Source of the DNA: Acidiphilium iwatense
Lineage (GTDB): Bacteria > Pseudomonadota > Alphaproteobacteria > Acetobacterales > Acetobacteraceae
Length of the DNA: 64,000 nucleotides
Reading direction: 5' to 3'
Assembly: GCF_021556475.1 (NCBI RefSeq)
Contig: NZ_JAKGBZ010000007.1
Coordinates: forward strand, 1-64,000
Position 1 is the stretch's first letter. Each line of letters starts with the position of its first letter. Below, one piece after another: positions 1 through 64,000 of this stretch. The notes under the pieces were generated by a model. It was not told the origin of the DNA. It did not search any database and saw only the letters and a program-made list of their open reading frames with translations. The position numbers were made by a program, and so were the translations under genes.

Positions 1-5
1 CAGGA

Positions 6-956
6 TTGGCAAGAGATTTCGGCGGCGCGCAACAATCGGAATCGGAACCGGGCCGCCAGGATTCCTTCCGGAATGCCGACAGGCCTCAATCGATTCTTCG
101 GCTAAATGGCGCCTGCGGCCTCAAAATGAGGGGAGACATGAGGATGGCGGAGGCTTTTGGCCTGGCGATCAGCGAAGGCGCCATCGCCAATATTCTGGCT
201 CGCGCTGAAGCGCCGTTGCTGGCTGCCGCGGCGGCAATCGCGGAGGCCGTACGCGCATCCGCCGTGATCGGCTCGGACGAAACCTCGGCACGAGTTGGTG
301 GCAACACCTGGTGGCAGTGGGTGCTGCTGGGATCAACAGCAATCTGCCACGTGATCGCCGATACGCGCGCCGCCTCGGTGGTTGTCGGCTTCCTGAATGG
401 GGCGCGGCCGGAAGTCTGGGTGGCGGATCGTTACGGCGGGCAGATCGGTCATGGCAAGGTCCGGCAAATTTGTCTCGCCCATCTCCTGCGCGACGCGAAA
501 TATGCGATCGAGGACGGCGATGAAGGGTTTGCGCCAGGCTTTCGATGGATGGTGCTGCGCGCCGTGGCGATCGGCAAGCGACGCGGCGAACTGAAGGACG
601 CTACCCTGGCAAAATACCGCACCGATCTGGAAAAACGGCTGGACCGGTTGCTGTCGGCGCCCGTACCGAACCGTCCAGCGGCGCGTCGCCTGTTCCGTGC
701 CATGCGACGCGATCGTGACGATCTGTTCCGCTTCGTCACAAGGCGCGATGTTCCCTACACGAACAATGCCTGTGAGCGCGCCCTCCGACCGTCGGTGATT
801 TTTCGCAAAGTAACCGGCGGCTTCCGCGCCGAATGGGGCGCCAAAGTCTACGCAGCCGCAGCCAGCGTCATCGCCACCGGGTGATTGCATGGAATCTCAG
901 CCCTCGCCGCACTACGCGCAGCGTTGGCCGGAGAGCCCGTCATGCAGACAGCCTGA
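6..956 (+). pseudogene. IS66-family transposase, 5'-incomplete with an internal TGA
   Basis: C-terminal catalytic part of an IS66 (TnpC-type, DDE) transposase. Recognisable homology begins near base 144 (AEAFGLAISEGAIANILARA). The three acidic residues are visible in GSDETSARVGG, WVADRYGGQ and NNACERALRPS. The N-terminal leucine-zipper and zinc-binding parts are absent; the preceding 45 codons do not look like transposase. The frame stops at TGA 882-884, but the same frame continues after it with LHGISALAALRAALAGEPV and ends at TGA 954-956, the usual IS66 C terminus. One C-to-T change (CGA to TGA) would explain this. No IS66 TnpA/TnpB partner lies in the window. Most likely a dead, partial insertion; readthrough cannot be excluded. 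Confidence 0.8.
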
Positions 957-1571
957 CCAGGGTGAGTAAATACTTTGCTTCTCTATTTCCTCGCGTAGTT
1001 GTTTGGCAGTTGATGCTGGATTGCCGACAACTCCTGCTTCAATTTCTTGGAGAGTGTCAGGCGGTTGGTTGTGTCCTATGCCGACGGGTCGAGCACGCAA
1101 TGACTTTTCGAGATTAATTAGTGCATCGACAGCTTTTTGTCTGGCTGCTAATTCATCGGGTGACCCGAATACAGTTCCGGGCTCATCTGGAGTTTCGTCA
1201 AGCGCATCGAGTTCAGTCGATTGACTGTCATCATTATAATCATCGGGCTTAAACGTGGGGGCCCAATCGACAATACCATCCGACTGCACCTCTGCGACTG
1301 CTTGTTTTATCAACGCCTCCGAGATTAAGTTCCCAAACATACCCTCAATTTCTTCGCTAGCATCGTATGGACCTCCCCATATCCACTGATATCCACCTTC
1401 CGCGGTTTCGTATGGTGTTTGGTCCGCGGGATCCTCGTAGTTCGAGTGAAACCATTCGACCATGACTTCTAGCTTCTGCGCTTTAGGTAAGCGCCGAAAT
1501 GCGGTCCGCGAAAGTTCATTATAATAAGTTGCCGTAACTACAAATGGCGACTTCGGCCGCGCGGAGTGCAT
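912..1571 (-). CDS. Hypothetical protein with GIGHNQPP motif, C terminus cut by IS66
   Basis: Function unknown. The protein is acidic and contains PFVVTATYYNELSRTAF, GGYQWIWGGPYDASEEIEG and SDGIVDWAPTFKPDD, a pattern I associate with an uncharacterised alphaproteobacterial family, followed by PVGIGHNQPP, a short motif common in alphaproteobacterial proteins of unknown function. Its last 20 or so codons run antisense into the 3' end of the IS66 gene, so the native C terminus is lost and the stop is fortuitous. The chosen start (ATG 1571) is uncertain; ATGs at 1589 and 1598 are in frame. Base composition is clearly AT-richer than the neighbours, which suggests acquisition by transfer. Confidence 0.55.
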   Translation of the reverse strand: MHSARPKSPFVVTATYYNELSRTAFRRLPKAQKLEVMVEWFHSNYEDPADQTPYETAEGGYQWIWGGPYDASEEIEGMFGNLISEALIKQAVAEVQSDGIVDWAPTFKPDDYNDDSQSTELDALDETPDEPGTVFGSPDELAARQKAVDALINLEKSLRARPVGIGHNQPPDTLQEIEAGVVGNPASTAKQLREEIEKQSIYSPWSGCLHDGLSGQRCA

Positions 1572-1621
1572 TCTGGAGCTGCCGCGCATTTGCCTCATAA
1601 TGCTAGATCCCGCTTTGCAGA

Positions 1622-1855
1622 TCAGCCAAAGTTGTCGTGCGCAACACCCGCAACCAACCCGGCCGCCCAATCAAAGGCTTCGGCCTCGCGTGCGGTATCG
1701 GCGGCCATCGCGGCATAGCCTTCCGCCAGCGCGGCCTGGGTGACATGCGGGCGGGCGAGATCGTTGAGAAACCGGCTGATCCGTCTGCGTCCGACAACGG
1801 CGTGAAGCCCGTCATAAACCTCTTCGTCCACCGTGATGGTCAGTTTCTTGTGCAT
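1622..1855 (-). CDS. Orphan type II antitoxin (ribbon-helix-helix/MazE-like)
   Basis: 77-residue protein starting KKLTITVDEEVYDGLHAVVG and ending in an acidic Ala-rich tail (EAEAFDWAAGLVAGVAHD). The N-terminal beta strand plus helix pattern (LTITVDEEVYDGL..VGRRRISRFLNDL) fits ribbon-helix-helix antitoxins that normally precede a PemK/MazF-type toxin. No toxin frame follows: after the stop the minus strand runs only a few codons before the unrelated GIGHNQPP gene. The partner was probably lost in the rearrangement that brought in the IS66/foreign segment. The longer frame upstream of ATG 1855 reads through a dispersed repeat and is not protein-like. Class is inferred from pattern only. Confidence 0.65.
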   Translation of the reverse strand: MHKKLTITVDEEVYDGLHAVVGRRRISRFLNDLARPHVTQAALAEGYAAMAADTAREAEAFDWAAGLVAGVAHDNFG

Positions 1856-1865
1856 GATCTTCCAT

Positions 1866-1917
1866 AGGATATCATCAATGGATCGCTTTGTCGCTTCGCT
1901 CCGCGCGATGACGGGTA
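1866..1917. repeat. Dispersed ARSEATK-type repeat
   Basis: On the minus strand this stretch would read VIARSEATKRSIDDIL, the signature of a widely dispersed non-coding repeat often mis-annotated as protein in proteobacterial genomes. It sits between the orphan antitoxin and the permease stop codon. Only one copy is seen in this window. Confidence 0.55.
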
Positions 1918-1941
1918 TTCGCGGATAGAATCTGGTATTGT

Positions 1942-3519
1942 TCACCGTGCCGCGATGGTTTGCTTCGCCTCGACCGGATCGGCGAGGCCGGAGCGCGCGG
2001 CGACGACCAGGATCGCTACACTGAACAGGGCCAGGATCACCGACAGCGCGAGGTCGGACAGCGCGCCGATCCCATGGGTCAGGTTTTTCGGACCGAGATT
2101 GGCCAGCGCCCACAGTCCGGCGAAATAGGGCGCGATCCACCACGCCTCGGCGATTTCCAGATGATCGAATCCGCCATGGGTGGCGCGCTGCACGACTGCA
2201 TAGAGCACCGCCGCGATCAGCACATAACCCATCATCACGTTGGCGGTGTGCGCGCCGGTCCAGACGATGATGAAATTCGCGACGATGAAGGCCAGCCCTG
2301 CAACCGGCACGCCGAAGGCGAGCTTGAACGGGCGCGGATGGCGCTCGACCGGCATGGTTCGCCGCAGCGTAATCAGGGAGACCGACGCCATGCCATAGGA
2401 CAGCAGTGCTGCCGCCGCGACCACCTTGATCAGCGCGCGCCAGGAGGGCAGCGGCAGGAGAAAAACGACGCCCACGGCAAAGGCGATCGCGACGCCGACG
2501 ATCGGCACGCCGGCGCGCGAGACCCGCGCGAACGGCCCGCGCACCAGCCCTTCATGTCCGGCGGCGTAGAACAGGCGCGGCGTCGAGGTATAGGCGATGA
2601 TCGCGACGCCGGCCGGCGATATCGCCGAATCGATATAGAGCAGCACCGCGAGCCAGCTCATGCCGAGCAGCCCGGCGAGCCCGGCGAACGGGCCGGACAG
2701 GCCGGTGAACCGCAGCGCGGACCAGCCTTTCGCGAGATCGCCGGGCGAGACCGCGCCGATGAAGGCGATCTGCAGCGCCGCATAGAGCAGGAACCCGATC
2801 GCCACCGATCCGACGATCGCGATTGGCAGGTCGCGCTTCGGGTGGCGCGACTCGCCGGCCAGTTCCACCGCCGCGCGAAACCCGGTATAGGCGTAGATCA
2901 CCCCGGAGGTCGCGACCGCCGAGAAAATCCCGGCAACCCCGTGCGGCGCGAAGCCATGCGCGGTGAAATTCACCGGATGAAACCGCGCGAGCAGAAAGGC
3001 GATCGCGGTGAGCATCGGAATCGCCAGTTTCCAGATGGTGATCACGCCGTTGACCCGCAGCACCAGCCGGATCGCCAGCGTGTTGATCAGCGCGAACACC
3101 GCGAGCAGCGCCACCGCCGCGACGAACCCGGCGCCGCTCAGCGTGCCGTCCGCCAGCACCAGGCCATGGACGTAATTGTTCGCGTAGGTGATCACCGCCG
3201 TCGCCTCGGCCGGAGCGGAGGTGAGATAGCCGAGCAGAACCACCCAGCTCATCACGGTCGCCAGCAATTTCCCATGACTCAGCTTGGGCAGCGCGATCAC
3301 CGCGCCGGCGCGGGGAAACGCGGTGGTCAGCTCGGCGTAGACGAAGGCGAGCATCAGGATCGCGACCCCGCCGATCGCCCACGCGATCAGCGCGGCCGGG
3401 CCTGCCGCCTTCGCGGCGTTCAGCGGCCCGAACAGCCACCCCGATCCGACAATGCCGCCCAGGCTGGCGAGGATGAGGCCGGCAGCCCCCGCCTCACGCT
3501 TCAGCCCGCCTTCCCTCAT
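1942..3519 (-). CDS. APC-superfamily amino acid permease
   Basis: 525-residue polytopic inner-membrane transporter. The first transmembrane segment carries the APC signature [17 protein letters not shown] (unwound substrate-binding helix), followed by at least eleven more hydrophobic segments, e.g. [20 protein letters not shown] and [20 protein letters not shown]. It probably imports an amino acid with protons; the substrate cannot be read from sequence. Its ATG overlaps the TGA of argC by four bases (ATGA), so the two are translationally coupled, which hints at a role in arginine or related amino-acid supply. A 523-codon Arg/Asp-rich frame on the opposite strand is a shadow. Confidence 0.85.
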
Positions 3520-4466
3520 GCCGTGGCGTAGGCCAGCGTGCGCGCCGTTACCTCCAGCCCCAGCATCAGCCCGATATTCTGCACCGCCGCTCCGGCGGCA
3601 CCCTTGCCGAGATTGTCCAGCCGCGCCACCAGCACCGCCTGACTCTCCGCCTCGTTTTCGAACACGAACAGTTCCATGACGTCCGAGCCCGCGGCAGGCT
3701 CGGCTTCGAGCCGCTGCTCCACCGGCGTCTTGCGGACCTGGACCTGCTTCGTCCCGTCATAATGGCCGACCAGGGTGCAGCCGATTTCCCGCGCGGTCGG
3801 CCGGCCGGGCAGCGTATCCAGATGCAGCGGGATCGACACCAGCATTCCCTGCCGGAAATGCCCGACCGAGGGGACGAAAATCGGCCGCCGCGCGAGCCCG
3901 GCATGGCGCTCGATCTCCGGCAGGTGCTTATGGTTGAGCGACAGCGCATAGAGTTCGAACGCCGGTCCGCCCGCGCGCTCGTGATCGGCGATCATCGTCT
4001 TGCCGCCGCCGGAATAGCCCGACACCGCATTGATCGCGATCGGGTGGTCGGCGGGCACGATCCCGGCATCGACCAGCGGGCGCAGCAGTGCGATCGCGCC
4101 CGTCGCGTAGCAGCCGGGATTGGCCACGCGCGGGGCCTCGGCGATCTCCTCCGCCTGACCCTCGGCGAGTTCGGCAAATCCATAGGCCCAGCCATTCGCC
4201 ACCCGGTGCGCCGTGCTGGCGTCGAGCAGTTTTGGCGCCGCACCGCCCAAGCCTTCCACCATATCTGCCGCCTCGCGCGCCGCATCGTCCGGCAGGCACA
4301 GCACCACCAGATCGACCTCCGCCATCATCGCCTGCCGCGCCGCGCGGTCGCGCCGCGCCTGCGGGTCCAGGCTGCGCACCACCACACCCGGCATCCGGCG
4401 CAGCCGCTCGCCGATCTGCAATCCCGTGGTCCCGGCCTCGCCGTCGATGAATACGCTCTTTGCCAT
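3516..4466 (-). CDS. argC: N-acetyl-gamma-glutamyl-phosphate reductase (type 2)
   Basis: Catalyses NADPH reduction of N-acetylglutamyl phosphate to the semialdehyde, the third step of arginine biosynthesis. The 316-residue length and the start [17 protein letters not shown] (NADP loop) fit the shorter type 2 ArgC. The catalytic cysteine is in [17 protein letters not shown], and [12 protein letters not shown] and NHKHLPEI are family motifs. I chose the ATG at 4466 (MAKSVFIDG) because a GAGGGGGTG ribosome-binding stretch lies just upstream; a start six codons earlier is possible. It overlaps the downstream permease by ATGA. The gene is divergent from secB. Confidence 0.93.
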
Positions 4467-4546
4467 GGCACACCCCCTCTGCAACTATGCTGGCACCAAA
4501 CGCGGCCTTGTGCTAGGCGGCGCGTCAGTCAGATGGAGCCAGCCCA

Positions 4547-5056
4547 ATGTCCGAAACGCAGACCGCACCGCTTACTTTGAATATCCAATATACCAAGGAT
4601 CTCTCCTTCGAGGTGCCGAACGCGCCGGCGATCTATACCATCCTGCGCCAGCCGCCGTCGGTGAACATCAATCTCGATGTCCAGGTGCGCCGCCTGCAGG
4701 AAGACCAGAACGTCTACGAGGTCACCCTCGCCACCCGCGCCGAAGCCACCATCCCGACCCCTCCCGAATCGGGCAACGGCGCGGGCGACGGCCAGGCCGG
4801 CAAGGATATGACCGTGTTCATCGCCGATCTCGCCTATTCCGGCATCTTCACCCTCACCGGCATTCCGGAAAACCAGATCGAACCCGTCCTGCTGGTGGAA
4901 TGTCCGCGCCTGCTGTTCCCCTTCGCCCGCAACATCCTCGCCGACATCACCCGCGACGGCGGATTCCCGCCCGTCATGCTCGGCCCGGTCGATTTCGTCG
5001 GCCTCTGGCAATCCCGCCGCGAACAGATGGACGCACCACCCGTCGCCAACGCCTGA
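4547..5056 (+). CDS. secB: Protein-export chaperone SecB
   Basis: 169-residue cytosolic homotetrameric chaperone that keeps preproteins unfolded and delivers them to SecA. Family features: YTKDLSFEVPNAP near the N terminus, VNINLDVQVRRL, YEVTLATRAEA, DLAYSGIFTLTG, and the highly conserved ECPRLLFPFARNILADIT followed by GGFPPVMLGPVDF. An insert rich in Gly/Asn/Asp (residues about 66-84) replaces a usually shorter loop. It is followed by a long repeat-rich spacer with no gene. Confidence 0.96.
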   Translation: MSETQTAPLTLNIQYTKDLSFEVPNAPAIYTILRQPPSVNINLDVQVRRLQEDQNVYEVTLATRAEATIPTPPESGNGAGDGQAGKDMTVFIADLAYSGIFTLTGIPENQIEPVLLVECPRLLFPFARNILADITRDGGFPPVMLGPVDFVGLWQSRREQMDAPPVANA

Positions 5057-5103
5057 TCCGGGGACTGCAAGAAGGCCAAGAGGCGCTGCCCCTTGGAACC
5101 CCG

Positions 5104-5188
5104 CCAAAGGCGTAGCCTTTGGAATCCATTGATCCGGGTCATGACAGGCGGGGCTTGTGTTTGCGAGAGCGCATCCTGGCCCCGCCTG
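5104..5188. repeat. Two hairpins downstream of secB
   Basis: A perfect 8-bp hairpin CCAAAGGC-GTA-GCCTTTGG (5104-5122) is followed by 10-bp arms CAGGCGGGGC (5145-5154) and GCCCCGCCTG (5179-5188). They lie within 150 bases of the secB stop and may act as a terminator or be copies of a GC-rich intergenic repeat. No T-run follows either stem, so a classical intrinsic terminator is not clear. Confidence 0.5.
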
Positions 5189-5200
5189 CCATGGCTCGAA

Positions 5201-5276
5201 CTAGTGTGGTGGTTCTGAAGTTCCTACGTATGTGCGGCGGTGCGTTTAGGAACTTCAGAACCAAAAACAACACTAG
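5201..5276. mobile_element. MITE-like palindromic element, copy 1
   Basis: 76 bases bounded by CTAG on both sides. The ends are CTAGTGT (5201-5207) and ACACTAG (5270-5276), and internal arms GGTTCTGAAGTTCCT (5211-5225) and AGGAACTTCAGAACC (5248-5262) are perfect complements. TA duplication within CTAG is the target style of IS630/Tc1-type transposons, so this looks like a non-autonomous derivative. There is no coding capacity. Confidence 0.6.
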
Positions 5277-5289
5277 AATCATATGTTTG

Positions 5290-5364
5290 CTAGTGCCCTT
5301 CCGATTCGGAAGTTCGTTAAGACGCCTTAATCAGCACCGGCGAACTTCCGAATCGGGACACTAG
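5290..5364. mobile_element. MITE-like palindromic element, copy 2
   Basis: 75 bases, again bounded by CTAG, with ends CTAGTG (5290-5295) and CACTAG (5359-5364) and perfect internal arms CCGATTCGGAAGTTCG (5301-5316) and CGAACTTCCGAATCGG (5341-5356). It shares length, CTAGTG ends and the GAAGTTC core with the element 13 bases upstream, but the rest differs, so the two are related types and not a recent tandem duplication. Confidence 0.6.
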
Positions 5365-5370
5365 CGGGTT

Positions 5371-5389
5371 CTAAGGGCTAAGCCCTTAG
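5371..5389. repeat. 19-base palindrome before a G-run, upstream of thrC
   Basis: CTAAGGGCT-A-AGCCCTTAG: perfect 9-base arms around one base, followed by eight G residues at 5391-5398. Probably part of a GC-rich intergenic repeat; function unknown. The rest of the 5057-5447 spacer shows no gene. Confidence 0.5.
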
Positions 5390-5447
5390 TGGGGGGGGCG
5401 AGGCCCCTGATCTTGCTTGTTATGCGGTTCCGGCCGTTGGAGGGGTG

Positions 5448-6851
5448 ATGCGGTATGTTTCGACGCGTGGGGGTGCGCCTGCGCGGGATTTCGATGGAGT
5501 TTTGCTGGCCGGGCTTGCCGAGGATGGCGGGCTGTTCGTGCCGGAGGTCTGGCCGGAATTTTCAGCGGCGGAGTGGCGTGCGCTGCGCGGATTGCCGTAT
5601 GCGGAGCTGGCGGCGCGGGTGATGGCGCCGTTCATGTGCGGTGGTGCTGTAACCTTCGCGGATTTGCAGCGGATCTGTCGGGATGCGTATCGCGGGTTCG
5701 ACCATGCGGCGGTGGTGCCGCTGGTGCAGCTCGATGCCGGATTGTTCGCGCTGGAATTGTTTCATGGTCCGACGCTGGCGTTCAAGGATCTGGCGCTGCA
5801 GGTGGCCGGGCGGCTGTTCGATCATGTGCTGGAGGCGCGCGACGAGCGGGTGACGATCGTGGGGGCGACCTCGGGCGATACCGGGTCTGCGGCGATCGAG
5901 GCGTGCCGGGATCGCTCACGGGTGGATATCGCGATATTGCATCCCGAGGGGAAAACCTCGGAGGTGCAGCGCCGGCAGATGACCACGGTGCGCGCGCCGA
6001 ACGTGCTGAACATCGCGGTGGATGGCAATTTCGACGATTGCCAGGCGCTGGTGAAGGCGATGTTCGCGGATGCGCCGTTCCGCGAGGAGTTGCGGCTGTC
6101 GGCGGTGAATTCGATCAACTGGGCGCGGATTGCCGGGCAGATTCCGTATTTCGTCGCGGCGGCGCTGGCCTTGGGTACGCCGGACCGCGAGGTCGCGGTC
6201 GCGGTGCCGACCGGCAATTTCGGCAATGTGCTGGCGGCCTGGGCGGCGCGGCGGATGGGGCTCCCGGTGGCGAAGTTCGTCGTGGCGAGCAATGCGAACG
6301 ACATTCTCGCGCGGTTTCTGGCCGCCAACGACATGAGCACAACGGGCGTGGTCGAGACGGTCTCACCCTCGATGGACATTCAGGTGAGTTCGAATTTCGA
6401 GCGGCTGCTGTTCGAGGTTCTGGGGCGTGACGCGCAGGCGACCGAGCGGACCATGGCGGATTTCCGGGCGACCGGGCGGATGGCGGTGCCGGATCAGGTC
6501 TGGCGCGCGCTGAAGCGCGATTTCGCCGGGTTTTCGCTGGACGACGAGGCGACGCTTGCCGAAATCGCGCGGATTCAGCGGGACACCGGCTATATCGCCG
6601 ATCCGCACACCGCGATCGGCATCGCCGCGGCACGGGAATGTGCGCCGGTCGGGGTTCCGGCGATCGCGGCGGCGACGGCGCACCCCGCCAAGTTCCCGGA
6701 GGCGATGCATCGCGCGATCGGGATGCGGCCGGGGCTGCCCGAACGGCTCGGCGACCTATATCATCGTCCTGAAGTCTTTCAGCGGTCCGGGTCTCACCTC
6801 GCCGAGGTGCAGGCAGTGGTCCGTAATTTCGCGCATAGGAACAACGCATGA
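5448..6851 (+). CDS. thrC: Threonine synthase
   Basis: PLP enzyme that converts O-phosphohomoserine to threonine. Length (467 residues) and N terminus RYVSTRGGAPARDFDGVLLAG match the longer bacterial/fungal-type ThrC. The PLP lysine lies in HGPTLAFKDLALQ, and GATSGDTGSAAIEA and VPTGNFGNVLAAW are phosphate-binding and active-site loops. I chose ATG 5448 over the adjacent GTG 5445 because of the GGAGGGG just upstream. The stop overlaps the start of the following peptidase gene by four bases, so the two are coupled; the threonine pathway and the peptidase have no obvious functional link. Confidence 0.95.
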   Translation: MRYVSTRGGAPARDFDGVLLAGLAEDGGLFVPEVWPEFSAAEWRALRGLPYAELAARVMAPFMCGGAVTFADLQRICRDAYRGFDHAAVVPLVQLDAGLFALELFHGPTLAFKDLALQVAGRLFDHVLEARDERVTIVGATSGDTGSAAIEACRDRSRVDIAILHPEGKTSEVQRRQMTTVRAPNVLNIAVDGNFDDCQALVKAMFADAPFREELRLSAVNSINWARIAGQIPYFVAAALALGTPDREVAVAVPTGNFGNVLAAWAARRMGLPVAKFVVASNANDILARFLAANDMSTTGVVETVSPSMDIQVSSNFERLLFEVLGRDAQATERTMADFRATGRMAVPDQVWRALKRDFAGFSLDDEATLAEIARIQRDTGYIADPHTAIGIAAARECAPVGVPAIAAATAHPAKFPEAMHRAIGMRPGLPERLGDLYHRPEVFQRSGSHLAEVQAVVRNFAHRNNA

Positions 6852-8113
6852 CCGACGGTGTGCAGATCACCCACCTCGATTCCGGCCTGACCATTCTCAC
6901 CGAGCGGATGGAGCGGGTCGAGACCGTTTCGTTCGGCGCCTATGCCGGGGTCGGCACCCGCCACGAAACCGCGCCGGAGAACGGCGTGTCGCATTTTCTC
7001 GAACATATGGCGTTCAAGGGCACCGAGCGGCGCAGTGCGGCCGAGATCGCCGAGGCGGTGGAGGATGTCGGCGGCCACATCAACGCCTATACCTCGCGCG
7101 AGCAGACCGCCTACTACATCAAGATGCTGAAGGAAGATCTGCCGCTCGGGGTCGATATCATCGGCGATATTCTTTGCCATTCGGCGTTCGATCCGGCGGA
7201 ATTCGAGCGCGAGCGCGGGGTGATCCTGCAGGAAATCGGCCAGGCGAACGACACGCCGGACGATATCGTTTTCGACCATTTCCAGCTCGCCGCCTATCCC
7301 GACCAGCCGATGGGCTGGCCGGTTCTCGGCACCGAGGCGATCATCCGCGCGCTGAACCCCGAGGCGCTGCGCCGCTACATGCGCGCGCATTACACGCCGG
7401 AGAATATCGTGGTATCGGCCTCGGGCAATCTCGATCATAATCGGGTGGTCGATCTGGTCGCCGAGCATTTCGCCGATCTGCCGAAGGCGGCACCGGCCGC
7501 GCCGTTGCCGGCTGCCTATGCCGGCGGCGAATATCGCGAAATGCGCGATCTCGATCAGGCGCATCTGGTCCTCGGCTTCCCCGCGGTGGGCTATGCCGAT
7601 CCCGATTTCCACGCGGCGATGCTGCTCTCCACCCTGCTCGGCGGCGGGATGTCGTCGCGGTTGTTCCAGGAAATTCGCGAGAAACGCGGGCTGGTCTACT
7701 CGATCTACAGTTTTTCCCTGCCCACCAACGATGCCGGGCTGTTCGGCATCTATGCCGGCACCGGCGAGGCCGAGGCGGCGGAGCTTGTCCCGGTGACGCT
7801 CGGCGAACTCGCGAAGGTGCGGGAAAGCGTCACTACGGCGGAATTGAAGCGCGCCCGTGCGCAGGTGAAGGCCGGGCTGCTGATGTCGCTCGAATCCACC
7901 GGCAGCCGCTGCGAGCAACTGGCGCGGCAATGGCAGGTGTTCGGGCGGGTGGTGCCGGTCGCCGAGACGGTCACGAAGATCGACGCGGTGACCGAGGCCG
8001 ACATTACCCGCGTCGCCGCGCGGATCTTCCGGGCCAAGCCGACTCTGGCTGCGCTGGGGCCGATCGGCCGGGTGCCGCAAATGCCGAAAATCCTGGAAAG
8101 GCTTGCGGCATGA
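6848..8113 (+). CDS. M16-family zinc metallopeptidase (MPP-beta-like)
   Basis: 421-residue single-unit M16 peptidase related to the mitochondrial processing peptidase and common in alphaproteobacteria. The inverted zinc motif HxxEH is visible as SHFLEHMAFKGT (residues 48-59), with the distal glutamate in IAEAVEDVGGHINAYTSRE. The second half carries the inactive-domain glycine-rich loop LLSTLLGGGMSSRLFQEIRE and RGLVYSIYSF. No signal peptide is visible, so it acts in the cytoplasm or at the membrane, probably on peptides. It overlaps both neighbours by ATGA, forming a thrC-M16-pmbA unit. Confidence 0.9.
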   Translation: MTDGVQITHLDSGLTILTERMERVETVSFGAYAGVGTRHETAPENGVSHFLEHMAFKGTERRSAAEIAEAVEDVGGHINAYTSREQTAYYIKMLKEDLPLGVDIIGDILCHSAFDPAEFERERGVILQEIGQANDTPDDIVFDHFQLAAYPDQPMGWPVLGTEAIIRALNPEALRRYMRAHYTPENIVVSASGNLDHNRVVDLVAEHFADLPKAAPAAPLPAAYAGGEYREMRDLDQAHLVLGFPAVGYADPDFHAAMLLSTLLGGGMSSRLFQEIREKRGLVYSIYSFSLPTNDAGLFGIYAGTGEAEAAELVPVTLGELAKVRESVTTAELKRARAQVKAGLLMSLESTGSRCEQLARQWQVFGRVVPVAETVTKIDAVTEADITRVAARIFRAKPTLAALGPIGRVPQMPKILERLAA

Positions 8114-9438
8114 GCGGGCTCGACCGGCTGGGCGAGCTGCTTGCGGCGGCGAAGCGCGCCGGGGCGGATCAGGCGGATGCGCTGCTGGCTTCGGGCACGT
8201 CGCTTTCGGTGGGACGGCGGATGGGCAAGGTCGAGGAAATCGAGCGGGCCGAGACCAGCACGATCGGGTTGCGCGTGTTCGTGGGCCGGCAAAGCGCGAT
8301 CGTTTCGGCGGGTGCGGTCGATCCGGCGGGATTCGATCGGCTTGCCGAACAGGCGGTGGCGATGGCGCGTGTGGTGCCGGAGGATAAGTTCGCCGATATC
8401 CCGGACGCACCGCCGCCCGAGGATTCCGCACCGCTCGATATCGACGATCCCGCCGAACCGTCGGCGGAAACCCTGATGGCGCGGGCGGCGGCGGCGGAAG
8501 AGGCGGCGCTTGGGTTCGCGGGGATCACCAATTCCGAGGGCGCGGGTGCGTCCTGGTCGCGCAGCCATATCGCCCTTGCCACATCGCGCGGGTTCGCCGG
8601 TGCCTATACGCGCTCGGGTCACGGCGTTTCGGTGTCGCCGATCGCGGGCGAAGGGGTCGCGATGCAGCGCGACTATGAGTTTTCCTCCGCCGTTCACGGT
8701 GCCGATCTTGGCGACCCGGCGGAACTCGGACGGGCGGCGGCGGAGCGCGCGGTGAGCCGGCTGAACCCCGGACGGCCGGCCACGGCGAAGCTGCCGGTGG
8801 TGTATCATCCGCGCGTGGCGGCCAGCCTGCTCGGCCATTTCACCGGCGCGATCAATGGCGCTGCGATCGCGCGCGGTACCAGTTTCCTTAAGGATTCCAT
8901 GGGCAAGCCTGTGTTCGCGCCTGGGATTTTGGTGATCGACGATCCTCGACGGGTGCGCGGCCTGCGCTCGCGCGCCTTCGATGGCGAAGGCCAGGCGGTA
9001 TCGCGCCGGGCGCTGATCGAGGACGGCGTGCTGACCACCTGGCTGCTGGATTCCCGCAGCGCGGCGCAGCTCGGTCTCACCACCACCGGCCATGCATCGC
9101 GCGGCACCAGCAATCCGCCGAGCCCGGCGCCGAGCAATCTGTATCTCGCGTCGGGCGCGCTGTCCGCCAAGGCGCTGATCGCCGACATCAAGCTCGGGCT
9201 TTATGTGATCGAGCTGATCGGCCAGGGGGTGAACGGCATTACCGGCGATTATTCGCGCGGCGCCGCCGGATTCATGATTCGCGACGGGCGGATCGCTGAG
9301 CCGGTTGCGGAAATCACCGTCGCCGGCAATCTGCGCGAGATGTTTCTGCACCTTACCCCGGCGAATGACCTGGAATTCCGCCGCGGCACCGATGCACCGA
9401 CCGTCCGCGTCGAGGGTATGACCATGGCGGGGGCATGA
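8110..9438 (+). CDS. pmbA: TldD/PmbA-family metalloprotease subunit
   Basis: 442-residue member of the TldD/PmbA (TldE) family, which forms a heterodimeric zinc peptidase acting on unfolded small peptides. Visible family features: GLRVFVGRQSAIVSAG near the N terminus, ITNSEGAGASWSRS, PVVYHPRVAASLLGHF, HASRGTSNPPSPAPSNLYL and GQGVNGITGDYSRGAAGFMI in the C-terminal barrel. No HExxxH-like TldD motif is seen, so the PmbA (non-zinc-binding) class is more likely. It starts within the ATGA at the end of the M16 gene. The tldD partner is not in this window. Confidence 0.88.
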   Translation: MSGLDRLGELLAAAKRAGADQADALLASGTSLSVGRRMGKVEEIERAETSTIGLRVFVGRQSAIVSAGAVDPAGFDRLAEQAVAMARVVPEDKFADIPDAPPPEDSAPLDIDDPAEPSAETLMARAAAAEEAALGFAGITNSEGAGASWSRSHIALATSRGFAGAYTRSGHGVSVSPIAGEGVAMQRDYEFSSAVHGADLGDPAELGRAAAERAVSRLNPGRPATAKLPVVYHPRVAASLLGHFTGAINGAAIARGTSFLKDSMGKPVFAPGILVIDDPRRVRGLRSRAFDGEGQAVSRRALIEDGVLTTWLLDSRSAAQLGLTTTGHASRGTSNPPSPAPSNLYLASGALSAKALIADIKLGLYVIELIGQGVNGITGDYSRGAAGFMIRDGRIAEPVAEITVAGNLREMFLHLTPANDLEFRRGTDAPTVRVEGMTMAGA

Positions 9439-9502
9439 ATTTCGCTTGCACTTTCCGACTAATCAAACTAAGTCTGTCGGACTAAACTCGAAAAACTCCA
9501 CG

Positions 9503-9748
9503 ATGAACACCGCTGTCAACATTCACGAGGCAAAAACCCATTTATCCCGCCTCATCGAACAGGCGGCGCGGGGCGAGACGGTGGTGATCGCAAAGGCCGG
9601 TAAGCCGCTGGTCAAGCTGGTCGCGCTCGATGCGCCGGTCGTTTCGTCACGACTCGGCTTCATGACCGGCGCCATTTCGGTGCCGGATGATTTCGACAGC
9701 ATGGGTGCCGAGGCGATCGCGTCCTTGTTCGGTGTCGAGTCCGATTGA
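9503..9748 (+). CDS. Phd/YefM-type antitoxin of a VapBC-like module
   Basis: 81-residue antitoxin: NIHEAKTHLSRLIEQAARGE is the DNA-binding Phd/YefM N terminus, and the C-terminal part (SVPDDFDSMGAEAIASLFG) should wrap and inhibit the toxin. The start ATG 9503 is chosen because homology begins there; the frame extends upstream to 9446 without protein-like sequence. The upstream region has short inverted repeats (TCCGAC 9454-9459 with GTCGGA 9476-9481) that could be the autoregulatory operator. It overlaps the toxin gene (TTGA). Confidence 0.9.
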   Translation: MNTAVNIHEAKTHLSRLIEQAARGETVVIAKAGKPLVKLVALDAPVVSSRLGFMTGAISVPDDFDSMGAEAIASLFGVESD

Positions 9749-10131
9749 CCCTTCTGCTCGATACCCATGTGCTGCTCTGGGCGTCGGGCCGGCCGGATCG
9801 GCTTTCCGCGCCCATCCGTGCGCTGCTCGAAGACAAGACGCAAACGCTCATGTTCAGTGCGGCGAGCCTCTGGGAAATCGCGATCAAGCACGGGCTTGGC
9901 CGGGTGGATTTCCAGGTCGACCCACGGCTGTTGCGGCGCGGCCTGCGCGAGCGGGATTATGTCGAACTGCCGGTCACGTCCGCCCACGCGGTCGCCACCG
10001 GCGACCTGCCGCCGATCCACAAGGACCCGTTCGACCGCATCCTGATTGCCCAGGCAATGGTCGAAGGGATTCTGCTTCTCACCGCCGATCCGATACTCGC
10101 GCGCTATTCGGCGCCAATCCGCATGGTGTGA
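9745..10131 (+). CDS. VapC-type PIN-domain ribonuclease toxin
   Basis: 128-residue PIN-domain toxin. The acidic catalytic residues are visible in LLLDTHVLLWA (first Asp), AASLWEIAIKHGLG (Glu) and HKDPFDRILIAQAM (third Asp, DPFDR motif). It likely cleaves RNA when the partner antitoxin is degraded. The start is a TTG inside the antitoxin stop (TTGA), a usual coupling for such pairs. The subfamily pairing of a Phd antitoxin with this PIN toxin is common in proteobacteria. Confidence 0.92.
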   Translation: MTLLLDTHVLLWASGRPDRLSAPIRALLEDKTQTLMFSAASLWEIAIKHGLGRVDFQVDPRLLRRGLRERDYVELPVTSAHAVATGDLPPIHKDPFDRILIAQAMVEGILLLTADPILARYSAPIRMV

Positions 10132-10134
10132 CAC

Positions 10135-10941
10135 GTGACCAATCAGCCCGAACTCGGCCTTCACGGAATGACGATCGTTCTGACCGGCGCGGGCGGGCGG
10201 CTCGGGCTTGTGCTCCGGCCGCGCCTGCTCGCGCGCGGGTTTTCGCTCTGTTCGGCCGATATCGGGGCGCTTGAGCCGCTCGGCGACCGTGAAACGGTGG
10301 TCACCGGCGATCTGCGCGATTCCACGGTGATCGACCGGGCGCTCGAAGGGGCCGGGTCGGTGCTGCATTTCGCGGGAACCAGCGTGGAGCGGCCCCTGCC
10401 CGAGATTATCGGGAACAATCTGGTCGCCCTGCACGCCGTGTATGAGGGCGCGCGCAGGCACCGAGTCAGGCGCGTTGTGTTCGCCAGCTCCAACCATGCG
10501 ATCGGCATGTATCCGGCGGGGCAGCGTCTGTCGCTGTCCGACGCCTATCGCCCGGACGGGCTGTATGGGCTGTCGAAACTCTGGGGTGAGGGGATGGGCC
10601 GGCTTTATTGGGACAAATACGGTATCGAAGGGGTCGCGCTGCGGATCGGCAGCGCATTGCCGCGCCCCACCGAGCGGCGGCATCTTTCGACCTGGCTCGG
10701 AGACGATGACCTGGAACGGCTGGTGCTGCGCAGCCTCGCGGCACCGCTCACCGATTATCGGCCGGTCTGGGGCGTTTCGGCCAATACGCGACGCTGGTGG
10801 GACAATGCGGAGGCGGCGGAGCTCGGCTATGCACCCGCCCAGAACGCCGAGGATTACGCCGCCGAAATCGAGGCGGAGCCGGATGGCGGTGACCCGGAAG
10901 CCGTGCGGTTCCAGGGCGGAACTTTCGCTGCTTCGCGCTGA
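10135..10941 (+). CDS. NAD-dependent epimerase/dehydratase, uronate-dehydrogenase-like
   Basis: Short-chain dehydrogenase with the NAD loop VLTGAGGRLG near residues 15-24, the catalytic serine region VVFASSNHAIGMYP, and the YxxxK pair in DGLYGLSKLWGEGMGRLY. SSNHAIG, RIGSALPRPTERRHLSTWL and VWGVSANTRRWWDN closely follow the pattern of uronate dehydrogenase (oxidation of galacturonate/glucuronate to the lactone), so this is the best guess. The GTG start at 10135 directly follows vapC; an internal ATG at 10168 is also plausible and begins right before the NAD loop. A clear terminator follows. Confidence 0.8.
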   Translation: MTNQPELGLHGMTIVLTGAGGRLGLVLRPRLLARGFSLCSADIGALEPLGDRETVVTGDLRDSTVIDRALEGAGSVLHFAGTSVERPLPEIIGNNLVALHAVYEGARRHRVRRVVFASSNHAIGMYPAGQRLSLSDAYRPDGLYGLSKLWGEGMGRLYWDKYGIEGVALRIGSALPRPTERRHLSTWLGDDDLERLVLRSLAAPLTDYRPVWGVSANTRRWWDNAEAAELGYAPAQNAEDYAAEIEAEPDGGDPEAVRFQGGTFAASR

Positions 10942-10949
10942 AACGAAAA

Positions 10950-10980
10950 CGGCCGAACCTTCAGGTCCGGCCGCGTTTTC
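10950..10980. terminator. Bidirectional intrinsic terminator between the epimerase and rpoH
   Basis: 10-bp stem CGGCCGAACC (10950-10959), loop TTCA, and GGTCCGGCCG (10964-10973) with one G-T pair. It has A-rich sequence before it and GTTTTCGATTTT after it, so it can terminate the convergent genes from both sides. Confidence 0.85.
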
Positions 10981-10997
10981 GATTTTCCTGGATCGGA

Positions 10998-11909
10998 TCA
11001 GGCGGTCAGCCGCGCCTGCACCGCCTGGCGCTGTTCGGCGCGCTGTTCGGCGACCTGCGCCTTCATCGATTTCTGCAGCTTCTCGAAGGCGCGCACCTCG
11101 ATCTGGCGCACCCGCTCGCGCGAGATGTTGTATTGCTGCGAGAGGTCTTCCAGCGTGGTCGGGTTGTCCTTCAGGCGCCGCTCGATCAGGATATGGCGCT
11201 CGCGGTCGTTGAGGGTTTTCAGTGCGGTGGCGAGCAGGGCGCGCCGTCCGGTCATTTCCTCGCGATCGGCGATGCTGTCTTCCTGGCTCTCGCTGTCGTC
11301 GATCAGCCAGTCCTGCCATTCGCCTTCGCCATCCATGCGGATCGGCGCGTTCAAGCTGTGATCGGGTGCGGCGAGGCGCCGGTTCATGCTGATCACGTCC
11401 TGCTCGGGCACGTTCAGCATATGGGCGACATGCGCGACCTGCTCGGGCTTGAGATCGCCGTCGTCGATCGCCTGCATCTGGCCCTTCAGCCGGCGCAGAT
11501 TGAAGAACAGCTTCTTCTGCGAGGCGGTGGTGCCCATTTTTACCAGCGACCAGGAATGCAAAATATATTCTTGGATGGCCGCGCGAATCCACCACATGGC
11601 ATAGGTGGCGAGGCGAAAGCCGCGCTCGGGGTCGAAGCGTTTGACCGCCTGCATCATGCCGACATTGCCCTCGGAGATCATCTCGCCGAGCGGCAGGCCG
11701 TAGCCGCGATAGCCCATGGCGATTTTGGCGACCAGGCGGAGATGCGAGGTCACCAGCTTATGGGCGGCCTTATTGTCGTGATTGTCCCGCCATGCGCGGG
11801 CGAGCCTGTCTTCCTCTTCGGGCGACAGCATGGGGTATTTGCGAATTTCCTGCAAATACCGGGAAAGATTGCCCTCGCTCGGGGCGATCGAACCGACTCC
11901 AGAGGCCAT
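10998..11909 (-). CDS. rpoH: RNA polymerase sigma-32 (heat-shock) factor
   Basis: 303-residue sigma-70-family factor directing heat-shock transcription. Region 2 is seen in HLRLVAKIAMGYRGYGLP and RGFRLATYAMWWIRAAIQEY. The RpoH box, specific to sigma-32, is QKKLFFNLRRLKGQMQ. Region 4 ends with ISRERVRQIEVRAFEKLQ. The ATG at 11909 has a good AAGGAGC ribosome-binding site. It faces the epimerase across a shared terminator; 250 bases separate it from the end of rluD and hold its promoter region. Confidence 0.96.
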   Translation of the reverse strand: MASGVGSIAPSEGNLSRYLQEIRKYPMLSPEEEDRLARAWRDNHDNKAAHKLVTSHLRLVAKIAMGYRGYGLPLGEMISEGNVGMMQAVKRFDPERGFRLATYAMWWIRAAIQEYILHSWSLVKMGTTASQKKLFFNLRRLKGQMQAIDDGDLKPEQVAHVAHMLNVPEQDVISMNRRLAAPDHSLNAPIRMDGEGEWQDWLIDDSESQEDSIADREEMTGRRALLATALKTLNDRERHILIERRLKDNPTTLEDLSQQYNISRERVRQIEVRAFEKLQKSMKAQVAEQRAEQRQAVQARLTA

Positions 11910-12158
11910 TGGGTAGCTCCTTTCGTCTCAATTTGATGGATCGGGCGACCAAACGGATGCGAAACATCCCGACCCTTGTGATAGTTCGTCTCTCGTTCGA
12001 ACCTGCTTACACCAAGTAGCGATCTTGCCGTGTCACGCTCCCGAGAGAACCCCTGAAAAGGCAGTAATCACCGGGTTAAGATGCAATATGGCAGCTATTC
12101 AGACTTGACTGTGGTGCGTTTACCATGCCGGCGTCGTCGATGTCAATTAACAGGACTA

Positions 12159-13205
12159 TTACAGTCCTGTATTATAGCTATGCGTGGACGAGATGGATTC
12201 GAGTGCAGAGACGAGGGCGGCGAAGTCGGCGGGCAGGGGGGTGGCGAACCGCAATGCGACGCCGGTGCGCGGGTGGACGAAGCCCAGGCGTGCCGCGTGC
12301 AGCGCCTGGCGCGGGAAATCGAGCAGCCTGCCGCGCGTCGGTTCCGGGATATGCGCGGCGGCGGCAGGGCGGCGGCGGAGATACACCGGGTCGCCGACCA
12401 GCGGGTGGCCGAGCTGGGCGAGATGTACCCGGATCTGATGTGTCCGTCCGGTGGCCAGCCGACAGTCGAGCAGCGCGGCACCCATGCCGAAGCGCCGTTC
12501 GGTGCGATAATGGGTGAGCGCCGGCTTGCCGCCTCTGGCGACCACCGCCATGCGCTTGCGGTCGCGCGGATCGCGGCCGATGGCGCCCTCGACCGTGCCC
12601 TCGGCCGGCTGCGGGGTTCCCCAGCACAGGGCTGTATATGCGCGATCGAGGTCGCGCGCGGCGAAGGCGGCGGAGAGCGCATGATGGGCGAATTCGGTCT
12701 TGGCGGCGACCATCACGCCTGAGGTATCCTTGTCGAGCCGGTGGACGATGCCGGGGCGGCGCTCACCGCCGATGCCGACGAGACTGTCGCCGCAATGGGC
12801 GATCAGGGCGTTGACCAGCGTGCCGTCCGGGTTGCCGGGGGCGGGATGCACCACGAGGCCGGCCGGCTTGTCGAGCACGATCAGGTCGGCATCCTCGTAG
12901 AGAATGTCGAACCGGATGGCCTGGCCCTGGGGCGTGGCCGGCATCGTGGGCGGAATCTCGATCCGGTAGATCGCACCTGCCCGCACCGGCATCGAAGCGG
13001 TTTTTACCGTAACCCCGTCGCAGGTCACCGCGCCGTCCTCGATCAGGTTTTTGATCCGCGAGCGCGAGAAACCCGCCAATCTTCTGGCCAGGAAACGGTC
13101 CAGCCGCTCGCCCCGGTCGTCCGGCGTGGCGGAAAGCGGCAAGATTCCGTAAAGTACCGGTTCGGTATCGGGTGGTGAGGCGGATGGATCGGGTTCAGGG
13201 TTCAC
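12159..13205 (-). CDS. rluD: 23S rRNA pseudouridine synthase RluD-type
   Basis: 348-residue RluA-family enzyme; RluD isomerises three uridines in helix 69 of 23S rRNA. The N-terminal S4 domain is seen in ERLDRFLARRLAGFSRSRI. The catalytic aspartate is in GIVHRLDKDTSGVMVAAKT, and LLDCRLATGRTHQIRVHL is the second conserved block. The GTG start at 13205 gives a slightly long leader and overlaps the divergent gene's start by 22 bases; a later start would remove the overlap. RluC is an alternative assignment. Confidence 0.88.
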   Translation of the reverse strand: MNPEPDPSASPPDTEPVLYGILPLSATPDDRGERLDRFLARRLAGFSRSRIKNLIEDGAVTCDGVTVKTASMPVRAGAIYRIEIPPTMPATPQGQAIRFDILYEDADLIVLDKPAGLVVHPAPGNPDGTLVNALIAHCGDSLVGIGGERRPGIVHRLDKDTSGVMVAAKTEFAHHALSAAFAARDLDRAYTALCWGTPQPAEGTVEGAIGRDPRDRKRMAVVARGGKPALTHYRTERRFGMGAALLDCRLATGRTHQIRVHLAQLGHPLVGDPVYLRRRPAAAAHIPEPTRGRLLDFPRQALHAARLGFVHPRTGVALRFATPLPADFAALVSALESISSTHSYNTGL

Positions 13206-13525
13206 AGGATTTGAAGGGCTTGAAGGCTCTGGTGATCGGGCTGGGCGTGTTGATCGTGCTCGGTACCGCGCTGGTGATCGGGGTTGTGGTCAAACGCGTC
13301 TTCGAGTCAACCGCCAGCCCCGTGCCGGCCGTGCATGTGCCGGGGATTCCGGGCACGGCGCCGTTCGCGACCGCGCTGCCCGCCGGGCTGGGCGCTTCGA
13401 TCGGCGGCATCGCCGCATCCGGCGGACGGGTGGCGATCTGGATCAGGACCGCTCATGGCGGAAAGGTAGTTTTCGTCGATCCGGAGAACGGCGTCGTCGC
13501 TGGCACCGTGAGCCTTGCCCGATAA
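13184..13525 (+). CDS. Small single-pass membrane protein (DUF6476-like)
   Basis: 113-residue protein with one transmembrane helix near the N terminus (ALVIGLGVLIVLGTALVIGV), then a proline/glycine-rich linker and a short beta-rich domain (RVAIWIRTAHGGKVVFVDPE). Position divergent from rluD and size resemble small alphaproteobacterial proteins annotated DUF6476; function unknown. ATG 13184 has GGTGAGG just upstream. Its first 22 bases overlap the proposed rluD start, so transcription and translation of the two genes begin on top of each other. Confidence 0.7.
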   Translation: MDRVQGSQDLKGLKALVIGLGVLIVLGTALVIGVVVKRVFESTASPVPAVHVPGIPGTAPFATALPAGLGASIGGIAASGGRVAIWIRTAHGGKVVFVDPENGVVAGTVSLAR

Positions 13526-13593
13526 ACCGGCATCAATTCGGTTCGCTCGGGTGCTTGAAACCATCCCGGTTCACGATTATACGCGCCGGCGAC

Positions 13594-13669
13594 GTCCCGT
13601 TCGTCTAGAGGCCTAGGACACTGCCCTTTCACGGCGGCAACACCGGTTCGAATCCGGTACGGGATACCA
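13594..13669 (+). tRNA. tRNA-Glu (anticodon TTC)
   Basis: 76-base cloverleaf including encoded CCA. The acceptor GTCCCGT pairs with ACGGGAT (first pair G-T), the D arm is TCGTCTAGAGGCCTAGGA, the anticodon loop CTTTCAC has TTC at 13628-13630, and the T arm is CCGGTTCGAATCCGG. It stands alone. Confidence 0.97.
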
Positions 13670-13840
13670 ATTTTCTTGAGTTTTTGGTCCAATCGGCCCA
13701 TCGAGCAACCCTGGCGTGTCATGTCCCTCGATCGCCGTAATTGGGCGCATGGGTCCTGATCCACGCGGGTTGGTATTAGCCCGTCGCCCCGTTTCCCAGG
13801 ACCGATTCATCAGTTCATATTTTATCGTCGGATCGTCATG

Positions 13841-13876
13841 ACGGCGGCAGGGAATCGATCCCTGCCGCCGTCTTTC
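13841..13876. terminator. Strong hairpin between tRNA-Glu and wrbA
   Basis: 12-bp perfect stem ACGGCGGCAGGG (13841-13852), loop AATCGAT, CCCTGCCGCCGT (13860-13871), then CTTTC on the plus strand. It sits four bases past the end of wrbA on the minus strand and probably ends wrbA transcription; it may also stop readthrough from the tRNA side. The remaining 170 bases after the tRNA show no gene. Confidence 0.75.
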
Positions 13877-13877
13877 A

Positions 13878-14480
13878 TTAACGCGCCAGTTTCGCCGCGA
13901 TTTCCGCGACGTGCTTGCCCTGCGCGCGGGCGAGGGTGAGTTCATTGGCGCTCGGCATCCGCGAGCCGTCACCCTTCGAGAGCGTGGTCGCGCCATAGGG
14001 CGTGCCGCCGGTAATTTCGTCCATGTTGGTCAGGCCGGGATTGGAATAAGGCAGGCCGACGATGACCATGCCCTGATGGAGCAGCGTGGTGTGGAACGAG
14101 GTGATGGTGGTTTCCTGCCCGCCATGCTGGGTCGCGGTGCTGGCGAATACCGACCCCACCTTGCCGATCAGCGAGCCCTTGGTCCAGAGCGCGCCGGTCT
14201 GGTCGAGGAAGTTGCGCATCTGGCCGCACATATTGCCGAACCGGGTCGGCGTGCCGAAAATGATCGCGTCGTACTCCGCCAGCTCCTCCGGCTTGGCGAT
14301 TGGCGCCGCCTGGTCGGTCTTGGCGTGGATCGCCTTGATGGTCTCTTCCGGCATGGTCTCCGGCACCCGCTTGATCGTGACCTCACTGCCGGCCACGCCT
14401 TTCGCACCCTCCGCGATGGCGCCAGCCATCGTTTCTATGTGTCCCCACGTGCTATAGTAAAGAACCAGGATTTTCGCCAT
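13878..14480 (-). CDS. wrbA: NAD(P)H:quinone oxidoreductase WrbA
   Basis: 200-residue flavodoxin-like FMN enzyme reducing quinones by two electrons, protecting against oxidative stress. The FMN phosphate loop is [18 protein letters not shown], the family motif [20 protein letters not shown] follows, and [17 protein letters not shown] contacts FMN. Length matches the WrbA family (about 200). It starts at ATG 14480 with GGAGCG upstream. Monocistronic, with a strong hairpin behind it. Confidence 0.95.
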
Positions 14481-14549
14481 TTTTCCGCTCCTTGCGATTG
14501 ATCGATGCGCGTCATATAGGATGGGATTTATTCGATATCAAACGATATT

Positions 14550-15326
14550 TCAATGCGCGGGATTTCGCGCCTCGATCGCAACCGCCGTTTCCCTGGCAAG
14601 ACGTTCGGTGGCTACGCCAAGACCCTGCCTCGCAGCCTTGGGATGTTTGAGGATGCCCTGAAATGTAAAGAAATGATATTTGCCGGTTGGAACGGAGACG
14701 GAAATCGGGATCGAACGGAGCTTGCTTCCGGGCGGCCCGCTGACCAGCGCCACATCAGCGCTCGCCGTGGGTTTGAAATAATCCGCGATCCCCGGCGCGT
14801 TATAGCCGATCTCGACATGGCTCAGCCTGACGATCCATTCGGCCGCTTGCACCGGCCGAGATCGAGGCGCCACGATAAGGGCACGCGGCGGATCGGCGGG
14901 TTGAGTTTCAGCGATTTCGCCGGTTCCAGCCGGATGCGGGGCAGGAGAAAGAATGAGCTTCTGGCCTGAAGGATCGACGATCGAGACGATCTGCCGGTTA
15001 GCCCGCAGCAAGGACTGAACATCAAGGACATAGCTTACGTAAAAATCGTCACCCTCGCTGCCGATCATGGCGGTCAATCGATCCGGGCGCGAACCCGCTT
15101 GGTTTTCCTTGTCGATGGCGTTGGCCGCGGTCAGTGCGCCGACCACCATATCCATGAGCGGCGTCTGCTGTCCGATCGGTGTCGGTGACCCGATCGTGAC
15201 GGTGTACAGCCTCGGCTTGGCAACCGGCAACTCCAGTTGGACGGTCGACGCCGGCGTGACGCCAAGATGCTGAGCAGCGCATGCCGAGAGCAGACCAAGC
15301 GGAATGAGGGCCAGGTAACGATTCAT
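14550..15326 (-). CDS. Predicted lipoprotein of unknown function
   Basis: 258-residue protein with a lipoprotein signal peptide: ALIPLGLLSACAAQ, lipobox LSAC with the modified Cys at residue 16. The mature part is soluble and of mixed alpha/beta character; I do not recognise a family. TPLMDMVVGALTAANAID and ISVSVPTGKYHFFTFQGILK are the most distinctive stretches. The start codon lies in the first of two direct copies of TTCATGAACGG (15323-15333 and 15348-15358), which could be an operator. It stands alone between wrbA and nudC. Confidence 0.7.
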   Translation of the reverse strand: MNRYLALIPLGLLSACAAQHLGVTPASTVQLELPVAKPRLYTVTIGSPTPIGQQTPLMDMVVGALTAANAIDKENQAGSRPDRLTAMIGSEGDDFYVSYVLDVQSLLRANRQIVSIVDPSGQKLILSPAPHPAGTGEIAETQPADPPRALIVAPRSRPVQAAEWIVRLSHVEIGYNAPGIADYFKPTASADVALVSGPPGSKLRSIPISVSVPTGKYHFFTFQGILKHPKAARQGLGVATERLARETAVAIEARNPAH

Positions 15327-15407
15327 GAACGGTTTCCATATGTGTTGTTCATGAACGGGGATTTAGATGAAGAAGCGCCTTGGTGCGAATGTCGCAAGTT
15401 TCTTGGC

Positions 15408-16316
15408 TCAGCCTTCCGCCATCCAATCCTCGATCAGCCTGCGGGCGATGGAGTCCCTGGGCGGCAGGTTGAAGCCGGCGGATTTGCGGTTCTCGATATC
15501 GGCGCGGCTGAACCAGCGCGCCGCGCGCATTTCCTCCACATCCAGCACGATATCCTCGGTCGTCGCCTCGGCGCGGAAGCCGAGCATCAGCGACGCCGGA
15601 AACGGCCAGGGCTGGCTGCCGAGATAGCGTACCGCGCCGATCCGCACGCCGACCTCCTCGGCCACCTCGCGGCGCACCGCGTCCTCCAGGCTCTCGCCCG
15701 GTTCGACGAAGCCGGCGAGGGTCGAGAAGAAATTGCGTTCCACCGGAAATTTATGGGACTGGCCGAGCAGAACCCGCTCCCCGCGCTCGATCAGCATGAT
15801 CACTGCTGGGTCGGTGCGCGGGAAATGTTCGGCGCCGCATTGCGTGCAGCGCATGGCGTGGCCGGCGCGCTCGGCGATGCAGGCGCCGCCGCAAATCCCG
15901 CAGAACCGCGCGCGGGTTTGCCAGTAGAGCAGGCCGCGCGCGGTCGCGAGCAGCCCGGCTTCGTCCTCCGGCAAGGTCGCGGTAAGGCCGCGCAGTTCCA
16001 GAAAATCGCCATGGGCGCCGATCAGTGCATTCAGCGGCGAATCTTCGTCCGAAAGATCGACGGCGAATACCGGCGAGCCGTGCAGCAGGCCGAGGAAACT
16101 CGCGGGGAGCGAGGCATCGCGCGGTCGGACATCCAACACCGCGTGGGGCGACGGTTCCGTCTCGATCAGCAGCTTGCCGTGCCAATGGACGACGAATCGT
16201 GCCCCCGACGTGGCGCGGGCGCCGCCGATCCACGTCGCATCGGTCCGATGATGGGCCGCGCGGTCGAGCGCCGAGGAACTGTAGAGCAGCGTATTGGGAA
16301 GGATGGTATCGGGCAT
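15408..16316 (-). CDS. nudC: NADH pyrophosphatase / RNA NAD-decapping hydrolase NudC
   Basis: 302-residue Nudix hydrolase that splits NAD(H) and removes NAD caps from RNA. The zinc ribbon is CGICGG...CTQCGAEHFPRTD. The Nudix box GX5EX7REUXEEXGU is GFVEPGESLEDAVRREVAEE plus VGV, and the NudC-specific SQPWPFPASLMLGF follows it. The start ATG 16316 (PDTILPNTLLYSSS) is chosen because homology begins there; the much longer open frame upstream is only the antisense of ffs and dnaX. It is divergent from ffs-dnaX. Confidence 0.93.
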   Translation of the reverse strand: MPDTILPNTLLYSSSALDRAAHHRTDATWIGGARATSGARFVVHWHGKLLIETEPSPHAVLDVRPRDASLPASFLGLLHGSPVFAVDLSDEDSPLNALIGAHGDFLELRGLTATLPEDEAGLLATARGLLYWQTRARFCGICGGACIAERAGHAMRCTQCGAEHFPRTDPAVIMLIERGERVLLGQSHKFPVERNFFSTLAGFVEPGESLEDAVRREVAEEVGVRIGAVRYLGSQPWPFPASLMLGFRAEATTEDIVLDVEEMRAARWFSRADIENRKSAGFNLPPRDSIARRLIEDWMAEG

Positions 16317-16388
16317 GGCGCGAAACTGGCACCGGGGAAAGCGCTCGGCAACCTTGCCAAACCCGGTCAAAGATCGGATATGAGAGGC

Positions 16389-16485
16389 GGGAGGCCGGCC
16401 GCGGACGCGCACCTCGCCAACCCGGTCAGGGCCGGAAGGCAGCAGCCGCAACGAGTTTCCGCACGGGTCGCGGACCCGGTCTCCC
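16389..16485 (+). ncRNA. ffs: 4.5S / signal recognition particle RNA
   Basis: The SRP domain IV signature GGTCAGGGCCGGAAGGCAGC lies at about 16424-16443, followed by AGCC and the asymmetric loop. Flanking GGGAGGCCGGCCGCGG and CGCGGACCCGGTCTCCC can pair to close the hairpin. Its position just upstream of dnaX is the usual place in alphaproteobacteria. Exact ends are estimated from the closing stem. The RNA works with Ffh in co-translational targeting. Confidence 0.88.
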
Positions 16486-16514
16486 ACCCACTCCCTTAGC
16501 CGCATCGGAGTCGC

Positions 16515-18368
16515 ATGGCCGGTCTGTTCGACGATGACGATGCGAATGGCCGTCAGCCGGCGGACGTGCCGCCGCCGAGCGGCCCCTCGCTGTTCAACGA
16601 CGAACTCCCGATGCCGGAGCCTGAGCCGGTCCATGCGCAAGCCTACCGGGTTCTCGCCCGTAAATATCGCCCCACCAATTTCGACGATCTGATCGGCCAG
16701 GACGGGCTGGTCCGCACCCTGCGCAATGCTTTCGCCATGGGCCGCATCGCCCATGCCTTCATGCTCACCGGCGTGCGCGGGGTCGGCAAGACCACCACGG
16801 CGCGCATCCTCGCTCGCGCGCTGAACTGCACCGGGCCGGACGGGCAGGGCGGGCCGACACCCGACCCGTGCGGCGTGTGCGACAATTGCGTCGCCATCCT
16901 CGCCGATCGCCACCCGGACGTGATCGAGATGGACGCGGCATCGAATACCGGCGTCGACGACGTGCGCGAAATCATCGAAGCGACGCGATTCCGCCCGATG
17001 ATCGCGCGGACCAAGGTGTTCATCATCGACGAGGTTCACATGCTGTCGCGCAACGCATTCAACGCGTTGCTGAAAACGCTGGAAGAACCGCCGCCGCACG
17101 TGAAATTCGTGTTCGCCACCACCGAGATCCGCAAGGTGCCGGTCACCGTTCTGTCGCGCTGCCAGCGCTTCGACCTCAAGCGCGTGCCGGTCGACGTGCT
17201 GACCGCCCATTTCGGCCGGGTCGCCGCGCGGGAATCGATCGCGATCGAGCCCGAAGCGCTGGATGCCATCGCCCGCGCCGCCGACGGCTCGGTGCGCGAC
17301 GGATTGTCGCTGCTCGATCAGGCAATCGCGCGCGGCGCTGACGACGGCGCGGTCATTACCGGCGCGCTGGTTGCCGAGATGCTCGGCCTGGCCGATCGCG
17401 GCTTCGTGTTCGACCTGATCGAAGCGGTCGCCGGCGGCCTTGTTGCCGAAGCGCTCGGTGTGATGGACCGCGCGCATCAGCGCGGCGCCGATCCGGTCAT
17501 GCTGATGCAGGATCTGCTCGGTCTCGCGCATACGCTGTCGCGGCTGAAATCGATCCCCTCGCTCGCCCATGGCGGCAGCCTGCCGGAGCTGGAACGCACG
17601 CGCGGCGCGGCATTGGCCGAGCAGCTTTCGATCCCCTGGCTCGGCCGGCTCTGGCAGATGCTTCTCAAGGGCATTGGCGAGGTCGAACAGGCGACCGACC
17701 GGCGCGCCGCTGCCGAGATGATCCTGGTCCGCCTGTGCTTCGTCGCCGATCTGCCGCCGCCGGGCGAGTTGGTGCGCCGGCTTTCCGGCGAAACCGCCGC
17801 AACCAAAACGCCGCCCTCGATATCGCGATCAAACCCAGGCCCCGGCGCGCGCGCCGTGGTCAACGGTCCGCCGATCGCCGATGCCGCGCCCGGTGCGTCC
17901 CCGAGTCTCGCGCGATTCGAGGACGTCGTCGCCCTCGCCGGCGCGAAACGCGATGCCTGGCTCTCCGCCCATCTGCGCCACGATGCGCGGCTGGTGCGGT
18001 TCGCGCCGCCGGTGATCGAACTCAACCTGTCGCCCGCCGCGCCGCGCGACCTTGCTTCGCGGCTGGCCGCACTTCTCGAGGCCGAAACCGGCCGGCGCTG
18101 GACCATCGCCCTCTCGCGCGAGGCGGGTGCGCCCAGCCTCGCCGAAGCCGAAGCCTCGGCACTCGACGCCGCCCGCGCCGATGCGCTCGCCCACCCGCTG
18201 GTGCAGGCGATTTTCGCCGCGTTTCCGGGCGCGAAGGTCGAGAGCGTGCATCGCGAGAAACCTGAAGCCGAACCCGACTCCGCATCCGTCCCGCTTGCCG
18301 AGCCGCCGCCAATATCCGATGAGGATTTCGACAGCGACTACCCCGCCGACATGGAGATTGATCGATGA
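16515..18368 (+). CDS. dnaX: DNA polymerase III subunits gamma/tau
   Basis: 617-residue clamp-loader ATPase. The N terminus has a short acidic extension, then [20 protein letters not shown]. Walker A is [20 protein letters not shown], the four zinc cysteines are in NCTGPDGQ...DPCGVCDNC, Walker B is [20 protein letters not shown], and [11 protein letters not shown] follows. The variable C-terminal third is Ala/Pro-rich with tau-like domains. It overlaps ebfC by ATGA in the conserved dnaX-ebfC-recR arrangement. Confidence 0.96.
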
Positions 18369-18688
18369 AAAACCTCGCCGGATTGATGAAGCAGGCCCAG
18401 CAGATGCAGCAGACCATGCAGGAGATGCAGGCGCGGCTGGAAGCGATCGAAATCCAGGGCGAATCCGGCGCCGGACTGGTCCGCCTGACCCTGTCTGGCA
18501 AGGGCGAACTCAAATCTGCCGCGATCGATCCGAAACTGCTCGACCCCAACGACGCCGAAATGCTCCAGGACCTTATCGTTGCGGCCCACCGCGACGCCAA
18601 ATCCAAACTCGAATCCGTCACCGCCGCCGAAATGCAGAAAGCCACCGGCGGCATGAGCCTGCCGCCGGGGCTCAAGCTGCCGTTCTGA
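18365..18688 (+). CDS. ebfC: YbaB/EbfC nucleoid-associated protein
   Basis: 107-residue DNA-binding dimer, recognisable from [20 protein letters not shown] at the N terminus, the central beta hairpin [20 protein letters not shown], and the C-terminal [13 protein letters not shown]. It binds and bridges DNA and is almost always found between dnaX and recR, as here. Coupled to dnaX by ATGA; recR follows after 16 bases. Confidence 0.95.
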
Positions 18689-18704
18689 CATCCTTGCTCC
18701 GTCC

Positions 18705-19298
18705 ATGACCGGCCCTGAGATCGAGACCTTGATCGGGCTGATGGCGCGATTGCCCGGTCTGGGGCCGCGTTCCGCGAGGCGAATCGCGTTGCGGCTGTTG
18801 AGCGAACGCGAGCAGCGGCTGTTGCCGCTGATCGGCGCGCTGAGCGTGGCGGCGGAGCGGGTGCGGGTGTGTTCGGTGTGCGGCGGCCTGGACAGCCGCG
18901 ACCCTTGCGCGATCTGCGGCGATCCGGGCCGCGAACCGATGATTTGCGTGGTCGAGAGCGTCGCCGATCAATGGGCGCTGGAGCGGGCGTCGATCTATCG
19001 CGGGCGCTATCATGTGCTGGGCGGCCTACTGTCGGCGATCGGCGGGCGCGGGCCCGAGCAACTGGGGGTGCCGAAACTGATGGCCCGGCTCGACGGATCG
19101 GTGCGCGAGGTGATCCTGGCGTTGCCGGCGACGGTGGATGGCCAATCGACCGCGCATTATCTGACCGAGCGGATCAAATCCTTCGCGATTCCGGTGACGC
19201 GGCTGGCGCAGGGCGTGCCGGTGGGCGGCAGCATCGAAATTCTCGACGAGGGCACGCTGGCCCTGGCGATGTCGGCAAGGCGCGCGGTGCCGGGGTGA
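18705..19298 (+). CDS. recR: Recombination mediator RecR
   Basis: 197-residue protein of the RecFOR pathway that loads RecA at gaps. It has the helix-hairpin-helix MARLPGLGPRSARRIALRLL, the Cys4 zinc finger CSVCGGLDSRDPCAICGD, and the Toprim domain ICVVESVADQWALERASIY...HVLGG. Length is normal. Its TGA overlaps the GTG start of the following membrane protein gene (GTGA). Confidence 0.97.
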   Translation: MTGPEIETLIGLMARLPGLGPRSARRIALRLLSEREQRLLPLIGALSVAAERVRVCSVCGGLDSRDPCAICGDPGREPMICVVESVADQWALERASIYRGRYHVLGGLLSAIGGRGPEQLGVPKLMARLDGSVREVILALPATVDGQSTAHYLTERIKSFAIPVTRLAQGVPVGGSIEILDEGTLALAMSARRAVPG

Positions 19299-20395
19299 CG
19301 CTGGTTCGGAGTGGCCGCGATCTTCGGGTCGATTTCTTTCGCGGCATCGCCCTGTTCTGCATTTTTCTCGACCACATTCCGCACGATGCGCTGGCGCGCT
19401 TCACCGTGCGCAACCTCGCCCTGAACGACGCGACCGAGATTTTCATCCTGCTCGCCGGCTATGCCGCCGCTCTGGTCTATGGGCGCAAGCTAGACCGGGT
19501 CGGGCCGATCTCGGCCGGGGCTGATATGTGGAAGCGCACCTGGACGCTCTATATCGCGCATATCTTCCTGTTCGCGATCTTCGTCGCGGAAGTGGCGGTG
19601 TGTGCCGCGCTCTTCGGCCATCCCGAGTATATCGCCCAGATCGGCCTCGTTCATCTGGCGAAGGCGCCGCTGGCAGCGATGGCGGAGGCGGTGCCGATGC
19701 TCTACCAGCCCGCCTTTCTCAACGTGCTGCCGCTTTATGTGGTGATCATGGGCGGCGTCGCGCCGTTCCTGATTCTGCTCCGCCGGCCCCGGATTCTGCT
19801 GGCGGCGAGTTTTGCGCTCTATGCCGGCGCGCGGATATTTGGCTGGAACCTGCCGACCTGGAGCGGCCATGGCTGGTTTTTCAATCCGTTTACCTGGCAG
19901 TTCCTGTTCGTGCTGGGAATGCTGTTCGCGCGTTTCGGGCGACCGAACCTGCCTGGAGTGTCCACCGATATCGTCGCGGTGCTGCTGCTGGCGGTGGGCT
20001 TCGCGATCCTGCTCACCACCTGGATCGAGCCGTCGCTCGCCCGGCATGTGCCGCCGGCGATCCGCCCGCTGATCCGCGATATCGACAAGACCGGCCTGCA
20101 TCCGTATCGGCTGGCCTCGATTCTGGCGCTCGCCTGGCTTGCCGCGCGCTACGTGCCGCCGGGGGCGGCGTTTCTTTCCGGGCGCGTCGGATCGGTCTTC
20201 GTGCTGATCGGCCAGCACGGGCTGAACACCTATTGCGCCAGCATTCTGCTCTCCTTCGCCGGACGGGTCGCACTGGAGCGCGACCCCGGCTGGGTCTCGC
20301 AGATCATCGTCAATCTCGCGGGGCTTGCCGCCCTGTTCGCGGTCGCCGCGATCGGCGCGTGGTACAAGGTGAAAGATGCGAAACCGGCTGGTTAG
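19295..20395 (+). CDS. opgC: OpgC-family membrane protein (acyltransferase-like)
   Basis: 366-residue integral membrane protein with about ten transmembrane segments. The start DLRVDFFRGIALFCIFLDHI and the following NDATEIFILLAGYAAALVYG are typical of OpgC, which succinylates periplasmic glucans, and of the wider acyltransferase-3-like group. Starts at GTG 19295, overlapping the recR stop. The substrate is unknown; other glycan or exopolysaccharide modification is equally possible. A GDSL hydrolase follows with a 20-base overlap, so the two may act together on a glycan. Confidence 0.8.
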   Translation: MTLVRSGRDLRVDFFRGIALFCIFLDHIPHDALARFTVRNLALNDATEIFILLAGYAAALVYGRKLDRVGPISAGADMWKRTWTLYIAHIFLFAIFVAEVAVCAALFGHPEYIAQIGLVHLAKAPLAAMAEAVPMLYQPAFLNVLPLYVVIMGGVAPFLILLRRPRILLAASFALYAGARIFGWNLPTWSGHGWFFNPFTWQFLFVLGMLFARFGRPNLPGVSTDIVAVLLLAVGFAILLTTWIEPSLARHVPPAIRPLIRDIDKTGLHPYRLASILALAWLAARYVPPGAAFLSGRVGSVFVLIGQHGLNTYCASILLSFAGRVALERDPGWVSQIIVNLAGLAALFAVAAIGAWYKVKDAKPAG

Positions 20396-21110
20396 GGTAC
20401 ACACCCTTAGTCTTTTGCTCCCGTTTCTGCTCCTGCCAGCGGCGGTATGGGCGGCGCCGCCCGCCTGTCCGCCGGCGCCGGTGCAGCAACTTGCACTCCC
20501 GCATCTGAAAGCCGCGCTGATGGCGGGCGAGCCGGTGGTGATCGCCGCTCTCGGCTCGTCCTCGACCTGGGGCGCGATGGCGCATGACATCGCCGATTCC
20601 TATCCCGCCGAATTGCAGGACGATCTTGCGACCGCGCTACCGGGGGCCGAGATCAGCGTGATCAATCGCGGCATCAGCGGCGAGGATGCGCGGCGCGAGG
20701 ATGCGCGGATGGCGCGCGACGTGCTAGCCCTGCGCCCGACCGTGGTGATCTGGCAGGTTGGCGCCAATGCCGCCGCACGGCGCGAACCGGTCGGGCAATT
20801 CAGCCTGCTGGTGCGGCGCGGGCTGCGCCGGCTCCGCCATGCCCGCGCGGATATCGTGCTGATGGACAATCAGCGCTCGCACCACCTGCTCGCCTCGCCC
20901 GAGAATGCCCGGATCAATGCGGCATTGGCCCGGCTCGCGCGGCGCCATCATGCCAGCCTGTTCTCGCGCGACGCGCTGATGCGGGCGTGGCAAGCTTCCG
21001 GCGCCCGGCTCGACGATTTCCTGGCATCCGATGGTTTGCACATGAACGATCGCGGCTACGCCTGTACCGCCGCCGCCCTGGCACGGTCGATCACCGATGC
21101 GGTGCGGTAG
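20376..21110 (+). CDS. Exported SGNH/GDSL-type hydrolase
   Basis: 244-residue protein with a signal peptide (LSLLLPFLLLPAAVWAAPPA, cleavage after AWA). The serine block is VVIAALGSSSTWGAM (S in GSSS instead of GDS), block III is VVIWQVGANAAARR, and the Asp/His pair is in FLASDGLHMNDRGYACTAAA. It probably removes or transfers acyl groups from a periplasmic carbohydrate. The start overlaps the end of opgC by 20 bases. Catalytic class is inferred from the motif pattern. Confidence 0.82.
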   Translation: MRNRLVRVHTLSLLLPFLLLPAAVWAAPPACPPAPVQQLALPHLKAALMAGEPVVIAALGSSSTWGAMAHDIADSYPAELQDDLATALPGAEISVINRGISGEDARREDARMARDVLALRPTVVIWQVGANAAARREPVGQFSLLVRRGLRRLRHARADIVLMDNQRSHHLLASPENARINAALARLARRHHASLFSRDALMRAWQASGARLDDFLASDGLHMNDRGYACTAAALARSITDAVR

Positions 21111-21115
21111 GGACG

Positions 21116-21325
21116 TCATACGGAAAGATTGAGCAGCGACCCGCGTGGCGAAGGCCCGGAGCCGACGGGTGACGGGGGTGCCGGCGGCAGCCCGGAGGAG
21201 GTGGGCCGCGGGCCGATGGTGGGCGCCATGCGCAAGGGCGGTGTGCCGAGAGCGGTCGGTCCGATCGGCGAGGCGAACGCGGAGAGGGTAACGGCTGAAA
21301 TCATGATGATGAGGATAATCGTCAT
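21116..21325 (-). CDS. Possible small exported Pro-rich peptide
   Basis: 69-codon frame starting with a hydrophobic, signal-like MTIILIIMISAVTLSAFASP, then a Pro/Gly/Ser-rich tail. No strong ribosome-binding site is visible and I recognise no family. The ATG lies four bases from a CtrA-type box. It may be a real small secreted peptide or chance; the opposite strand frame is less protein-like. Confidence 0.3.
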   Translation of the reverse strand: MTIILIIMISAVTLSAFASPIGPTALGTPPLRMAPTIGPRPTSSGLPPAPPSPVGSGPSPRGSLLNLSV

Positions 21326-21328
21326 TTC

Positions 21329-21344
21329 TTAAAAATGGGTTAAC
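21329..21344. promoter_or_regulatory. CtrA-type binding box
   Basis: TTAA-AAATGGG-TTAAC matches the CtrA consensus TTAA-N7-TTAAC exactly. It lies 83 bases before the FzlA-like gene and just upstream of the small minus-strand frame. The site is inferred by consensus only. Confidence 0.5.
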
Positions 21345-21426
21345 GGAACCCGTAACGCCATCGATCTTAAGGTGCATTTTCCGGCAAATGCTTGCGTCAT
21401 GAACGCTAGGTGCCATAAGGCGGGAC

Positions 21427-22095
21427 ATGCGAATCCTCTATCATCTCCCGTTATCGCCCTATGCGCGCAAGGTCCGGCTGGTTCTGGCGGAAAAGCGCCT
21501 GCCCTTCGAATTGCGCGTCGAAAAGACCTGGGAGCGCCGGCCGGACTATCTGGCGATGAACCCGGCCGGCACCGTGCCGACCCTGACCGAGGATAACGGC
21601 CTCGTCATCCCGCATTCCAATACGATCTGCGAATATCTCGACGAAGCCTATCCCGATATCTGCCTGGTCGGCCGCACGCTGGGCGAGCGGGTGGAGATCC
21701 GCAGCGTCGCCGCCTGGTTCGACGAGCGGTTCGCCCAGGAGGTCTCGCGCAATTTGCTCTACGAGAAGGTGATGAAGCAGGCGTCCAGGCGCGGCGCGCC
21801 CGACGCGGCGCGGCTGCGGGAAGGCTACGCGGCCTTGCGCACCCATCTTGCCTATATCGGCTGGCTTGCCGAAACCCGGAAATGGCTGGCCGGCGCCAAT
21901 CTGTCGCTCGCCGATTTCGCCGCCGCCGCGCATCTCTCGGCGCTCGATTTCATCGGCGATATCGACTGGTCGATCGCTCCGGCGGCGAAGGAGTGGTACG
22001 CGCGGATGAAATCTCGCCCGTCCTTCCGCGCTCTGCTGGCCGACCGGGTCTCCGGCATTGCGCCGCCGCCGCACTACGCCGATCTCGATTTCTGA
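21427..22095 (+). CDS. Glutathione S-transferase fold protein, possibly FzlA
   Basis: 222-residue GST-like protein: thioredoxin-fold N terminus ILYHLPLSPYARKVRLVLAE, MNPAGTVPTLTEDNG with the cis-proline loop, and SNTICEYLDEAYP. The C-terminal helical domain contains ANLSLADFAAAAHLSALDF and ends HYADLDF. The alphaproteobacterial FtsZ-binding protein FzlA is a GST homologue whose extreme C terminus is needed for function; the conserved-looking tail and the upstream CtrA box make FzlA a reasonable guess, but an ordinary GST is not excluded. Confidence 0.75.
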   Translation: MRILYHLPLSPYARKVRLVLAEKRLPFELRVEKTWERRPDYLAMNPAGTVPTLTEDNGLVIPHSNTICEYLDEAYPDICLVGRTLGERVEIRSVAAWFDERFAQEVSRNLLYEKVMKQASRRGAPDAARLREGYAALRTHLAYIGWLAETRKWLAGANLSLADFAAAAHLSALDFIGDIDWSIAPAAKEWYARMKSRPSFRALLADRVSGIAPPPHYADLDF

Positions 22096-22101
22096 TCGGA
22101 C

Positions 22102-23118
22102 ATGGCGCGCATATTATTGACCGGTGGGGCGGGGTTCATCGGGTCGCATACGGCGGTGGTGCTGCTGGAGCGCGGCTACGATGTTGTTCTGCTGGATAAT
22201 TTCTCGAACGCGGCGCGCGACGTGCCGGAGCGGCTACGGCGGATCACCGGCATGACGGTGCCGTTGATCGAGGCGGATATTCGCGACGAGACGGCGATGG
22301 CGGCGGCCCTGGCGGCGTTTCCGGTCGATGCCGTGATCCATTTCGCGGCAAAGAAGGCGGTGGGCGAGAGCGAGGCGGACCCGCTATTGTACTATGATGC
22401 GAACATCGTCGGCACGGTGCGGCTGTTATCGGCGATGCGGCGCGCGAGCGTCGGACGGATCGTGTTTTCGTCCTCGGCGACGGTATATGGCGAGCCGGAT
22501 CGCTGCCCGATCGCCGAGGATGCCGCGCTGCGGGCGGCCAATGTGTATGGTCGCACCAAGCTGGTGATGGAGGGAATGATCACCGATCTGGTGCGCACCG
22601 GGGTGATGGATGCGGCGGCGGTGCTGCGCTATTTCAATCCGGTGGGGGCGCATCCGTCGGGGCTGATCGGCGAGGAGCCGCGCAGCGAGCCGGCGAATCT
22701 GATGCCGTATCTGTGTCAGGTGGCGGAGCGGAAACGGCCGCATCTCAACGTGTTCGGCGCCGATTACAAAACGCGCGATGGGTCCGGGGTGCGCGATTTC
22801 ATCCATGTCATGGACCTGGCCGAGGCGCACGAGGCGGCGTTGCGGCGGGTGCTGGCGCGGGACGGCGATTTCGCCGTCAATCTCGGCACCGGGGTGGGAT
22901 ATTCGGTGCTGGAAATGGTCGCGGCGTTCGAGGCGACGACCGGCGTAAAAGTTCCTTACAAGATCGCGCCGCGACGGGCCGGCGATATCGCGGAATGCTA
23001 CGCCGATCCGTCTCTGGCCGCCGATTTGCTGGGCTGGCGTGCCGGGCGCGGCGTCGAGGACATGTGCCGGGACGCGTGGCGCTGGCAGAGCCGCGCCGCG
23101 CTGACCAACGGTGAATAA
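22102..23118 (+). CDS. galE: UDP-glucose 4-epimerase
   Basis: 338-residue extended SDR interconverting UDP-glucose and UDP-galactose. The NAD loop is ILLTGGAGFIGSHTAVVL; VIHFAAKKAVGES and FSSSATVYGEPDRCPIAED carry the catalytic Ser/Thr region; YGRTK gives Tyr and Lys; YFNPVGAHPSG and DGSGVRDFIHVMDLA are GalE-specific. It overlaps the following glycosyltransferase gene by eight bases, so the product likely feeds a surface polysaccharide. Confidence 0.93.
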   Translation: MARILLTGGAGFIGSHTAVVLLERGYDVVLLDNFSNAARDVPERLRRITGMTVPLIEADIRDETAMAAALAAFPVDAVIHFAAKKAVGESEADPLLYYDANIVGTVRLLSAMRRASVGRIVFSSSATVYGEPDRCPIAEDAALRAANVYGRTKLVMEGMITDLVRTGVMDAAAVLRYFNPVGAHPSGLIGEEPRSEPANLMPYLCQVAERKRPHLNVFGADYKTRDGSGVRDFIHVMDLAEAHEAALRRVLARDGDFAVNLGTGVGYSVLEMVAAFEATTGVKVPYKIAPRRAGDIAECYADPSLAADLLGWRAGRGVEDMCRDAWRWQSRAALTNGE

Positions 23119-24238
23119 GCATCTCGTTTATCTGATCGGCGAGGACTGGTTTTTTGCCTCGCATTTTCTGGCGCGGGCACGGGCTGCGCGTGATGCGGGA
23201 TGGCGCATTTCGGTGCTGACGCGAGCGGGCGAGACGGCGGCTGCGCTACGGGAAGATGGGTTTTCGGTGATCGGAGTGGATTTCGTCCGCGCCCGGCTGA
23301 ACCCGGCGGCGGAATTTTTGCTCCTCGCGAACATCGTGACCCAGTACCGAAATCTGCGGCCCGATCTGGTGCATCACGTTGCGCTCAAGCCGATTCTGCT
23401 GGGCAGCATCGCTGCGCGGATCGCAAAAGTGCCGGCGATCGTCAACGCGCCGGTGGGGCAAGGGTTCGTGTTCGCCTCGGACACGCCGAAGGCGCGCCTG
23501 TTGCGGCCGTTGGTGCGGATGGCGCTGCGCGCCACGATCGGCGCGCGCGGCGCCTATGCGGTGTTCGAGAATGACGAGGACCGGGCGGCGATGGTCGCCT
23601 CTGGCGCGGTGCGGCGCGAAAACGCGGTGCTGATTCCCGGTGCCGGGGTCGATCTCGCCCGATTCCGCCCCCATGAACCGCCATCGGAGCCGGTGCGGGT
23701 GGTGCTCGGTGCGCGGATGCTGCGCGACAAGGGGGTCATCGAGTTCATCGAAGCCGCCCAAATCCTGAACAATCGGGGTCTGGACGCCGACTTCATCCTC
23801 GCGGGCGCGCCCGATCCGGGGAACCCGGCGTCGCTGACCGGAGAAGAAATACGGGCGGCGCGGGGCGTTCGCTGGATCGGCAAATGCGACGACATGGCCG
23901 GTTTGCTGGCCTCGTCGCATATCGCCTGTCTGCCGTCCTACCGGGAAGGTCTGCCGAAATTTCTGCTCGAAGCGATGGCGTCGGGCCTGCCCTGTGTGGC
24001 GACCGATGTAACCGGCTGCCGGGATGCGGTGATCGACGGCGAGACCGGATTGCTGGTGCCGCCGCGCGATGCGCGGGCTTTGGCGGAGGCTCTGGCCCGG
24101 TTGATCGGCGATGCCTCGCTGCGCGCGCGCCTGGGTGCGGCCGGCCGGGCGCGGGCGCAGCGGAAGTTTGCCGATTCGGTTGTTTGCGACCGGACGCTTG
24201 CGGTCTATGAACGCGCGATCGGACAGGGAGTTTCATGA
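23111..24238 (+). CDS. Glycosyltransferase family 4 protein
   Basis: 375-residue GT-B glycosyltransferase. The N-terminal half includes HHVALKPILLGSIAARI and VVNAPVGQGFVF-like acceptor-side sequence (seen as IVNAPVGQGFVFASD). The nucleotide-sugar half has VVLGARMLRDKGVIEFIEAA, and the EX7E region SYREGLPKFLLEAMASGLPC followed by VATDVTGCRDAV. This resembles WcaA/Pgl-like first sugar transferases, acting at the inner membrane face. Donor and acceptor unknown. Coupled to galE upstream and creA downstream (ATGA). Confidence 0.88.
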   Translation: MNKHLVYLIGEDWFFASHFLARARAARDAGWRISVLTRAGETAAALREDGFSVIGVDFVRARLNPAAEFLLLANIVTQYRNLRPDLVHHVALKPILLGSIAARIAKVPAIVNAPVGQGFVFASDTPKARLLRPLVRMALRATIGARGAYAVFENDEDRAAMVASGAVRRENAVLIPGAGVDLARFRPHEPPSEPVRVVLGARMLRDKGVIEFIEAAQILNNRGLDADFILAGAPDPGNPASLTGEEIRAARGVRWIGKCDDMAGLLASSHIACLPSYREGLPKFLLEAMASGLPCVATDVTGCRDAVIDGETGLLVPPRDARALAEALARLIGDASLRARLGAAGRARAQRKFADSVVCDRTLAVYERAIGQGVS

Positions 24239-24723
24239 TGCGGCGGTTTCTGGCTGGATGCGTGATGGCGGCGGCGTTGATCGGCGCGGCATCTATGATG
24301 TTTGGCGCGACGATAGGCGTCGCGCGGGCTGAGACGCGGGTGGGCGCGGTTTCGACCAATTTTCGGCTGTTCGGCGCCAACGACAAGGTCGTCGTCGAAC
24401 GGCTGGACGATCCGAAAATCCCGAACGTCGCCTGCTATGCGAGTTTCGCGAAAACCGGCGGGGTGAAGGGCAGCCTCGGGGTCGCGACCGATCCCTCGCG
24501 CTTCGGCCTCTCCTGCGTCGCGACCGGGAAGGTGACGATTCCGGCCGGGTTGCCGCGCAAGAAGCAGATCGCGGCGATTTCGGCTTCGTTTCTGGTCAAG
24601 CATTTCAACCTGTACCGGCTGGTCGATCCCGACCACAAGGCGCTGGTTTATCTCCTGATCAGCACGAAAATCATCCATGGCTCGCCGGCCAATGCAGTCT
24701 CGGCGGTGCCGGTGAGCGGTTAG
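24235..24723 (+). CDS. creA: CreA family exported protein
   Basis: 162-residue protein with a signal peptide ([20 protein letters not shown], then ARA). The mature domain matches Cre[41 protein letters not shown] and [12 protein letters not shown]. CreA is periplasmic and of unknown function. It overlaps the glycosyltransferase by ATGA and is followed by purH after 13 bases. Confidence 0.9.
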
Positions 24724-24736
24724 GAAGGTCAGTGTG

Positions 24737-26329
24737 ATGAGCGACGTGGTGGCGATCGAACGGGCGCTGATTTCGGTATCCGACAAGACCGGGCTGGTCG
24801 AGCTCGGCCGGGCGCTGGCGGGCAAGGGGGTGGAGATCCTGTCCACCGGCGGCTCGGCACGGACCCTGCGGAATGCGGGGGTTCCGGTGGTCGAGGTGGC
24901 GGACTACACCGGCGTTCCCGAAATGCTGGACGGGCGGGTGAAGACCCTGGTGCCGAAAATCCATGGCGGGATTCTGGGCCGGCGCGATCTGCCGGAACAT
25001 GTCGCGCAGATGGCACAGCACGGTATCGCGCCGATCGGCCTGGTGGTGGTCAACCTCTATCCGTTCGAGCAGACCGTCGCGAAAGGCGCCGAGTTCGCCG
25101 AATGCGTCGAGAATATCGATATCGGCGGGCCGGCGCTGATCCGCGCCGCCGCGAAGAACCACGATTTCGTCGCGGTGCTGACCGATCCCGCGCAATATCC
25201 CGATCTGATCGCAGCCCTCGATGCGGGAGGAACCACGCTGGCGCAGCGGCGCCATTTCGCGGCGACCGCCTATACCCGCACCGCGAGCTACGACGCGGCG
25301 ATCGCCACCTGGTTCACCGCCCGAAATGGCGATGCCGACCCCGATCTGCGGATGAGCGAGACGGTGCCGCCGCAGACCGGCGAGGTGTTTCCCGCGCGCC
25401 TCGCGATCGCCGGGCTGAAGCGCCAGGCGCTGCGCTATGGCGAGAACCCGCATCAGGTTGCCGCCTTCTACGCGACCGGCGAGCGGCACGGCGTCGCCAC
25501 CGCGCGGCAGGTGCAGGGCAAGGAACTGTCCTACAACAACATCAACGACACCGATGCCGCCTATGAATGCGTCGCCGAGTTCGACCGGCCGGCGGTGGTG
25601 ATCGTCAAGCACGCCAATCCGTGCGGCGTGTCGCTGGGGGCGGATCTCGCGAGTGCCTGGGACCGGGCGCTGGCCTGCGACACGGTGAGCGCGTTTGGTG
25701 GGATCATCGCGGTGAATCGCAGGCTGGATGCGGTGTCGGCTGCGAAAATGGCGGAGATTTTTTCCGAGGTGATCATCGCGCCGGATGCCGAGCCCGAGGC
25801 GATCGCGCTGCTCGCGAAAAAGAAGAACCTGCGGTTGCTGATCGCGGGCGGGCTGCCCGACCCGGCGGCGCCGGGGCTCGCGTTCCGCAGCGTCGCCGGC
25901 GGGTATCTGGCGCAATCGCGCGACGCCGGGCGGGTGACGCGCGAGGCGCTGACGGTGGTGACCCAGCGCGCGCCGAGCAACGCCGAGTTCGAGGACATGA
26001 TTTTCGCGTTCCGGGTCGCCAAGCACGTGAAATCCAACGCGATCGTCTACGCCCGCGCGGGGACGACGACGGGGATCGGCGCCGGGCAGATGAGCCGGGT
26101 GGACAGTTCGCGGATCGCGGCGCTGAAGGGCGGCGATGCGATCGCGGGCTCGGTCGTCGCGTCCGACGCGTTCTTCCCGTTCGCCGACGGGCTGGAAGCG
26201 GCGATCGCGGCCGGGGCGACTTCGGTGATCCAGCCTGGCGGGTCGATCCGCGACGCCGAGGTGATCGCGGCGGCGGACCGGGCGGGGATTGCCATGGTGT
26301 TCACCGGAATGCGGCATTTCCGGCATTGA
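24737..26329 (+). CDS. purH: Bifunctional AICAR transformylase / IMP cyclohydrolase
   Basis: 530-residue enzyme for the last two steps of IMP synthesis. The N-terminal MGS-like cyclohydrolase domain starts [20 protein letters not shown] with [13 protein letters not shown] and [17 protein letters not shown]. The C-terminal transformylase has [28 protein letters not shown] and [21 protein letters not shown] chose ATG 24737 over GTG 24734 because GAAGGT lies about eight bases upstream. Length is normal. Confidence 0.97.
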
Positions 26330-26402
26330 GGTCGATGCCACGGATGTCTAAAACTGCGCCGGATTGAAAAACCCTGGATTGAACAGGCGATTTGGAGGAA
26401 AG

Positions 26403-26930
26403 ATGGACGCGCTACTAGTCATCGACGTGCAATGCGGCATGTTCGCCGATCCGGCGGTGCAGCCGCATGAGGGCGAGGCCGTAGTCGGGCGGATCGCGCG
26501 GCTGATCGACGCCGCCAGGACCGCCAAGGTGCCGGTGATCTTCGTGCAGCATGACGGCGGGGCGGGCGACGTGCTGGCGCGCGGCGAGCCGGGCTTCGCG
26601 TTCCGCCCGGAACTCGCGCCGCGAGACGGCGAGCCGGTCGTAGTCAAGCGCTTCTGCAGCGCGTTCCAGGAGACGGATCTCGCCGATCTGCTGGCGGCCT
26701 GGGGGATCGGGCGGGTCGCGGTCTGCGGCATGCAGACCGAATATTGCATCGACACGACCTGCCGCTCCGCCTTCGAACGGGGGCTTGAGGTCACGCTGAT
26801 CGGCGATGCGCACACCACCTTCGACAGCGACGCCATGCCGGCCGCCGCGATCATCCGACATCACAACGCGACGCTGAATGGCGGTTTCGTCGCGGTGCGC
26901 CAAGCCGAGGCGGTCCGGTTCGGCGATTGA
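26403..26930 (+). CDS. Cysteine hydrolase of the isochorismatase family
   Basis: 175-residue hydrolase. The catalytic triad is visible: Asp in [12 protein letters not shown], Lys in [11 protein letters not shown], Cys in [17 protein letters not shown]. The family covers nicotinamidases, ureidoacrylate and other amidohydrolases; the substrate cannot be assigned. ATG 26403 has a good GGAGGAAAG site. Monocistronic between purH and the convergent cytochrome gene. Confidence 0.88.
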
Positions 26931-26975
26931 CTCAGGGTCGGGAATCGCAACGACGTTTACGAATCGTGCCTTCGG

Positions 26976-27452
26976 TCAGTGCGAGCCGGGATAGGGCACC
27001 ATCGGCGTGCAGGCGGCGGATTTGGCCGAAAGTGGCGTCTTGCCCGCGGGGTAGTGGTTGACCTGAAGAATATAGGCAAGCACGTTCAGATAGTCCGGTT
27101 TGCTCAGGCTGCCGGGAGCGTTCGCCGGCATATGTGCGGACATGTAGTCGAACAACTGCCCGGCGGTCATCTTGGTGAATTGCAGATAGGACGCGAAGCT
27201 TCCGCCGGCGAGCGCGGGGCCGGACGCGCCGCTCAGGTTGCTGGCGTGGCAGGCGGCGCAATGGGCGTCATAGACACTCTTGCCCGCCGCCGCTTGCTGC
27301 GCCGTGTAATCGCCGCTGCTCGGCGCGCAGGCGGCAGCGGCGAGCCCGGTCAAGCCGAGCGACAGGATCAGCGCACCGGCGAATGTTGCGGGCCGGAAGT
27401 TCCCGCGCCGGGAGACTGCGTAGTAAGGCGTTGAGGGATGGCGATCATTCAT
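26976..27452 (-). CDS. Secreted class I cytochrome c
   Basis: 158-residue periplasmic protein with an N-terminal hydrophobic signal (AGALILSLGLTGLAAAACAP) and one haem site CAACH in YDAHCAACHASNLSG. A distal methionine is likely in MSAHMPANAPG. The family is the small cytochrome c that accepts electrons from PQQ dehydrogenases. Start ATG 27452 is preferred over 27488 because the latter overlaps the upstream gene's stop. It lies 32 bases downstream of the PQQ dehydrogenase gene and is probably its electron acceptor. Confidence 0.85.
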   Translation of the reverse strand: MNDRHPSTPYYAVSRRGNFRPATFAGALILSLGLTGLAAAACAPSSGDYTAQQAAAGKSVYDAHCAACHASNLSGASGPALAGGSFASYLQFTKMTAGQLFDYMSAHMPANAPGSLSKPDYLNVLAYILQVNHYPAGKTPLSAKSAACTPMVPYPGSH

Positions 27453-27484
27453 CGCGGCCTCCAATCTTCGAGACGAGATTCGTG

Positions 27485-29122
27485 TCAATGTTTCGGCAGC
27501 GCAAAGGTGATGACGGAATCACCGGGCTTGGTATTCAGAAGCAGGTTTCCCCCCGCCGCGACGGTAATATATTCCTTCCCGGCGATTTGATAGGCGATGG
27601 GCGGCGCATTGACCCCGGCCCCGCATTGATGCTGCCACAGCAGCTTGCCTGTCTTGGCCGCGAAGGCATCGAGCATGCCGTTGTTTTCGCCGACGAACAC
27701 GAGTCCGCCGGCGGACAGCGAACCGCCGATCATCGGCTGCGGGCTTTTATACTGCCAGGCGATCCGCCCGGTATCGACATCGATCGCGGTGAACGTGCCC
27801 GACCCGGGCTCGGTCGGCAGAACCTGCTCGCGGCTGCCCGCCCATCGCGCGCCGCCGCTTTTCCATTCGGCGTAAGGCAGCGGCTTGTCGAATCGGGGCT
27901 GCACGATGCTGGCGACGAACACGAGATGCGTGGCGGGGTCGTAGGACACCGGCGACCAGTTCGCGCCGCCCAGCGCTCCGGGTTCGATCAGGCTGCCGTT
28001 CGGTCCGGGTTTCTGGTAAATCGTGCTATTGGGCGCGAAAGGCTGGGAGACCCGGATCAGCTTGCCGGTCTTGCGGTTGACGACATAGAACCACCCCGTC
28101 TTTCCGGCCTGGCCGATCGCCGGAACCATCTGTCCCTTGGCGTCGCGGGCCTTGAACAGCACGGTCGGGCTGGTCGCGTCATAATCCCAGACGTCATGCG
28201 GCGTTTCCTGGTAATACCATTGCATTTTCCCGGTATGGGCGTTCAGCGCCACGATCGAATCGGTATAGAGATTGTCACCAGGCCGGTGCGACCCGATGAG
28301 CTGGGGCGCGGGATTGCCGGTCCCGAAATACAGGATTCCCTGCCTGGCGCTGAGCGACGGCGTCGTCCAGACCGGGCCGCCGCCGTGCTTCCAGGCATCG
28401 GCATATTTCGCGGCATCGGCTTTTTCCTTGGCGATGTCGCGATGCAACGAAATGCCATGAACCGCGGTGCGGTATTTGCCTTCCCAGTTTTTCGAGGTCG
28501 TCCACCAGCGCCACAATTCCTTCCCGGTCGCCGCCGCATAGGCCGTCACCGATCCCCTGATGCCGTATTCGCCGCCCGCACTGCCGACATAGACCATCCC
28601 ACTCCAGGCAAGGGGAGCCAGCGTCTCGCTGAACCCGTGCTTGGGGTCGCCCACAACGGCGCTCCATACCGGCTTGCCGGAGCGGGCATCGAGGGCGATC
28701 AGCCGTCCGTCGAGGGTCGCGACAAACACCTTGCCCGATGCCACGGCAACGCCCCGGTTGACCGGACCGCAGCAGAACGAGGTGAAGCCGAGTTTCGGCA
28801 GGTATTTCCACTTGAGGGTCCCGGTCGCCGCGTCGAGCGCGAAAACGCCGTCATTCGCGCTGGTCAGGTACATGGTCTTGCCGACGACGATCGGCGATGC
28901 CTCGAACGACCCCGGGATTCCGGTCTGAAATGTCCAGGCGGGCGCGAGCGATTTGACGTTTTGCGGATTGATCTGGGAGAAGGATACATGCCTGGTATTG
29001 GCATAATCGTATCCGTAGGTGGTCCATCCGCTAGGGCTTGCCGCGAAGGCTGCCGGGGCGGCGAGCAGAAGGGAAACCAGCGTCGCGATTTTTCGGACGT
29101 ACTCAGGCGATTTGAGGTGCAT
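27485..29122 (-). CDS. PQQ-dependent alcohol-dehydrogenase-type quinoprotein
   Basis: 545-residue periplasmic eight-bladed propeller with signal peptide (TLVSLLLAAPAAFAASPSG). The vicinal disulfide that contacts PQQ is FTSFCCGPVNRGVAV. Tryptophan-docking repeats occur several times (e.g. YLTSANDGVFALDAATGTLK, LIALDARSGKPVW). The catalytic Asp is in QETPHDVWDYDATSPTVLF; two residues later a second Asp gives D-Y-D, the pattern of lanthanide-type enzymes. No cytochrome domain is fused; a separate cytochrome c gene follows. Start ATG 29122 avoids a non-signal leader. The alcohol substrate is unknown. Confidence 0.88.
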   Translation of the reverse strand: MHLKSPEYVRKIATLVSLLLAAPAAFAASPSGWTTYGYDYANTRHVSFSQINPQNVKSLAPAWTFQTGIPGSFEASPIVVGKTMYLTSANDGVFALDAATGTLKWKYLPKLGFTSFCCGPVNRGVAVASGKVFVATLDGRLIALDARSGKPVWSAVVGDPKHGFSETLAPLAWSGMVYVGSAGGEYGIRGSVTAYAAATGKELWRWWTTSKNWEGKYRTAVHGISLHRDIAKEKADAAKYADAWKHGGGPVWTTPSLSARQGILYFGTGNPAPQLIGSHRPGDNLYTDSIVALNAHTGKMQWYYQETPHDVWDYDATSPTVLFKARDAKGQMVPAIGQAGKTGWFYVVNRKTGKLIRVSQPFAPNSTIYQKPGPNGSLIEPGALGGANWSPVSYDPATHLVFVASIVQPRFDKPLPYAEWKSGGARWAGSREQVLPTEPGSGTFTAIDVDTGRIAWQYKSPQPMIGGSLSAGGLVFVGENNGMLDAFAAKTGKLLWQHQCGAGVNAPPIAYQIAGKEYITVAAGGNLLLNTKPGDSVITFALPKH

Positions 29123-29261
29123 CGGAATTCCCCCGTTTAGCTGAGCAGTGGATTCACTCTGACTCAAATGGGGGAATCATGGAAGAACTTTTTCGCTAGG
29201 CGAGGAATTTCGTCTCGCCAAGCGGGATATATCCGTCCCGGCCGGGCGCACCCCGACCTTG

Positions 29262-31223
29262 CTAAACATCCAGCTCGCCAGCGCTCGCCGCGCGGTCCTG
29301 AATGAAGCGGAACCGCAATTCCGGCTTGCGGCCCATCAGGCTTTCCACCATCTCGGCGGTTTCGGCGCGGTTTTCCGGCAGCGCCATCACCCGCAGCAGG
29401 GTGCGCTTCGCCGGGTCCATCGTGGTGTCCTTGAGGATCGCGGGCGGCATTTCGCCCAGCCCCTTGAACCGGCTGATCTCCACTTTCGCGCCGGTCTTGA
29501 ACGCCGATTTGACCAGCCGGTCGCGCTCGGCATCGTCCATCGCATAGACCGATTTGCCGCCCTGGGTCAGCCGGAACAGCGGCGGCTGGGCCAGAAATAC
29601 ATGACCGGCCCGGATCAGCTCGGGCAGCTCGCGGTAGAAGAACGTCATCAGCAGCGAGGCGATATGCGCGCCATCGACATCGGCGTCGGTCATGATGATG
29701 ATGCGGCCGTAGCGAAGCTGATCGAGCCGGAATCGCTCGCCCACGCCGCAGCCGAGCGCCTCGATCAGGTCCTTCAATTCCTGGTTCTGGCGCAATTTCT
29801 CAGTGGAGGCCGAGGCGACGTTCAGGATCTTGCCACGGAGCGGCAGCACCGCCTGGGTTTCGCGGTTGCGCGCCTGCTTGGCCGAGCCGCCGGCGGAATC
29901 GCCCTCGACCAGGAAAATCTCGGTGTCCTCGCGCGATTCGCGCGAACAATCGGTGAGTTTTCCGGGCAGGCGTAGCCGCCGCGTGGCCGATTTGCGCGGC
30001 GTGTCCTTCGCTTCGCGGCGGCGGATACGCTCCTCGGCGCGCTCGACGACATAGGCGAGCAGATTGTCCGCACTCGCCGGGTCGCCGGCCAGCCAGTGCT
30101 CGAACCGGTCGCGCAGCGCCGCCTCGGTCACTTTTTGCGCCAGGGGCGAGGTGAGTTTTTCCTTGGTCTGGCCCTGGAAATGCGGGTCGCGGATGAACAG
30201 CGAGAGCTTCGCGGCCAGGGTGCCGGTGATGTCATCGCCGGTCACCACGCTAGCCCGCTTGTTGCCGCGCGCCTCGGCGAAGCCGCGCAAGCCTTTCAGC
30301 AGAGCCGCGCGAAACCCGGCTTCGTGAGTGCCGCCCAGCGGGGTGGGGATGGTGTTGCAATAGGTCGCGAGCGAGGCGTCGCCGTTATCGAGCCAGGCGC
30401 AGGCCCATTCGATGCGCCCCGCGGCCTCGGGCAGATCGGCCTCGCCGGCCCAGACCGGCGCCACCAGACTGGGCGCCGCGCCCAGTTCCTCGGCCAGCGA
30501 ATCGGCGAGTCCGCCGGGGAAATGCAGTTCCGCCTGGGCTGGAATATCGGACCCCGCCGGAATCAGCGCCGGGTCGCACGACCAGCGGATGCGCACGCCG
30601 CGAAACAGATAGGCTTTCGAACGGCACATCCGGTACAGCAGCTTCGCGCTGAAGGCATGGTCGCCGAAAATCTCGCGGTCGGGAACGCAGCGGAACAGCG
30701 TGCCGCGCCGGTTCGGCGCCGGGCCGGCATTGATCAGCTTGGTGAGCGGCTTGCCGCGCGCATAATCCTGCTTCCACAGCACGCGGTCGCGCGCGACCTC
30801 GACCTCCAGCCGTTCGGACAGCGCGTTGACCACCGAACTGCCGACGCCGTGCAGGCCGCCCGAGGTATTGTAGATCTTGCCGGAGAATTTGCCGCCCGAA
30901 TGCAGGGTGGTCAGGATCACTTCGAGCGCCGATTTGTCCTTGAACTTGGGGTGCGGATCGACCGGAATGCCACGCCCGTTGTCGCGCACCGCCAGTAGAT
31001 TGCCCTGGGCGAGGCTCATTTCGATCATGGTGGCATGGCCGGCGACGGCCTCGTCCATCGCGTTGTCGAGCAACTCGGCCGCGAGGTGGTGCAGCGCGGC
31101 TTCGTCGGTGCCGCCGATATACATGCCGGGCCGGCGCCGCACCGGCTCCAGCCCCTCCAGAACCTCGATGTCTTTGGCGGAATAGGCGCTGGTCTGCGCC
31201 GATTGCTCGAACAGATCGTTCAC
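29262..31223 (-). CDS. parE: DNA topoisomerase IV subunit B
   Basis: 653-residue GHKL ATPase subunit that decatenates daughter chromosomes. ATP-binding motifs: LDNAMDEAVAGHATMIEM, RDNGRGIPVDPHPKFKDKSA, and HSGGKFSGKIYNTSGGLHGV. The Toprim domain starts IFLVEGDSAGGSAKQARN and continues IIIMTDADVDGAHIASLLMT. Length and the absence of the GyrB insert favour ParE over GyrB. The parC partner is not in the window. Confidence 0.94.
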   Translation of the reverse strand: MNDLFEQSAQTSAYSAKDIEVLEGLEPVRRRPGMYIGGTDEAALHHLAAELLDNAMDEAVAGHATMIEMSLAQGNLLAVRDNGRGIPVDPHPKFKDKSALEVILTTLHSGGKFSGKIYNTSGGLHGVGSSVVNALSERLEVEVARDRVLWKQDYARGKPLTKLINAGPAPNRRGTLFRCVPDREIFGDHAFSAKLLYRMCRSKAYLFRGVRIRWSCDPALIPAGSDIPAQAELHFPGGLADSLAEELGAAPSLVAPVWAGEADLPEAAGRIEWACAWLDNGDASLATYCNTIPTPLGGTHEAGFRAALLKGLRGFAEARGNKRASVVTGDDITGTLAAKLSLFIRDPHFQGQTKEKLTSPLAQKVTEAALRDRFEHWLAGDPASADNLLAYVVERAEERIRRREAKDTPRKSATRRLRLPGKLTDCSRESREDTEIFLVEGDSAGGSAKQARNRETQAVLPLRGKILNVASASTEKLRQNQELKDLIEALGCGVGERFRLDQLRYGRIIIMTDADVDGAHIASLLMTFFYRELPELIRAGHVFLAQPPLFRLTQGGKSVYAMDDAERDRLVKSAFKTGAKVEISRFKGLGEMPPAILKDTTMDPAKRTLLRVMALPENRAETAEMVESLMGRKPELRFRFIQDRAASAGELDV

Positions 31224-31281
31224 CGTCGCTCCTGTTGTTGATGCCTTGCTCGATTAAGCTAGGCGGGCAGCGATGTCGATG

Positions 31282-31917
31282 TTACCCCTTGGACAGAGCC
31301 TGGTTCACCAAAGCAGCGGCGGCGGCGAAGGCGTGATCGGCATCGAGGGTGCTGGTGTCGAGCCGGTGCGCGTCCCTCGCGGGGCGCAGCGGTGCGGCTG
31401 CGCGGGTGCGGTCGGCTTCGTCGCGTGCGGCGAGATCGGCACGCACGGCCTCTAGGGTGGTCGCCACACCCTGGGCCTTGCGTTCGGCGAAGCGCCGTTC
31501 GGCGCGGACGTCGAGCGAGGCGGTGATGAACAGCTTCACGTCCGCTTTCGGGAACACGATGGTGCCGATATCCCGCCCGTCGAGCACGGCGCCGGAAACC
31601 TGGGCGAAATCGCGCTGGAAATCGAGCAGGGCGGCGCGCACCGGGGCGATCGAGGCGACCGCGCTGGCCGCGAGATCGACCTCCTTGGTGCGCAGATCGT
31701 CGCGTTCGAGATCGACCCGGTTGAGAGTGCGCGCCTGCTCGGTCGCGGCCTCGGCGTCGGCAGGGTCGGCGCCGTGGTCGAGCACCCGGCGCGCGACCGC
31801 GCGGTAGAGCAGGCCGGTGTCGAGATAGGGCAGATTGAACGCGCCCGCGAGCCGGCGGGCCAGCGTGCCCTTGCCGGACGCGGCGGGGCCGTCGATCGCG
31901 ATGACGATCGATTTCAT
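31282..31917 (-). CDS. cmk: Cytidylate kinase
   Basis: 211-residue nucleoside monophosphate kinase phosphorylating CMP/dCMP. P-loop [21 protein letters not shown] site [20 protein letters not shown], and [20 protein letters not shown] are diagnostic. It overlaps aroA by ATGA; this aroA-cmk(-rpsA) order is conserved in alphaproteobacteria, although rpsA does not follow here: parE is next. Confidence 0.95.
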
Positions 31918-33263
31918 GCTGGCGCGCCCTCCGCCGCGATATCGGCGCCGAGGCTACGCATCAGCGGGATGAAGCCGGGGAAACTGGTGTCGATGAAGCG
32001 CGCATCGTCGATCGTCACAGGCGCGTCGGCGGCGAGGCCGAGCACCAGCGCGCTCATTGCCAGCCGGTGGTCCATCTGCGTGGTCACCAGGCCGCCGCCG
32101 AGGCGATTGGCACCGCCGACGATGACGAGATCGTCGCCCTCGATCGCGACCGAAGCGCCGTTCGCGCGCAGCATGTCCGTCGTGGCGGCGAGGCGGTCGC
32201 TCTCCTTGACCCGCAACTCGGCGAGGCCGCGCAAGCGGGACGGACCGCGCGCGAAGGCGCAGGCGATCGCGAGGATCGGGTATTCGTCGATCATCGACGG
32301 TGCTCGGTCCGCCGGCACGTCGACGCCGCGCAGCGCCGAGGCGGCGACGATCAGGTCGCCGACCTTCTCGCCGGCCGCCTCGCGCGCATTGATGACGGTG
32401 ATGTCGGCGCCCATTTCGCGCAGCGTGGCGAACAGGCCGGTGCGCAGCTTATTGAGCCCGACCCCCTCGATGGTGATGCGCGAGCCGGGGATCAGCAGGG
32501 CGGCGACGATCGGGAACGCAGCTGAGGAGGGATCGCCGGGCACCACGATATCCGCCGCGCGCAACTCGGGCTGACCGCGCAGGCGGATCAGCCGCCCGGT
32601 GCCCTGGGTGTGGATGTCGATCGAGGCACCAAAATGCCGGAGCATGTTTTCCGAATGGTCGCGCGTGGGTTCCGGTTCCTCGATTTCGGTGACGCCGCGC
32701 GCGTTGAGTCCGGCGAGCAGCAGGGCCGATTTTACCTGTGCCGAGGCGACCGGCAGGCGATAGGATAGCGGCAACGGCTCGGCGGCGCCGGTGACCGCGA
32801 GCGGCAGGCGGCCGCCGGGGCGGGCGGCGAAGCCGGCGCCGGTCGCGGCGAGCGGCTCGATCACCCGGCGCATCGGCCGGCGGCGCAGCGAGGCGTCGCC
32901 GGTCATCACCGCGAAAATATCGTGACTCGCCAGGATGCCGCAGAGCAGCCGCGCCGCCGTGCCGGAATTGCCCATGTCGAGCACGTCGTCCGGGCTGCGC
33001 AGCGCGCCTAACCCCGGACCGGCGACAAGCCATGCGCCGTCGTCCAGCCGCGCGACCTCGGCGCCCAAAGCGCGCATCGCCGCCGCCGTGCGCAGCACGT
33101 CCTCGCCTTCGAGCAGGCCGGTAATGCGGGTCTCGCCGATGGCAAGGCCGGCGAACATCAGCGCGCGGTGGGAGATCGACTTGTCGCCCGGCACGGCGAT
33201 GGTTCCGGCCAGCGGTGCGGCCGGCCGGCGGGCGCGATGGGGGATCGGGGTTTCTGCGTTCAT
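31914..33263 (-). CDS. aroA: 3-phosphoshikimate 1-carboxyvinyltransferase (EPSP synthase)
   Basis: 449-residue enzyme of the shikimate pathway that joins PEP and shikimate 3-phosphate. Motifs: [69 protein letters not shown] and [15 protein letters not shown]. The SAQ-K and RDHSE patterns place it nearer to class II EPSP synthases. I start at ATG 33263; the frame extends twelve codons further without homology. Coupled to cmk by ATGA and divergent from the TIGR02300 gene. Confidence 0.95.
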
Positions 33264-33364
33264 CGCTGGGCGCTTAGCACGGGGCGCGCGGTTTGACATA
33301 GGTGAAGATGGATGGCATGGCGCCCGCCCTGAATGGATCGTTTCCGAACCTGCAAGAGGCTGTG

Positions 33365-33694
33365 ATGGCGAAGCCGGAACTTGGCGACAAACATACCTGT
33401 GTGTCCTGCGGCGCGCGGTTCTTCGACCTCGGCAGGCAGCCCGCGATCTGCCCGAAATGCGGGACCGAGCAGCCGATCGAACAGCCCAAGCTGAAGCGGG
33501 CCGCTTCGATGCCGGAAGACGTCAAGAAGCCGGTAAAGGCCGCGGTCGTACCGGGCGACGATGTCGAGGTCGACGCGGCGGACGACGCGGCGGACGAGGA
33601 CATCCTGGAGGATACCGAGGATCTCGACGACGATGCCGACGCGATCGAGGGCGATATCGAGGTCGAGCGCGACCCCGACGAGACCGAGCACTAA
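33365..33694 (+). CDS. TIGR02300 / FYDLN-acid domain protein
   Basis: 109-residue protein with a zinc ribbon (CVSCGARFFDL...CPKCGT) and a long, very acidic C-terminal tail (ADDAADEDILEDTEDLDDD). This is the FYDLN-acid family of alphaproteobacteria, function unknown. ATG 33365 is chosen because KPELGDKHTC is the usual start; the upstream 21 codons look like leader. Divergent from aroA, the usual neighbour. Confidence 0.88.
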   Translation: MAKPELGDKHTCVSCGARFFDLGRQPAICPKCGTEQPIEQPKLKRAASMPEDVKKPVKAAVVPGDDVEVDAADDAADEDILEDTEDLDDDADAIEGDIEVERDPDETEH

Positions 33695-33792
33695 CCGCCT
33701 GATTCCGGCATTTCGCGTGTATCCGTGATAAGGCGCTTGTAGCCCCTGCGTTGCCGAACCATGCCGTGTCCGGCAATCATGGAGACGACAAG

Positions 33793-34328
33793 ATGAAACA
33801 GCGCGCGCTCGGCCGGTCCGGCATCGCCGTCCCGCCCGTCATGTTCGGCGGCAACGTGTTCGGCTGGACCGCCGACGAGCCGGCCTCGTTCAAGCTGTTC
33901 GACGAGCTGCGCGAGGCCGGGCTCAACGCCATCGACACGGCGGATGTCTATTGTGCCTGGGTGCCGGGGCATCAAGGCGGCGAATCGGAAACCGCGATCG
34001 GCAACTGGCTGAAGTGCAACGGCGGGCGAAACTCCGTCGTCATTGCCACCAAGGTCGGCATGGCGAAGGGGCCGGATGGCAGGAAACTGTCCAAGGCCAG
34101 CCCGCGCGGCCGAGCGTGACCGCGCCGATCGCCAGTGCCACCAGCCTCGCGCAACTGGACGATCTGGTGAAGGCGGCGAGTCTTGCATTGTCCGACACCG
34201 CGATCGAAACCCTGAACCGGGCGAGCGCGGCCCCACGCGATTTTTCCAGGCTGGCGTCCCGACTGCGAACAATCCGGGAACTGGGAGCTGCTGATTTCGG
34301 TCCCTTCAAACTTGTCGGGAAAGAATAG
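33793..34328 (+). pseudogene. Aldo/keto reductase, internally deleted and frameshifted
   Basis: The first 100 codons match an aldo/keto reductase: KQRALGRSGIAVPPVMFGGN, FDELREAGLNAIDTADVYCA (catalytic Asp and Tyr), GGESETAIGNWLK and VVIATKVGMAKGPDGRKLSK. The frame stops at about 34119. The C-terminal end, VTAPIASATSLAQLDDLVKA and TAIETLNRASA, continues at once in another frame. The middle of the barrel (roughly 170-190 residues) is missing. The gene is dead. It marks the left edge of the unusual operon region. Confidence 0.82.
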
Positions 34329-34446
34329 ATAGTCATCGTTGAGCCGAATTGGCTGTTATCGGGCCCCTCATCCCGTATTCGTGGGTTTCCTGACTTGCAC
34401 TCTGCCGGCCAAGCAACAGAATGGCCGTTGGGCTTCAGCGTGGACG

Positions 34447-34863
34447 TCAGTTCGATGCCGAGCGGTTTTTAGGAGAAACAGGATGCGTGCCATGCGAAAA
34501 TTGCTGACGGACCCGTTCGAGCCAGCCAGCCTTCATCCGTCCGTAGTGCAGCACGCGGGCCCGCTCGATGGTGACGAGGCCGCTCTGCATCATCTGGTCG
34601 AGCACCGGCAGGAATGCCTCGATCTTGTGCGTGGAATCAACAATCTCGATGATCACAGGGTAGTCGTCGGAAAACGGCAGGAGATGGCCTTCGTGCAGGC
34701 GCTTCGTGTGGCCGAAGCCCATCGGGCCGCGCAGCACCGTCGCACCGGCAAGCCCGTGCTCGCGAGCGGTGTTGACGATGGCGACGAACAGCGAACTCAG
34801 CCCGTAGCGGTCGGCCGAACTCGTGTAGATGCGGAGCAGCAGGGCTTCATGTGGAACATCCAT
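34447..34863 (-). CDS. DUF190 protein, PII-like fold (second copy)
   Basis: 138-residue protein with the DUF190 pattern: ALLLRIYTSSADRYG, LFVAIVNTAREHGLAGATVL, RGPMGFGHTKRLHEG, PVIIEIVDSTHKIEAFLPVL. DUF190 proteins have a PII-like ferredoxin fold and are often found with crcB-type fluoride channel genes or in transport operons; their ligand is unknown. It has a C-terminal extension of about 35 residues (MKAGWLERVRQQFSH) not present in its neighbour. It is the last gene of the long minus-strand operon, 24 bases after the other copy. Confidence 0.82.
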   Translation of the reverse strand: MDVPHEALLLRIYTSSADRYGLSSLFVAIVNTAREHGLAGATVLRGPMGFGHTKRLHEGHLLPFSDDYPVIIEIVDSTHKIEAFLPVLDQMMQSGLVTIERARVLHYGRMKAGWLERVRQQFSHGTHPVSPKNRSASN

Positions 34864-34887
34864 GGGTTTCCTCGTGGTTTTTCTGGT

Positions 34888-35244
34888 TCAGACGGACGTT
34901 GTGCCGCGTGGCGCGACGGGGACCAGCTTCCGCGCCTTTAGCGCCTCCATAGTGACCATGCCGGACTCGATCATCCGCTCGATCACAGGCAGGAAGGCGT
35001 CGATCTTCTCAGGCAGGTCGATGATCTCGACCACGATGGGCATGCGCGCCCCGGCATCGGGGTTCAGTCCCGAACGCAAGTTGCGCGAAAGGCCGAAGCC
35101 CATCGGCGCGGGTAGCACCGTGCCGCCGGCCAGCCCCTCCCTCATCGCGGTTTCGAGCAGCACGCGATAGAGCGGCTGGCCATCTTTCATGTCGTCGTCG
35201 CCCAGGAAGATCCTGAGCAGGACGGCGTCCTCCATGATGCGCAT
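34888..35244 (-). CDS. DUF190 protein, PII-like fold (first copy)
   Basis: 118-residue DUF190 protein: DAVLLRIFLGDDDMKDGQPL, YRVLLETAMREGLAGGTVLP, APMGFGLSRNLRSG, MPIVVEIIDLPEKIDAFLPV. Clearly a paralogue of the next gene but diverged, so the two may form a hetero-oligomer. Start ATG 35244 is where homology begins; the 236-codon frame upstream is the antisense of other sequence. A PII-like protein in an operon for a membrane redox complex suggests a regulatory subunit; this is inference. Confidence 0.85.
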   Translation of the reverse strand: MRIMEDAVLLRIFLGDDDMKDGQPLYRVLLETAMREGLAGGTVLPAPMGFGLSRNLRSGLNPDAGARMPIVVEIIDLPEKIDAFLPVIERMIESGMVTMEALKARKLVPVAPRGTTSV

Positions 35245-35323
35245 CGTGGCTCTCCCTTCAGTTCGGGTCGAACTGGCCCGAGCGACGACATTGTAATCAG
35301 CTAATGCCGTCACGCCGGCTCTG

Positions 35324-35881
35324 TCAGCTAAAATCGTCAAGAAAAGTATTTTCGCGTTTTCCCAGCGTCGGCCAGGCGTGTGGATCGCCAGCAAGCACGC
35401 GGATCGCGTCATGCGCGGCTTCCCGCCGCTCCGGCGGCAACATGGCGAGTAGGTGCGGCAGATGCGGCAGGCAGACCAGCGCAGCCGAGCCGGGTTCGCA
35501 CGTCGTTTGATCGTCGATCGCCGCCGCTTCGACCCGCGCGGCGATGACATCGAACTGACCGAGCCCAGCCTGATCGCCGGCGGAAGCGAGCAGGTCACGC
35601 ACGCGCCGCACCATCGCGACCAGGAAGGATTGCGTGCGACCCTCGATCAGGAACGCATCCGCCGCGCCAAGAAATCCCGAGTCGTGCGCGCATTGACCTC
35701 GATGGAGGAGCCGAGGCCCGGCGTGTCGATGAAGCGAAACCCGTAGCGCAGCAAGCCGTGCAAGCAGTTCGCCCCTGAGCGTGGCAGGCGGCCCTGGGGC
35801 TGCGCGATGAACGCGCAGCAGCGCGGCGAGTTCGAGCTTCAGCTGCTCATAGGCCGCAGGCGCCATGGCTGGTTCGGTCAT
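35324..35881 (-). pseudogene. Decayed dynamin-like GTPase gene
   Basis: An open frame of 185 codons coupled by ATGA to the MutS-like gene before it, but its middle makes sense only in another frame. The N terminus (AAYEQLKLELAALLRVHRAA) resembles the leading helix of bacterial dynamin-like GTPases. The minus strand then reads YGFRFIDTPGLGSSIEVNAR plus TTRDF in the second frame (35704-35739 region), a typical G3 motif of that family, and LGAADAFLI returns to the first frame. The P-loop segment is missing. Two small indels and a deletion explain this. If translated, the current product would lack GTPase motifs. Confidence 0.55.
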
Positions 35882-37413
35882 GGGGCTATTCCCATGCTCT
35901 GTGGGTCGTTGCCGTCTTCGCCGAAGATCTGCCGATAGAGATCACGACCGAAGCTGGTCGAAAGCGGCTCTCCTGGCAGAATACGGAAACTGCGTCGCCC
36001 GTCCGCCTCGCGCTCGGCGCGGAGGAAGCGAACCGTGACCTTGTTTGTCTTCATGTACGCTTCGGCGAAGGCGTACATGTGGGTCACGAAAATGACGCGC
36101 GCCCCGGTCTCGATCAGCGCGGTGACGATCTGGCGAGCGATCTCCGAGCCCTCGCGCTCGTTGGTCGCGGCGAAGGATTCGTTGAACAGGAACAGTGGCG
36201 CCCGGCCCGCCCGATCGACGATGCGGTTCATCCGGCGCAGCTCCTCGTCGAACTTGCCGCTATTCAGACCCGGATCCTCGCGTCGATGGTAATGGGTGAA
36301 CACGCCATCGCGCAAATCGGCGGAAAAGCGCCGAGCGGTGACGAACATTCCCGCCTGCATCATCATTTGCGCAAGCCCGATACTGCGCAGGAAGGTCGAT
36401 TTGCCACCCTGATTGGCGCCGGTAATCATCACGAATGCCGCATGATCCGCCGCGCAATCATTGCCAACGACTTCCCCTTCGATCGCCAGCGACAGGCAGG
36501 GATCGCGCAGATCGGTGAATTCGAGCCACTGCTCGCCGGGTGGAGCAATCTCGGGCTGGCACATCGGTGCCCGCTTCGTGGCCAGATGGGCGCGGAGATT
36601 GAGGCAGCCGATATAAAATCCGAGCTCAGCTCGAAGCATTGCAAAAAAGTCGAGGATATGATCGCATACCTGCGCCATCGTCTGCGCGGTCTCCGCCAGC
36701 GCTTCATCGCGCAGTTCGGAGAGCGCGCGCCCCCCAGCTTCGTCACGCGGATCAATGGCGAAATGATAGCTTGGCGGTCCGCTCTGTAACAAATCCTTGA
36801 GCCAGCCCCAGCGCCGCGGCACGAAATGGCGCAGCACATAGTCCTGGCCTTTATTGCCGGGGCCCAGCGAAGCGCTGAACAGCACGCCGGAGCGAAAATG
36901 CAACTGAGCCAAGTGTTGATCAACCATGGCGAGATAATCGGAATCAAGCTCGCGCATCAGCACGGCGCAAAGCCGGCGCAACCCACTAGCACGAAACGTC
37001 TCGGCATGGTGTGTCGCGAAGTCGGCGAGTTGGCCGATCACCCCGCGCAGCCCTTGCAGAAGCCGAACCGCGCCGCTCAGGGTGATTTCGGGGTGCCGGC
37101 TGGTCAGGCCGAAAAACAGGTTCTTGCGCAGCACTTCCAATGGCGCCATTGCCAGTTCATAGAGCGTGCGAATCAGGTTCTCATGCGCAATGCAATCGTC
37201 CAGAACGTCCTGCCGATGGCGAATCGTGTCGCGATCGTTGCGGAAGCCGGTGAGCACGACCTTGTGCGCGATCTCGCCGAGAAACTTGTCGCCGTCCGCC
37301 ATCGCGGCGAACAGGGACTCCATCTCGAGATCCTGCACGAGATCGGCGATGCCGGCCGGAGGCTGGGCCTCGGGGTCGAAGTCGCGGGCGGGGAACATCA
37401 GCCGCGCCTTCAT
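35878..37413 (-). CDS. MutS-like ATPase, second of two
   Basis: 511-residue protein with a MutS-type ABC ATPase at the C terminus: Walker A MITGANQGGKSTFLRSIG (residues 330-347), Walker B region LFLFNESFAATNEREGSEIA (408-427), where the usual Asp-Glu is Asn-Glu, and VIFVTHMYAFAEAY as the switch histidine. The N-terminal 300 residues are helical, with no mismatch-binding domain (no FxE motif), so it is not MutS1. It overlaps its neighbours on both sides by ATGA, firmly inside the redox operon. It likely pairs with the other copy as MutS family proteins do. Function unknown. Confidence 0.85.
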   Translation of the reverse strand: MKARLMFPARDFDPEAQPPAGIADLVQDLEMESLFAAMADGDKFLGEIAHKVVLTGFRNDRDTIRHRQDVLDDCIAHENLIRTLYELAMAPLEVLRKNLFFGLTSRHPEITLSGAVRLLQGLRGVIGQLADFATHHAETFRASGLRRLCAVLMRELDSDYLAMVDQHLAQLHFRSGVLFSASLGPGNKGQDYVLRHFVPRRWGWLKDLLQSGPPSYHFAIDPRDEAGGRALSELRDEALAETAQTMAQVCDHILDFFAMLRAELGFYIGCLNLRAHLATKRAPMCQPEIAPPGEQWLEFTDLRDPCLSLAIEGEVVGNDCAADHAAFVMITGANQGGKSTFLRSIGLAQMMMQAGMFVTARRFSADLRDGVFTHYHRREDPGLNSGKFDEELRRMNRIVDRAGRAPLFLFNESFAATNEREGSEIARQIVTALIETGARVIFVTHMYAFAEAYMKTNKVTVRFLRAEREADGRRSFRILPGEPLSTSFGRDLYRQIFGEDGNDPQSMGIAP

Positions 37414-38981
37414 GAACGCCGCTCTTTCAGACGCCGATAGGTGACGCCGTATTTCTCCGCGATGGAGAGCGCGTAGGCGAGGCCGTCGGCCGGACGGCGA
37501 ACGACCTTGAAACTGCGCTCTGCCGGATCGTCGGGTTGGACCATGCTGGTGACGCTGACGGTTTCGGGCCCAAGGACGGAAAGCTCGTCCATGAAGGTGA
37601 CGCAGACGGCAAGCGCGCCACGTGCAATGATCCGGCGCAGCACCGCCTCGGCGAGGAAACTCGCATCCTTCAGTGCGGTCGAATTGAAGATCTCGTTGAG
37701 GACGATGAGGCTGTCCGAAGTCGCGGCGTCGAGGATGGCGCGAATGCGCACCAGATCGTCATGCAGCTTGCCGCGCAGCGTGGTCAGCACCTCCTCGCGC
37801 TCGAAATGGGCGAAGATCCGGTCGAGCAGATGCAGCCGCGCGGATCGTCCTGGCACCGTGCAGCCGAGATTGGCGAAATAGTGCATCTGGCCGACCATGC
37901 GGGCGAAGGTCGTCTTGCCACCCTGATTCGGACCGGTGACGACGAAGATGCGCTCCTTGTCTTCGAGATGGAAATCGTTGGTGACGACATGCCGCTTTTC
38001 CACGCGCAGCTTCTCCGCCAGCGCGAGGTCGAAACCGGACGTGACGCGGATCACATGGTCGGCCACAAGCTCGGGATAGCAGAAATCCAGACCATTCGCG
38101 GCGAGCCGGCCAGTGAAGTCGAGCCAGACGATGTAGAAATGGCTCTCGCGGTCGAAGCGCCGGATCACCGGATCGATGAAATCTCGGTGGCTGGCGACGA
38201 ATGCATGAAGCTTCGCGAAGATCGGCGGATTCAGAAGCGCGACTCCATTGAGGATTTCGGCCTCGACATGATTCATCGTCACCGTCGACCGGTTGCTCTC
38301 GAATTCGTGGGATTTGACCCTGCCTTGCTGAAATTTTGCGAAGAGGCCGGCGATCACCGCGTTGTAGTCGGGCTCCACTTCGAAATCCCGCACCGTAACC
38401 ATGCTGTCGCGGATCAGCACCGTATAGCGGATGGCGCCGAGTGCTGAGCGGTTCTCCGCTACTCCATCGCGCAGCGTGCCGAATCCGGGCGATGCGACAT
38501 GCTCGCGCAGCGCCGTGCGGAACGTCGTGAGTCCTTTGGAGTACAGGGAGCAGGCATCAAGTCCGTCCGCCAGCGCAACGAGACCGTCACAGTAATGGCC
38601 GATGGCGGTCACGAACCGCGCCGCCTGCTGGTGCGGGTAGTGGGATTTCTCTGCAAAATCAGCTTGTTCGCGCACCCGGCGCATCTCGGTGGCGAAACGG
38701 CGGAGCACGGCACCGGTCGTCTGGTCGGATGTGTCGCGCAGCACGGCCTGCCGGTAGTCGATCACTGCCCGGTCGTGAGGTACGCAGGAGAACAGCGGCT
38801 TGAGATCATAAGCCTCGAATCCTGCCGTGACGGCCGCCAGGATCCGGTCGATCGCAAGATCGGCAAAAAGGGTCGAAACATCCTGCGGCGGCGGCATGGC
38901 GTCCATAATCGCGGGGAACAGGATGCTGACCGGATGCATACCGTCTCGTTCCGCCATCAAGTTCGGCCCTACAAGTTGCAT
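37410..38981 (-). CDS. MutS-like ATPase, first of two
   Basis: 523-residue MutS-related protein, distant from its neighbour. Walker A IFVVTGPNQGGKTTFARMVG (residues 345-364), Walker B SLIVLNEIFNSTALKDASFL (424-443), again Asn-Glu in place of Asp-Glu, and AVCVTFMDELSVLG at the switch position, where the usual His is replaced. The first 340 residues are mostly helical with no DNA mismatch domain. ATG 38981 overlaps the preceding small gene by 13 bases; ATG 38957 (AERDGMHPV) or 38939 would avoid it. Probably forms a heterodimer with the next gene product. No mutL or other repair gene is nearby. Confidence 0.85.
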   Translation of the reverse strand: MQLVGPNLMAERDGMHPVSILFPAIMDAMPPPQDVSTLFADLAIDRILAAVTAGFEAYDLKPLFSCVPHDRAVIDYRQAVLRDTSDQTTGAVLRRFATEMRRVREQADFAEKSHYPHQQAARFVTAIGHYCDGLVALADGLDACSLYSKGLTTFRTALREHVASPGFGTLRDGVAENRSALGAIRYTVLIRDSMVTVRDFEVEPDYNAVIAGLFAKFQQGRVKSHEFESNRSTVTMNHVEAEILNGVALLNPPIFAKLHAFVASHRDFIDPVIRRFDRESHFYIVWLDFTGRLAANGLDFCYPELVADHVIRVTSGFDLALAEKLRVEKRHVVTNDFHLEDKERIFVVTGPNQGGKTTFARMVGQMHYFANLGCTVPGRSARLHLLDRIFAHFEREEVLTTLRGKLHDDLVRIRAILDAATSDSLIVLNEIFNSTALKDASFLAEAVLRRIIARGALAVCVTFMDELSVLGPETVSVTSMVQPDDPAERSFKVVRRPADGLAYALSIAEKYGVTYRRLKERRS

Positions 38982-39139
38982 GCGATATAGGTGCCGAAGA
39001 ACACGCCGATAAAGCCAAACACGACCGAAAGCCCTACATAGAGTAATGCTTTCAGCAGCTCACCGTTCTCGACGATGGTGAGGGTTTCGGGTTCGAGGGC
39101 GAAAATGACGAACAGCCTTCGGATCATGAGAAACCCCAT
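38969..39139 (-). CDS. Half-size CrcB/Fluc-like membrane protein
   Basis: A 56-codon gene not reported by usual length cut-offs. It reads GFLMIRRLFVIFALEPETLT then IVENGELLKALLYVGLSVVF and GFIGVFFG. This follows the C-terminal half of CrcB/Fluc fluoride channels (GFxGGFTTFSTFxxE...LL..G....ALLYVLLSVVLGLL): the broken TM3 and TM4, but the TTFSTF core is changed. It starts three codons after the hyfB stop in the same frame and overlaps the MutS-like gene. DUF190 genes, usual partners of crcB, occur downstream. It may be a remnant or a new small subunit; a start at 39127 is also possible. Confidence 0.6.
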   Translation of the reverse strand: MGFLMIRRLFVIFALEPETLTIVENGELLKALLYVGLSVVFGFIGVFFGTYIACNL

Positions 39140-39145
39140 GATGTT

Positions 39146-41125
39146 TCAGAACAGGGAGATCACAAGAATGACGACGAGCAACAGGCCGAGGATTGCGAGA
39201 TAGAGATTCAGATGGCCCGATTGTAGAACGCGGATGCGCCGGGCGAGGTTGGTGATGAACCGCACCAGGGGTGCGAACAGCAGAGGACCGAAGATCGGCG
39301 CAACGTCGTGCTCGAAGCTGAGCCGCCTGACGAAATAATCTGAGACGCTGGTCTCCCGCCCTGCTTCGGCGCTCGGGCGATAGACGAAACTGTAGAAGGT
39401 GCGGAGCGAATTCGAGAATGTCAGTGCGGTGGTCGCGGCGCGGACCGGGTCCTGCGGGCTGCCGCCATACCAGACCGGACTGCGCCGCACCCTCAGACGT
39501 TTCGAGGCCAGGAGCAGCCCGATCGGCAACAGGGCGAGCAGAGGCATCGCGATGATCAGCTTGGAGGGCGAGATGAAGGCGAATTTGTCGGTCAGCGGCA
39601 CCAATATCCAGCCGGCGGTCATGTGCGCGGCGGCATCGGCGCCGAACCGCGCGAGATCGGTCTGGTTGAGCGCGCCGAGCCAGATCGGCATCCCGACCGC
39701 GAGCGCGAGAACGCCAAGGCCGAGAGCGCCGACAGCGGCGGCATGGCCGATCCTCACCCGGACCGGCGTACCGTCCGACCGGCCCAGCAGGCCGATGCCG
39801 AACAGCTTGACGAAGGTGGCGAAGGCGATCGCGGCGGTGAGCGCCAATCCCGCGCCGGACAGCACGAGGGTCAGCCGGCCGGCGAGATCGGGCAGATGGA
39901 AACCCTGGAACACGGTCTCGAACATGAACCATTCGGAGACGAACCCGGCCTGCGGCGGCATCGCGGCAAGGCTCATCGCCGCGAACAATGCGCCGGCGCC
40001 GAAGATCAGCCGGTTCGCCCGCAACGCGCCGCGCTGGACGATGGCGTAGTCGCCGGTGGCCAGGAAAATCCCGTCGGCGCTCAGGAACAGGCAGCCCTTG
40101 GCGAGGGCGTGGCCCGCGAGGTGCAGCAGCGCCACGGTGAAGGCGAGGCCGGCGAGCATCGGTTCGTGGCCGGCGCGGAACAGCAGGCAGGTGCCGAGCG
40201 CGATCACCGCGATCGAGGCGTTTTCGGCCGAGGAAAAGGCCAGCAAGGCGCGCCAATCCTCCTGCTGGAATGCGTAGAGCGTGGTCAGAATGGCGCTGAC
40301 CACGCCGAGCGCGCAGAGCAGAATGCCGAAACCCTGGTCGAACGATTGCGGCGCCCAGCTCAACATGCCGCGTGCGAGACCGAAGAACGCGGCGTTCAGG
40401 ATGACGCCGGACATGATCGCCCCGGTGGCGCCCGATCCGGCGCCATAGGCGCCGGGAAACCATTCGTAGAACGGCAGCAACCCGAGCTTGGCGCCGAAAC
40501 CGAGGATCAGAAGCACGCCGACGATCGCGGCGACCGCGCCGGGCAGATGTGCCGACACCGCGTGGAATCCCGCGAAACCAAGGCCGCCGCCTGCCGTGCC
40601 GAGTGCCAGGATCGCGGCCAGCAAGGCGATCGCGCCGACCTCCAGCAGCCCGAGCATGAACAGCGCGCGCTGACCGGATTTGGTCGCCAGACTTTCGGCA
40701 AGGATCATCATCGCACCGCCCAGGCTCATCATTTCCCAGGCGATCAGGAACTGCGCGCCGTTGCGCAGACCGAACACTCCGAGCGCGCCGAGCAGGCTCA
40801 TCGCGAGGCCGAACAGCCAGCTTCGCCCACCGTGTCGGGCGGGTGAGCCGAGCAAAGCGACCAGCGTGGCGGGCGCCAGCCCGAATCCCATCAGCCAGAG
40901 CGCATCGGGGGTCAGGCGGAATTTTGATCCGCTGTCGGCGATGCGCAGGAACGGCAATGCTACGGCGGAGGTTCCGTCCGGCAAAGCGAGGATCGCCGCA
41001 GCGATGCCGGCGAGGCAGCCGAGGGCTGCAATCAGGCGGCCGGCGGTTGGCGCCACGCCGGTGAGCGCGAGCAGCGCCGCGAGGCACCAGAGCGTGGCGG
41101 CGGCGGCGATCAGGTCATTCGCCAT
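39146..41125 (-). CDS. Hydrogenase-4/complex I-like antiporter subunit (HyfB-like)
   Basis: 659-residue NuoL/MrpA-type proton channel subunit with 14-16 transmembrane helices. Proton-path residues are visible: the TM5 glutamate in FLIAWEMMSLGGAMM and the TM7 lysine in LILGFGAKLGLLPFYEWFPG. FVSEWFMFETVFQGF follows as in HyfB, and the C terminus has a last transmembrane anchor (YLAILGLLLVVILVISLF). It overlaps the end of the fused Fe-S subunit gene by 11 bases. It should couple electron transfer to ion pumping. Confidence 0.9.
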   Translation of the reverse strand: MANDLIAAAATLWCLAALLALTGVAPTAGRLIAALGCLAGIAAAILALPDGTSAVALPFLRIADSGSKFRLTPDALWLMGFGLAPATLVALLGSPARHGGRSWLFGLAMSLLGALGVFGLRNGAQFLIAWEMMSLGGAMMILAESLATKSGQRALFMLGLLEVGAIALLAAILALGTAGGGLGFAGFHAVSAHLPGAVAAIVGVLLILGFGAKLGLLPFYEWFPGAYGAGSGATGAIMSGVILNAAFFGLARGMLSWAPQSFDQGFGILLCALGVVSAILTTLYAFQQEDWRALLAFSSAENASIAVIALGTCLLFRAGHEPMLAGLAFTVALLHLAGHALAKGCLFLSADGIFLATGDYAIVQRGALRANRLIFGAGALFAAMSLAAMPPQAGFVSEWFMFETVFQGFHLPDLAGRLTLVLSGAGLALTAAIAFATFVKLFGIGLLGRSDGTPVRVRIGHAAAVGALGLGVLALAVGMPIWLGALNQTDLARFGADAAAHMTAGWILVPLTDKFAFISPSKLIIAMPLLALLPIGLLLASKRLRVRRSPVWYGGSPQDPVRAATTALTFSNSLRTFYSFVYRPSAEAGRETSVSDYFVRRLSFEHDVAPIFGPLLFAPLVRFITNLARRIRVLQSGHLNLYLAILGLLLVVILVISLF

Positions 41126-41903
41126 CGATCCGCCCCTGGTGGACGCGTTGGGGCATCCGGTCGAGGAACAGCAGCAGCGCCTCGATCAGCGCGGCGGGAT
41201 TAGGTGGGCAGCCCGGCAAATAGAGATCGACCGGCAGCACCGCATCAAGGCCGTTCAGGCACGGCCCATCCGGCGCGATGCCGCCGGAGACAGCACAGCT
41301 TCCCGAGGCCATCACCCAGCGCGGCTCGGGCATCGCCTTATAGGTGCGGAGCAGCGGCTCCAGCATGGCTTTGGTCACCGGGCCGGTTACTAACAACAAG
41401 TCAGCAAAGCGCGGCGAGGGCGTGAAGAAGATGCCGAGCCGGTGCAGATTGTAGAACGGGTTGTTCAGCGCCTGAAGTTCGGATTCGCAACCGTTGCAGG
41501 ACCCGGCATCGACATGGCGAACATGCAGGCTGCGCCGGAAGCCTCGGCGCGATGGCGCGGCGGGATGGGCGGCGGGTTCGGCCGGCGCTGTGATCAGATC
41601 GGCGCGGTTGCGCACTCCGAAGGCCCAGTCATGGCTTTCGGAAAGCGCGCCGGTCGGGCAGACCTCGACGCAGCGCTGACAGACCACGCATTTGCCGTAA
41701 TCCAGCACGGGGTTTTGCGCCGATGCCAGGGCAATCGCGCCGGTCGGGCAGGCGGCGGCGCAATCGGCGCAGCCATCGGCGCATTGTGCCGCATCAAGGC
41801 GCGGCATTCCGAGTCCGCCGGCCTGACCATCAGGTCCCTCGCCCAGTGGCCAGCGCGTGGTCGCCTGGCCTTCGGCGAGTCCGATCAGGGTCCAGAGCGC
41901 CAT
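41115..41903 (-). CDS. Fused ferredoxin-NuoB-type Fe-S subunit (HyfH-HyfI-like)
   Basis: 262-residue fusion. The N-terminal part is a 2x[4Fe-4S] ferredoxin like NuoI/HyfH (CADGCADCAAACPTGAIAL and CVVCQRCVEVCPTGAL). The C-terminal part is the NuoB/HyfI small subunit with the proximal cluster ligands: DAGSCNGCESELQAL, MASGSCAVSGG and LPGCPPNPAALIEALLLFL. In typical Hyf/Hyc/Ech complexes these are two genes. All cluster cysteines are kept, so the electron wire seems intact although the catalytic subunit lacks NiFe ligands. Confidence 0.9.
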   Translation of the reverse strand: MALWTLIGLAEGQATTRWPLGEGPDGQAGGLGMPRLDAAQCADGCADCAAACPTGAIALASAQNPVLDYGKCVVCQRCVEVCPTGALSESHDWAFGVRNRADLITAPAEPAAHPAAPSRRGFRRSLHVRHVDAGSCNGCESELQALNNPFYNLHRLGIFFTPSPRFADLLLVTGPVTKAMLEPLLRTYKAMPEPRWVMASGSCAVSGGIAPDGPCLNGLDAVLPVDLYLPGCPPNPAALIEALLLFLDRMPQRVHQGRIDGE

Positions 41904-41913
41904 GCCACTCTCC

Positions 41914-43350
41914 TCATCGTGCGCAGCCGGAAATCGTGAGGCCGAAACTCGCCTCGTTGATCGCGTAGTCCATCATGTTGGTTTCGTGAACCGTGTAGGG
42001 AAACACCCGCCAGTTCGAGAACGAGGGCGACTTGATCTTGACCCGCGCCAGGCGGCCGGCGGCGTCGAAATGCACGGCGTAGATCAGCGTGCCGCGCGGC
42101 GATTCCGCCCAGCCGAGCGCCTCGGACTGAGCTACCGGCGGGCAGGGAACACGGATCGGCCCATCCGGCAGCACCGCGAGGGCGCGCCGGATCATCGTGA
42201 TGCTGGCGTCGATTTCGGCGATGCGCACCCGCGCGCGCGCATTGGCGTCGCCGTCCTGATGCCCGGCAACAGTAAGGTTCAGATTGTCGTCGGCATAGGC
42301 GGCGTAAGGGTGGTCGCGCCGCAGATCGCGATCGAGGCCGGAGGCGCGGGCGATCGGGCCGGTGGCGCCCTGATCGAACGCCACCGCGCGGGGCAGCGGA
42401 CCGGTGGTGGCGAGTCGGTCGAAATAACTCTCCGAACGATCGAGCCGGGCGATATAGCGGCGGATCGGCTCGCGCAGCGCATCCAGCGTCTCGGAGAGCC
42501 GGTCGGTGTCGAGGATGCGGCGGAGTCCGCCGGGCGCGATCGCGCCGCGCAGAAACCGGCTGCCGGTGACGCGCGCGTTGATCTGTTTGACCCGTTCGGC
42601 GAGCAGAACGCCTTCCGCGTGGCCAACTTTCAAAGTCGTGGTGTCGGCGAGATGGCCGAGATAGTGCAGATGATTGTAGAGCCGTTCGAGTTCGACGATG
42701 ATAACGCGCTGGTAGAGCGCGCGATCCGGCACGGTGACGCGGCAGGCCGCCTCGATCGCCTGCGAATAGGCGAGCGCGTGGGCCGCGCTGCCGACCGCCG
42801 AAACGCGCTCGGCGAGCACCGCGCCGGTTTCGATGTCGCAACCGACGAACCGCTCCTCCATGCCGCGATGCTTGAGAAACAGATGCGGGACGTAATGCAG
42901 GATCGCCTCGCCGATGTAGAAGAAGGTGAATTCGGCGGACTCGACGACCCCCGCGCGCACTGGTCCGAACGGCAGGAACTGCACCGCTTCGCCCTCGACA
43001 TCCGGTAATTGCCGCCAATCGTCCGATTCCGCGCGGCCGAGCGGCTGGATCAGCGGAAACGGTTCGGGATGGCCGGTAAAACGGATTGCGTGCCGATCGG
43101 CGATTTCGCGCTCGTACCAACCGAGCAACGGCCAGATTTCGGCGAGGCTCGGAACCTCATTGCCACCCTGGATTTGCCATTGATCGAACACCTGCGCGCC
43201 GGAAGGCGCCGATACGTAGCGCAATTCGGGCGCATCGTCGTCGCCGGTCAGCGCGTAGGCCATGATCATCCGGCCGCCTTCGGTGCGCAGGGTTTTTGCG
43301 GCATCCCGCAGCATGGCGGCCTCGATCGAGCGAACGCTCGGCGCGTTCAT
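41914..43350 (-). CDS. NuoCD/HyfG-like large subunit lacking NiFe cysteines (Ehr-type)
   Basis: 478-residue fusion of a NuoC-like N terminus and a NuoD/hydrogenase-large-subunit domain. LFLKHRGMEERFVGCD is the usual HRGxE motif. At the first NiFe site, where hydrogenases read RxCGxC, this protein has ERVSAVGSAAHALAYSQAIE, with Ser and Gly for the two cysteines. The C-terminal CxxC is also absent: it ends ASFGLTISGCAR. The active site therefore cannot hold NiFe, as in the energy-converting hydrogenase-related (Ehr) complexes. Start ATG 43350 overlaps the hyfF-like stop (ATGA); a 58-codon upstream extension is not protein-like. Confidence 0.88.
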   Translation of the reverse strand: MNAPSVRSIEAAMLRDAAKTLRTEGGRMIMAYALTGDDDAPELRYVSAPSGAQVFDQWQIQGGNEVPSLAEIWPLLGWYEREIADRHAIRFTGHPEPFPLIQPLGRAESDDWRQLPDVEGEAVQFLPFGPVRAGVVESAEFTFFYIGEAILHYVPHLFLKHRGMEERFVGCDIETGAVLAERVSAVGSAAHALAYSQAIEAACRVTVPDRALYQRVIIVELERLYNHLHYLGHLADTTTLKVGHAEGVLLAERVKQINARVTGSRFLRGAIAPGGLRRILDTDRLSETLDALREPIRRYIARLDRSESYFDRLATTGPLPRAVAFDQGATGPIARASGLDRDLRRDHPYAAYADDNLNLTVAGHQDGDANARARVRIAEIDASITMIRRALAVLPDGPIRVPCPPVAQSEALGWAESPRGTLIYAVHFDAAGRLARVKIKSPSFSNWRVFPYTVHETNMMDYAINEASFGLTISGCAR

Positions 43351-44864
43351 GCCGGACGCCTCGGGACGACAGGCGACGTGGTTTGCGCCTGCTGGCGGGC
43401 CGCGACAGCCGGAACGCCCGCGATGTCGTGCGCGACGGTCTGAAAGTCGCGCCAGAAGCCGGAAGGCCACCACAGCCCGAAGATCAGCAGCGGCACGAGC
43501 GCCAACCACATCGGCGCCACGCACCAGCGGCTGACCGGCGCGGGGGCCGAATCCGGCTCGGCTCCGTCATGATACATCAGGCGGAAATGATTGAGGAATC
43601 CGATGAAGATCACGATCAGCAGGACCGCCATGACGATCGCTGCCCAGAGCCCGATGCCGGCGAAACCGGCGCGCAGTATGGTGAGTTCGCTGGCGAACAG
43701 ACCGAATGGCGGCGCGCCGGTGATCGCGACCGCGCCGGCCAGCCACAGCGCGCCGGAGACCGGAAAATGCCGCGCGAACGATGTGATCCGCGCCATCGCC
43801 TTGGCGCCGTAGCTGCGCATCGCGTTGCCGGCGCCGAAGAACATCAGCGATTTGTTCAGCGAATGGTTGAGCATGTGATACATCGCCCCGGCGACGCCGA
43901 GCGGGCCGCCGAAGCCGAAGCCGAGGGCGACGATTCCCATGTGTTCGACGCTGGAATAGGCCATCAGCCGCTTCACGCCGCGCTGGCGGACGATGAACAA
44001 GGCCGCCACCACGAGCGAGACCACCCCGAAGGCGACCAGGATCTGCCCCGGCAGGGCGACCATCGCGGCGCCGTGCAGAACCGCGAGATACCGCACGATT
44101 CCAACCATCGCCGTGTTCAGCAAGGCGCCCGAGAGCATCGCCGAAACCGGCGTCGGACCTTCGCTGTGCGCATCCGGCAGCCAGGTGTGCATCGGGGCGA
44201 GACCGACCTTGGTGCCGTAGCCGACCAGCACGAGCAGAAAACTCAGCAGAAGCAGTGGGTGATTCATCCGTGGCGCGGCATGGCGCAAAATCGCCCAGGT
44301 CATGTCGTAGGTCGGGCCGAGCACGAAGGTTCCGTTCCAGTAGAACAGCACGGTGCCGAGCAGAGCGAGGGTGATGCCCGCCGAGACGACGATGATGTAT
44401 TTCCAGCCGGCCTCGATCGCTTCCGGCGCCTGCTCGAAGGCGACCAGAAAGGTGCTGACCACCGTGGTCATTTCGATCGCGATCCAGTAGACGCCTGGAT
44501 TGTTCATCAGGGGTGCTATGAAGATCGTCAGGGCGAAGGTCGCGAACAACTGGTAGAAGCGCGGCAGGCGCTCATCCTCGTCCAGCGTGCGCATGTAGCC
44601 CAGCGCGTAGATCGAGGCGAGCAGATAGACGATGGCCGCGCACAGGATGATCCAGGCGCCGAGCGGATCGACGATGACATAGTGCGACAGGAACGTCACA
44701 CCGTGGGGCGGCGCCGTCAGCGCCAACGCGATCGACGCCGCGAACGAAACAATGCTTGCCAGAAGATTGACGATTTCGGCGAATTCCCGCCGCGGCGCGA
44801 CCAGCATCGCCAGCACCGCGAGGGTCGGCGCCGCAACGAGAACGATGGCGAACAGGCCGGTCAT
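43347..44864 (-). CDS. Hydrogenase-4/complex I-like antiporter subunit (HyfF-like)
   Basis: 505-residue NuoM/N-type subunit with about 14 transmembrane helices. The TM5 glutamate is in YWIAIEMTTVVSTFLVA and the TM7 lysine in GYGTKVGLAPMHTWLPDAHS, followed by EGPTPVSAMLSGALLNTAM. SSVEHMGIVALGFGFGG is the HyfF type. The gene abuts the hyfE-like gene (stop and start adjacent) and overlaps the large subunit gene by ATGA. Second putative ion-pumping subunit of the complex. Confidence 0.92.
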   Translation of the reverse strand: MTGLFAIVLVAAPTLAVLAMLVAPRREFAEIVNLLASIVSFAASIALALTAPPHGVTFLSHYVIVDPLGAWIILCAAIVYLLASIYALGYMRTLDEDERLPRFYQLFATFALTIFIAPLMNNPGVYWIAIEMTTVVSTFLVAFEQAPEAIEAGWKYIIVVSAGITLALLGTVLFYWNGTFVLGPTYDMTWAILRHAAPRMNHPLLLLSFLLVLVGYGTKVGLAPMHTWLPDAHSEGPTPVSAMLSGALLNTAMVGIVRYLAVLHGAAMVALPGQILVAFGVVSLVVAALFIVRQRGVKRLMAYSSVEHMGIVALGFGFGGPLGVAGAMYHMLNHSLNKSLMFFGAGNAMRSYGAKAMARITSFARHFPVSGALWLAGAVAITGAPPFGLFASELTILRAGFAGIGLWAAIVMAVLLIVIFIGFLNHFRLMYHDGAEPDSAPAPVSRWCVAPMWLALVPLLIFGLWWPSGFWRDFQTVAHDIAGVPAVAARQQAQTTSPVVPRRPA

Positions 44865-45545
44865 TCAGCCCACCAGCCGGCGGAGGTGCAGCGTGCTCGT
44901 GCTGCCGACCTGCCCCATCAGATAGCGCACCAGAACGCCGAAACAGACCACTACGATCAGCAGGTCGAACAGGATGACGAGTTCGAGCAGCATGGGCATT
45001 CCGGGAACCAGGATCTGGGTGCCGAGAAAAATCCCGTTCTCGAGCACCAGCAGCCCAAGCACCTGGCTGACCGCCTCGTGGCGCGCCGCTAACATCAGGT
45101 AGCCGATCAGCTTCATCGACAGCATCACGGTCAGTGCGAGAATGACGACCTTGCTGGACAGGTCGAGCGATGTACCGATGTGTTCGGCGACTGCAAGCGC
45201 GAAGACGACCGAAATCGCTCCGATGACGAGACTCGAACTCGGTTGCAGGACCGGGACGATTTCGCGCTCCACATTCATCCGCCGCACGATGCGCAGCAGC
45301 AGGTAGGGCAGCAGCAGGCCGCGGAACAAGGCGGTCAGGATCGCGATGACGTAAAGTTCGGGATAGCGATCGATATAGCCGACGGAGGCGGACAGAATCG
45401 CGATCAGCCAGGATTGCGCGGCGAACGCCATCAGGTAATGTCGCATCCAGCGCGAACCGAGCATGACGAAGGCAAGCAGCAGGCTGGCGATCGCGATCAG
45501 GCTGAAGATCGAGGCGACGACCGGGCTCGCGTGAAATGCGGTCAT
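44865..45545 (-). CDS. Hydrogenase-4 component E-like membrane subunit (HyfE/NuoK-type)
   Basis: 226-residue membrane protein with six or seven helices, like HyfE whose C-terminal half matches NuoK. VSQVLGLLVLENGIFLGTQI carries the conserved glutamate, and RGLLLPYLLLRIVRR and SMKLIGYLMLAARHE are HyfE-like. The gene starts four bases after the hyfC-like stop and ends directly against hyfF. It helps connect the antiporter modules to the redox part. Confidence 0.88.
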   Translation of the reverse strand: MTAFHASPVVASIFSLIAIASLLLAFVMLGSRWMRHYLMAFAAQSWLIAILSASVGYIDRYPELYVIAILTALFRGLLLPYLLLRIVRRMNVEREIVPVLQPSSSLVIGAISVVFALAVAEHIGTSLDLSSKVVILALTVMLSMKLIGYLMLAARHEAVSQVLGLLVLENGIFLGTQILVPGMPMLLELVILFDLLIVVVCFGVLVRYLMGQVGSTSTLHLRRLVG

Positions 45546-45549
45546 CGGA

Positions 45550-46497
45550 TCAGCCGATCTGCGTGCTGATGATCGCCAGCACCGCGAGCAGGAACGACGC
45601 CGCCAGCGGTTCCTGATAGCGGTAGAATCGCAGGCGCGACTGGATCGTATCCACCACCACGATCGCGCCGGCGACCAGAACGAATTTTACGATTACCGCA
45701 ATGCCGGCGCCGATCACCCCGACCGCGAGCCCCCTGGAGGACATGAACCACGGCAGGGCCAGAACGTTGCAGAAAATGGTATAGAGGACGAACTGCTTCA
45801 TCATCGACGCCCATTTCAGAAGTCCGTAAAGCGGGCCGGAATATTCCAGAATCCGCGCTTCCTCGATCATGTAGACTTCGATATGGGTGCTCGAATGGAT
45901 CGGCAGCTTGTCGGTTTCCACCGTAAGCAGAATGAAGAAAGCGGCGACCAGGAACAGATGGGCGGGACCGAGATAGACCGCGGGCTTCGCGACCAGCAGA
46001 TGATTGACCACGAAGGGCAGCATCGAGCGGGCGAACAGCGTTATCCCGACAAACACGAGGATCAGGGTCGGCTCGGCGAGGATCGAAATGATCGCGGAAC
46101 GGCTCGACCCGATGCCGCCATAGGCGCTGCCGGAATCGAGGCCGGCGAGCGTTATCATGAACGAACCGAGCGTCAGGATCAGGCCGCCGCCGAGAATATC
46201 GCCCATGTTCGACAGCGGCAGCGGGAAATTGGTCAGCACCGGAATCAGCATCGGCACCGTCATCATGCAGACGAACGCGACGACGGGCGCGATCCAGAAC
46301 AGCCAGGATGCCGTTTCGGGCACGACGATCTGCTTATGGAACAGTTTCCACAGATCGCGATAGGGCTGAAAAATGCCCGGCCCCCGGCCGCGCTGCACGC
46401 GCTCCTCGAACTGGACGATGCAGCCCTGGATGAGGGGAGCCGCGCCGATGGTGAACCCGACCTGAGCGATCTGGAGAACGACATCGCGCACGGTCAT
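45550..46497 (-). CDS. NuoH/HyfC-like membrane anchor subunit
   Basis: 315-residue NuoH-type subunit with eight or more transmembrane helices. The cytoplasmic loop GRGPGIFQPYRDLWKLFHKQ is diagnostic of HyfC/HycD, and LPIHSSTHIEVYMIEEARIL holds the conserved glutamates near the quinone-side cavity. Start ATG 46497 (TVRDVVLQIAQVGF) is preferred; ATGs at 46515 and 46533 are in frame. First gene of the operon. Confidence 0.9.
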   Translation of the reverse strand: MTVRDVVLQIAQVGFTIGAAPLIQGCIVQFEERVQRGRGPGIFQPYRDLWKLFHKQIVVPETASWLFWIAPVVAFVCMMTVPMLIPVLTNFPLPLSNMGDILGGGLILTLGSFMITLAGLDSGSAYGGIGSSRSAIISILAEPTLILVFVGITLFARSMLPFVVNHLLVAKPAVYLGPAHLFLVAAFFILLTVETDKLPIHSSTHIEVYMIEEARILEYSGPLYGLLKWASMMKQFVLYTIFCNVLALPWFMSSRGLAVGVIGAGIAVIVKFVLVAGAIVVVDTIQSRLRFYRYQEPLAASFLLAVLAIISTQIG

Positions 46498-46533
46498 CGG
46501 CAGTGTGTTCCACATCGGGCGCGGGTCGCACAC

Positions 46534-47164
46534 ACAGCCACCCTCGTGAACAATCGTCGTTCAGACACCTGTTCGCCTCCGCAAATACGGACCTGAACAG
46601 GAGTCATCAGCCCCAAGGGCGGTTTTACGGCGAACCCCATCGCCTAAGCGGTATCGTGGTATCGAGATCGGCGCGTGTCAATCACTTTCAGTCAGAGCAC
46701 ACCTTTGCCTCCGCGTACCGGGCCCCGCCAACATCGGGGCGCGGACACTGGGGTTACACTGCCTTTGACCGCACTGCCCTGATATCGGCGGACCAGTTCG
46801 CCGCCCCCGCGATCCTGCGCCTCTTGGCGCTGGTGAGCATGGTGATGCTTGCGTCGCGACCCGCAAATCGGGGCTTGCGTGGCTCGGCTATTCCCTGGGC
46901 CTGTACCGGCCGGCGGGAGAGACGGAGGTGTCCGCGTCGGCGGCCCGATGCCGTGTGACGGGTGAGATCCCGGTTTGGTCTCGCGCGCAAAGCTGACGGC
47001 GCGCGCGGCGTTGTTTCGGTCGGTAAGCGTTTCTGTCGGAGTGGCCGGTGCCAGGGTAGCGCTGCGCACCGCAACCTCATCTGCACCTGCGCGCCACTCT
47101 CGGACTACGCGGAGGCGGCGGAGTGAGGGTAGCAATGGCACGCTTCAAGATAAGATCGGATGAT
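46534..47164. other. 630-base spacer without a recognisable gene
   Basis: Upstream region of the redox operon; its promoter should lie near 46540-46650. Open frames on both strands (to 151 codons) have no recognisable motif, no good start sites and differ in composition from real genes nearby. It may hold decayed mobile DNA, given the integrase fragment to the right, but I cannot identify any. Confidence 0.5.
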
Positions 47165-47206
47165 TAGAGCATTTTCCGTTCGCTTTGGCTCACGGATAAA
47201 GCTCTA
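47165..47206. repeat. TAGAGC...GCTCTA hairpin repeat
   Basis: Outer arms TAGAGC (47165-47170) and GCTCTA (47201-47206) with inner TCCGT (47175-47179) and ACGGA (47192-47196). It resembles the two hairpins at 59400-59503 in its TAGAGC ends, so probably a dispersed family. Confidence 0.5.
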
Positions 47207-47211
47207 CCTGA

Positions 47212-47391
47212 TTACGCATTTTTCTCCGCGAGTTTGAGCAAGGCATATGGCATTGGCGGGGTGTGAACTGCGGCGTATCCGAGGGACGCAACCACGTGGC
47301 TCCGGCCTATCGCCCGCGCGATATCAACCGGCAGCCGCGCCCGAAAATAATACCGGTTTCGCCGCTTCTCGACGAACGAACACAACGCCAT
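47212..47391 (-). pseudogene. Tyrosine-recombinase/integrase N-terminal fragment
   Basis: 59 codons starting ALCSFVEKRRNRYYFRARLP then VDIARAIGRSHVVASLG, the pattern of the DUF6538-type N terminus of phage/island integrases (short beta strands that read the att arm sites). After about residue 38 similarity ends and the frame stops; no catalytic domain is present. It reads away from tRNA-Arg, whose 3' end is 88 bases away, the normal arrangement for an integrase at attL. Probably the remnant of an island integrase. Confidence 0.65.
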
Positions 47392-47478
47392 CCTGGATTC
47401 CCATGTGTGGCACAAGCGTGTGTCGCATCAGCGGGACGGCACAAAATAAATCGTTGTTTTTCAACAGGTTAAAGGCGA

Positions 47479-47555
47479 TGGCGTCCCCGGCGGGATTCGA
47501 ACCCACGGCCCCAGGATTAGGAATCCTGTGCTCTATCCTGCTGAGCTACGGAGAC
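47479..47555 (-). tRNA. tRNA-Arg (anticodon CCT)
   Basis: 77-base cloverleaf with encoded CCA on the minus strand. Acceptor GTCTCCG pairs with CGGGGAC, D arm AGCTCAGCAGGATAGAGC, anticodon loop TTCCTAA with CCT, T arm GTGGGTTCGAATCCCGC. Its 3' end faces the integrase fragment, so it is a likely integration site. Confidence 0.96.
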
Positions 47556-47588
47556 GTGCCCGTTGTATAGCCGGTCGCGGTTCGCCCG

Positions 47589-48305
47589 TCACGCCGCCTG
47601 CGGGCCGGCCTCCTGGTTCAGCCGGTATCCGCCGCCCTCGGTGATCAGCAGCCGCGCCTGGGCCGGTTCGGGTTCGATTTTCTGGCGCAGCCGATAGACA
47701 TGGGTTTCCAGCGTATGCGTCGTCACCGCCGCGTTGTAGCCCCATACCTCGTTCAGCAGCACCTGCCGGCCGACCGATTTGCCGCCGGCGCGATAGAGGT
47801 ATTTCAGAATCGCCGCCTCCTTGTCGGTCAGGCGGATGCGCTTGTTCTTGACCGGTTCGTGCAGCAGCTTCACCGCCGGGCGGAAGGTGTACGGGCCGAT
47901 CTGGAACACCGCATCCTCGCTATTCTCGAAATTGCGCAGATGCGCGCGCAGCCGCGCCATCAATTCGGCGAGCCGGAACGGCTTGGCGATATAGTCGGTG
48001 GCCCCGGAATCGAGCCCGCGCACCACATCCTGCTCCTCGGCCGAGCCGGTGAGCATGATGACCGGGATCTTTACTCCCTGCTGGCGCAGCCGGGCGCAGA
48101 AATTCCGTCCGTCGCCGTCCGGCAGGCCGACATCGAGAATGATCGCATCGAAACGCTGGTCGGGTTTCGCGAGCATCGCTTCGGCCTCGGCGATCGAGCC
48201 GGCTTCGGCGGGGGTGAATTCCGCGTCGGCCAGCAACTGCTCGGTCAGGGTGCCGCGCAGAGCGGGGTCGTCGTCGACAATCAGGATCGGATGGTGGGCC
48301 GTCAT
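47589..48305 (-). CDS. OmpR/PhoB-family response regulator
   Basis: 238-residue two-component regulator. Receiver domain: ILIVDDDPALRGTLTEQLL with the acidic pair, phosphoacceptor Asp in DAIILDVGLPDGDGRNF, Thr in VIMLTGSAEEQDVV, Lys in YIAKPFRLAELMARLR. Winged-helix DNA-binding domain: IRLTDKEAAILKYLYRAGG and NAAVTTHTLETHVYRLRQKI. No histidine kinase gene is adjacent, so its partner and targets are unknown. Divergent from ribA across 243 bases that hold both promoters. Confidence 0.92.
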   Translation of the reverse strand: MTAHHPILIVDDDPALRGTLTEQLLADAEFTPAEAGSIAEAEAMLAKPDQRFDAIILDVGLPDGDGRNFCARLRQQGVKIPVIMLTGSAEEQDVVRGLDSGATDYIAKPFRLAELMARLRAHLRNFENSEDAVFQIGPYTFRPAVKLLHEPVKNKRIRLTDKEAAILKYLYRAGGKSVGRQVLLNEVWGYNAAVTTHTLETHVYRLRQKIEPEPAQARLLITEGGGYRLNQEAGPQAA

Positions 48306-48548
48306 GGTGCTATTCCCCTCGAACGCTCGATCTCCGGCAGCGCGGCATCAAGGCCGCGACGCCTGCATGGGCCATTATAGGCCAATTATGGCGATTCTCT
48401 CGCCACGGCCGATATTTTCGCTCCCGGATCGCTCACATGAGCGTTATGCGTCGTTGCGCTGCGGGCGAACCGGACTCCGCTCTGGCCGAACCAGTCGGCC
48501 CGATCCATATTAGCGTTCTGGATATAAGATTGAGATGACTGGATTGCC

Positions 48549-49691
48549 ATGATTTCCGCAACGCCCGCCGTGTCCGGCCGCGGTCCCGACGCATCGGCGC
48601 CGATCGGCGCGCCGCGGACGCGCGCGGTGCATCGCGCGGTGGCCGACGCGCGGCGCGGGGTTCCCGTGGTGCTGGCCGGACAGCACCCGCTGATCGTCGC
48701 ACCCGCCGAAACTGTGGGGGCCGAAGGGCTGCATCTGATCGACCGTCTCGCGGCCGGGCCCGCGTCGCTGCTGCTGGCGCCCGCGCGCGCCGCCGCCGTG
48801 CTGCGCCGACCCTTGGCGGAAACCGCTCCGGCGGTCGCCCTCGCGCTCGCCCGCCCGCTGATCGACGCCGCGACCCTGCGGCGCGTCGCCGACCCGACAC
48901 TCGAGCAGATCATGCCCAGTTTTGCCCTGACATCGGTTCCCGACCAGGCCGAGGCGGCGCTCGCGCTGGGCAAGCTGGCGCGGCTGCTGCCGGCAATGGT
49001 CGTGGCCCCGGTGCGGCCGGGCTGGGCGTCGCTGCCGCTGGGTGCCGGGTTGCTCGCCGTGCCGGCGGCCGATCTGCTCGCCTACCCCACCAATCTAGCG
49101 GCAACGCTCAACCGGGTGGCCGAGGTGGAAATTCCGCTGGAGGATGCGCCGGATGCGCGGCTGATCGCCTTCCGCGCGCTCGACCAGGGAATCGAGCACA
49201 TGGCCATATTGGTGGGCGCTCCCGCCGCCAAGGCGGCGCCGCTGGTGCGCATCCATTCGGAATGCTTCACTGGCGATCTGCTTGGCTCGCTGCGCTGCGA
49301 TTGCGGACCGCAATTGAAGGGCGCGATCCGCCGCATGGCCGAGGAAGGAGCCGGCGTCGTGCTCTATCTGGCGCAGGAGGGGCGTGGCATCGGCCTGATC
49401 AACAAGCTGCGCGCCTATACGTTGCAGGATCGCGGGCTCGACACGGTGGACGCCAATCGCGCGCTCGGCTGGCAGGCCGACGAACGCAATTTCCACATTG
49501 CGGCGGCGATGCTCGATGCGATCGGCCTCAAGCGCATTCGCCTGCTGACCAACAACCCCGAGAAAATGGCGGGGCTCGCCGCCTGCGGGGTCGATGTCGC
49601 CGAGCGGGTGCCGCATGTCTTCGCGCCGAACGGCGTGAACGACGCTTATCTGGACACCAAGGCGCGCCGCTTCGGGCATCTGCTTGACTGA
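48549..49691 (+). CDS. ribA: GTP cyclohydrolase II with N-terminal extension
   Basis: 380-residue protein; the C-terminal 200 residues are GTP cyclohydrolase II, opening GTP for riboflavin synthesis. Zinc cysteines are in HSECFTGDLLGSLRCDCGPQ, followed by LYLAQEGRGIGLINKLRAYT and the catalytic region VDANRALGWQADERNF. The N-terminal 180 residues resemble the degenerate DHBP-synthase-like part of alphaproteobacterial RibA; I see no clear RibB active site. No FMN riboswitch is visible upstream. Confidence 0.92.
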   Translation: MISATPAVSGRGPDASAPIGAPRTRAVHRAVADARRGVPVVLAGQHPLIVAPAETVGAEGLHLIDRLAAGPASLLLAPARAAAVLRRPLAETAPAVALALARPLIDAATLRRVADPTLEQIMPSFALTSVPDQAEAALALGKLARLLPAMVVAPVRPGWASLPLGAGLLAVPAADLLAYPTNLAATLNRVAEVEIPLEDAPDARLIAFRALDQGIEHMAILVGAPAAKAAPLVRIHSECFTGDLLGSLRCDCGPQLKGAIRRMAEEGAGVVLYLAQEGRGIGLINKLRAYTLQDRGLDTVDANRALGWQADERNFHIAAAMLDAIGLKRIRLLTNNPEKMAGLAACGVDVAERVPHVFAPNGVNDAYLDTKARRFGHLLD

Positions 49692-49701
49692 CCGGCGCGC
49701 C

Positions 49702-50190
49702 ATGACCGCTCGCGTCGCGGGCGACGGGTTTCTGCGCCTGGGCGGCCGGCAATGGCGCGTTTCGATCGGCGAGCGGGGCATCGTGGCTCGCAAGGAGGAA
49801 GGCGATTGCGGCACGCCGTGCGGGGTTTTGCCGCTGCGCCGGGTTTTGTTCCGCGCCGACCGGCTTGCCGCGCCGCGCTGCGCGGTTCCGATCGAGCCGA
49901 TCGCGCGTGACGATGGCTGGTGCGACGATCCCGCCCACCCCGACTATAATCGGATGATCCGCCTGCCGCATCCGGCGCACCACGAGGAATTATGGCGCGC
50001 GGACGGGCTGTATGACGTGATCGGCGTGCTCGGCTGGAACGATGCGCCGCCGATTCGGGGCGCCGGCTCAGCGATTTTCCTGCATGTCGCGCGCGCGGAT
50101 TACGCGCCGACCGCGGGCTGCGTCGCGCTCGCTCTGCCGGATCTGCTGGAAGCGCTTGCCGCCGGCCTTACCGCGATCGAGACCGGGTGA
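49702..50190 (+). CDS. L,D-transpeptidase-like (YkuD/ErfK) protein
   Basis: 162-residue protein with the YkuD catalytic pattern: AIFLHVARADYAPTAGCVAL gives the conserved His and the Cys in TAGC. EEGDCGTPCGVLPLRRVLFR is the usual substrate-side loop of the family. No signal peptide is evident, unusual for a peptidoglycan enzyme; the small COG3786-type group also lacks one. Start ATG 49702; a TTG at 49684 overlapping ribA is possible. Confidence 0.85.
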   Translation: MTARVAGDGFLRLGGRQWRVSIGERGIVARKEEGDCGTPCGVLPLRRVLFRADRLAAPRCAVPIEPIARDDGWCDDPAHPDYNRMIRLPHPAHHEELWRADGLYDVIGVLGWNDAPPIRGAGSAIFLHVARADYAPTAGCVALALPDLLEALAAGLTAIETG

Positions 50191-50217
50191 GGCCGAGGAC
50201 GAGATCGAGGGCCGACG

Positions 50218-50532
50218 TTACCGGCCATCGAGCGGGATGTTGATCCCGAACGCCAGGCTGGGCGGCCCGTAATAGGCCGGCGGCGGTGCGTAGTACACTG
50301 GCGGCGGGGGCGGCGCGTAATAGACCGGGGGCGGTGCGTAATAGCCGCCGCGCCAGCCCCAGCCGTTGTCATCGTCCCGGTGCCAGCGATGGTGCCAGCC
50401 GCCGCGGCCGTGCCAGCCGTCATGAGCCCAAGGCGGGTCCGCGAAGGCGGCGCTGCTGGTCGCCGCAAGACCGATCGCCGCGAGCGCCGCCGCCAGAACG
50501 AATTTCGGTGCCCGATTGCGTTTGCGATTCAT
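50218..50532 (-). CDS. Exported His/Trp/Tyr/Pro-rich small protein
   Basis: 104-residue protein with a signal peptide (VLAAALAAIGLAATSSAAFA). The mature part is low-complexity: WAHDGWHGRGGWHHRWHRDD followed by four repeats of YYAPPP type. Similar Tyr/Pro-rich exported proteins are common in alphaproteobacteria and have unknown function; surface or metal-binding roles are only guesses. It is convergent with the transpeptidase-like gene with 27 bases between them. Confidence 0.75.
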   Translation of the reverse strand: MNRKRNRAPKFVLAAALAAIGLAATSSAAFADPPWAHDGWHGRGGWHHRWHRDDDNGWGWRGGYYAPPPVYYAPPPPPVYYAPPPAYYGPPSLAFGINIPLDGR

Positions 50533-50749
50533 GGTCGATAACTCCTACTAAAGCTTTCGTGATATGGACACGGCATCGTGGCGCGGGAGGGGCGGCAATT
50601 CGGGCAAAATATGGCTTACCAAGTTTTCATTCATGCGCTGACCGATTGGATGGGTTTGTGATCGGGGCTTGCGGAACCCCAGCGCTGGTGGGCATTCTGC
50701 CGTCATCAATGATCGTGATCGGTTCCGGTGCCATGAAGCGGCCTGTCCC

Positions 50750-51070
50750 ATGAAGCGGCGCATCCGGGCGGCCGTCCTGCCGCTCCTGCTGCTCGCCGTG
50801 ACCTTGTATTTCGTGTTCAACGCGATCAACGGCTCGCGCGGCATCGAAGCGCAGCGCCGTAACCGGGACGTACTCGTCCAGGACCAGGCCACGCTGATAT
50901 CGGTCGCGGCCAGGCGCGACCGCTGGGAGGCGCGGGTCGATGCGCTGCGTCATCACGCCATCGCGGGGGATATGCTGGATCAGCAGGCGCGCTCGGTGCT
51001 CGATCTCGCCGATCCCGGCGATCTCGCCGTGCCGCTCAAGTCGCCGCCCGCCGGCAAGGCCGCGCAATAA
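50750..51070 (+). CDS. FtsB/DivIC-type septum formation initiator
   Basis: 106-residue single-pass protein: short cytoplasmic N terminus (KRRIRAAVLP), one transmembrane helix (VLPLLLLAVTLYFVFNAING), then a coiled coil with R-rich register and DMLDQQARSVLDLADPGDL, typical of DivIC/FtsB proteins located just before the pyruvate dehydrogenase genes in alphaproteobacteria. It would act in the divisome with FtsL and FtsQ. Start ATG 50750 is preferred over the frame beginning at 50669, which lacks homology. Confidence 0.85.
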   Translation: MKRRIRAAVLPLLLLAVTLYFVFNAINGSRGIEAQRRNRDVLVQDQATLISVAARRDRWEARVDALRHHAIAGDMLDQQARSVLDLADPGDLAVPLKSPPAGKAAQ

Positions 51071-51151
51071 GCGTCATCCCGCGCACGGCTTGATTGCGTT
51101 TTCGGCATTCGCAGCAGGCGGTTTCGGCAATCCCGAATTCATGAACAGGGT

Positions 51152-51172
51152 GTTAACCATAAATCGGTTAAC
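51152..51172. promoter_or_regulatory. GTTAACC-N7-GGTTAAC inverted repeat upstream of pdhA
   Basis: Perfect 7-base arms (51152-51158 and 51166-51172), 103 bases before the pdhA start. One half contains TTAACCAT, a CtrA half-site. Possible operator of the pdh operon. Confidence 0.4.
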
Positions 51173-51274
51173 ATCGATATTGCGTTGCACAATCAATGTT
51201 TTTTCCATGACACGCTTGCCATTCAAGCCGGTTCCGGCGATCTAGCCCTGAAGCCGACAGCGATGGAGGGGGAT

Positions 51275-52318
51275 ATGGCGGCACGCCAGACGAAATCGAC
51301 GACCAAGGCGAAGGCTTCTGCCGCGCCGCGCAAGCGGGCGAGCAAGCAGGCCCCTTCGATGGACCGCGACGAATTGCTCGCCGCCTACGAGAAAATGCTG
51401 CTGATCCGCCGTTTCGAGGAAAAGGCCGGCCAGCTTTACGGCATGGGGCTGATCGGCGGGTTCTGCCATCTCTATATCGGCCAGGAAGCGGTGGTGACCG
51501 GGATGCAGCACGCCCTTGAGCCGGGCGATCAGGTCATCACCTCCTATCGCGACCATGGCCACATGATCGCCTGCGAGATGGACCCGAAGGGCGTGATGGC
51601 GGAACTGACCGGGCGTTCTGGCGGTTATTCGCACGGCAAGGGCGGCTCGATGCATATGTTCAGCAAGGAAAAAGGCTTCTATGGCGGCCACGGCATCGTC
51701 GGCGCGCAGGTGAGCCTCGGCACCGGGCTCGCCTTCGCCAATCGCTATCGCGGCAACGACCGGGCCTGCCTGACTTATTTCGGCGAGGGCGCGTCGAACC
51801 AGGGCCAGGTGTTCGAGAGCTTCAACCTTGCCGCGCTGATGAAACTGCCGGTGATCTACATCATCGAGAACAACCGCTACGGCATGGGCACCAGCGTCGA
51901 GCGCGCCTCCGCCTCGCACGATCTCAGCAGAAACGGCGCGCCTTGGGGGATTCCGGGGATGCAGGTGGACGGAATGGACGTGATGGCGGTGAAAGCGGCG
52001 GGGGTGGAGGCGGTGGCGCATTGCCGCGCCGGCAAGGGGCCGTTCCTGCTGGAAATGAAGACCTATCGCTATCGCGGCCACTCGATGTCCGATCCGGCGA
52101 AATACCGTACCCGCGAGGAGGTGCAGAAAATGCGCGCCGAGCACGACTGCATCGACCTCGCCCGCAAGGAACTCGAAGCCCAGGGCGTGCCGGAGGACCG
52201 GCTGAAGGCGATCGACGACGACGTCAAACGGCGCATTCAGGAGGCGGCGGATTTCGCACAGGAAAGCCCCGAGCCGGACGAGGCCGAACTTTGGACCGAT
52301 ATTCTGGTGGAGGGCTGA
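51275..52318 (+). CDS. pdhA: Pyruvate dehydrogenase E1 component, alpha subunit
   Basis: 347-residue ThDP enzyme subunit that decarboxylates pyruvate. After a basic Ala/Lys-rich leader comes ERDELLAAYEKMLLIRRFEE-like sequence (MDRDELLAAYEKMLLIRRFE), then GLIGGFCHLYIGQEAVVTGM and the ThDP motif GDG...N seen as YFGEGASNQGQVFESFNLAA with IENNRYGMGTSVERAS. Phosphorylation-loop-like YRYRGHSMSDPAKYRTREEV follows. ATG 51275 has a GGAGGGGG site. First gene of a tight operon. Confidence 0.95.
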   Translation: MAARQTKSTTKAKASAAPRKRASKQAPSMDRDELLAAYEKMLLIRRFEEKAGQLYGMGLIGGFCHLYIGQEAVVTGMQHALEPGDQVITSYRDHGHMIACEMDPKGVMAELTGRSGGYSHGKGGSMHMFSKEKGFYGGHGIVGAQVSLGTGLAFANRYRGNDRACLTYFGEGASNQGQVFESFNLAALMKLPVIYIIENNRYGMGTSVERASASHDLSRNGAPWGIPGMQVDGMDVMAVKAAGVEAVAHCRAGKGPFLLEMKTYRYRGHSMSDPAKYRTREEVQKMRAEHDCIDLARKELEAQGVPEDRLKAIDDDVKRRIQEAADFAQESPEPDEAELWTDILVEG

Positions 52319-52321
52319 TTC

Positions 52322-53689
52322 ATGGCAACCGAAGTTCTGATGCCGGCCCTGTCCCCCACCATGACCGAGGGCACGCTCGCCAAATGGCTGAAAAAAGTCG
52401 GCGATTCGGTGAAATCGGGCGACGTTCTCGCCGAAATCGAGACCGACAAGGCGACCATGGAGGTCGAGGCGGTCGATGAGGGCGAGATTCTGAAAATCCT
52501 GGTCGAGGAAGGCACCGAAGGGGTCGCGGTGAATACGCCGATCGCGGTGCTCGGCGAGCATGGCGAAGAGTCGCCGGGCGCCAATCGCCAGGCGTCGGAC
52601 AAAGCCGCCGGCGGTCAGGCCGCGGAGGAACCGGCAGCCGCCAAAGCCCCGCCGAAGCCCGAGCCGGAGCCCAGATCCGCACCCGCGCCGGAGCCGGAGC
52701 AGGATTGGGGCAAGACCGAGGAGATCACCGTCCGCGAGGCGTTGCGCGACGCGATGCTCGCCGAGATGCGCCACGACGACAAGGTGTTCCTGATGGGCGA
52801 GGAGGTCGCGCAATACCAGGGCGCCTACAAGATCAGCCAGGGTCTGCTTGAAGAATTCGGCGACCGGCGGGTGATCGACATGCCGATCACCGAGCACGGC
52901 TTCACCGGCATGGCGGTGGGGGCGGCGATGTCCGGCCTGAAGCCGATCGTCGAGTTCATGACCTTCAATTTCGCGATGCAGGCAATCGACCAGATCGTTA
53001 ATTCCGCGGCGAAAACCCTCTATATGTCCGGGGGCCAGATGGGCTGCCCGATCGTGTTTCGTGGCCCGAACGGGGCGGCGGCGCGGGTCGCCGCGCAGCA
53101 CAGCCAATGCTATGCCTCGTGGTATGCGCATTGCCCCGGCCTGAAGGTCATCGCCCCCTGGTCCGCCGCCGATGCGAAGGGCTTGCTGCGCGCCGCGATC
53201 CGCGATCCCAACCCGGTGATCTTCCTCGAAAACGAAATTCTATACGGCCACAAGCATCCGTGCCCGGTCGATGAGGATTTCATCCTGCCGATCGGCAAGG
53301 CCAGGATCGAGCGCCCAGGCGAGGATGTCACCATCGTCGCCTTCTCGATCATGGTCGATGTCGCGCTGAACGCCGCCGAGGCGCTGGACCGGCAAGGCAT
53401 TTCCGCCGAGGTGATCAATCTGCGCACGATTCGTCCCCTCGATATCGACACCATCGTCGCCAGCGTGAAAAAGACCAACCGGATCGTCAGCGTCGAGGAA
53501 GGCTGGCCGTTCGCCGGCATCGGCGCGGAAATCGCCATGCAGATCACCGAGCACGCCTTCGACTGGCTGGACGCGCCGCCGACCCGCGTGGCTGGGCTCG
53601 ACGTGCCGATGCCCTATGCGGCCAATCTGGAAAAACTCGCCCTCCCTCAGCCGAACTGGGTGGTGGACGCGGTAAAAAAACTGTTCTGA
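52322..53689 (+). CDS. pdhB: Pyruvate dehydrogenase E1 beta subunit with N-terminal lipoyl domain
   Basis: 455-residue protein. Residues 1-80 are a lipoyl domain with the lipoylated Lys in [16 protein letters not shown], then an Ala/Pro/Glu linker, then E1-beta starting [15 protein letters not shown] and including [20 protein letters not shown] and [19 protein letters not shown]. An E1-beta with its own lipoyl domain is typical of alphaproteobacteria. The lipoyl domain is very similar to that of pdhC next door. It begins three bases after pdhA. Confidence 0.95.
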
Positions 53690-53701
53690 GGGAGCAAAAG
53701 C

Positions 53702-55003
53702 ATGGCGACCAACATCCTGATGCCGGCGCTGAGCCCGACCATGACCGAGGGCACCCTCGCGAAATGGCTCAAGAAGGAAGGCGATGCGATCAAATCCGGC
53801 GACGTGATCGCCGAGATTGAGACCGACAAGGCGACCATGGAGGTCGAGGCGGTCGACGAAGGCATCCTCGGCAAAATTCTGGTGACCGAAGGCACCGAAG
53901 GGGTGGCGGTCAACGCGCCGATCGCGATCCTGGTCGAAAAGGGCGAGAAAGTGCCGGACCAGGCGCCGGTCGCCAGTCGTCAGTCTTCGGAAAAGCCGGA
54001 GGCGGAAACCGCCAAGGCGACGCCGGTGCCGACACCCCGATCCGAGCCGAAGCCGGAAGCGCCGAAATCCGCGCCAGAGGCGCAAAAAACCGACCATGGC
54101 GACCGAGTCGTTGCCTCGCCGCTGGCGCGGCGCATGGCCGAACAGGCCGGACTCGATCTCGCATCCCTGAAGGGCAGCGGCCCGAACGGCCGAATCGTCA
54201 AAGCCGATATCGAGGCCGCGCGCGGCCGGAAACCCGAAGCCAAGCCGGAAGAAGCCGCCGTACAGGCGCCGGCTCCGGCAGCGCCGAAACGCGCCGATAT
54301 CACCGCGCCGCACGAGGCGATTCCGCATTCCACCATGCGCAAGGTCATCGCCAAGCGCATGGTCGAATCGACGCAGGCGATTCCGGTCTTCTATCTCTCG
54401 ATCGAGATCGAGATCGACTCGCTGCTCAAGCTGCGCGCCGACCTCAACGCGCAATCGCCGAAAGATGGCGATGGCGCCTTCAAGCTTTCGGTCAACGATC
54501 TGATCGTCAAGGCCGCCGCCATAACATTGCGCCGGTTCCCCGCGGTCAATGCGAGCTTCACCGAAGACGCGATGATCCGTTATCATGATGTCGACATTTC
54601 GGTCGCGGTCGCGATCCCGGACGGCCTGATCACGCCGATCATCCGCAAAGCCGATCAGAAAGGCCTCGCCGCGATCAGCAACGAGATGAAAGACCTCGCC
54701 GCGCGCGCCAAATCGGGCAGACTGAAACCCGAGGAGTTCCAGGGGGGCTCGTTCTCGATCTCCAATCTCGGCATGTATGGGATGAGCCACTTCACCGCGA
54801 TCATCAACCCGCCGCAATCGGCGATCCTCGCGGTCGGCGCAGGCGAAAAGCGTGCCGTGGTGCGTGGCGGCGAACTCGCCGTCGCCACCATGATGACGGT
54901 GACGATGTCCTGTGACCACCGGGTGATGGACGGCGCGACCGGCGCGGAATTCCTCGCCAGGTTCAAGGCGATCGTCGAAGCGCCGCTGAGTTTGATGCTG
55001 TAA
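53702..55003 (+). CDS. pdhC: Dihydrolipoamide acetyltransferase (E2)
   Basis: 433-residue core of the pyruvate dehydrogenase complex. One lipoyl domain ([20 protein letters not shown]), a Pro/Ala/Lys linker, the peripheral subunit-binding domain ([20 protein letters not shown] with [15 protein letters not shown]), and the catalytic domain ending [20 protein letters not shown] with the active-site His and Asp. Only 12 bases after pdhB. Its last base overlaps the start of the GNAT gene. Confidence 0.96.
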
Positions 55004-55497
55004 TGGAGCAAAAACCCGATGTCGCGCTGCGGGAAGCAACACCGGACGATGTGCCGGCGCTGCTCGGGTTGGTGCGCGATCTCGCGGTCTATGAAAAGGC
55101 GCCGAACGCGGTCGAGATGACCGAAGCCCTGTTGTCTGCGGCTTTGTTCGGCGAAACCCCGCTCGCCCGCGCCGTTCTGGCCGAAGCTCAAGGCAAGTCG
55201 CTGGGTTTTGCGATCTGGTTCACCAGTTTCTCCACCTGGACCGGGCGGGCCGGGCTGTATCTGGAAGACCTGTTCGTCGCCCCACATGCGCGGGGCAGGG
55301 GAGTCGGCCGGGCTTTGCTGCGCCATCTCGCGCGCGAGGCGATCCGTCTCGGCTGTGCCCGGCTCGAATGGTCGGTGCTCGACTGGAATGCGCCGGCAAT
55401 CACCTTTTACCAAAGCCTTGGCGCCGAACCGCTCGACGAGTGGACCCGCTACCGGCTGCATGGCGAGGCGCTTGGCCGTCTCGCTCAGGAGAACTGA
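55003..55497 (+). CDS. GNAT-family N-acetyltransferase
   Basis: 164-residue GNAT: AVLAEAQGKSLGFAIWFTSF, GLYLEDLFVAPHARGRGVGR (acetyl-CoA loop R/Q-x-x-G-x-G/A as RGRGVG) and LLRHLAREAIRLGCARLEWS with VLDWNAPAITFYQSLGA. It resembles diamine/spermidine acetyltransferase-like GNATs, substrate unknown. It sits inside the pdh operon, between E2 and E3, with a one-base overlap, so it is expressed with them. Confidence 0.88.
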   Translation: MEQKPDVALREATPDDVPALLGLVRDLAVYEKAPNAVEMTEALLSAALFGETPLARAVLAEAQGKSLGFAIWFTSFSTWTGRAGLYLEDLFVAPHARGRGVGRALLRHLAREAIRLGCARLEWSVLDWNAPAITFYQSLGAEPLDEWTRYRLHGEALGRLAQEN

Positions 55498-55500
55498 CCC

Positions 55501-56898
55501 ATGGCAGAGCAGAATTTCGACGTGGCGGTGGTGGGCGGCGGCCCCGGCGGCTACGTCATCGCGATCCGCGCGGCGCAACTGAAGATGAAGGTTGCGGTGG
55601 TCGAGCGCGAGCATCTCGGTGGCATCTGCCTCAACTGGGGCTGCATTCCCACCAAGGCGCTGCTGCGATCGTCCGAAATCAACCATCTGCTGCATCATCT
55701 CGACGAGTTCGGGTTCAAGGCGGACAATATCGGCTTCGATCTCGCCAAGGTGGTGAAACGTTCGCGCGCAGTGGCCAAGCAACTATCCTCCGGCGTCGCC
55801 CATCTGCTCAAGAAGAACAAGGTCACGGTGTTCGACGGTGCGGCCAGGCTCGCGGGCAAGAACACGCTCGCGGTCGAGAAGGACGGCAAGCCGGTCGCGA
55901 CGCTGAAGGCGCCCCACATCATCCTGGCGACCGGCGCGCGTGCCCGCGTGCTGCCCGGCGTGGAGCCGGACGGCAAGCTGATCTGGACATACAAGGAAGC
56001 GATGGTGCCGGATCTCATGCCGAAATCCCTGGTGGTGATCGGTTCCGGGGCGATCGGCATCGAATTCGCGAGCTTCTATCGCAACATGGGCGCGGAGGTG
56101 ACGGTCATCGAAGCCCTGCCGCGAATTCTGCCGGTGGAGGACGAGGAAATCTCCGCCTTCATGCACAAGCAGTTCGAAAAGCAGGGCATCAAGCTGCTGA
56201 CCGGCGTGGTGGTGAAATCCGCCGAAAAGAGCAAGGATTCGGTCACCGTCAGCGTCGAAATCGGCGGCAAGGAACAGAAAATCACCGCCGGGCGGGTGAT
56301 TTCGGCGGTCGGCATCGTCGGCAATGTCGAAAATCTCGGCCTCGATGGCACGAAAGTGAAGGTCGAACGCACCCATGTCGTGGTCGATGGCTTCGGCCGC
56401 ACCGGCGAGCCGGGCGTCTATGCGATCGGCGATCTCACCGGGCCGCCCTGGCTCGCGCACAAGGCCAGCCACGAAGGGATCGTCTGCATCGAGAAAATCG
56501 CCGGGCTCGATCCGCATCCGTTCGATACCGGCAATATCCCCGGCTGCACCTATTGCCGGCCGCAGGTCGCCTCGGTGGGCATGACCGAGGCGAAAGCCAA
56601 GGAGACTGGCCGCAAGATCAGGGTTGGGCGCTTTCCGTTCATCGGCAATGGCAAAGCGATCGCGATGGGCGAACCGGAAGGCATGGTCAAAACCGTGTTC
56701 GACGCCGAAACCGGCGAATTGCTCGGCGCCCACATGGCCGGCGCCGAAGTGACCGAGCTGATCCAGGGCTACGCGATCGCGCGCACCCTGGAAACCACCG
56801 AGGCGGAGCTGATGCACACGGTGTTCCCGCACCCGACGGTGAGCGAGGCGATGCACGAATCGGTGCTTGACGCCTACGGCCGCGCGATACACTTCTGA
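55501..56898 (+). CDS. lpd: Dihydrolipoamide dehydrogenase (E3)
   Basis: 465-residue flavoprotein that reoxidises the lipoyl groups. FAD site VAVVGGGPGGYVIAIRAAQL, redox disulfide GGICLNWGCIPTKALLRSSE, NAD site SLVVIGSGAIGIEFASFYRN, and C-terminal His-Glu pair in HTVFPHPTVSEAMHESVLDA. Three bases after the GNAT gene. Assigned to the pyruvate complex by its operon. Confidence 0.96.
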   Translation: MAEQNFDVAVVGGGPGGYVIAIRAAQLKMKVAVVEREHLGGICLNWGCIPTKALLRSSEINHLLHHLDEFGFKADNIGFDLAKVVKRSRAVAKQLSSGVAHLLKKNKVTVFDGAARLAGKNTLAVEKDGKPVATLKAPHIILATGARARVLPGVEPDGKLIWTYKEAMVPDLMPKSLVVIGSGAIGIEFASFYRNMGAEVTVIEALPRILPVEDEEISAFMHKQFEKQGIKLLTGVVVKSAEKSKDSVTVSVEIGGKEQKITAGRVISAVGIVGNVENLGLDGTKVKVERTHVVVDGFGRTGEPGVYAIGDLTGPPWLAHKASHEGIVCIEKIAGLDPHPFDTGNIPGCTYCRPQVASVGMTEAKAKETGRKIRVGRFPFIGNGKAIAMGEPEGMVKTVFDAETGELLGAHMAGAEVTELIQGYAIARTLETTEAELMHTVFPHPTVSEAMHESVLDAYGRAIHF

Positions 56899-56904
56899 CC
56901 CATC

Positions 56905-57876
56905 ATGCGAGTCGAGATCGACCATCGGGCCAGTGGTCCGTCAACCGGCGAACGGGTCAGGCACCCGGAAAAGCAGCATCGGGCGGATAACCCGATCCAG
57001 CGCAAACCCGCCTGGATCAGGGTGAAGGCGCCGACCCATCCAGTCTATCACGAAACCCGCGCGCTGATGCGCGCCGGCAATCTCGCCACCGTGTGCGAGG
57101 AAGCCGCTTGCCCGAATATCGGCGAATGCTGGTCGCAGCGCCACGCGACCATGATGATCATGGGCGAGATCTGCACCCGCGCCTGCGCGTTCTGCAATGT
57201 CGCGACCGGCATGCCCAACCCGCTCGCCGTCGACGAGCCCGCGCGCGTCGCCGATGCGGTGGCCAAGCTTGGCCTGCGCCATGTGGTGATCACTTCGGTC
57301 GATCGCGACGACCTGGATGATGGCGGGGCGGCGCATTTTGCCGGGGTGATCGGCGCGATCCGCGCCGCCTCGCCCGGCACCACCATCGAGATTCTGACGC
57401 CGGATTTCCTGCGCAAGCCGGGTGCTGCCGAGACCGTGACCGAAGCGCGTCCCGACGTGTTCAACCACAACCTCGAAACCGTCCCGCGCCTCTACCCCAC
57501 GATCCGGCCCGGCGCGCGGTATTTCCAGTCGCTGCGCCTGCTCGATCGGGTCAAGCAGATCGACCCGACGATCTTCACCAAATCCGGGATGATGGTCGGG
57601 CTTGGCGAAACCCGCGCCGAAATCGGCCAGGTGATGGACGATCTGCGCATCGCCGATGTCGATTTCCTGACCATCGGGCAATATCTGCAACCTTCCGTGA
57701 AACACGCGGCGGTCGAGCGTTTCGTCCCGCCCGATGAATTCGCCGAACTGGCCGCGATGGCGCGCGCCAAGGGATTCCTGATGGTGTCGGCGACGCCACT
57801 GACCCGCTCGTCCTACCACGCGGATGCCGATTTCGCCGCCTTGCGGACTGCTCGGGCCGCGCGGCTCGCCGCCTGA
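56905..57876 (+). CDS. lipA: Lipoyl synthase
   Basis: 323-residue radical SAM enzyme inserting two sulphurs into octanoyl groups on lipoyl domains. The auxiliary cluster is [20 protein letters not shown] and the radical SAM cluster [20 protein letters not shown] (CxxxCxxC). C-terminal [10 protein letters not shown] has the conserved RSSY. It follows lpd by six bases, so the operon encodes both the complex and its cofactor maturation. Confidence 0.96.
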
Positions 57877-57878
57877 TC

Positions 57879-58343
57879 GTGCCGAAATATTCCGAACGCA
57901 AGCTGGTTCCCTATCGACCCGACCAGATGTTCGCGCTGGTCGCCGACGTGGCGAAATATCCGCAATTCCTGCCCTGGTGCATTGGCGCGCGCATCCGCTC
58001 GCAAAAGGAAAACAACCTCGTCGCCGATCTGACCATCGGTTTCGGCCCGTTCCGGGAAAGCTTCACGTCGCGGGTGACCCTGGACGCGCCGGAACGCATC
58101 CTTGTCCATTACGAGAACGGTCCGTTCAAGTATCTGCGCAACGAATGGCGTTTTATCCCCGACGAAGGTGGCACGGTGATCGATTTCTACGTCGATTTCG
58201 AATTCAGCAGCTTCATCCTGCAAAAGGCGATCGGTGTTGTGTTCACCGAAGCGGTGCATCGCATGGTCAACGCCTTCCTCAAGCGCGCGCGCGACATCTA
58301 CGGCGCAACATCGGCTTCGGCTCCCGCTCCCGTCAAAGGATAA
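57879..58343 (+). CDS. RatA/COQ10-family START-domain protein
   Basis: 154-residue START-like protein: YSERKLVPYRPDQMFALVAD, VAKYPQFLPWCIGARI and FVDFEFSSFILQ-like sequence (DFEFSSFILQKAIGVVFTEA). Homologues are annotated as ubiquinone-binding COQ10 in alphaproteobacteria and as RatA toxin in E. coli; the genetic context favours a role in quinone/respiration. Starts with GTG two bases after the lipA stop. Confidence 0.9.
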   Translation: MPKYSERKLVPYRPDQMFALVADVAKYPQFLPWCIGARIRSQKENNLVADLTIGFGPFRESFTSRVTLDAPERILVHYENGPFKYLRNEWRFIPDEGGTVIDFYVDFEFSSFILQKAIGVVFTEAVHRMVNAFLKRARDIYGATSASAPAPVKG

Positions 58344-58345
58344 CC

Positions 58346-59416
58346 ATGTACGCTCCGATCCCGCCCGATCCGGCTGCCCCATCGGTGCGGGTCAACCTCT
58401 ATTCCGACACCCAGACGCGGCCGACGCGGGCGATGCGCGCGGCGATGCTCGATGCCGAGGTGGGCGACGAGCAACTGAGCCTCGATCCCACGGTCAACGC
58501 GCTCTGCGCCCGCGTGGCCGTGCTGCTCGGCAAGGAAGCGGCGATGTTCCTGCCGTCCGGGGCGATGTGCAATTCGGTCGCGATTCTCACCCATTGCCGG
58601 CCGGGTGACGAGATCATCGCGCACGAAACCGCCCATATCATCGAAGCCGAGGGCGGTGCGCCCTGGGCCCTGGCCGGTGCACGCGTGCTTGGCCTCTCCG
58701 GTCCGCGCGGGATGTTCACGGTGGACGATTTGCGCTCGGTGCTGCGTAGCCCGTCCCGCTATTCCGCCCCGCAAACCCTGCTTGCCATCGAGCAAACCTC
58801 CAATCTGGGCGGCGGCGCGGTGTGGGCTCTCGATACGCTGCACAGTCTTGCGGCGGTCGCCCGCGACCACGGCATGGCGACCCATATGGACGGCGCGCGG
58901 CTGATGAACGCGGTGGTCGCGTCCGGCATTAAGGCAAGCGATTTCACTGCCGGGTTCGACACGGTATGGATCGACTTCACCAAGGGTCTCGGCGCGCCGC
59001 TCGGCGCCGTCCTCGCCGGCTCGGCGGACATGATCGGCCGCGCCTGGCGCTGGAAGCAGCGCCTGGGTGGGTCGCTGCGTCAGGCCGGCATCTGCGCCGC
59101 CGGCTGCCTCTACGCGCTCGATCATCATGTCGACCGGCTGGCGGAGGATCATGCCAATGCGAAGCGCCTTGCCGAGGGCCTGTCGCGCATCCCCGGTCTC
59201 ACGGTCGAGACGCCGGAAACCAACCTCGTCTATGCCGATGTCGCCGCGAGTGGCCGCGACCCCGCCGGCTGGGCGGATGCGCTGCGTGCCCAGGGAATCA
59301 TGGTCTCGGTGATGGGCCGCACCCGGCTGCGCCTCTGCACCCATCTCGACATCACGCGCGCCGATATCGACGAGACGATCATGGCTTTCGCCGCGATTAG
59401 AGCAATATGGCTTTAA
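58346..59416 (+). CDS. ltaE: Low-specificity L-threonine aldolase
   Basis: 356-residue PLP enzyme splitting threonine to glycine and acetaldehyde. NLYSDTQTRPTRAMRAAML at the N terminus, MFLPSGAMCNSVAI, THMDGARLMNAVVASG (PLP Asp), and the PLP lysine in WIDFTKGLGAPLGAVL. The last codons and the stop come from a dispersed hairpin repeat starting near 59398, so the native C terminus has probably been altered slightly. Two bases after the COQ10-like gene. Confidence 0.93.
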   Translation: MYAPIPPDPAAPSVRVNLYSDTQTRPTRAMRAAMLDAEVGDEQLSLDPTVNALCARVAVLLGKEAAMFLPSGAMCNSVAILTHCRPGDEIIAHETAHIIEAEGGAPWALAGARVLGLSGPRGMFTVDDLRSVLRSPSRYSAPQTLLAIEQTSNLGGGAVWALDTLHSLAAVARDHGMATHMDGARLMNAVVASGIKASDFTAGFDTVWIDFTKGLGAPLGAVLAGSADMIGRAWRWKQRLGGSLRQAGICAAGCLYALDHHVDRLAEDHANAKRLAEGLSRIPGLTVETPETNLVYADVAASGRDPAGWADALRAQGIMVSVMGRTRLRLCTHLDITRADIDETIMAFAAIRAIWL

Positions 59417-59456
59417 TTGGAATCGCGCAGCGATCCACAAAGCCATGAAATTGCTC
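59400..59456. repeat. Imperfect hairpin repeat at the end of ltaE
   Basis: Arms GAGCAATATGGCTTT (59400-59414) and AAAGCCATGAAATTGCTC (59439-59456) with a 3-base bulge. It starts with TAGAGC like the repeat at 47165 and supplies the ltaE stop codon. Confidence 0.55.
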
Positions 59457-59470
59457 GCCCAAACAAAGAG

Positions 59471-59503
59471 TAGAGCGTGATGACTGAAAGTCATCACGCT
59501 CTA
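59471..59503. repeat. Perfect 15-bp hairpin, GAA loop
   Basis: TAGAGCGTGATGACT-GAA-AGTCATCACGCTCTA. Lies between the convergent ltaE and XRE genes; may be a terminator or part of the TAGAGC repeat family together with the hairpin 15 bases before it. Confidence 0.65.
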
Positions 59504-59530
59504 CTTGATTTGCCGCTCCGCGGCGGGGCA

Positions 59531-59932
59531 TCAACCCGCCGCGCCCGCCTTGCGGCGCAGGCGCGGCTTCGGCGGCGGCTCGGTCGCATCCAGCAGGGCA
59601 TGGATCGCGGCCACCGCCTCGGGCGGCAGATGGCGCAATTGCCGTGCGAAACGATTGGCCAAGGCGGTCTGCTCCGGGGTCAGGCCCGCCGCGTTCAGGC
59701 CGATGCGCGGCTTTGAAATGCGCGCGAGATCGGCGAGATCGTGCGCTTCGTCCCAGATCAGGCCGAACGTGCCACAGATCTGCTGCACCAGCCCGGCCGA
59801 GGGCGCGCCGCGCCGACCATGTTCCAGCGCCGAGAGATAGGCGGGCGACACCTCGATCGCCGCCGCCATCGCCCGCAGCGTGATTCCGCGTTCCGCGCGC
59901 AGCGCCCGCAGCCGCGCCCCGAACGGCGTCAT
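59531..59932 (-). CDS. XRE-family transcriptional regulator
   Basis: 133-residue regulator with a Cro/CI helix-turn-helix at the N terminus (RLRALRAERGITLRAMAAAI then EVSPAYLSALEHGRRG), and a C-terminal region of unknown type (GLTPEQTALANRFARQLRHL). It is the last gene of the lutB-lutC-Smr-XRE operon, overlapping the Smr gene by ATGA, and may control that operon. Confidence 0.88.
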   Translation of the reverse strand: MTPFGARLRALRAERGITLRAMAAAIEVSPAYLSALEHGRRGAPSAGLVQQICGTFGLIWDEAHDLADLARISKPRIGLNAAGLTPEQTALANRFARQLRHLPPEAVAAIHALLDATEPPPKPRLRRKAGAAG

Positions 59933-60468
59933 GGCCGCTGCCGCCGCAGTAGCACCAGCAGCGCGCCTTCGTTGGCGACGTGCGGGTGGCAGATCGCGAG
60001 GATCATCGCCCGCAGTCCCGGCGCATTCAGCCAAAGCGGCACCTCGCGCCGCAGTACGCCGCCTTCGCCGCCGCTCCGGCGGCCATGGCCGGTGACGATC
60101 TCGACACAGCGCAGTCCTTGCCCCGCAGCCCCAGCGATCAGCGCGGTGACCGCCAGATGGGCGTTCGCCGCCGTCATGCCGTGCAGGTCGAGCGTGCGGT
60201 CCGGCGCGATCCTGCCGGTGCGGAACCGCGTCCAGGTCGCGCGGTCGAGCCCGGACGGTGCCGTACCGATGGCGATCGGCGCCGCACGCGGCGTCTTGGG
60301 AATGGGGCGCGCGGTGCGCTGCGAAGGCGCGGCCGGTTTCGGTTCGGATGGCGCCGCCGCCTCGATCTCCGGCGGAACGGGCATTCCCTGCAATGGCTGC
60401 ACGCCGCGCAGATAGCGCGCCCAAAGCTCCTGCTCGGCTTCCGGGATCGGTTTACGCGATCGCGCCAT
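59929..60468 (-). CDS. Smr-domain protein
   Basis: 179-residue protein with a C-terminal Smr (small MutS-related) nuclease-type domain: RTLDLHGMTAANAHLAVTAL and VEIVTGHGRRSGGEGGVLRR give the LDLHG and TGxG motifs. The N-terminal half is Pro/Ala-rich linker. Related stand-alone proteins are YdaL/SmrB. Start ATG 60468 overlaps lutC by 17 bases. Not related in sequence to the MutS-like ATPases at 36-39 kb. Confidence 0.88.
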   Translation of the reverse strand: MARSRKPIPEAEQELWARYLRGVQPLQGMPVPPEIEAAAPSEPKPAAPSQRTARPIPKTPRAAPIAIGTAPSGLDRATWTRFRTGRIAPDRTLDLHGMTAANAHLAVTALIAGAAGQGLRCVEIVTGHGRRSGGEGGVLRREVPLWLNAPGLRAMILAICHPHVANEGALLVLLRRQRP

Positions 60469-61162
60469 CCAAGCCGCTCCCGTGGGGCCCGACCAGCACG
60501 ATGTGCAGCCGGCGCGGGCCATGGGCGCCCAGTTCCAGCGTGCGCTCGATATCCGCCGAACGCGACGGGCCGGTGACCAACATCACGTTGCGCGGCATGT
60601 CCCCAGCCACGCGTAGCCGGTCGAACGCGTCCTCGTAGGGGCCGACGATTTGCGCCGCATCGAGCACGACGATCTCGGTGTCCGGCAGCAAGTTGAGCGT
60701 GGTCGGCGTCCGCGCGCCAGACGGCAGCATCAGCGTGCCGGTTTCGGCGATGCCGGCGAAACCCTCCTGCACCGACACCATGTCGGCGGGCGCGGCACGG
60801 CCGAACCTTGCGGTCAGCAGTGCGGTTCCGGCCCAATCGACCGCTTGCAATGCCGGATCGGGCGCGATGATCAGCTCCATCGGCAGGTTCTGGGTCCGCA
60901 GATAGGAAGCGATCGCTTCGGGCAATTCGCTCCGGTCCGCGATCCGGTCGATCGTCGCGTATTCCCGCGTCGCATTGGCGACGAACAGCTCGATCAGGCC
61001 GTCATGATCCAGATCGACCCGCGCGGGGATGGCCTGGCGCGGATGGGCGGCGAGCCGCGCCCTGAGCATCATCGCCTGATCCTCGGGCAGGGCGCCGCGC
61101 TTAAGGCCGCACCGGATCGTGGCGAGGATCGCGTCCCGCCTTTCCCTGTTGCTGGCACTCAT
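60452..61162 (-). CDS. lutC: Lactate utilisation protein C (LUD domain)
   Basis: 236-residue LUD-domain protein: QEGFAGIAETGTLMLPSGAR and the closing block LHIVLVGPHGSGLDGAIA are LutC-like. Part of the LutABC L-lactate oxidase system. It overlaps lutB by ATGA. The C-terminal LVGPHG is shortened compared with other LutC (usual GPrT/S DIE appears as GPSRSADIERTLELGAHGP). Confidence 0.9.
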   Translation of the reverse strand: MSASNRERRDAILATIRCGLKRGALPEDQAMMLRARLAAHPRQAIPARVDLDHDGLIELFVANATREYATIDRIADRSELPEAIASYLRTQNLPMELIIAPDPALQAVDWAGTALLTARFGRAAPADMVSVQEGFAGIAETGTLMLPSGARTPTTLNLLPDTEIVVLDAAQIVGPYEDAFDRLRVAGDMPRNVMLVTGPSRSADIERTLELGAHGPRRLHIVLVGPHGSGLDGAIA

Positions 61163-62583
61163 CGTCCGCGCTGCTCCCGCCCGTAGCGGGCGAAGAAGGT
61201 TTCGCCCTCCGGCGCCGGCATGTCCCGCTCGCGGGTCCAGGCGCCGGCGAGCGGAAGTCTGGCGAAATGCCCGCGCCGCCGGCGCCCGGCGAGGCCGAGA
61301 CCCCAGGCGGCGGCGCGCGTCGCCGCGCGATACAGGGCCGGCCGGCGGACGAAAAATCCCCAGACCCCGAGCCCGGTGCGCGCGGTCGCCGGGGCGAGAT
61401 GCCGCTCGAACTCGCGTTCCCGCCAGTGGCGCATCATGCCGGTAAGCGGGATTTTCATCGGGCAGACGCTCTCGCATTTGCCGCAGAAGGTCGAGGCGTT
61501 GGGCAGCAGATGAGCCTGCTCGGCGCCGAACAGCGCCGGGGTGAGCACACTGCCCATCGGCCCGGAATACATCGAGCCATAGGCATGGCCGCCGACCGTG
61601 AGATAGACTGGGCAATGATTCATGCAGGCCGAGCAGCGAATGCAGCGCAGCATGTCCTGGAATTCGGTGCCCACCATGTTCGCGCGGCCGTTGTCGAGCA
61701 GGATGACGTGATATTCGCCCGGTCCGTCCAGGTCATCGGCCCGCTTCGGCCCGGTCGAAAACGTGGTGTAGACCGAAAATTCCTGGCCGGTGGCCGAGCG
61801 CGCGAGCACCCGCAGCAAGGACAGCGTATCCTCGACGGTGGGGACCAGTTTTTCCAGGCTCGCTAGCACGATATGCACGCGCGGCAGGGTTTGCGTGAGG
61901 TCGCCATTGCCCTCGTTGGTCACGATCACCGAGGTTCCGGTTTCGGCGATCAGGAAATTCGCCCCGGTGATGCCGACATCGGCGGCGGTGAATTTTTCCC
62001 GCAGCACGGCGCGCGCCTCGGCCTGAATGTCGCGCTTCTCGTGGAACACCCGGTCGGCGGGCAGATGGGTATGGGCGACGCGGAAGCTTTCCTCCCAATC
62101 CTCGCGGTTGAGGTGAAACGCCGGCCCGATGATATGGCTCGGAGCCTCGTGGCGAAGCTGCAGGATATATTCGCCGAGATCGGTCTCGACCGGCTCGATT
62201 CCCTGTTTCTCCAGGAATTCGTTCAGGCCGATCTCCTCGGAGATCATCGACTTGCCCTTGGTGACGGTTTTCGCCCCCGCCTTGCGGCAGATATCGAGCA
62301 CTGCCGTGCGCGCGTCCTCCGGGGTGCGGCACCAATGTACCGCGCCGCCCTGCGCCTCGACCCGTGCGGCATAATGTTCGAGATAGAAATCGAGATGGGC
62401 GAGAGTGTGGTTCTTGATGCCCTTCGCGGTCTCGCGCAGCGCCTCGAACTCGGGCAGGCGCGCGACGGCGGCGGCGCGCACGGCGGCAAAGGGTTTCTTT
62501 GCCCGGTCGAGCGCCTTTTGCAGCCCCGCATCGTCCATCGCGCGCCGGGCGTTTTCCTTGAATGCGGGACTGGTGTTGAGCAT
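61159..62583 (-). CDS. lutB: Lactate utilisation iron-sulfur protein B
   Basis: 474-residue LUD plus ferredoxin-type protein. KTVTKGKSMISEEIGLNEFL and ITGANFLIAETGTSVIVTNE are LUD motifs; the two [4Fe-4S] sites are CIRCSACMNHCPVY and CGKCESVCPMKIP. Start ATG 62583 (LNTSPAFKENAR). lutA, which normally precedes lutB, is not found upstream here: the next gene is a divergent lytic transglycosylase. Confidence 0.93.
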   Translation of the reverse strand: MLNTSPAFKENARRAMDDAGLQKALDRAKKPFAAVRAAAVARLPEFEALRETAKGIKNHTLAHLDFYLEHYAARVEAQGGAVHWCRTPEDARTAVLDICRKAGAKTVTKGKSMISEEIGLNEFLEKQGIEPVETDLGEYILQLRHEAPSHIIGPAFHLNREDWEESFRVAHTHLPADRVFHEKRDIQAEARAVLREKFTAADVGITGANFLIAETGTSVIVTNEGNGDLTQTLPRVHIVLASLEKLVPTVEDTLSLLRVLARSATGQEFSVYTTFSTGPKRADDLDGPGEYHVILLDNGRANMVGTEFQDMLRCIRCSACMNHCPVYLTVGGHAYGSMYSGPMGSVLTPALFGAEQAHLLPNASTFCGKCESVCPMKIPLTGMMRHWREREFERHLAPATARTGLGVWGFFVRRPALYRAATRAAAWGLGLAGRRRRGHFARLPLAGAWTRERDMPAPEGETFFARYGREQRGR

Positions 62584-62937
62584 TGGCGCCTCCGGATGAT
62601 ATCTCCCGACTGTAATGCGGGCCGGTGGCGAAGGGAATGCGCGGCGGCCGGATCGGCCGATGAGCTGGCGGATTATTTCCGCCATCAAAAAAAATGGCGA
62701 CGCTCGCGCGCCGCCAAGTTTAGGGAGGAAACGTCCAAGAAAGCAAACAAGCGAACAAGTCGCTGTTGCCTGACCTATATAGCTGCGCGCCCTGCCCGGC
62801 GCAAGAACTTTTTTGCAGTGCAGCATCGCGTTCCATGCGCGCATATCTCCCTGCAATTTCCGTATTTTGCCGCTCATCGGCAGGATTTTCGGCGAAAAAT
62901 TACCCAGTATTAACCTGTCGAGCGGATAATTCGGCGC
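62584..62937. other. Divergent promoter region of lutB and the transglycosylase gene
   Basis: 354 bases with no gene. A near palindrome TTTTCG-G-CGAAAA (62886-62898) lies 40 bases before the transglycosylase start. No lutA fragment is seen. Confidence 0.5.
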
Positions 62938-63780
62938 ATGTCACGGAAGGGCTTTCGCGGCCTCGCGCTGCTCACGGTGCTCTGGCTGATGTCCGGGGGC
63001 GCCGCCATGGCCCTGCCGTCCGGGATCGTGCCGGCTCTCGCGCCGGTGACCGATCCGTCCGCGCTCTGCGCCGCCGCGATCGGCATGGCCCAGCGGATCG
63101 CGAATACCCCGGCCGGATTGCTCAATGCCATCGCGACGGTCGAAAGCGGGCGGCGCGACCCGGAAACCGACCGGCTGGAACCCTGGCCCTGGACCATCGA
63201 CGCCGACGGTAACGGGCATTTCTACCCGACCGAGGCGGCGGCGATCGCGGCGGCCTCGGCATTCCAGCGCCAGGGCGTTGCGTCGATCGATCTCGGCTGC
63301 ATGCAGATCAATCTGCAGCATCATCCCGGCGCCTTCGCGACACTGGCGCAAGCGCTCGACCCGGCGGCGAACGCCCTTTACGGCGCGCAATTCCTGCGAC
63401 GGCTGAAATCCCGTCTCGGCGGCTGGCCTCCGGCTATCGCCGCCTATCACTCCGAAACTCCCGCGCTCGGCCAGCCCTACGAGCAGAAGGTGCTCGCCGC
63501 GTGGCAGGGTAGCGCGTCCGCGCCCTCGCTCATCCCCGCCGTATCGGCCATTCCGAAGCCTGTGGTCGTGCCCGATACCGTCGGGAAATCGCCACCGCCC
63601 GGTGCGATCGCGTTGCGCCATTATGGCGCCGGCGGGTTCCAGTTTTCCGCATTGCACGGTCACGGCCAGATCATCCCGATCGCGATGCCAAGCTCACGCG
63701 CCGCCCCGATCGGCGGAATCGGGGCGCGCGGTCTCGCCGCCTATCGCGCCGCGCCGATCCCGATCACGGGTGCCAAATGA
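62938..63780 (+). CDS. Lytic transglycosylase (SLT domain), exported
   Basis: 280-residue protein with a signal peptide (LALLTVLWLMSGGAAMALPS). The SLT fold is visible: catalytic Glu in LLNAIATVESGRRDPE, DLGCMQINLQHHPGAFAT (the usual GxMQI) and AIAAYHSETPALGQPYEQKV (AAYNxG-like). It cuts peptidoglycan glycan strands in the periplasm; the type is common beside flagellar or conjugation genes, none of which is seen here. The C-terminal 90 residues are Ala/Pro/Gly-rich linker. Confidence 0.88.
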   Translation: MSRKGFRGLALLTVLWLMSGGAAMALPSGIVPALAPVTDPSALCAAAIGMAQRIANTPAGLLNAIATVESGRRDPETDRLEPWPWTIDADGNGHFYPTEAAAIAAASAFQRQGVASIDLGCMQINLQHHPGAFATLAQALDPAANALYGAQFLRRLKSRLGGWPPAIAAYHSETPALGQPYEQKVLAAWQGSASAPSLIPAVSAIPKPVVVPDTVGKSPPPGAIALRHYGAGGFQFSALHGHGQIIPIAMPSSRAAPIGGIGARGLAAYRAAPIPITGAK

Positions 63781-63787
63781 AGCACCC

Positions 63788-64000
63788 TCAAGACAGCAGC
63801 GGTCCCCAGGACGGATCGGTGGCGTTGGTCGGTGTGGGGGTGATGCGCTCGTTGAACCCGTCGGTGCCGATCGTCACCAGATGGGACACGTTGCCTACCC
63901 GCAGCGGCGTCTGGCGATAGAACATGATCACCCGTCCGTTCGGACAGAAGCTCGCACCTTCTTCGAGATAGCCTTGCGACAGGATGCGTTCGCCCGACCC
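63788..64000 (-). CDS. tolB: TolB, C-terminal end (runs off the window)
   Basis: 70 residues of the TolB beta-propeller C terminus: GYLEEGASFCPNGRVIMFYR followed by VTIGTDGFNERITPTPTNAT and DPSWGPLLS at the stop. TolB is the periplasmic part of the Tol-Pal system for outer-membrane invagination. Convergent with the transglycosylase gene. Confidence 0.93.
   Translation of the reverse strand, partial: GSGERILSQGYLEEGASFCPNGRVIMFYRQTPLRVGNVSHLVTIGTDGFNERITPTPTNATDPSWGPLLS

Follow-up and report, generated by a model that had tools for sequence, protein, structure and literature searches.

An Ehr-type operon preceded by a fluoride riboswitch in Acidiphilium iwatense encodes a large subunit without NiFe-binding cysteines

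A six-gene operon for a hydrogenase-related complex

The window analyzed here comprises the first 64,000 nucleotides of contig NZ_JAKGBZ010000007.1 of Acidiphilium iwatense, and contains on its reverse strand an operon of six subunits in the fixed order HyfC-HyfE-HyfF-large subunit-ferredoxin/NuoB fusion-HyfB. The first gene (45550..46533), whose true start is probably about 36 bases further in, encodes a HyfC/NuoH-like membrane subunit (PF00146, E = 1e-31) for which the closest solved chain is 7z0s_D, subunit 4 of formate hydrogenlyase (FHL). It is followed by genes for a HyfE-like membrane subunit (44865..45545), which matches the NCBIfam hydrogenase 4 membrane subunit with an E value of 9e-15 that is below the model cut-off, and for a HyfF/antiporter-like membrane subunit (43347..44864; PF00361, E = 8e-49). 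The fourth gene (41914..43350) encodes a NuoCD/HyfG-like large subunit of 478 amino acids, whose N-terminal part resembles NuoC and whose C-terminal part resembles NuoD. The last two genes encode a fusion of a two-cluster ferredoxin to a NuoB/HycG-like small subunit (41115..41903; PF01058, E = 2e-28, and Fer4 matches), and a HyfB/antiporter-like membrane subunit (39146..41125; NCBIfam hydrogenase 4 subunit B, E = 5e-86, also below the model cut-off). Antiporter-like membrane subunits of the Mrp/NuoLMN type adjoin the large and small subunits, the arrangement by which Ehr complexes are recognized.

According to the initial annotation, an Fe-S small subunit and a ferredoxin had retained all their cysteines. 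The cysteines are indeed all kept, eight of the ferredoxin type and four of the N2/proximal type, each in 99-100% of the sequences of the clade, but both parts reside within one fused protein. Every clade member that was inspected has this ferredoxin/NuoB fusion, and the first motif of the ferredoxin has the spacing CX3CX2CX3C. This level of conservation argues for an intact electron path up to the NiFe-less site, as had been proposed. Charged residues of the membrane subunits are conserved as well: E131, K219, K298, H330, H334, K338 and E393 of HyfF are kept in 96-100% of the clade. Also kept are E131, K213, H335, H339, K343, E398 and K440 of HyfB, and E154, E206, E219, E225 and E230 of HyfC, which are glutamates of the E-channel region. 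The conservation of these pump residues is a sign of constraint, not of turnover.

The large subunit lacks the cysteines that bind NiFe

We aligned the large subunit with E. coli HyfG/HycE, in which the NiFe ligands reside in the motifs RVCGIC and DPCYSC, and with NuoCD. The initial annotation had described an L1 site without cysteines and the absence of a C-terminal CxxC, and the alignment bears out both observations. Instead of RxCGxC, the L1 site reads R182-V-S184-A-V-G187-S, and the L2 cysteine columns contain T472 and G475 (T472-I-S-G475-C-A-R), so that the four ligand columns are occupied by S184, G187, T472 and G475. The large subunit has four cysteines in total, at positions 171, 203, 403 and 476, and none of them (0/4) is located on a ligand column. 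As replacement ligands, C171, C203 and C403 were rejected for this reason, and so was C476, which lies one residue past the fourth ligand position and corresponds to a Thr of HycE. Cysteines placed in both the L1 and the L2 site, which would have refuted the initial annotation, are thus not seen in the alignment.

Like the window protein, none of the 87 aligned homologues of the same clade has a cysteine at any of the four ligand columns, and the loss of the ligands is therefore not due to chance. The residues that take their place are well defined: the first column is Ser in 78/87 homologues, the second is Gly or Asp in 86/87, and the third (Thr or Ser) and fourth (Gly) are constant in this sense in 87/87. 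We also rejected a pseudogene or sequencing error, because the reading frame is intact, identity to the congeneric orthologues is 73-83% and the protein is strongly conserved. The alignment places the C-terminus of the large subunit at the mature end of HycE, without the cleavable tail that HycI removes. Moreover, HypD is absent from the genome, which is 99.9% complete, and the same search finds HypD in E. coli; the NiFe cofactor can therefore not be assembled by the known route. An invariant Arg occupies position 132 in the clade; in HycE, NuoD and the sister clade, the residue at this site is His.

Fold and phylogenetic position

The AlphaFold2 model of the large subunit has a mean pLDDT of 89.8, and its low-confidence parts correspond to the active-site loops 130-136 and 474-478. 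The model matches FHL subunit 5 (7z0s_E, HycE) with a Z score of 44.6 (471 residues, identity 26%); for E. coli NuoCD, the Z score is about 41. A maximum-likelihood tree contained four groups: type F, which is the clade of the window protein (window clade), type N, which is a second cysteine-less clade, NuoD, and HycE/HyfG. An Alicyclobacillus sequence covering less than 10% of the columns, probably as the result of a frame slip in extraction, was left out. Type F and type N are each monophyletic (support 100/100 and 100/97, respectively), and together they form a group (99/92) apart from HycE/HyfG and NuoD, a placement to be read with some caution because the branches that lead to NuoD and HycE are long.

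Three cysteine-less large subunits are encoded in the genome, i.e. the window protein and those on G000:C75 (RVSGDST) and G000:C35 (RIAGGAT). Hence, the cysteine loss is real but, being an Ehr hallmark that two paralogues share, it is not peculiar to the window protein. Judged from its sequence and fold, the large subunit is of the Ehr type and belongs to a hydrogenase-related complex, and the lack of cysteines is common to both Ehr clades. The third of these subunits (G000:C35:16339-16527, L147; RIAGGATVAHA...ISFGAVDL) has its own small subunit.

A fluoride riboswitch precedes the operon

A fluoride riboswitch aptamer (RF01734, crcB motif) is located at positions 46591..46653, directly upstream of the first gene of the operon and on the same strand (Rfam score 53.8 bits, gathering threshold 34, E = 4e-12). 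The initial annotation correctly interpreted the complex as a non-NiFe system with an intact electron path, but missed this element, which lies outside the region it covered and is the most informative feature of the locus. The genome of 4.16 Mb contains two RF01734 elements, and the second one heads genes for CrcB, a dynamin-family GTPase and DUF190. Between positions 46550 and 46600 of the reverse strand, the RNA could form another hairpin (CCTGTTC...GAACAGG) that overlaps with the aptamer's 3' strand; no T-run follows it, and control may therefore be translational rather than exerted by a terminator.

A survey of about 85,000 species genomes yielded 206 relatives of the large subunit, of which the best 80 were taken; these 80 are labelled Alpha-, Beta- and Gammaproteobacteria and Acidobacteria. 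Among these best 80 of 206 loci, the gene order HyfC-E-F-large-Fd/NuoB-HyfB is invariant wherever the genes are present. For riboswitch detection, 24 aptamers were used to build a covariance model, as a regular expression had missed many copies. In all 70 loci that have enough upstream DNA, a riboswitch lies ahead of HyfC in the same orientation. These loci span many genera and are partly non-independent (L125/L126 are duplicates and several are Paraburkholderia); the other 10 of the 80 loci end at a contig edge and are outside the 70. The distance to HyfC is within 250 bases in 66 loci, 473-536 bases in 3 and 1267 bases in 1. In this last locus (L142, 5547-6877), the riboswitch is followed by crcB, a HIT-family gene, DUF190 and then the six Ehr genes, so that a fluoride channel and the Ehr complex are apparently joined in one transcription unit. 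The riboswitch is also found at the operon in congeneric genomes and in Burkholderia/Caballeronia.

A chance match can be dismissed, as the aptamer scores 20 bits above the cut-off and occurs in the same place in 70/70 homologues. It is not a general trait of Ehr genes either, since no fluoride riboswitch was found before the operons of the sister Ehr clade (0/10 loci). Likewise, in 11 genomes with FHL-type homologues the hydrogenase has no such element up to 56 kb away; for 10 of these 11, intact RxCGxC and DPCxxC motifs were confirmed.

Two further observations concern individual loci. On an Alicyclobacillus plasmid (L045, 11534-13236), a homologue of the large subunit (36%) has a fluoride riboswitch of its own, and the other five subunits are absent from the 25 kb covered; here, the large subunit may serve in fluoride defence by itself. 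In the metagenome-assembled genome YP4.bin76, three copies of the operon (L066, L072 and L082) are present in one bin, so that either the operon is multicopy or the bin is mixed.

Genes in the neighbourhood

Downstream of the operon and on the same strand, the window contains a pair of MutS genes, a dynamin remnant and two DUF190 genes. In the paired MutS-like proteins (35878-38981, reverse strand), the ATPase domain V is the only domain detected by Pfam, and pairs of this kind recur in 25/44 full loci of the clade. The first of the pair (37410..38981; PF00488, E = 2e-20) is co-directional with the operon and has homologues that adjoin the operon in Burkholderia/Caballeronia, and the second (35878..37413; PF00488, E = 1e-19) has homologues of 37-49% identity in the islands of these genera. 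A tblastn search with the riboswitch-linked dynamin of the genome identified a broken remnant of a dynamin-family GTPase (35363..35754, reverse strand) between MutS and DUF190, which consists of frame-shifted pieces (79% over 29 aa, E = 7e-11, relative to the intact gene on G000:C137). An ORF of 185 aa (35324-35881) was considered a remnant and not a gene because it matches no family and its stretch contains dynamin fragments. Of the two DUF190 genes, also on the reverse strand, the ORF at 34888..35598 has its domain at residues 127-220 (PF02641, E = 1e-24), with the real start probably inside the ORF, and the other is located at 34447..34863 (PF02641, E = 2e-33).

Fluoride-resistance genes neighbour the operon in the clade. 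Among 44 full-length loci, CrcB or CLC is present in 31, DUF190 in 33, MutS in 25 and dynamin in 15; the same queries gave no match in the sister-clade loci. In Burkholderia, the operon resides in islands with several fluoride riboswitches and genes for CrcB, a CLC channel, inorganic pyrophosphatase, a HAD hydrolase, phosphoglycerate mutase, dynamin, DUF190 and paired MutS proteins, and in Caballeronia riboswitches and the MutS pair are found at the operon. No homologue of FdhF or HycI was found in the 80 loci, for which at most 10 kb on either side was covered.

Possible function of the complex

The operon is almost certainly a fluoride-riboswitch Ehr and not a hydrogenase. Exposure to fluoride has been tied to acidification of the cytoplasm, and fluoride export to the proton-motive force (PMC11139923). 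The leading explanation, to which we give an even chance, is that the complex is a fluoride-induced, proton-translocating machine that would support both pH and the gradient for export. Fluoride would enter as HF, acidify the cytoplasm and drain the proton-motive force, and its binding to the RNA would switch on the operon. Electrons would be donated by a low-potential soluble carrier, by analogy with HycF/MbhN most likely ferredoxin. They would pass through the ferredoxin domain of the fusion protein and then the N2-like cluster, and reach an acceptor in the large subunit, within its remodelled pocket (S184, G187, T472, G475 and the clade-specific R132). This passage would drive the export of protons via HyfC/E/F/B, and the restored internal pH and gradient would then power the CrcB/Fluc and CLC-F exporters. 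Complexes of this type could, however, either build a proton gradient or be driven by one. Induction by the riboswitch is not proof of a role in pH balance, because genes that simply stand in for inhibited enzymes are under fluoride riboswitches too. Should the pump model be true, fluoride would be answered by export plus an added energy-converting machine that sustains the export gradient, which would suit acid habitats where HF enters freely.

A quinone had been named as a candidate electron partner in the initial annotation, and this option is weakened by the residues found at the site. The His column of the complex I motif GPxHPxxHG is Val, Leu, Met or Phe in 84/87 clade sequences (Val or Leu in 77/87), and the column of the catalytic Tyr is Gly or Ala in 87/87. 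By these residues, the large subunit is one with neither a hydrogenase site nor a canonical quinone site, and it could use quinone in a mode other than through His and Tyr. Such non-canonical binding would make the complex a fluoride-induced ferredoxin:quinone oxidoreductase, a short complex I running under fluoride stress. The carriers of the large subunit are largely aerobic, quinone-using genera, the fold and arrangement are the same as those of NuoCD-NuoB-NuoH, and the small-residue pocket (Ser/Gly/Thr/Gly) leaves room, all of which count for quinone use; given the replacement of both catalytic residues, we nevertheless consider it somewhat unlikely.

The loss of both sites would also fit a redox-dead large subunit in a complex that works as a regulated proton/cation antiporter, its Fe-S chain only sensing the redox state, and Na+/H+ antiporters are indeed a common class of genes under fluoride riboswitches (PMC11139923). 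We regard this as unlikely, as the near-complete retention of the 12 Fe-S cysteines argues for selected electron transfer. The strict riboswitch control, the invariant Arg132 and the clade-specific charges in HyfB, HyfF and HyfC could alternatively indicate that the complex itself moves fluoride, the anion being bound at the remodelled site around Arg132 or in the antiporter-like subunits, and F-/HF being expelled by redox or proton coupling. This is quite unlikely: most full loci (31/44) already have a dedicated exporter, homology to a known fluoride site was not recognized, and the charges of the antiporter-like subunits are those normally seen. Likewise quite unlikely, and speculative, is its extreme form, in which the former NiFe site would have been remade for fluoride extrusion, redox energy would directly drive F-/HF export by a primary fluoride pump, and the whole clade would be dedicated to fluoride defence. 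Finally, the view that the operon encodes a true formate hydrogenlyase or NiFe hydrogenase, which the subunit make-up, the closest solved relatives and the published label (PMC2864571, PMC11139923) might imply, is refuted for the window clade by the absence of NiFe ligands in all 87 sequences, of the C-terminal extension, of FdhF and HycI from the 80 loci and of HypD from the genome.

Comparison with known systems

Ehr complexes without NiFe cysteines are known, and their function has been described as unknown (PMC10284858; PMC6349859); coupling of a cytoplasmic redox reaction to ion translocation has been proposed. The occurrence of the riboswitch in 70/70 loci gives this branch a concrete and cheaply testable role. 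A limited literature search found no report linking Ehr to fluoride, which is weak evidence of novelty. The window clade shares the group 4 hydrogenase-like make-up, the antiporter-like subunits and the lack of CxxC NiFe ligands with the Ehr complexes of comammox Nitrospira, Riflemargulisbacteria and Methylacidiphilum (PMC10284858, PMC6349859, PMC6688271). It differs from them by the fluoride riboswitch, the order C-E-F-G-(Fd/NuoB)-B and the ferredoxin fused to NuoB, and further by the CX3CX2CX3C motif of the first cluster and by an Arg where the others have the His of the HP position.

The sister Ehr clade, represented in the same genome by G000:C75, belongs to the same superfamily and also has a cysteine-less large subunit, which is 34% identical. 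In contrast to the window clade, most of its loci have the order B-C-E-F-G-NuoB, the ferredoxin is not fused, and 10/10 loci are without a fluoride riboswitch or fluoride-resistance neighbours. Its motif RVSGDST...SYSGxDL equals the motifs reported for Acidithiobacillus, which has two hydrogenase-like clusters, one of them without L1 and L2 signatures (PMC6002666).

With complex I (NuoCD, NuoB, NuoH and the antiporter-like subunits), the operon has in common the fold, the cysteines to an N2-like cluster and the proton-channel residues, but it lacks an NADH module and the catalytic quinone His and Tyr are replaced. The subunits are also homologous to those of E. coli formate hydrogenlyase and hydrogenase 4 (Hyc, Hyf), which provide the best structural match (7z0s_E). 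Unlike the window clade, FHL has the four cysteines, FdhF and a maturation protease, and no fluoride riboswitch. An earlier study reported that the crcB motif precedes mutS and "genes encoding formate hydrogen lyase" (PMC2864571), and a 2024 review reads this link as formate oxidation (PMC11139923). The published formate hydrogen lyase of the fluoride riboswitch regulons probably corresponds to the same genes as the window clade. The label implies formate oxidation, of which the sequences examined here are incapable; our analysis corrects the published reading of a shift to formate, as these genes are without the known NiFe ligands and without a formate dehydrogenase nearby.
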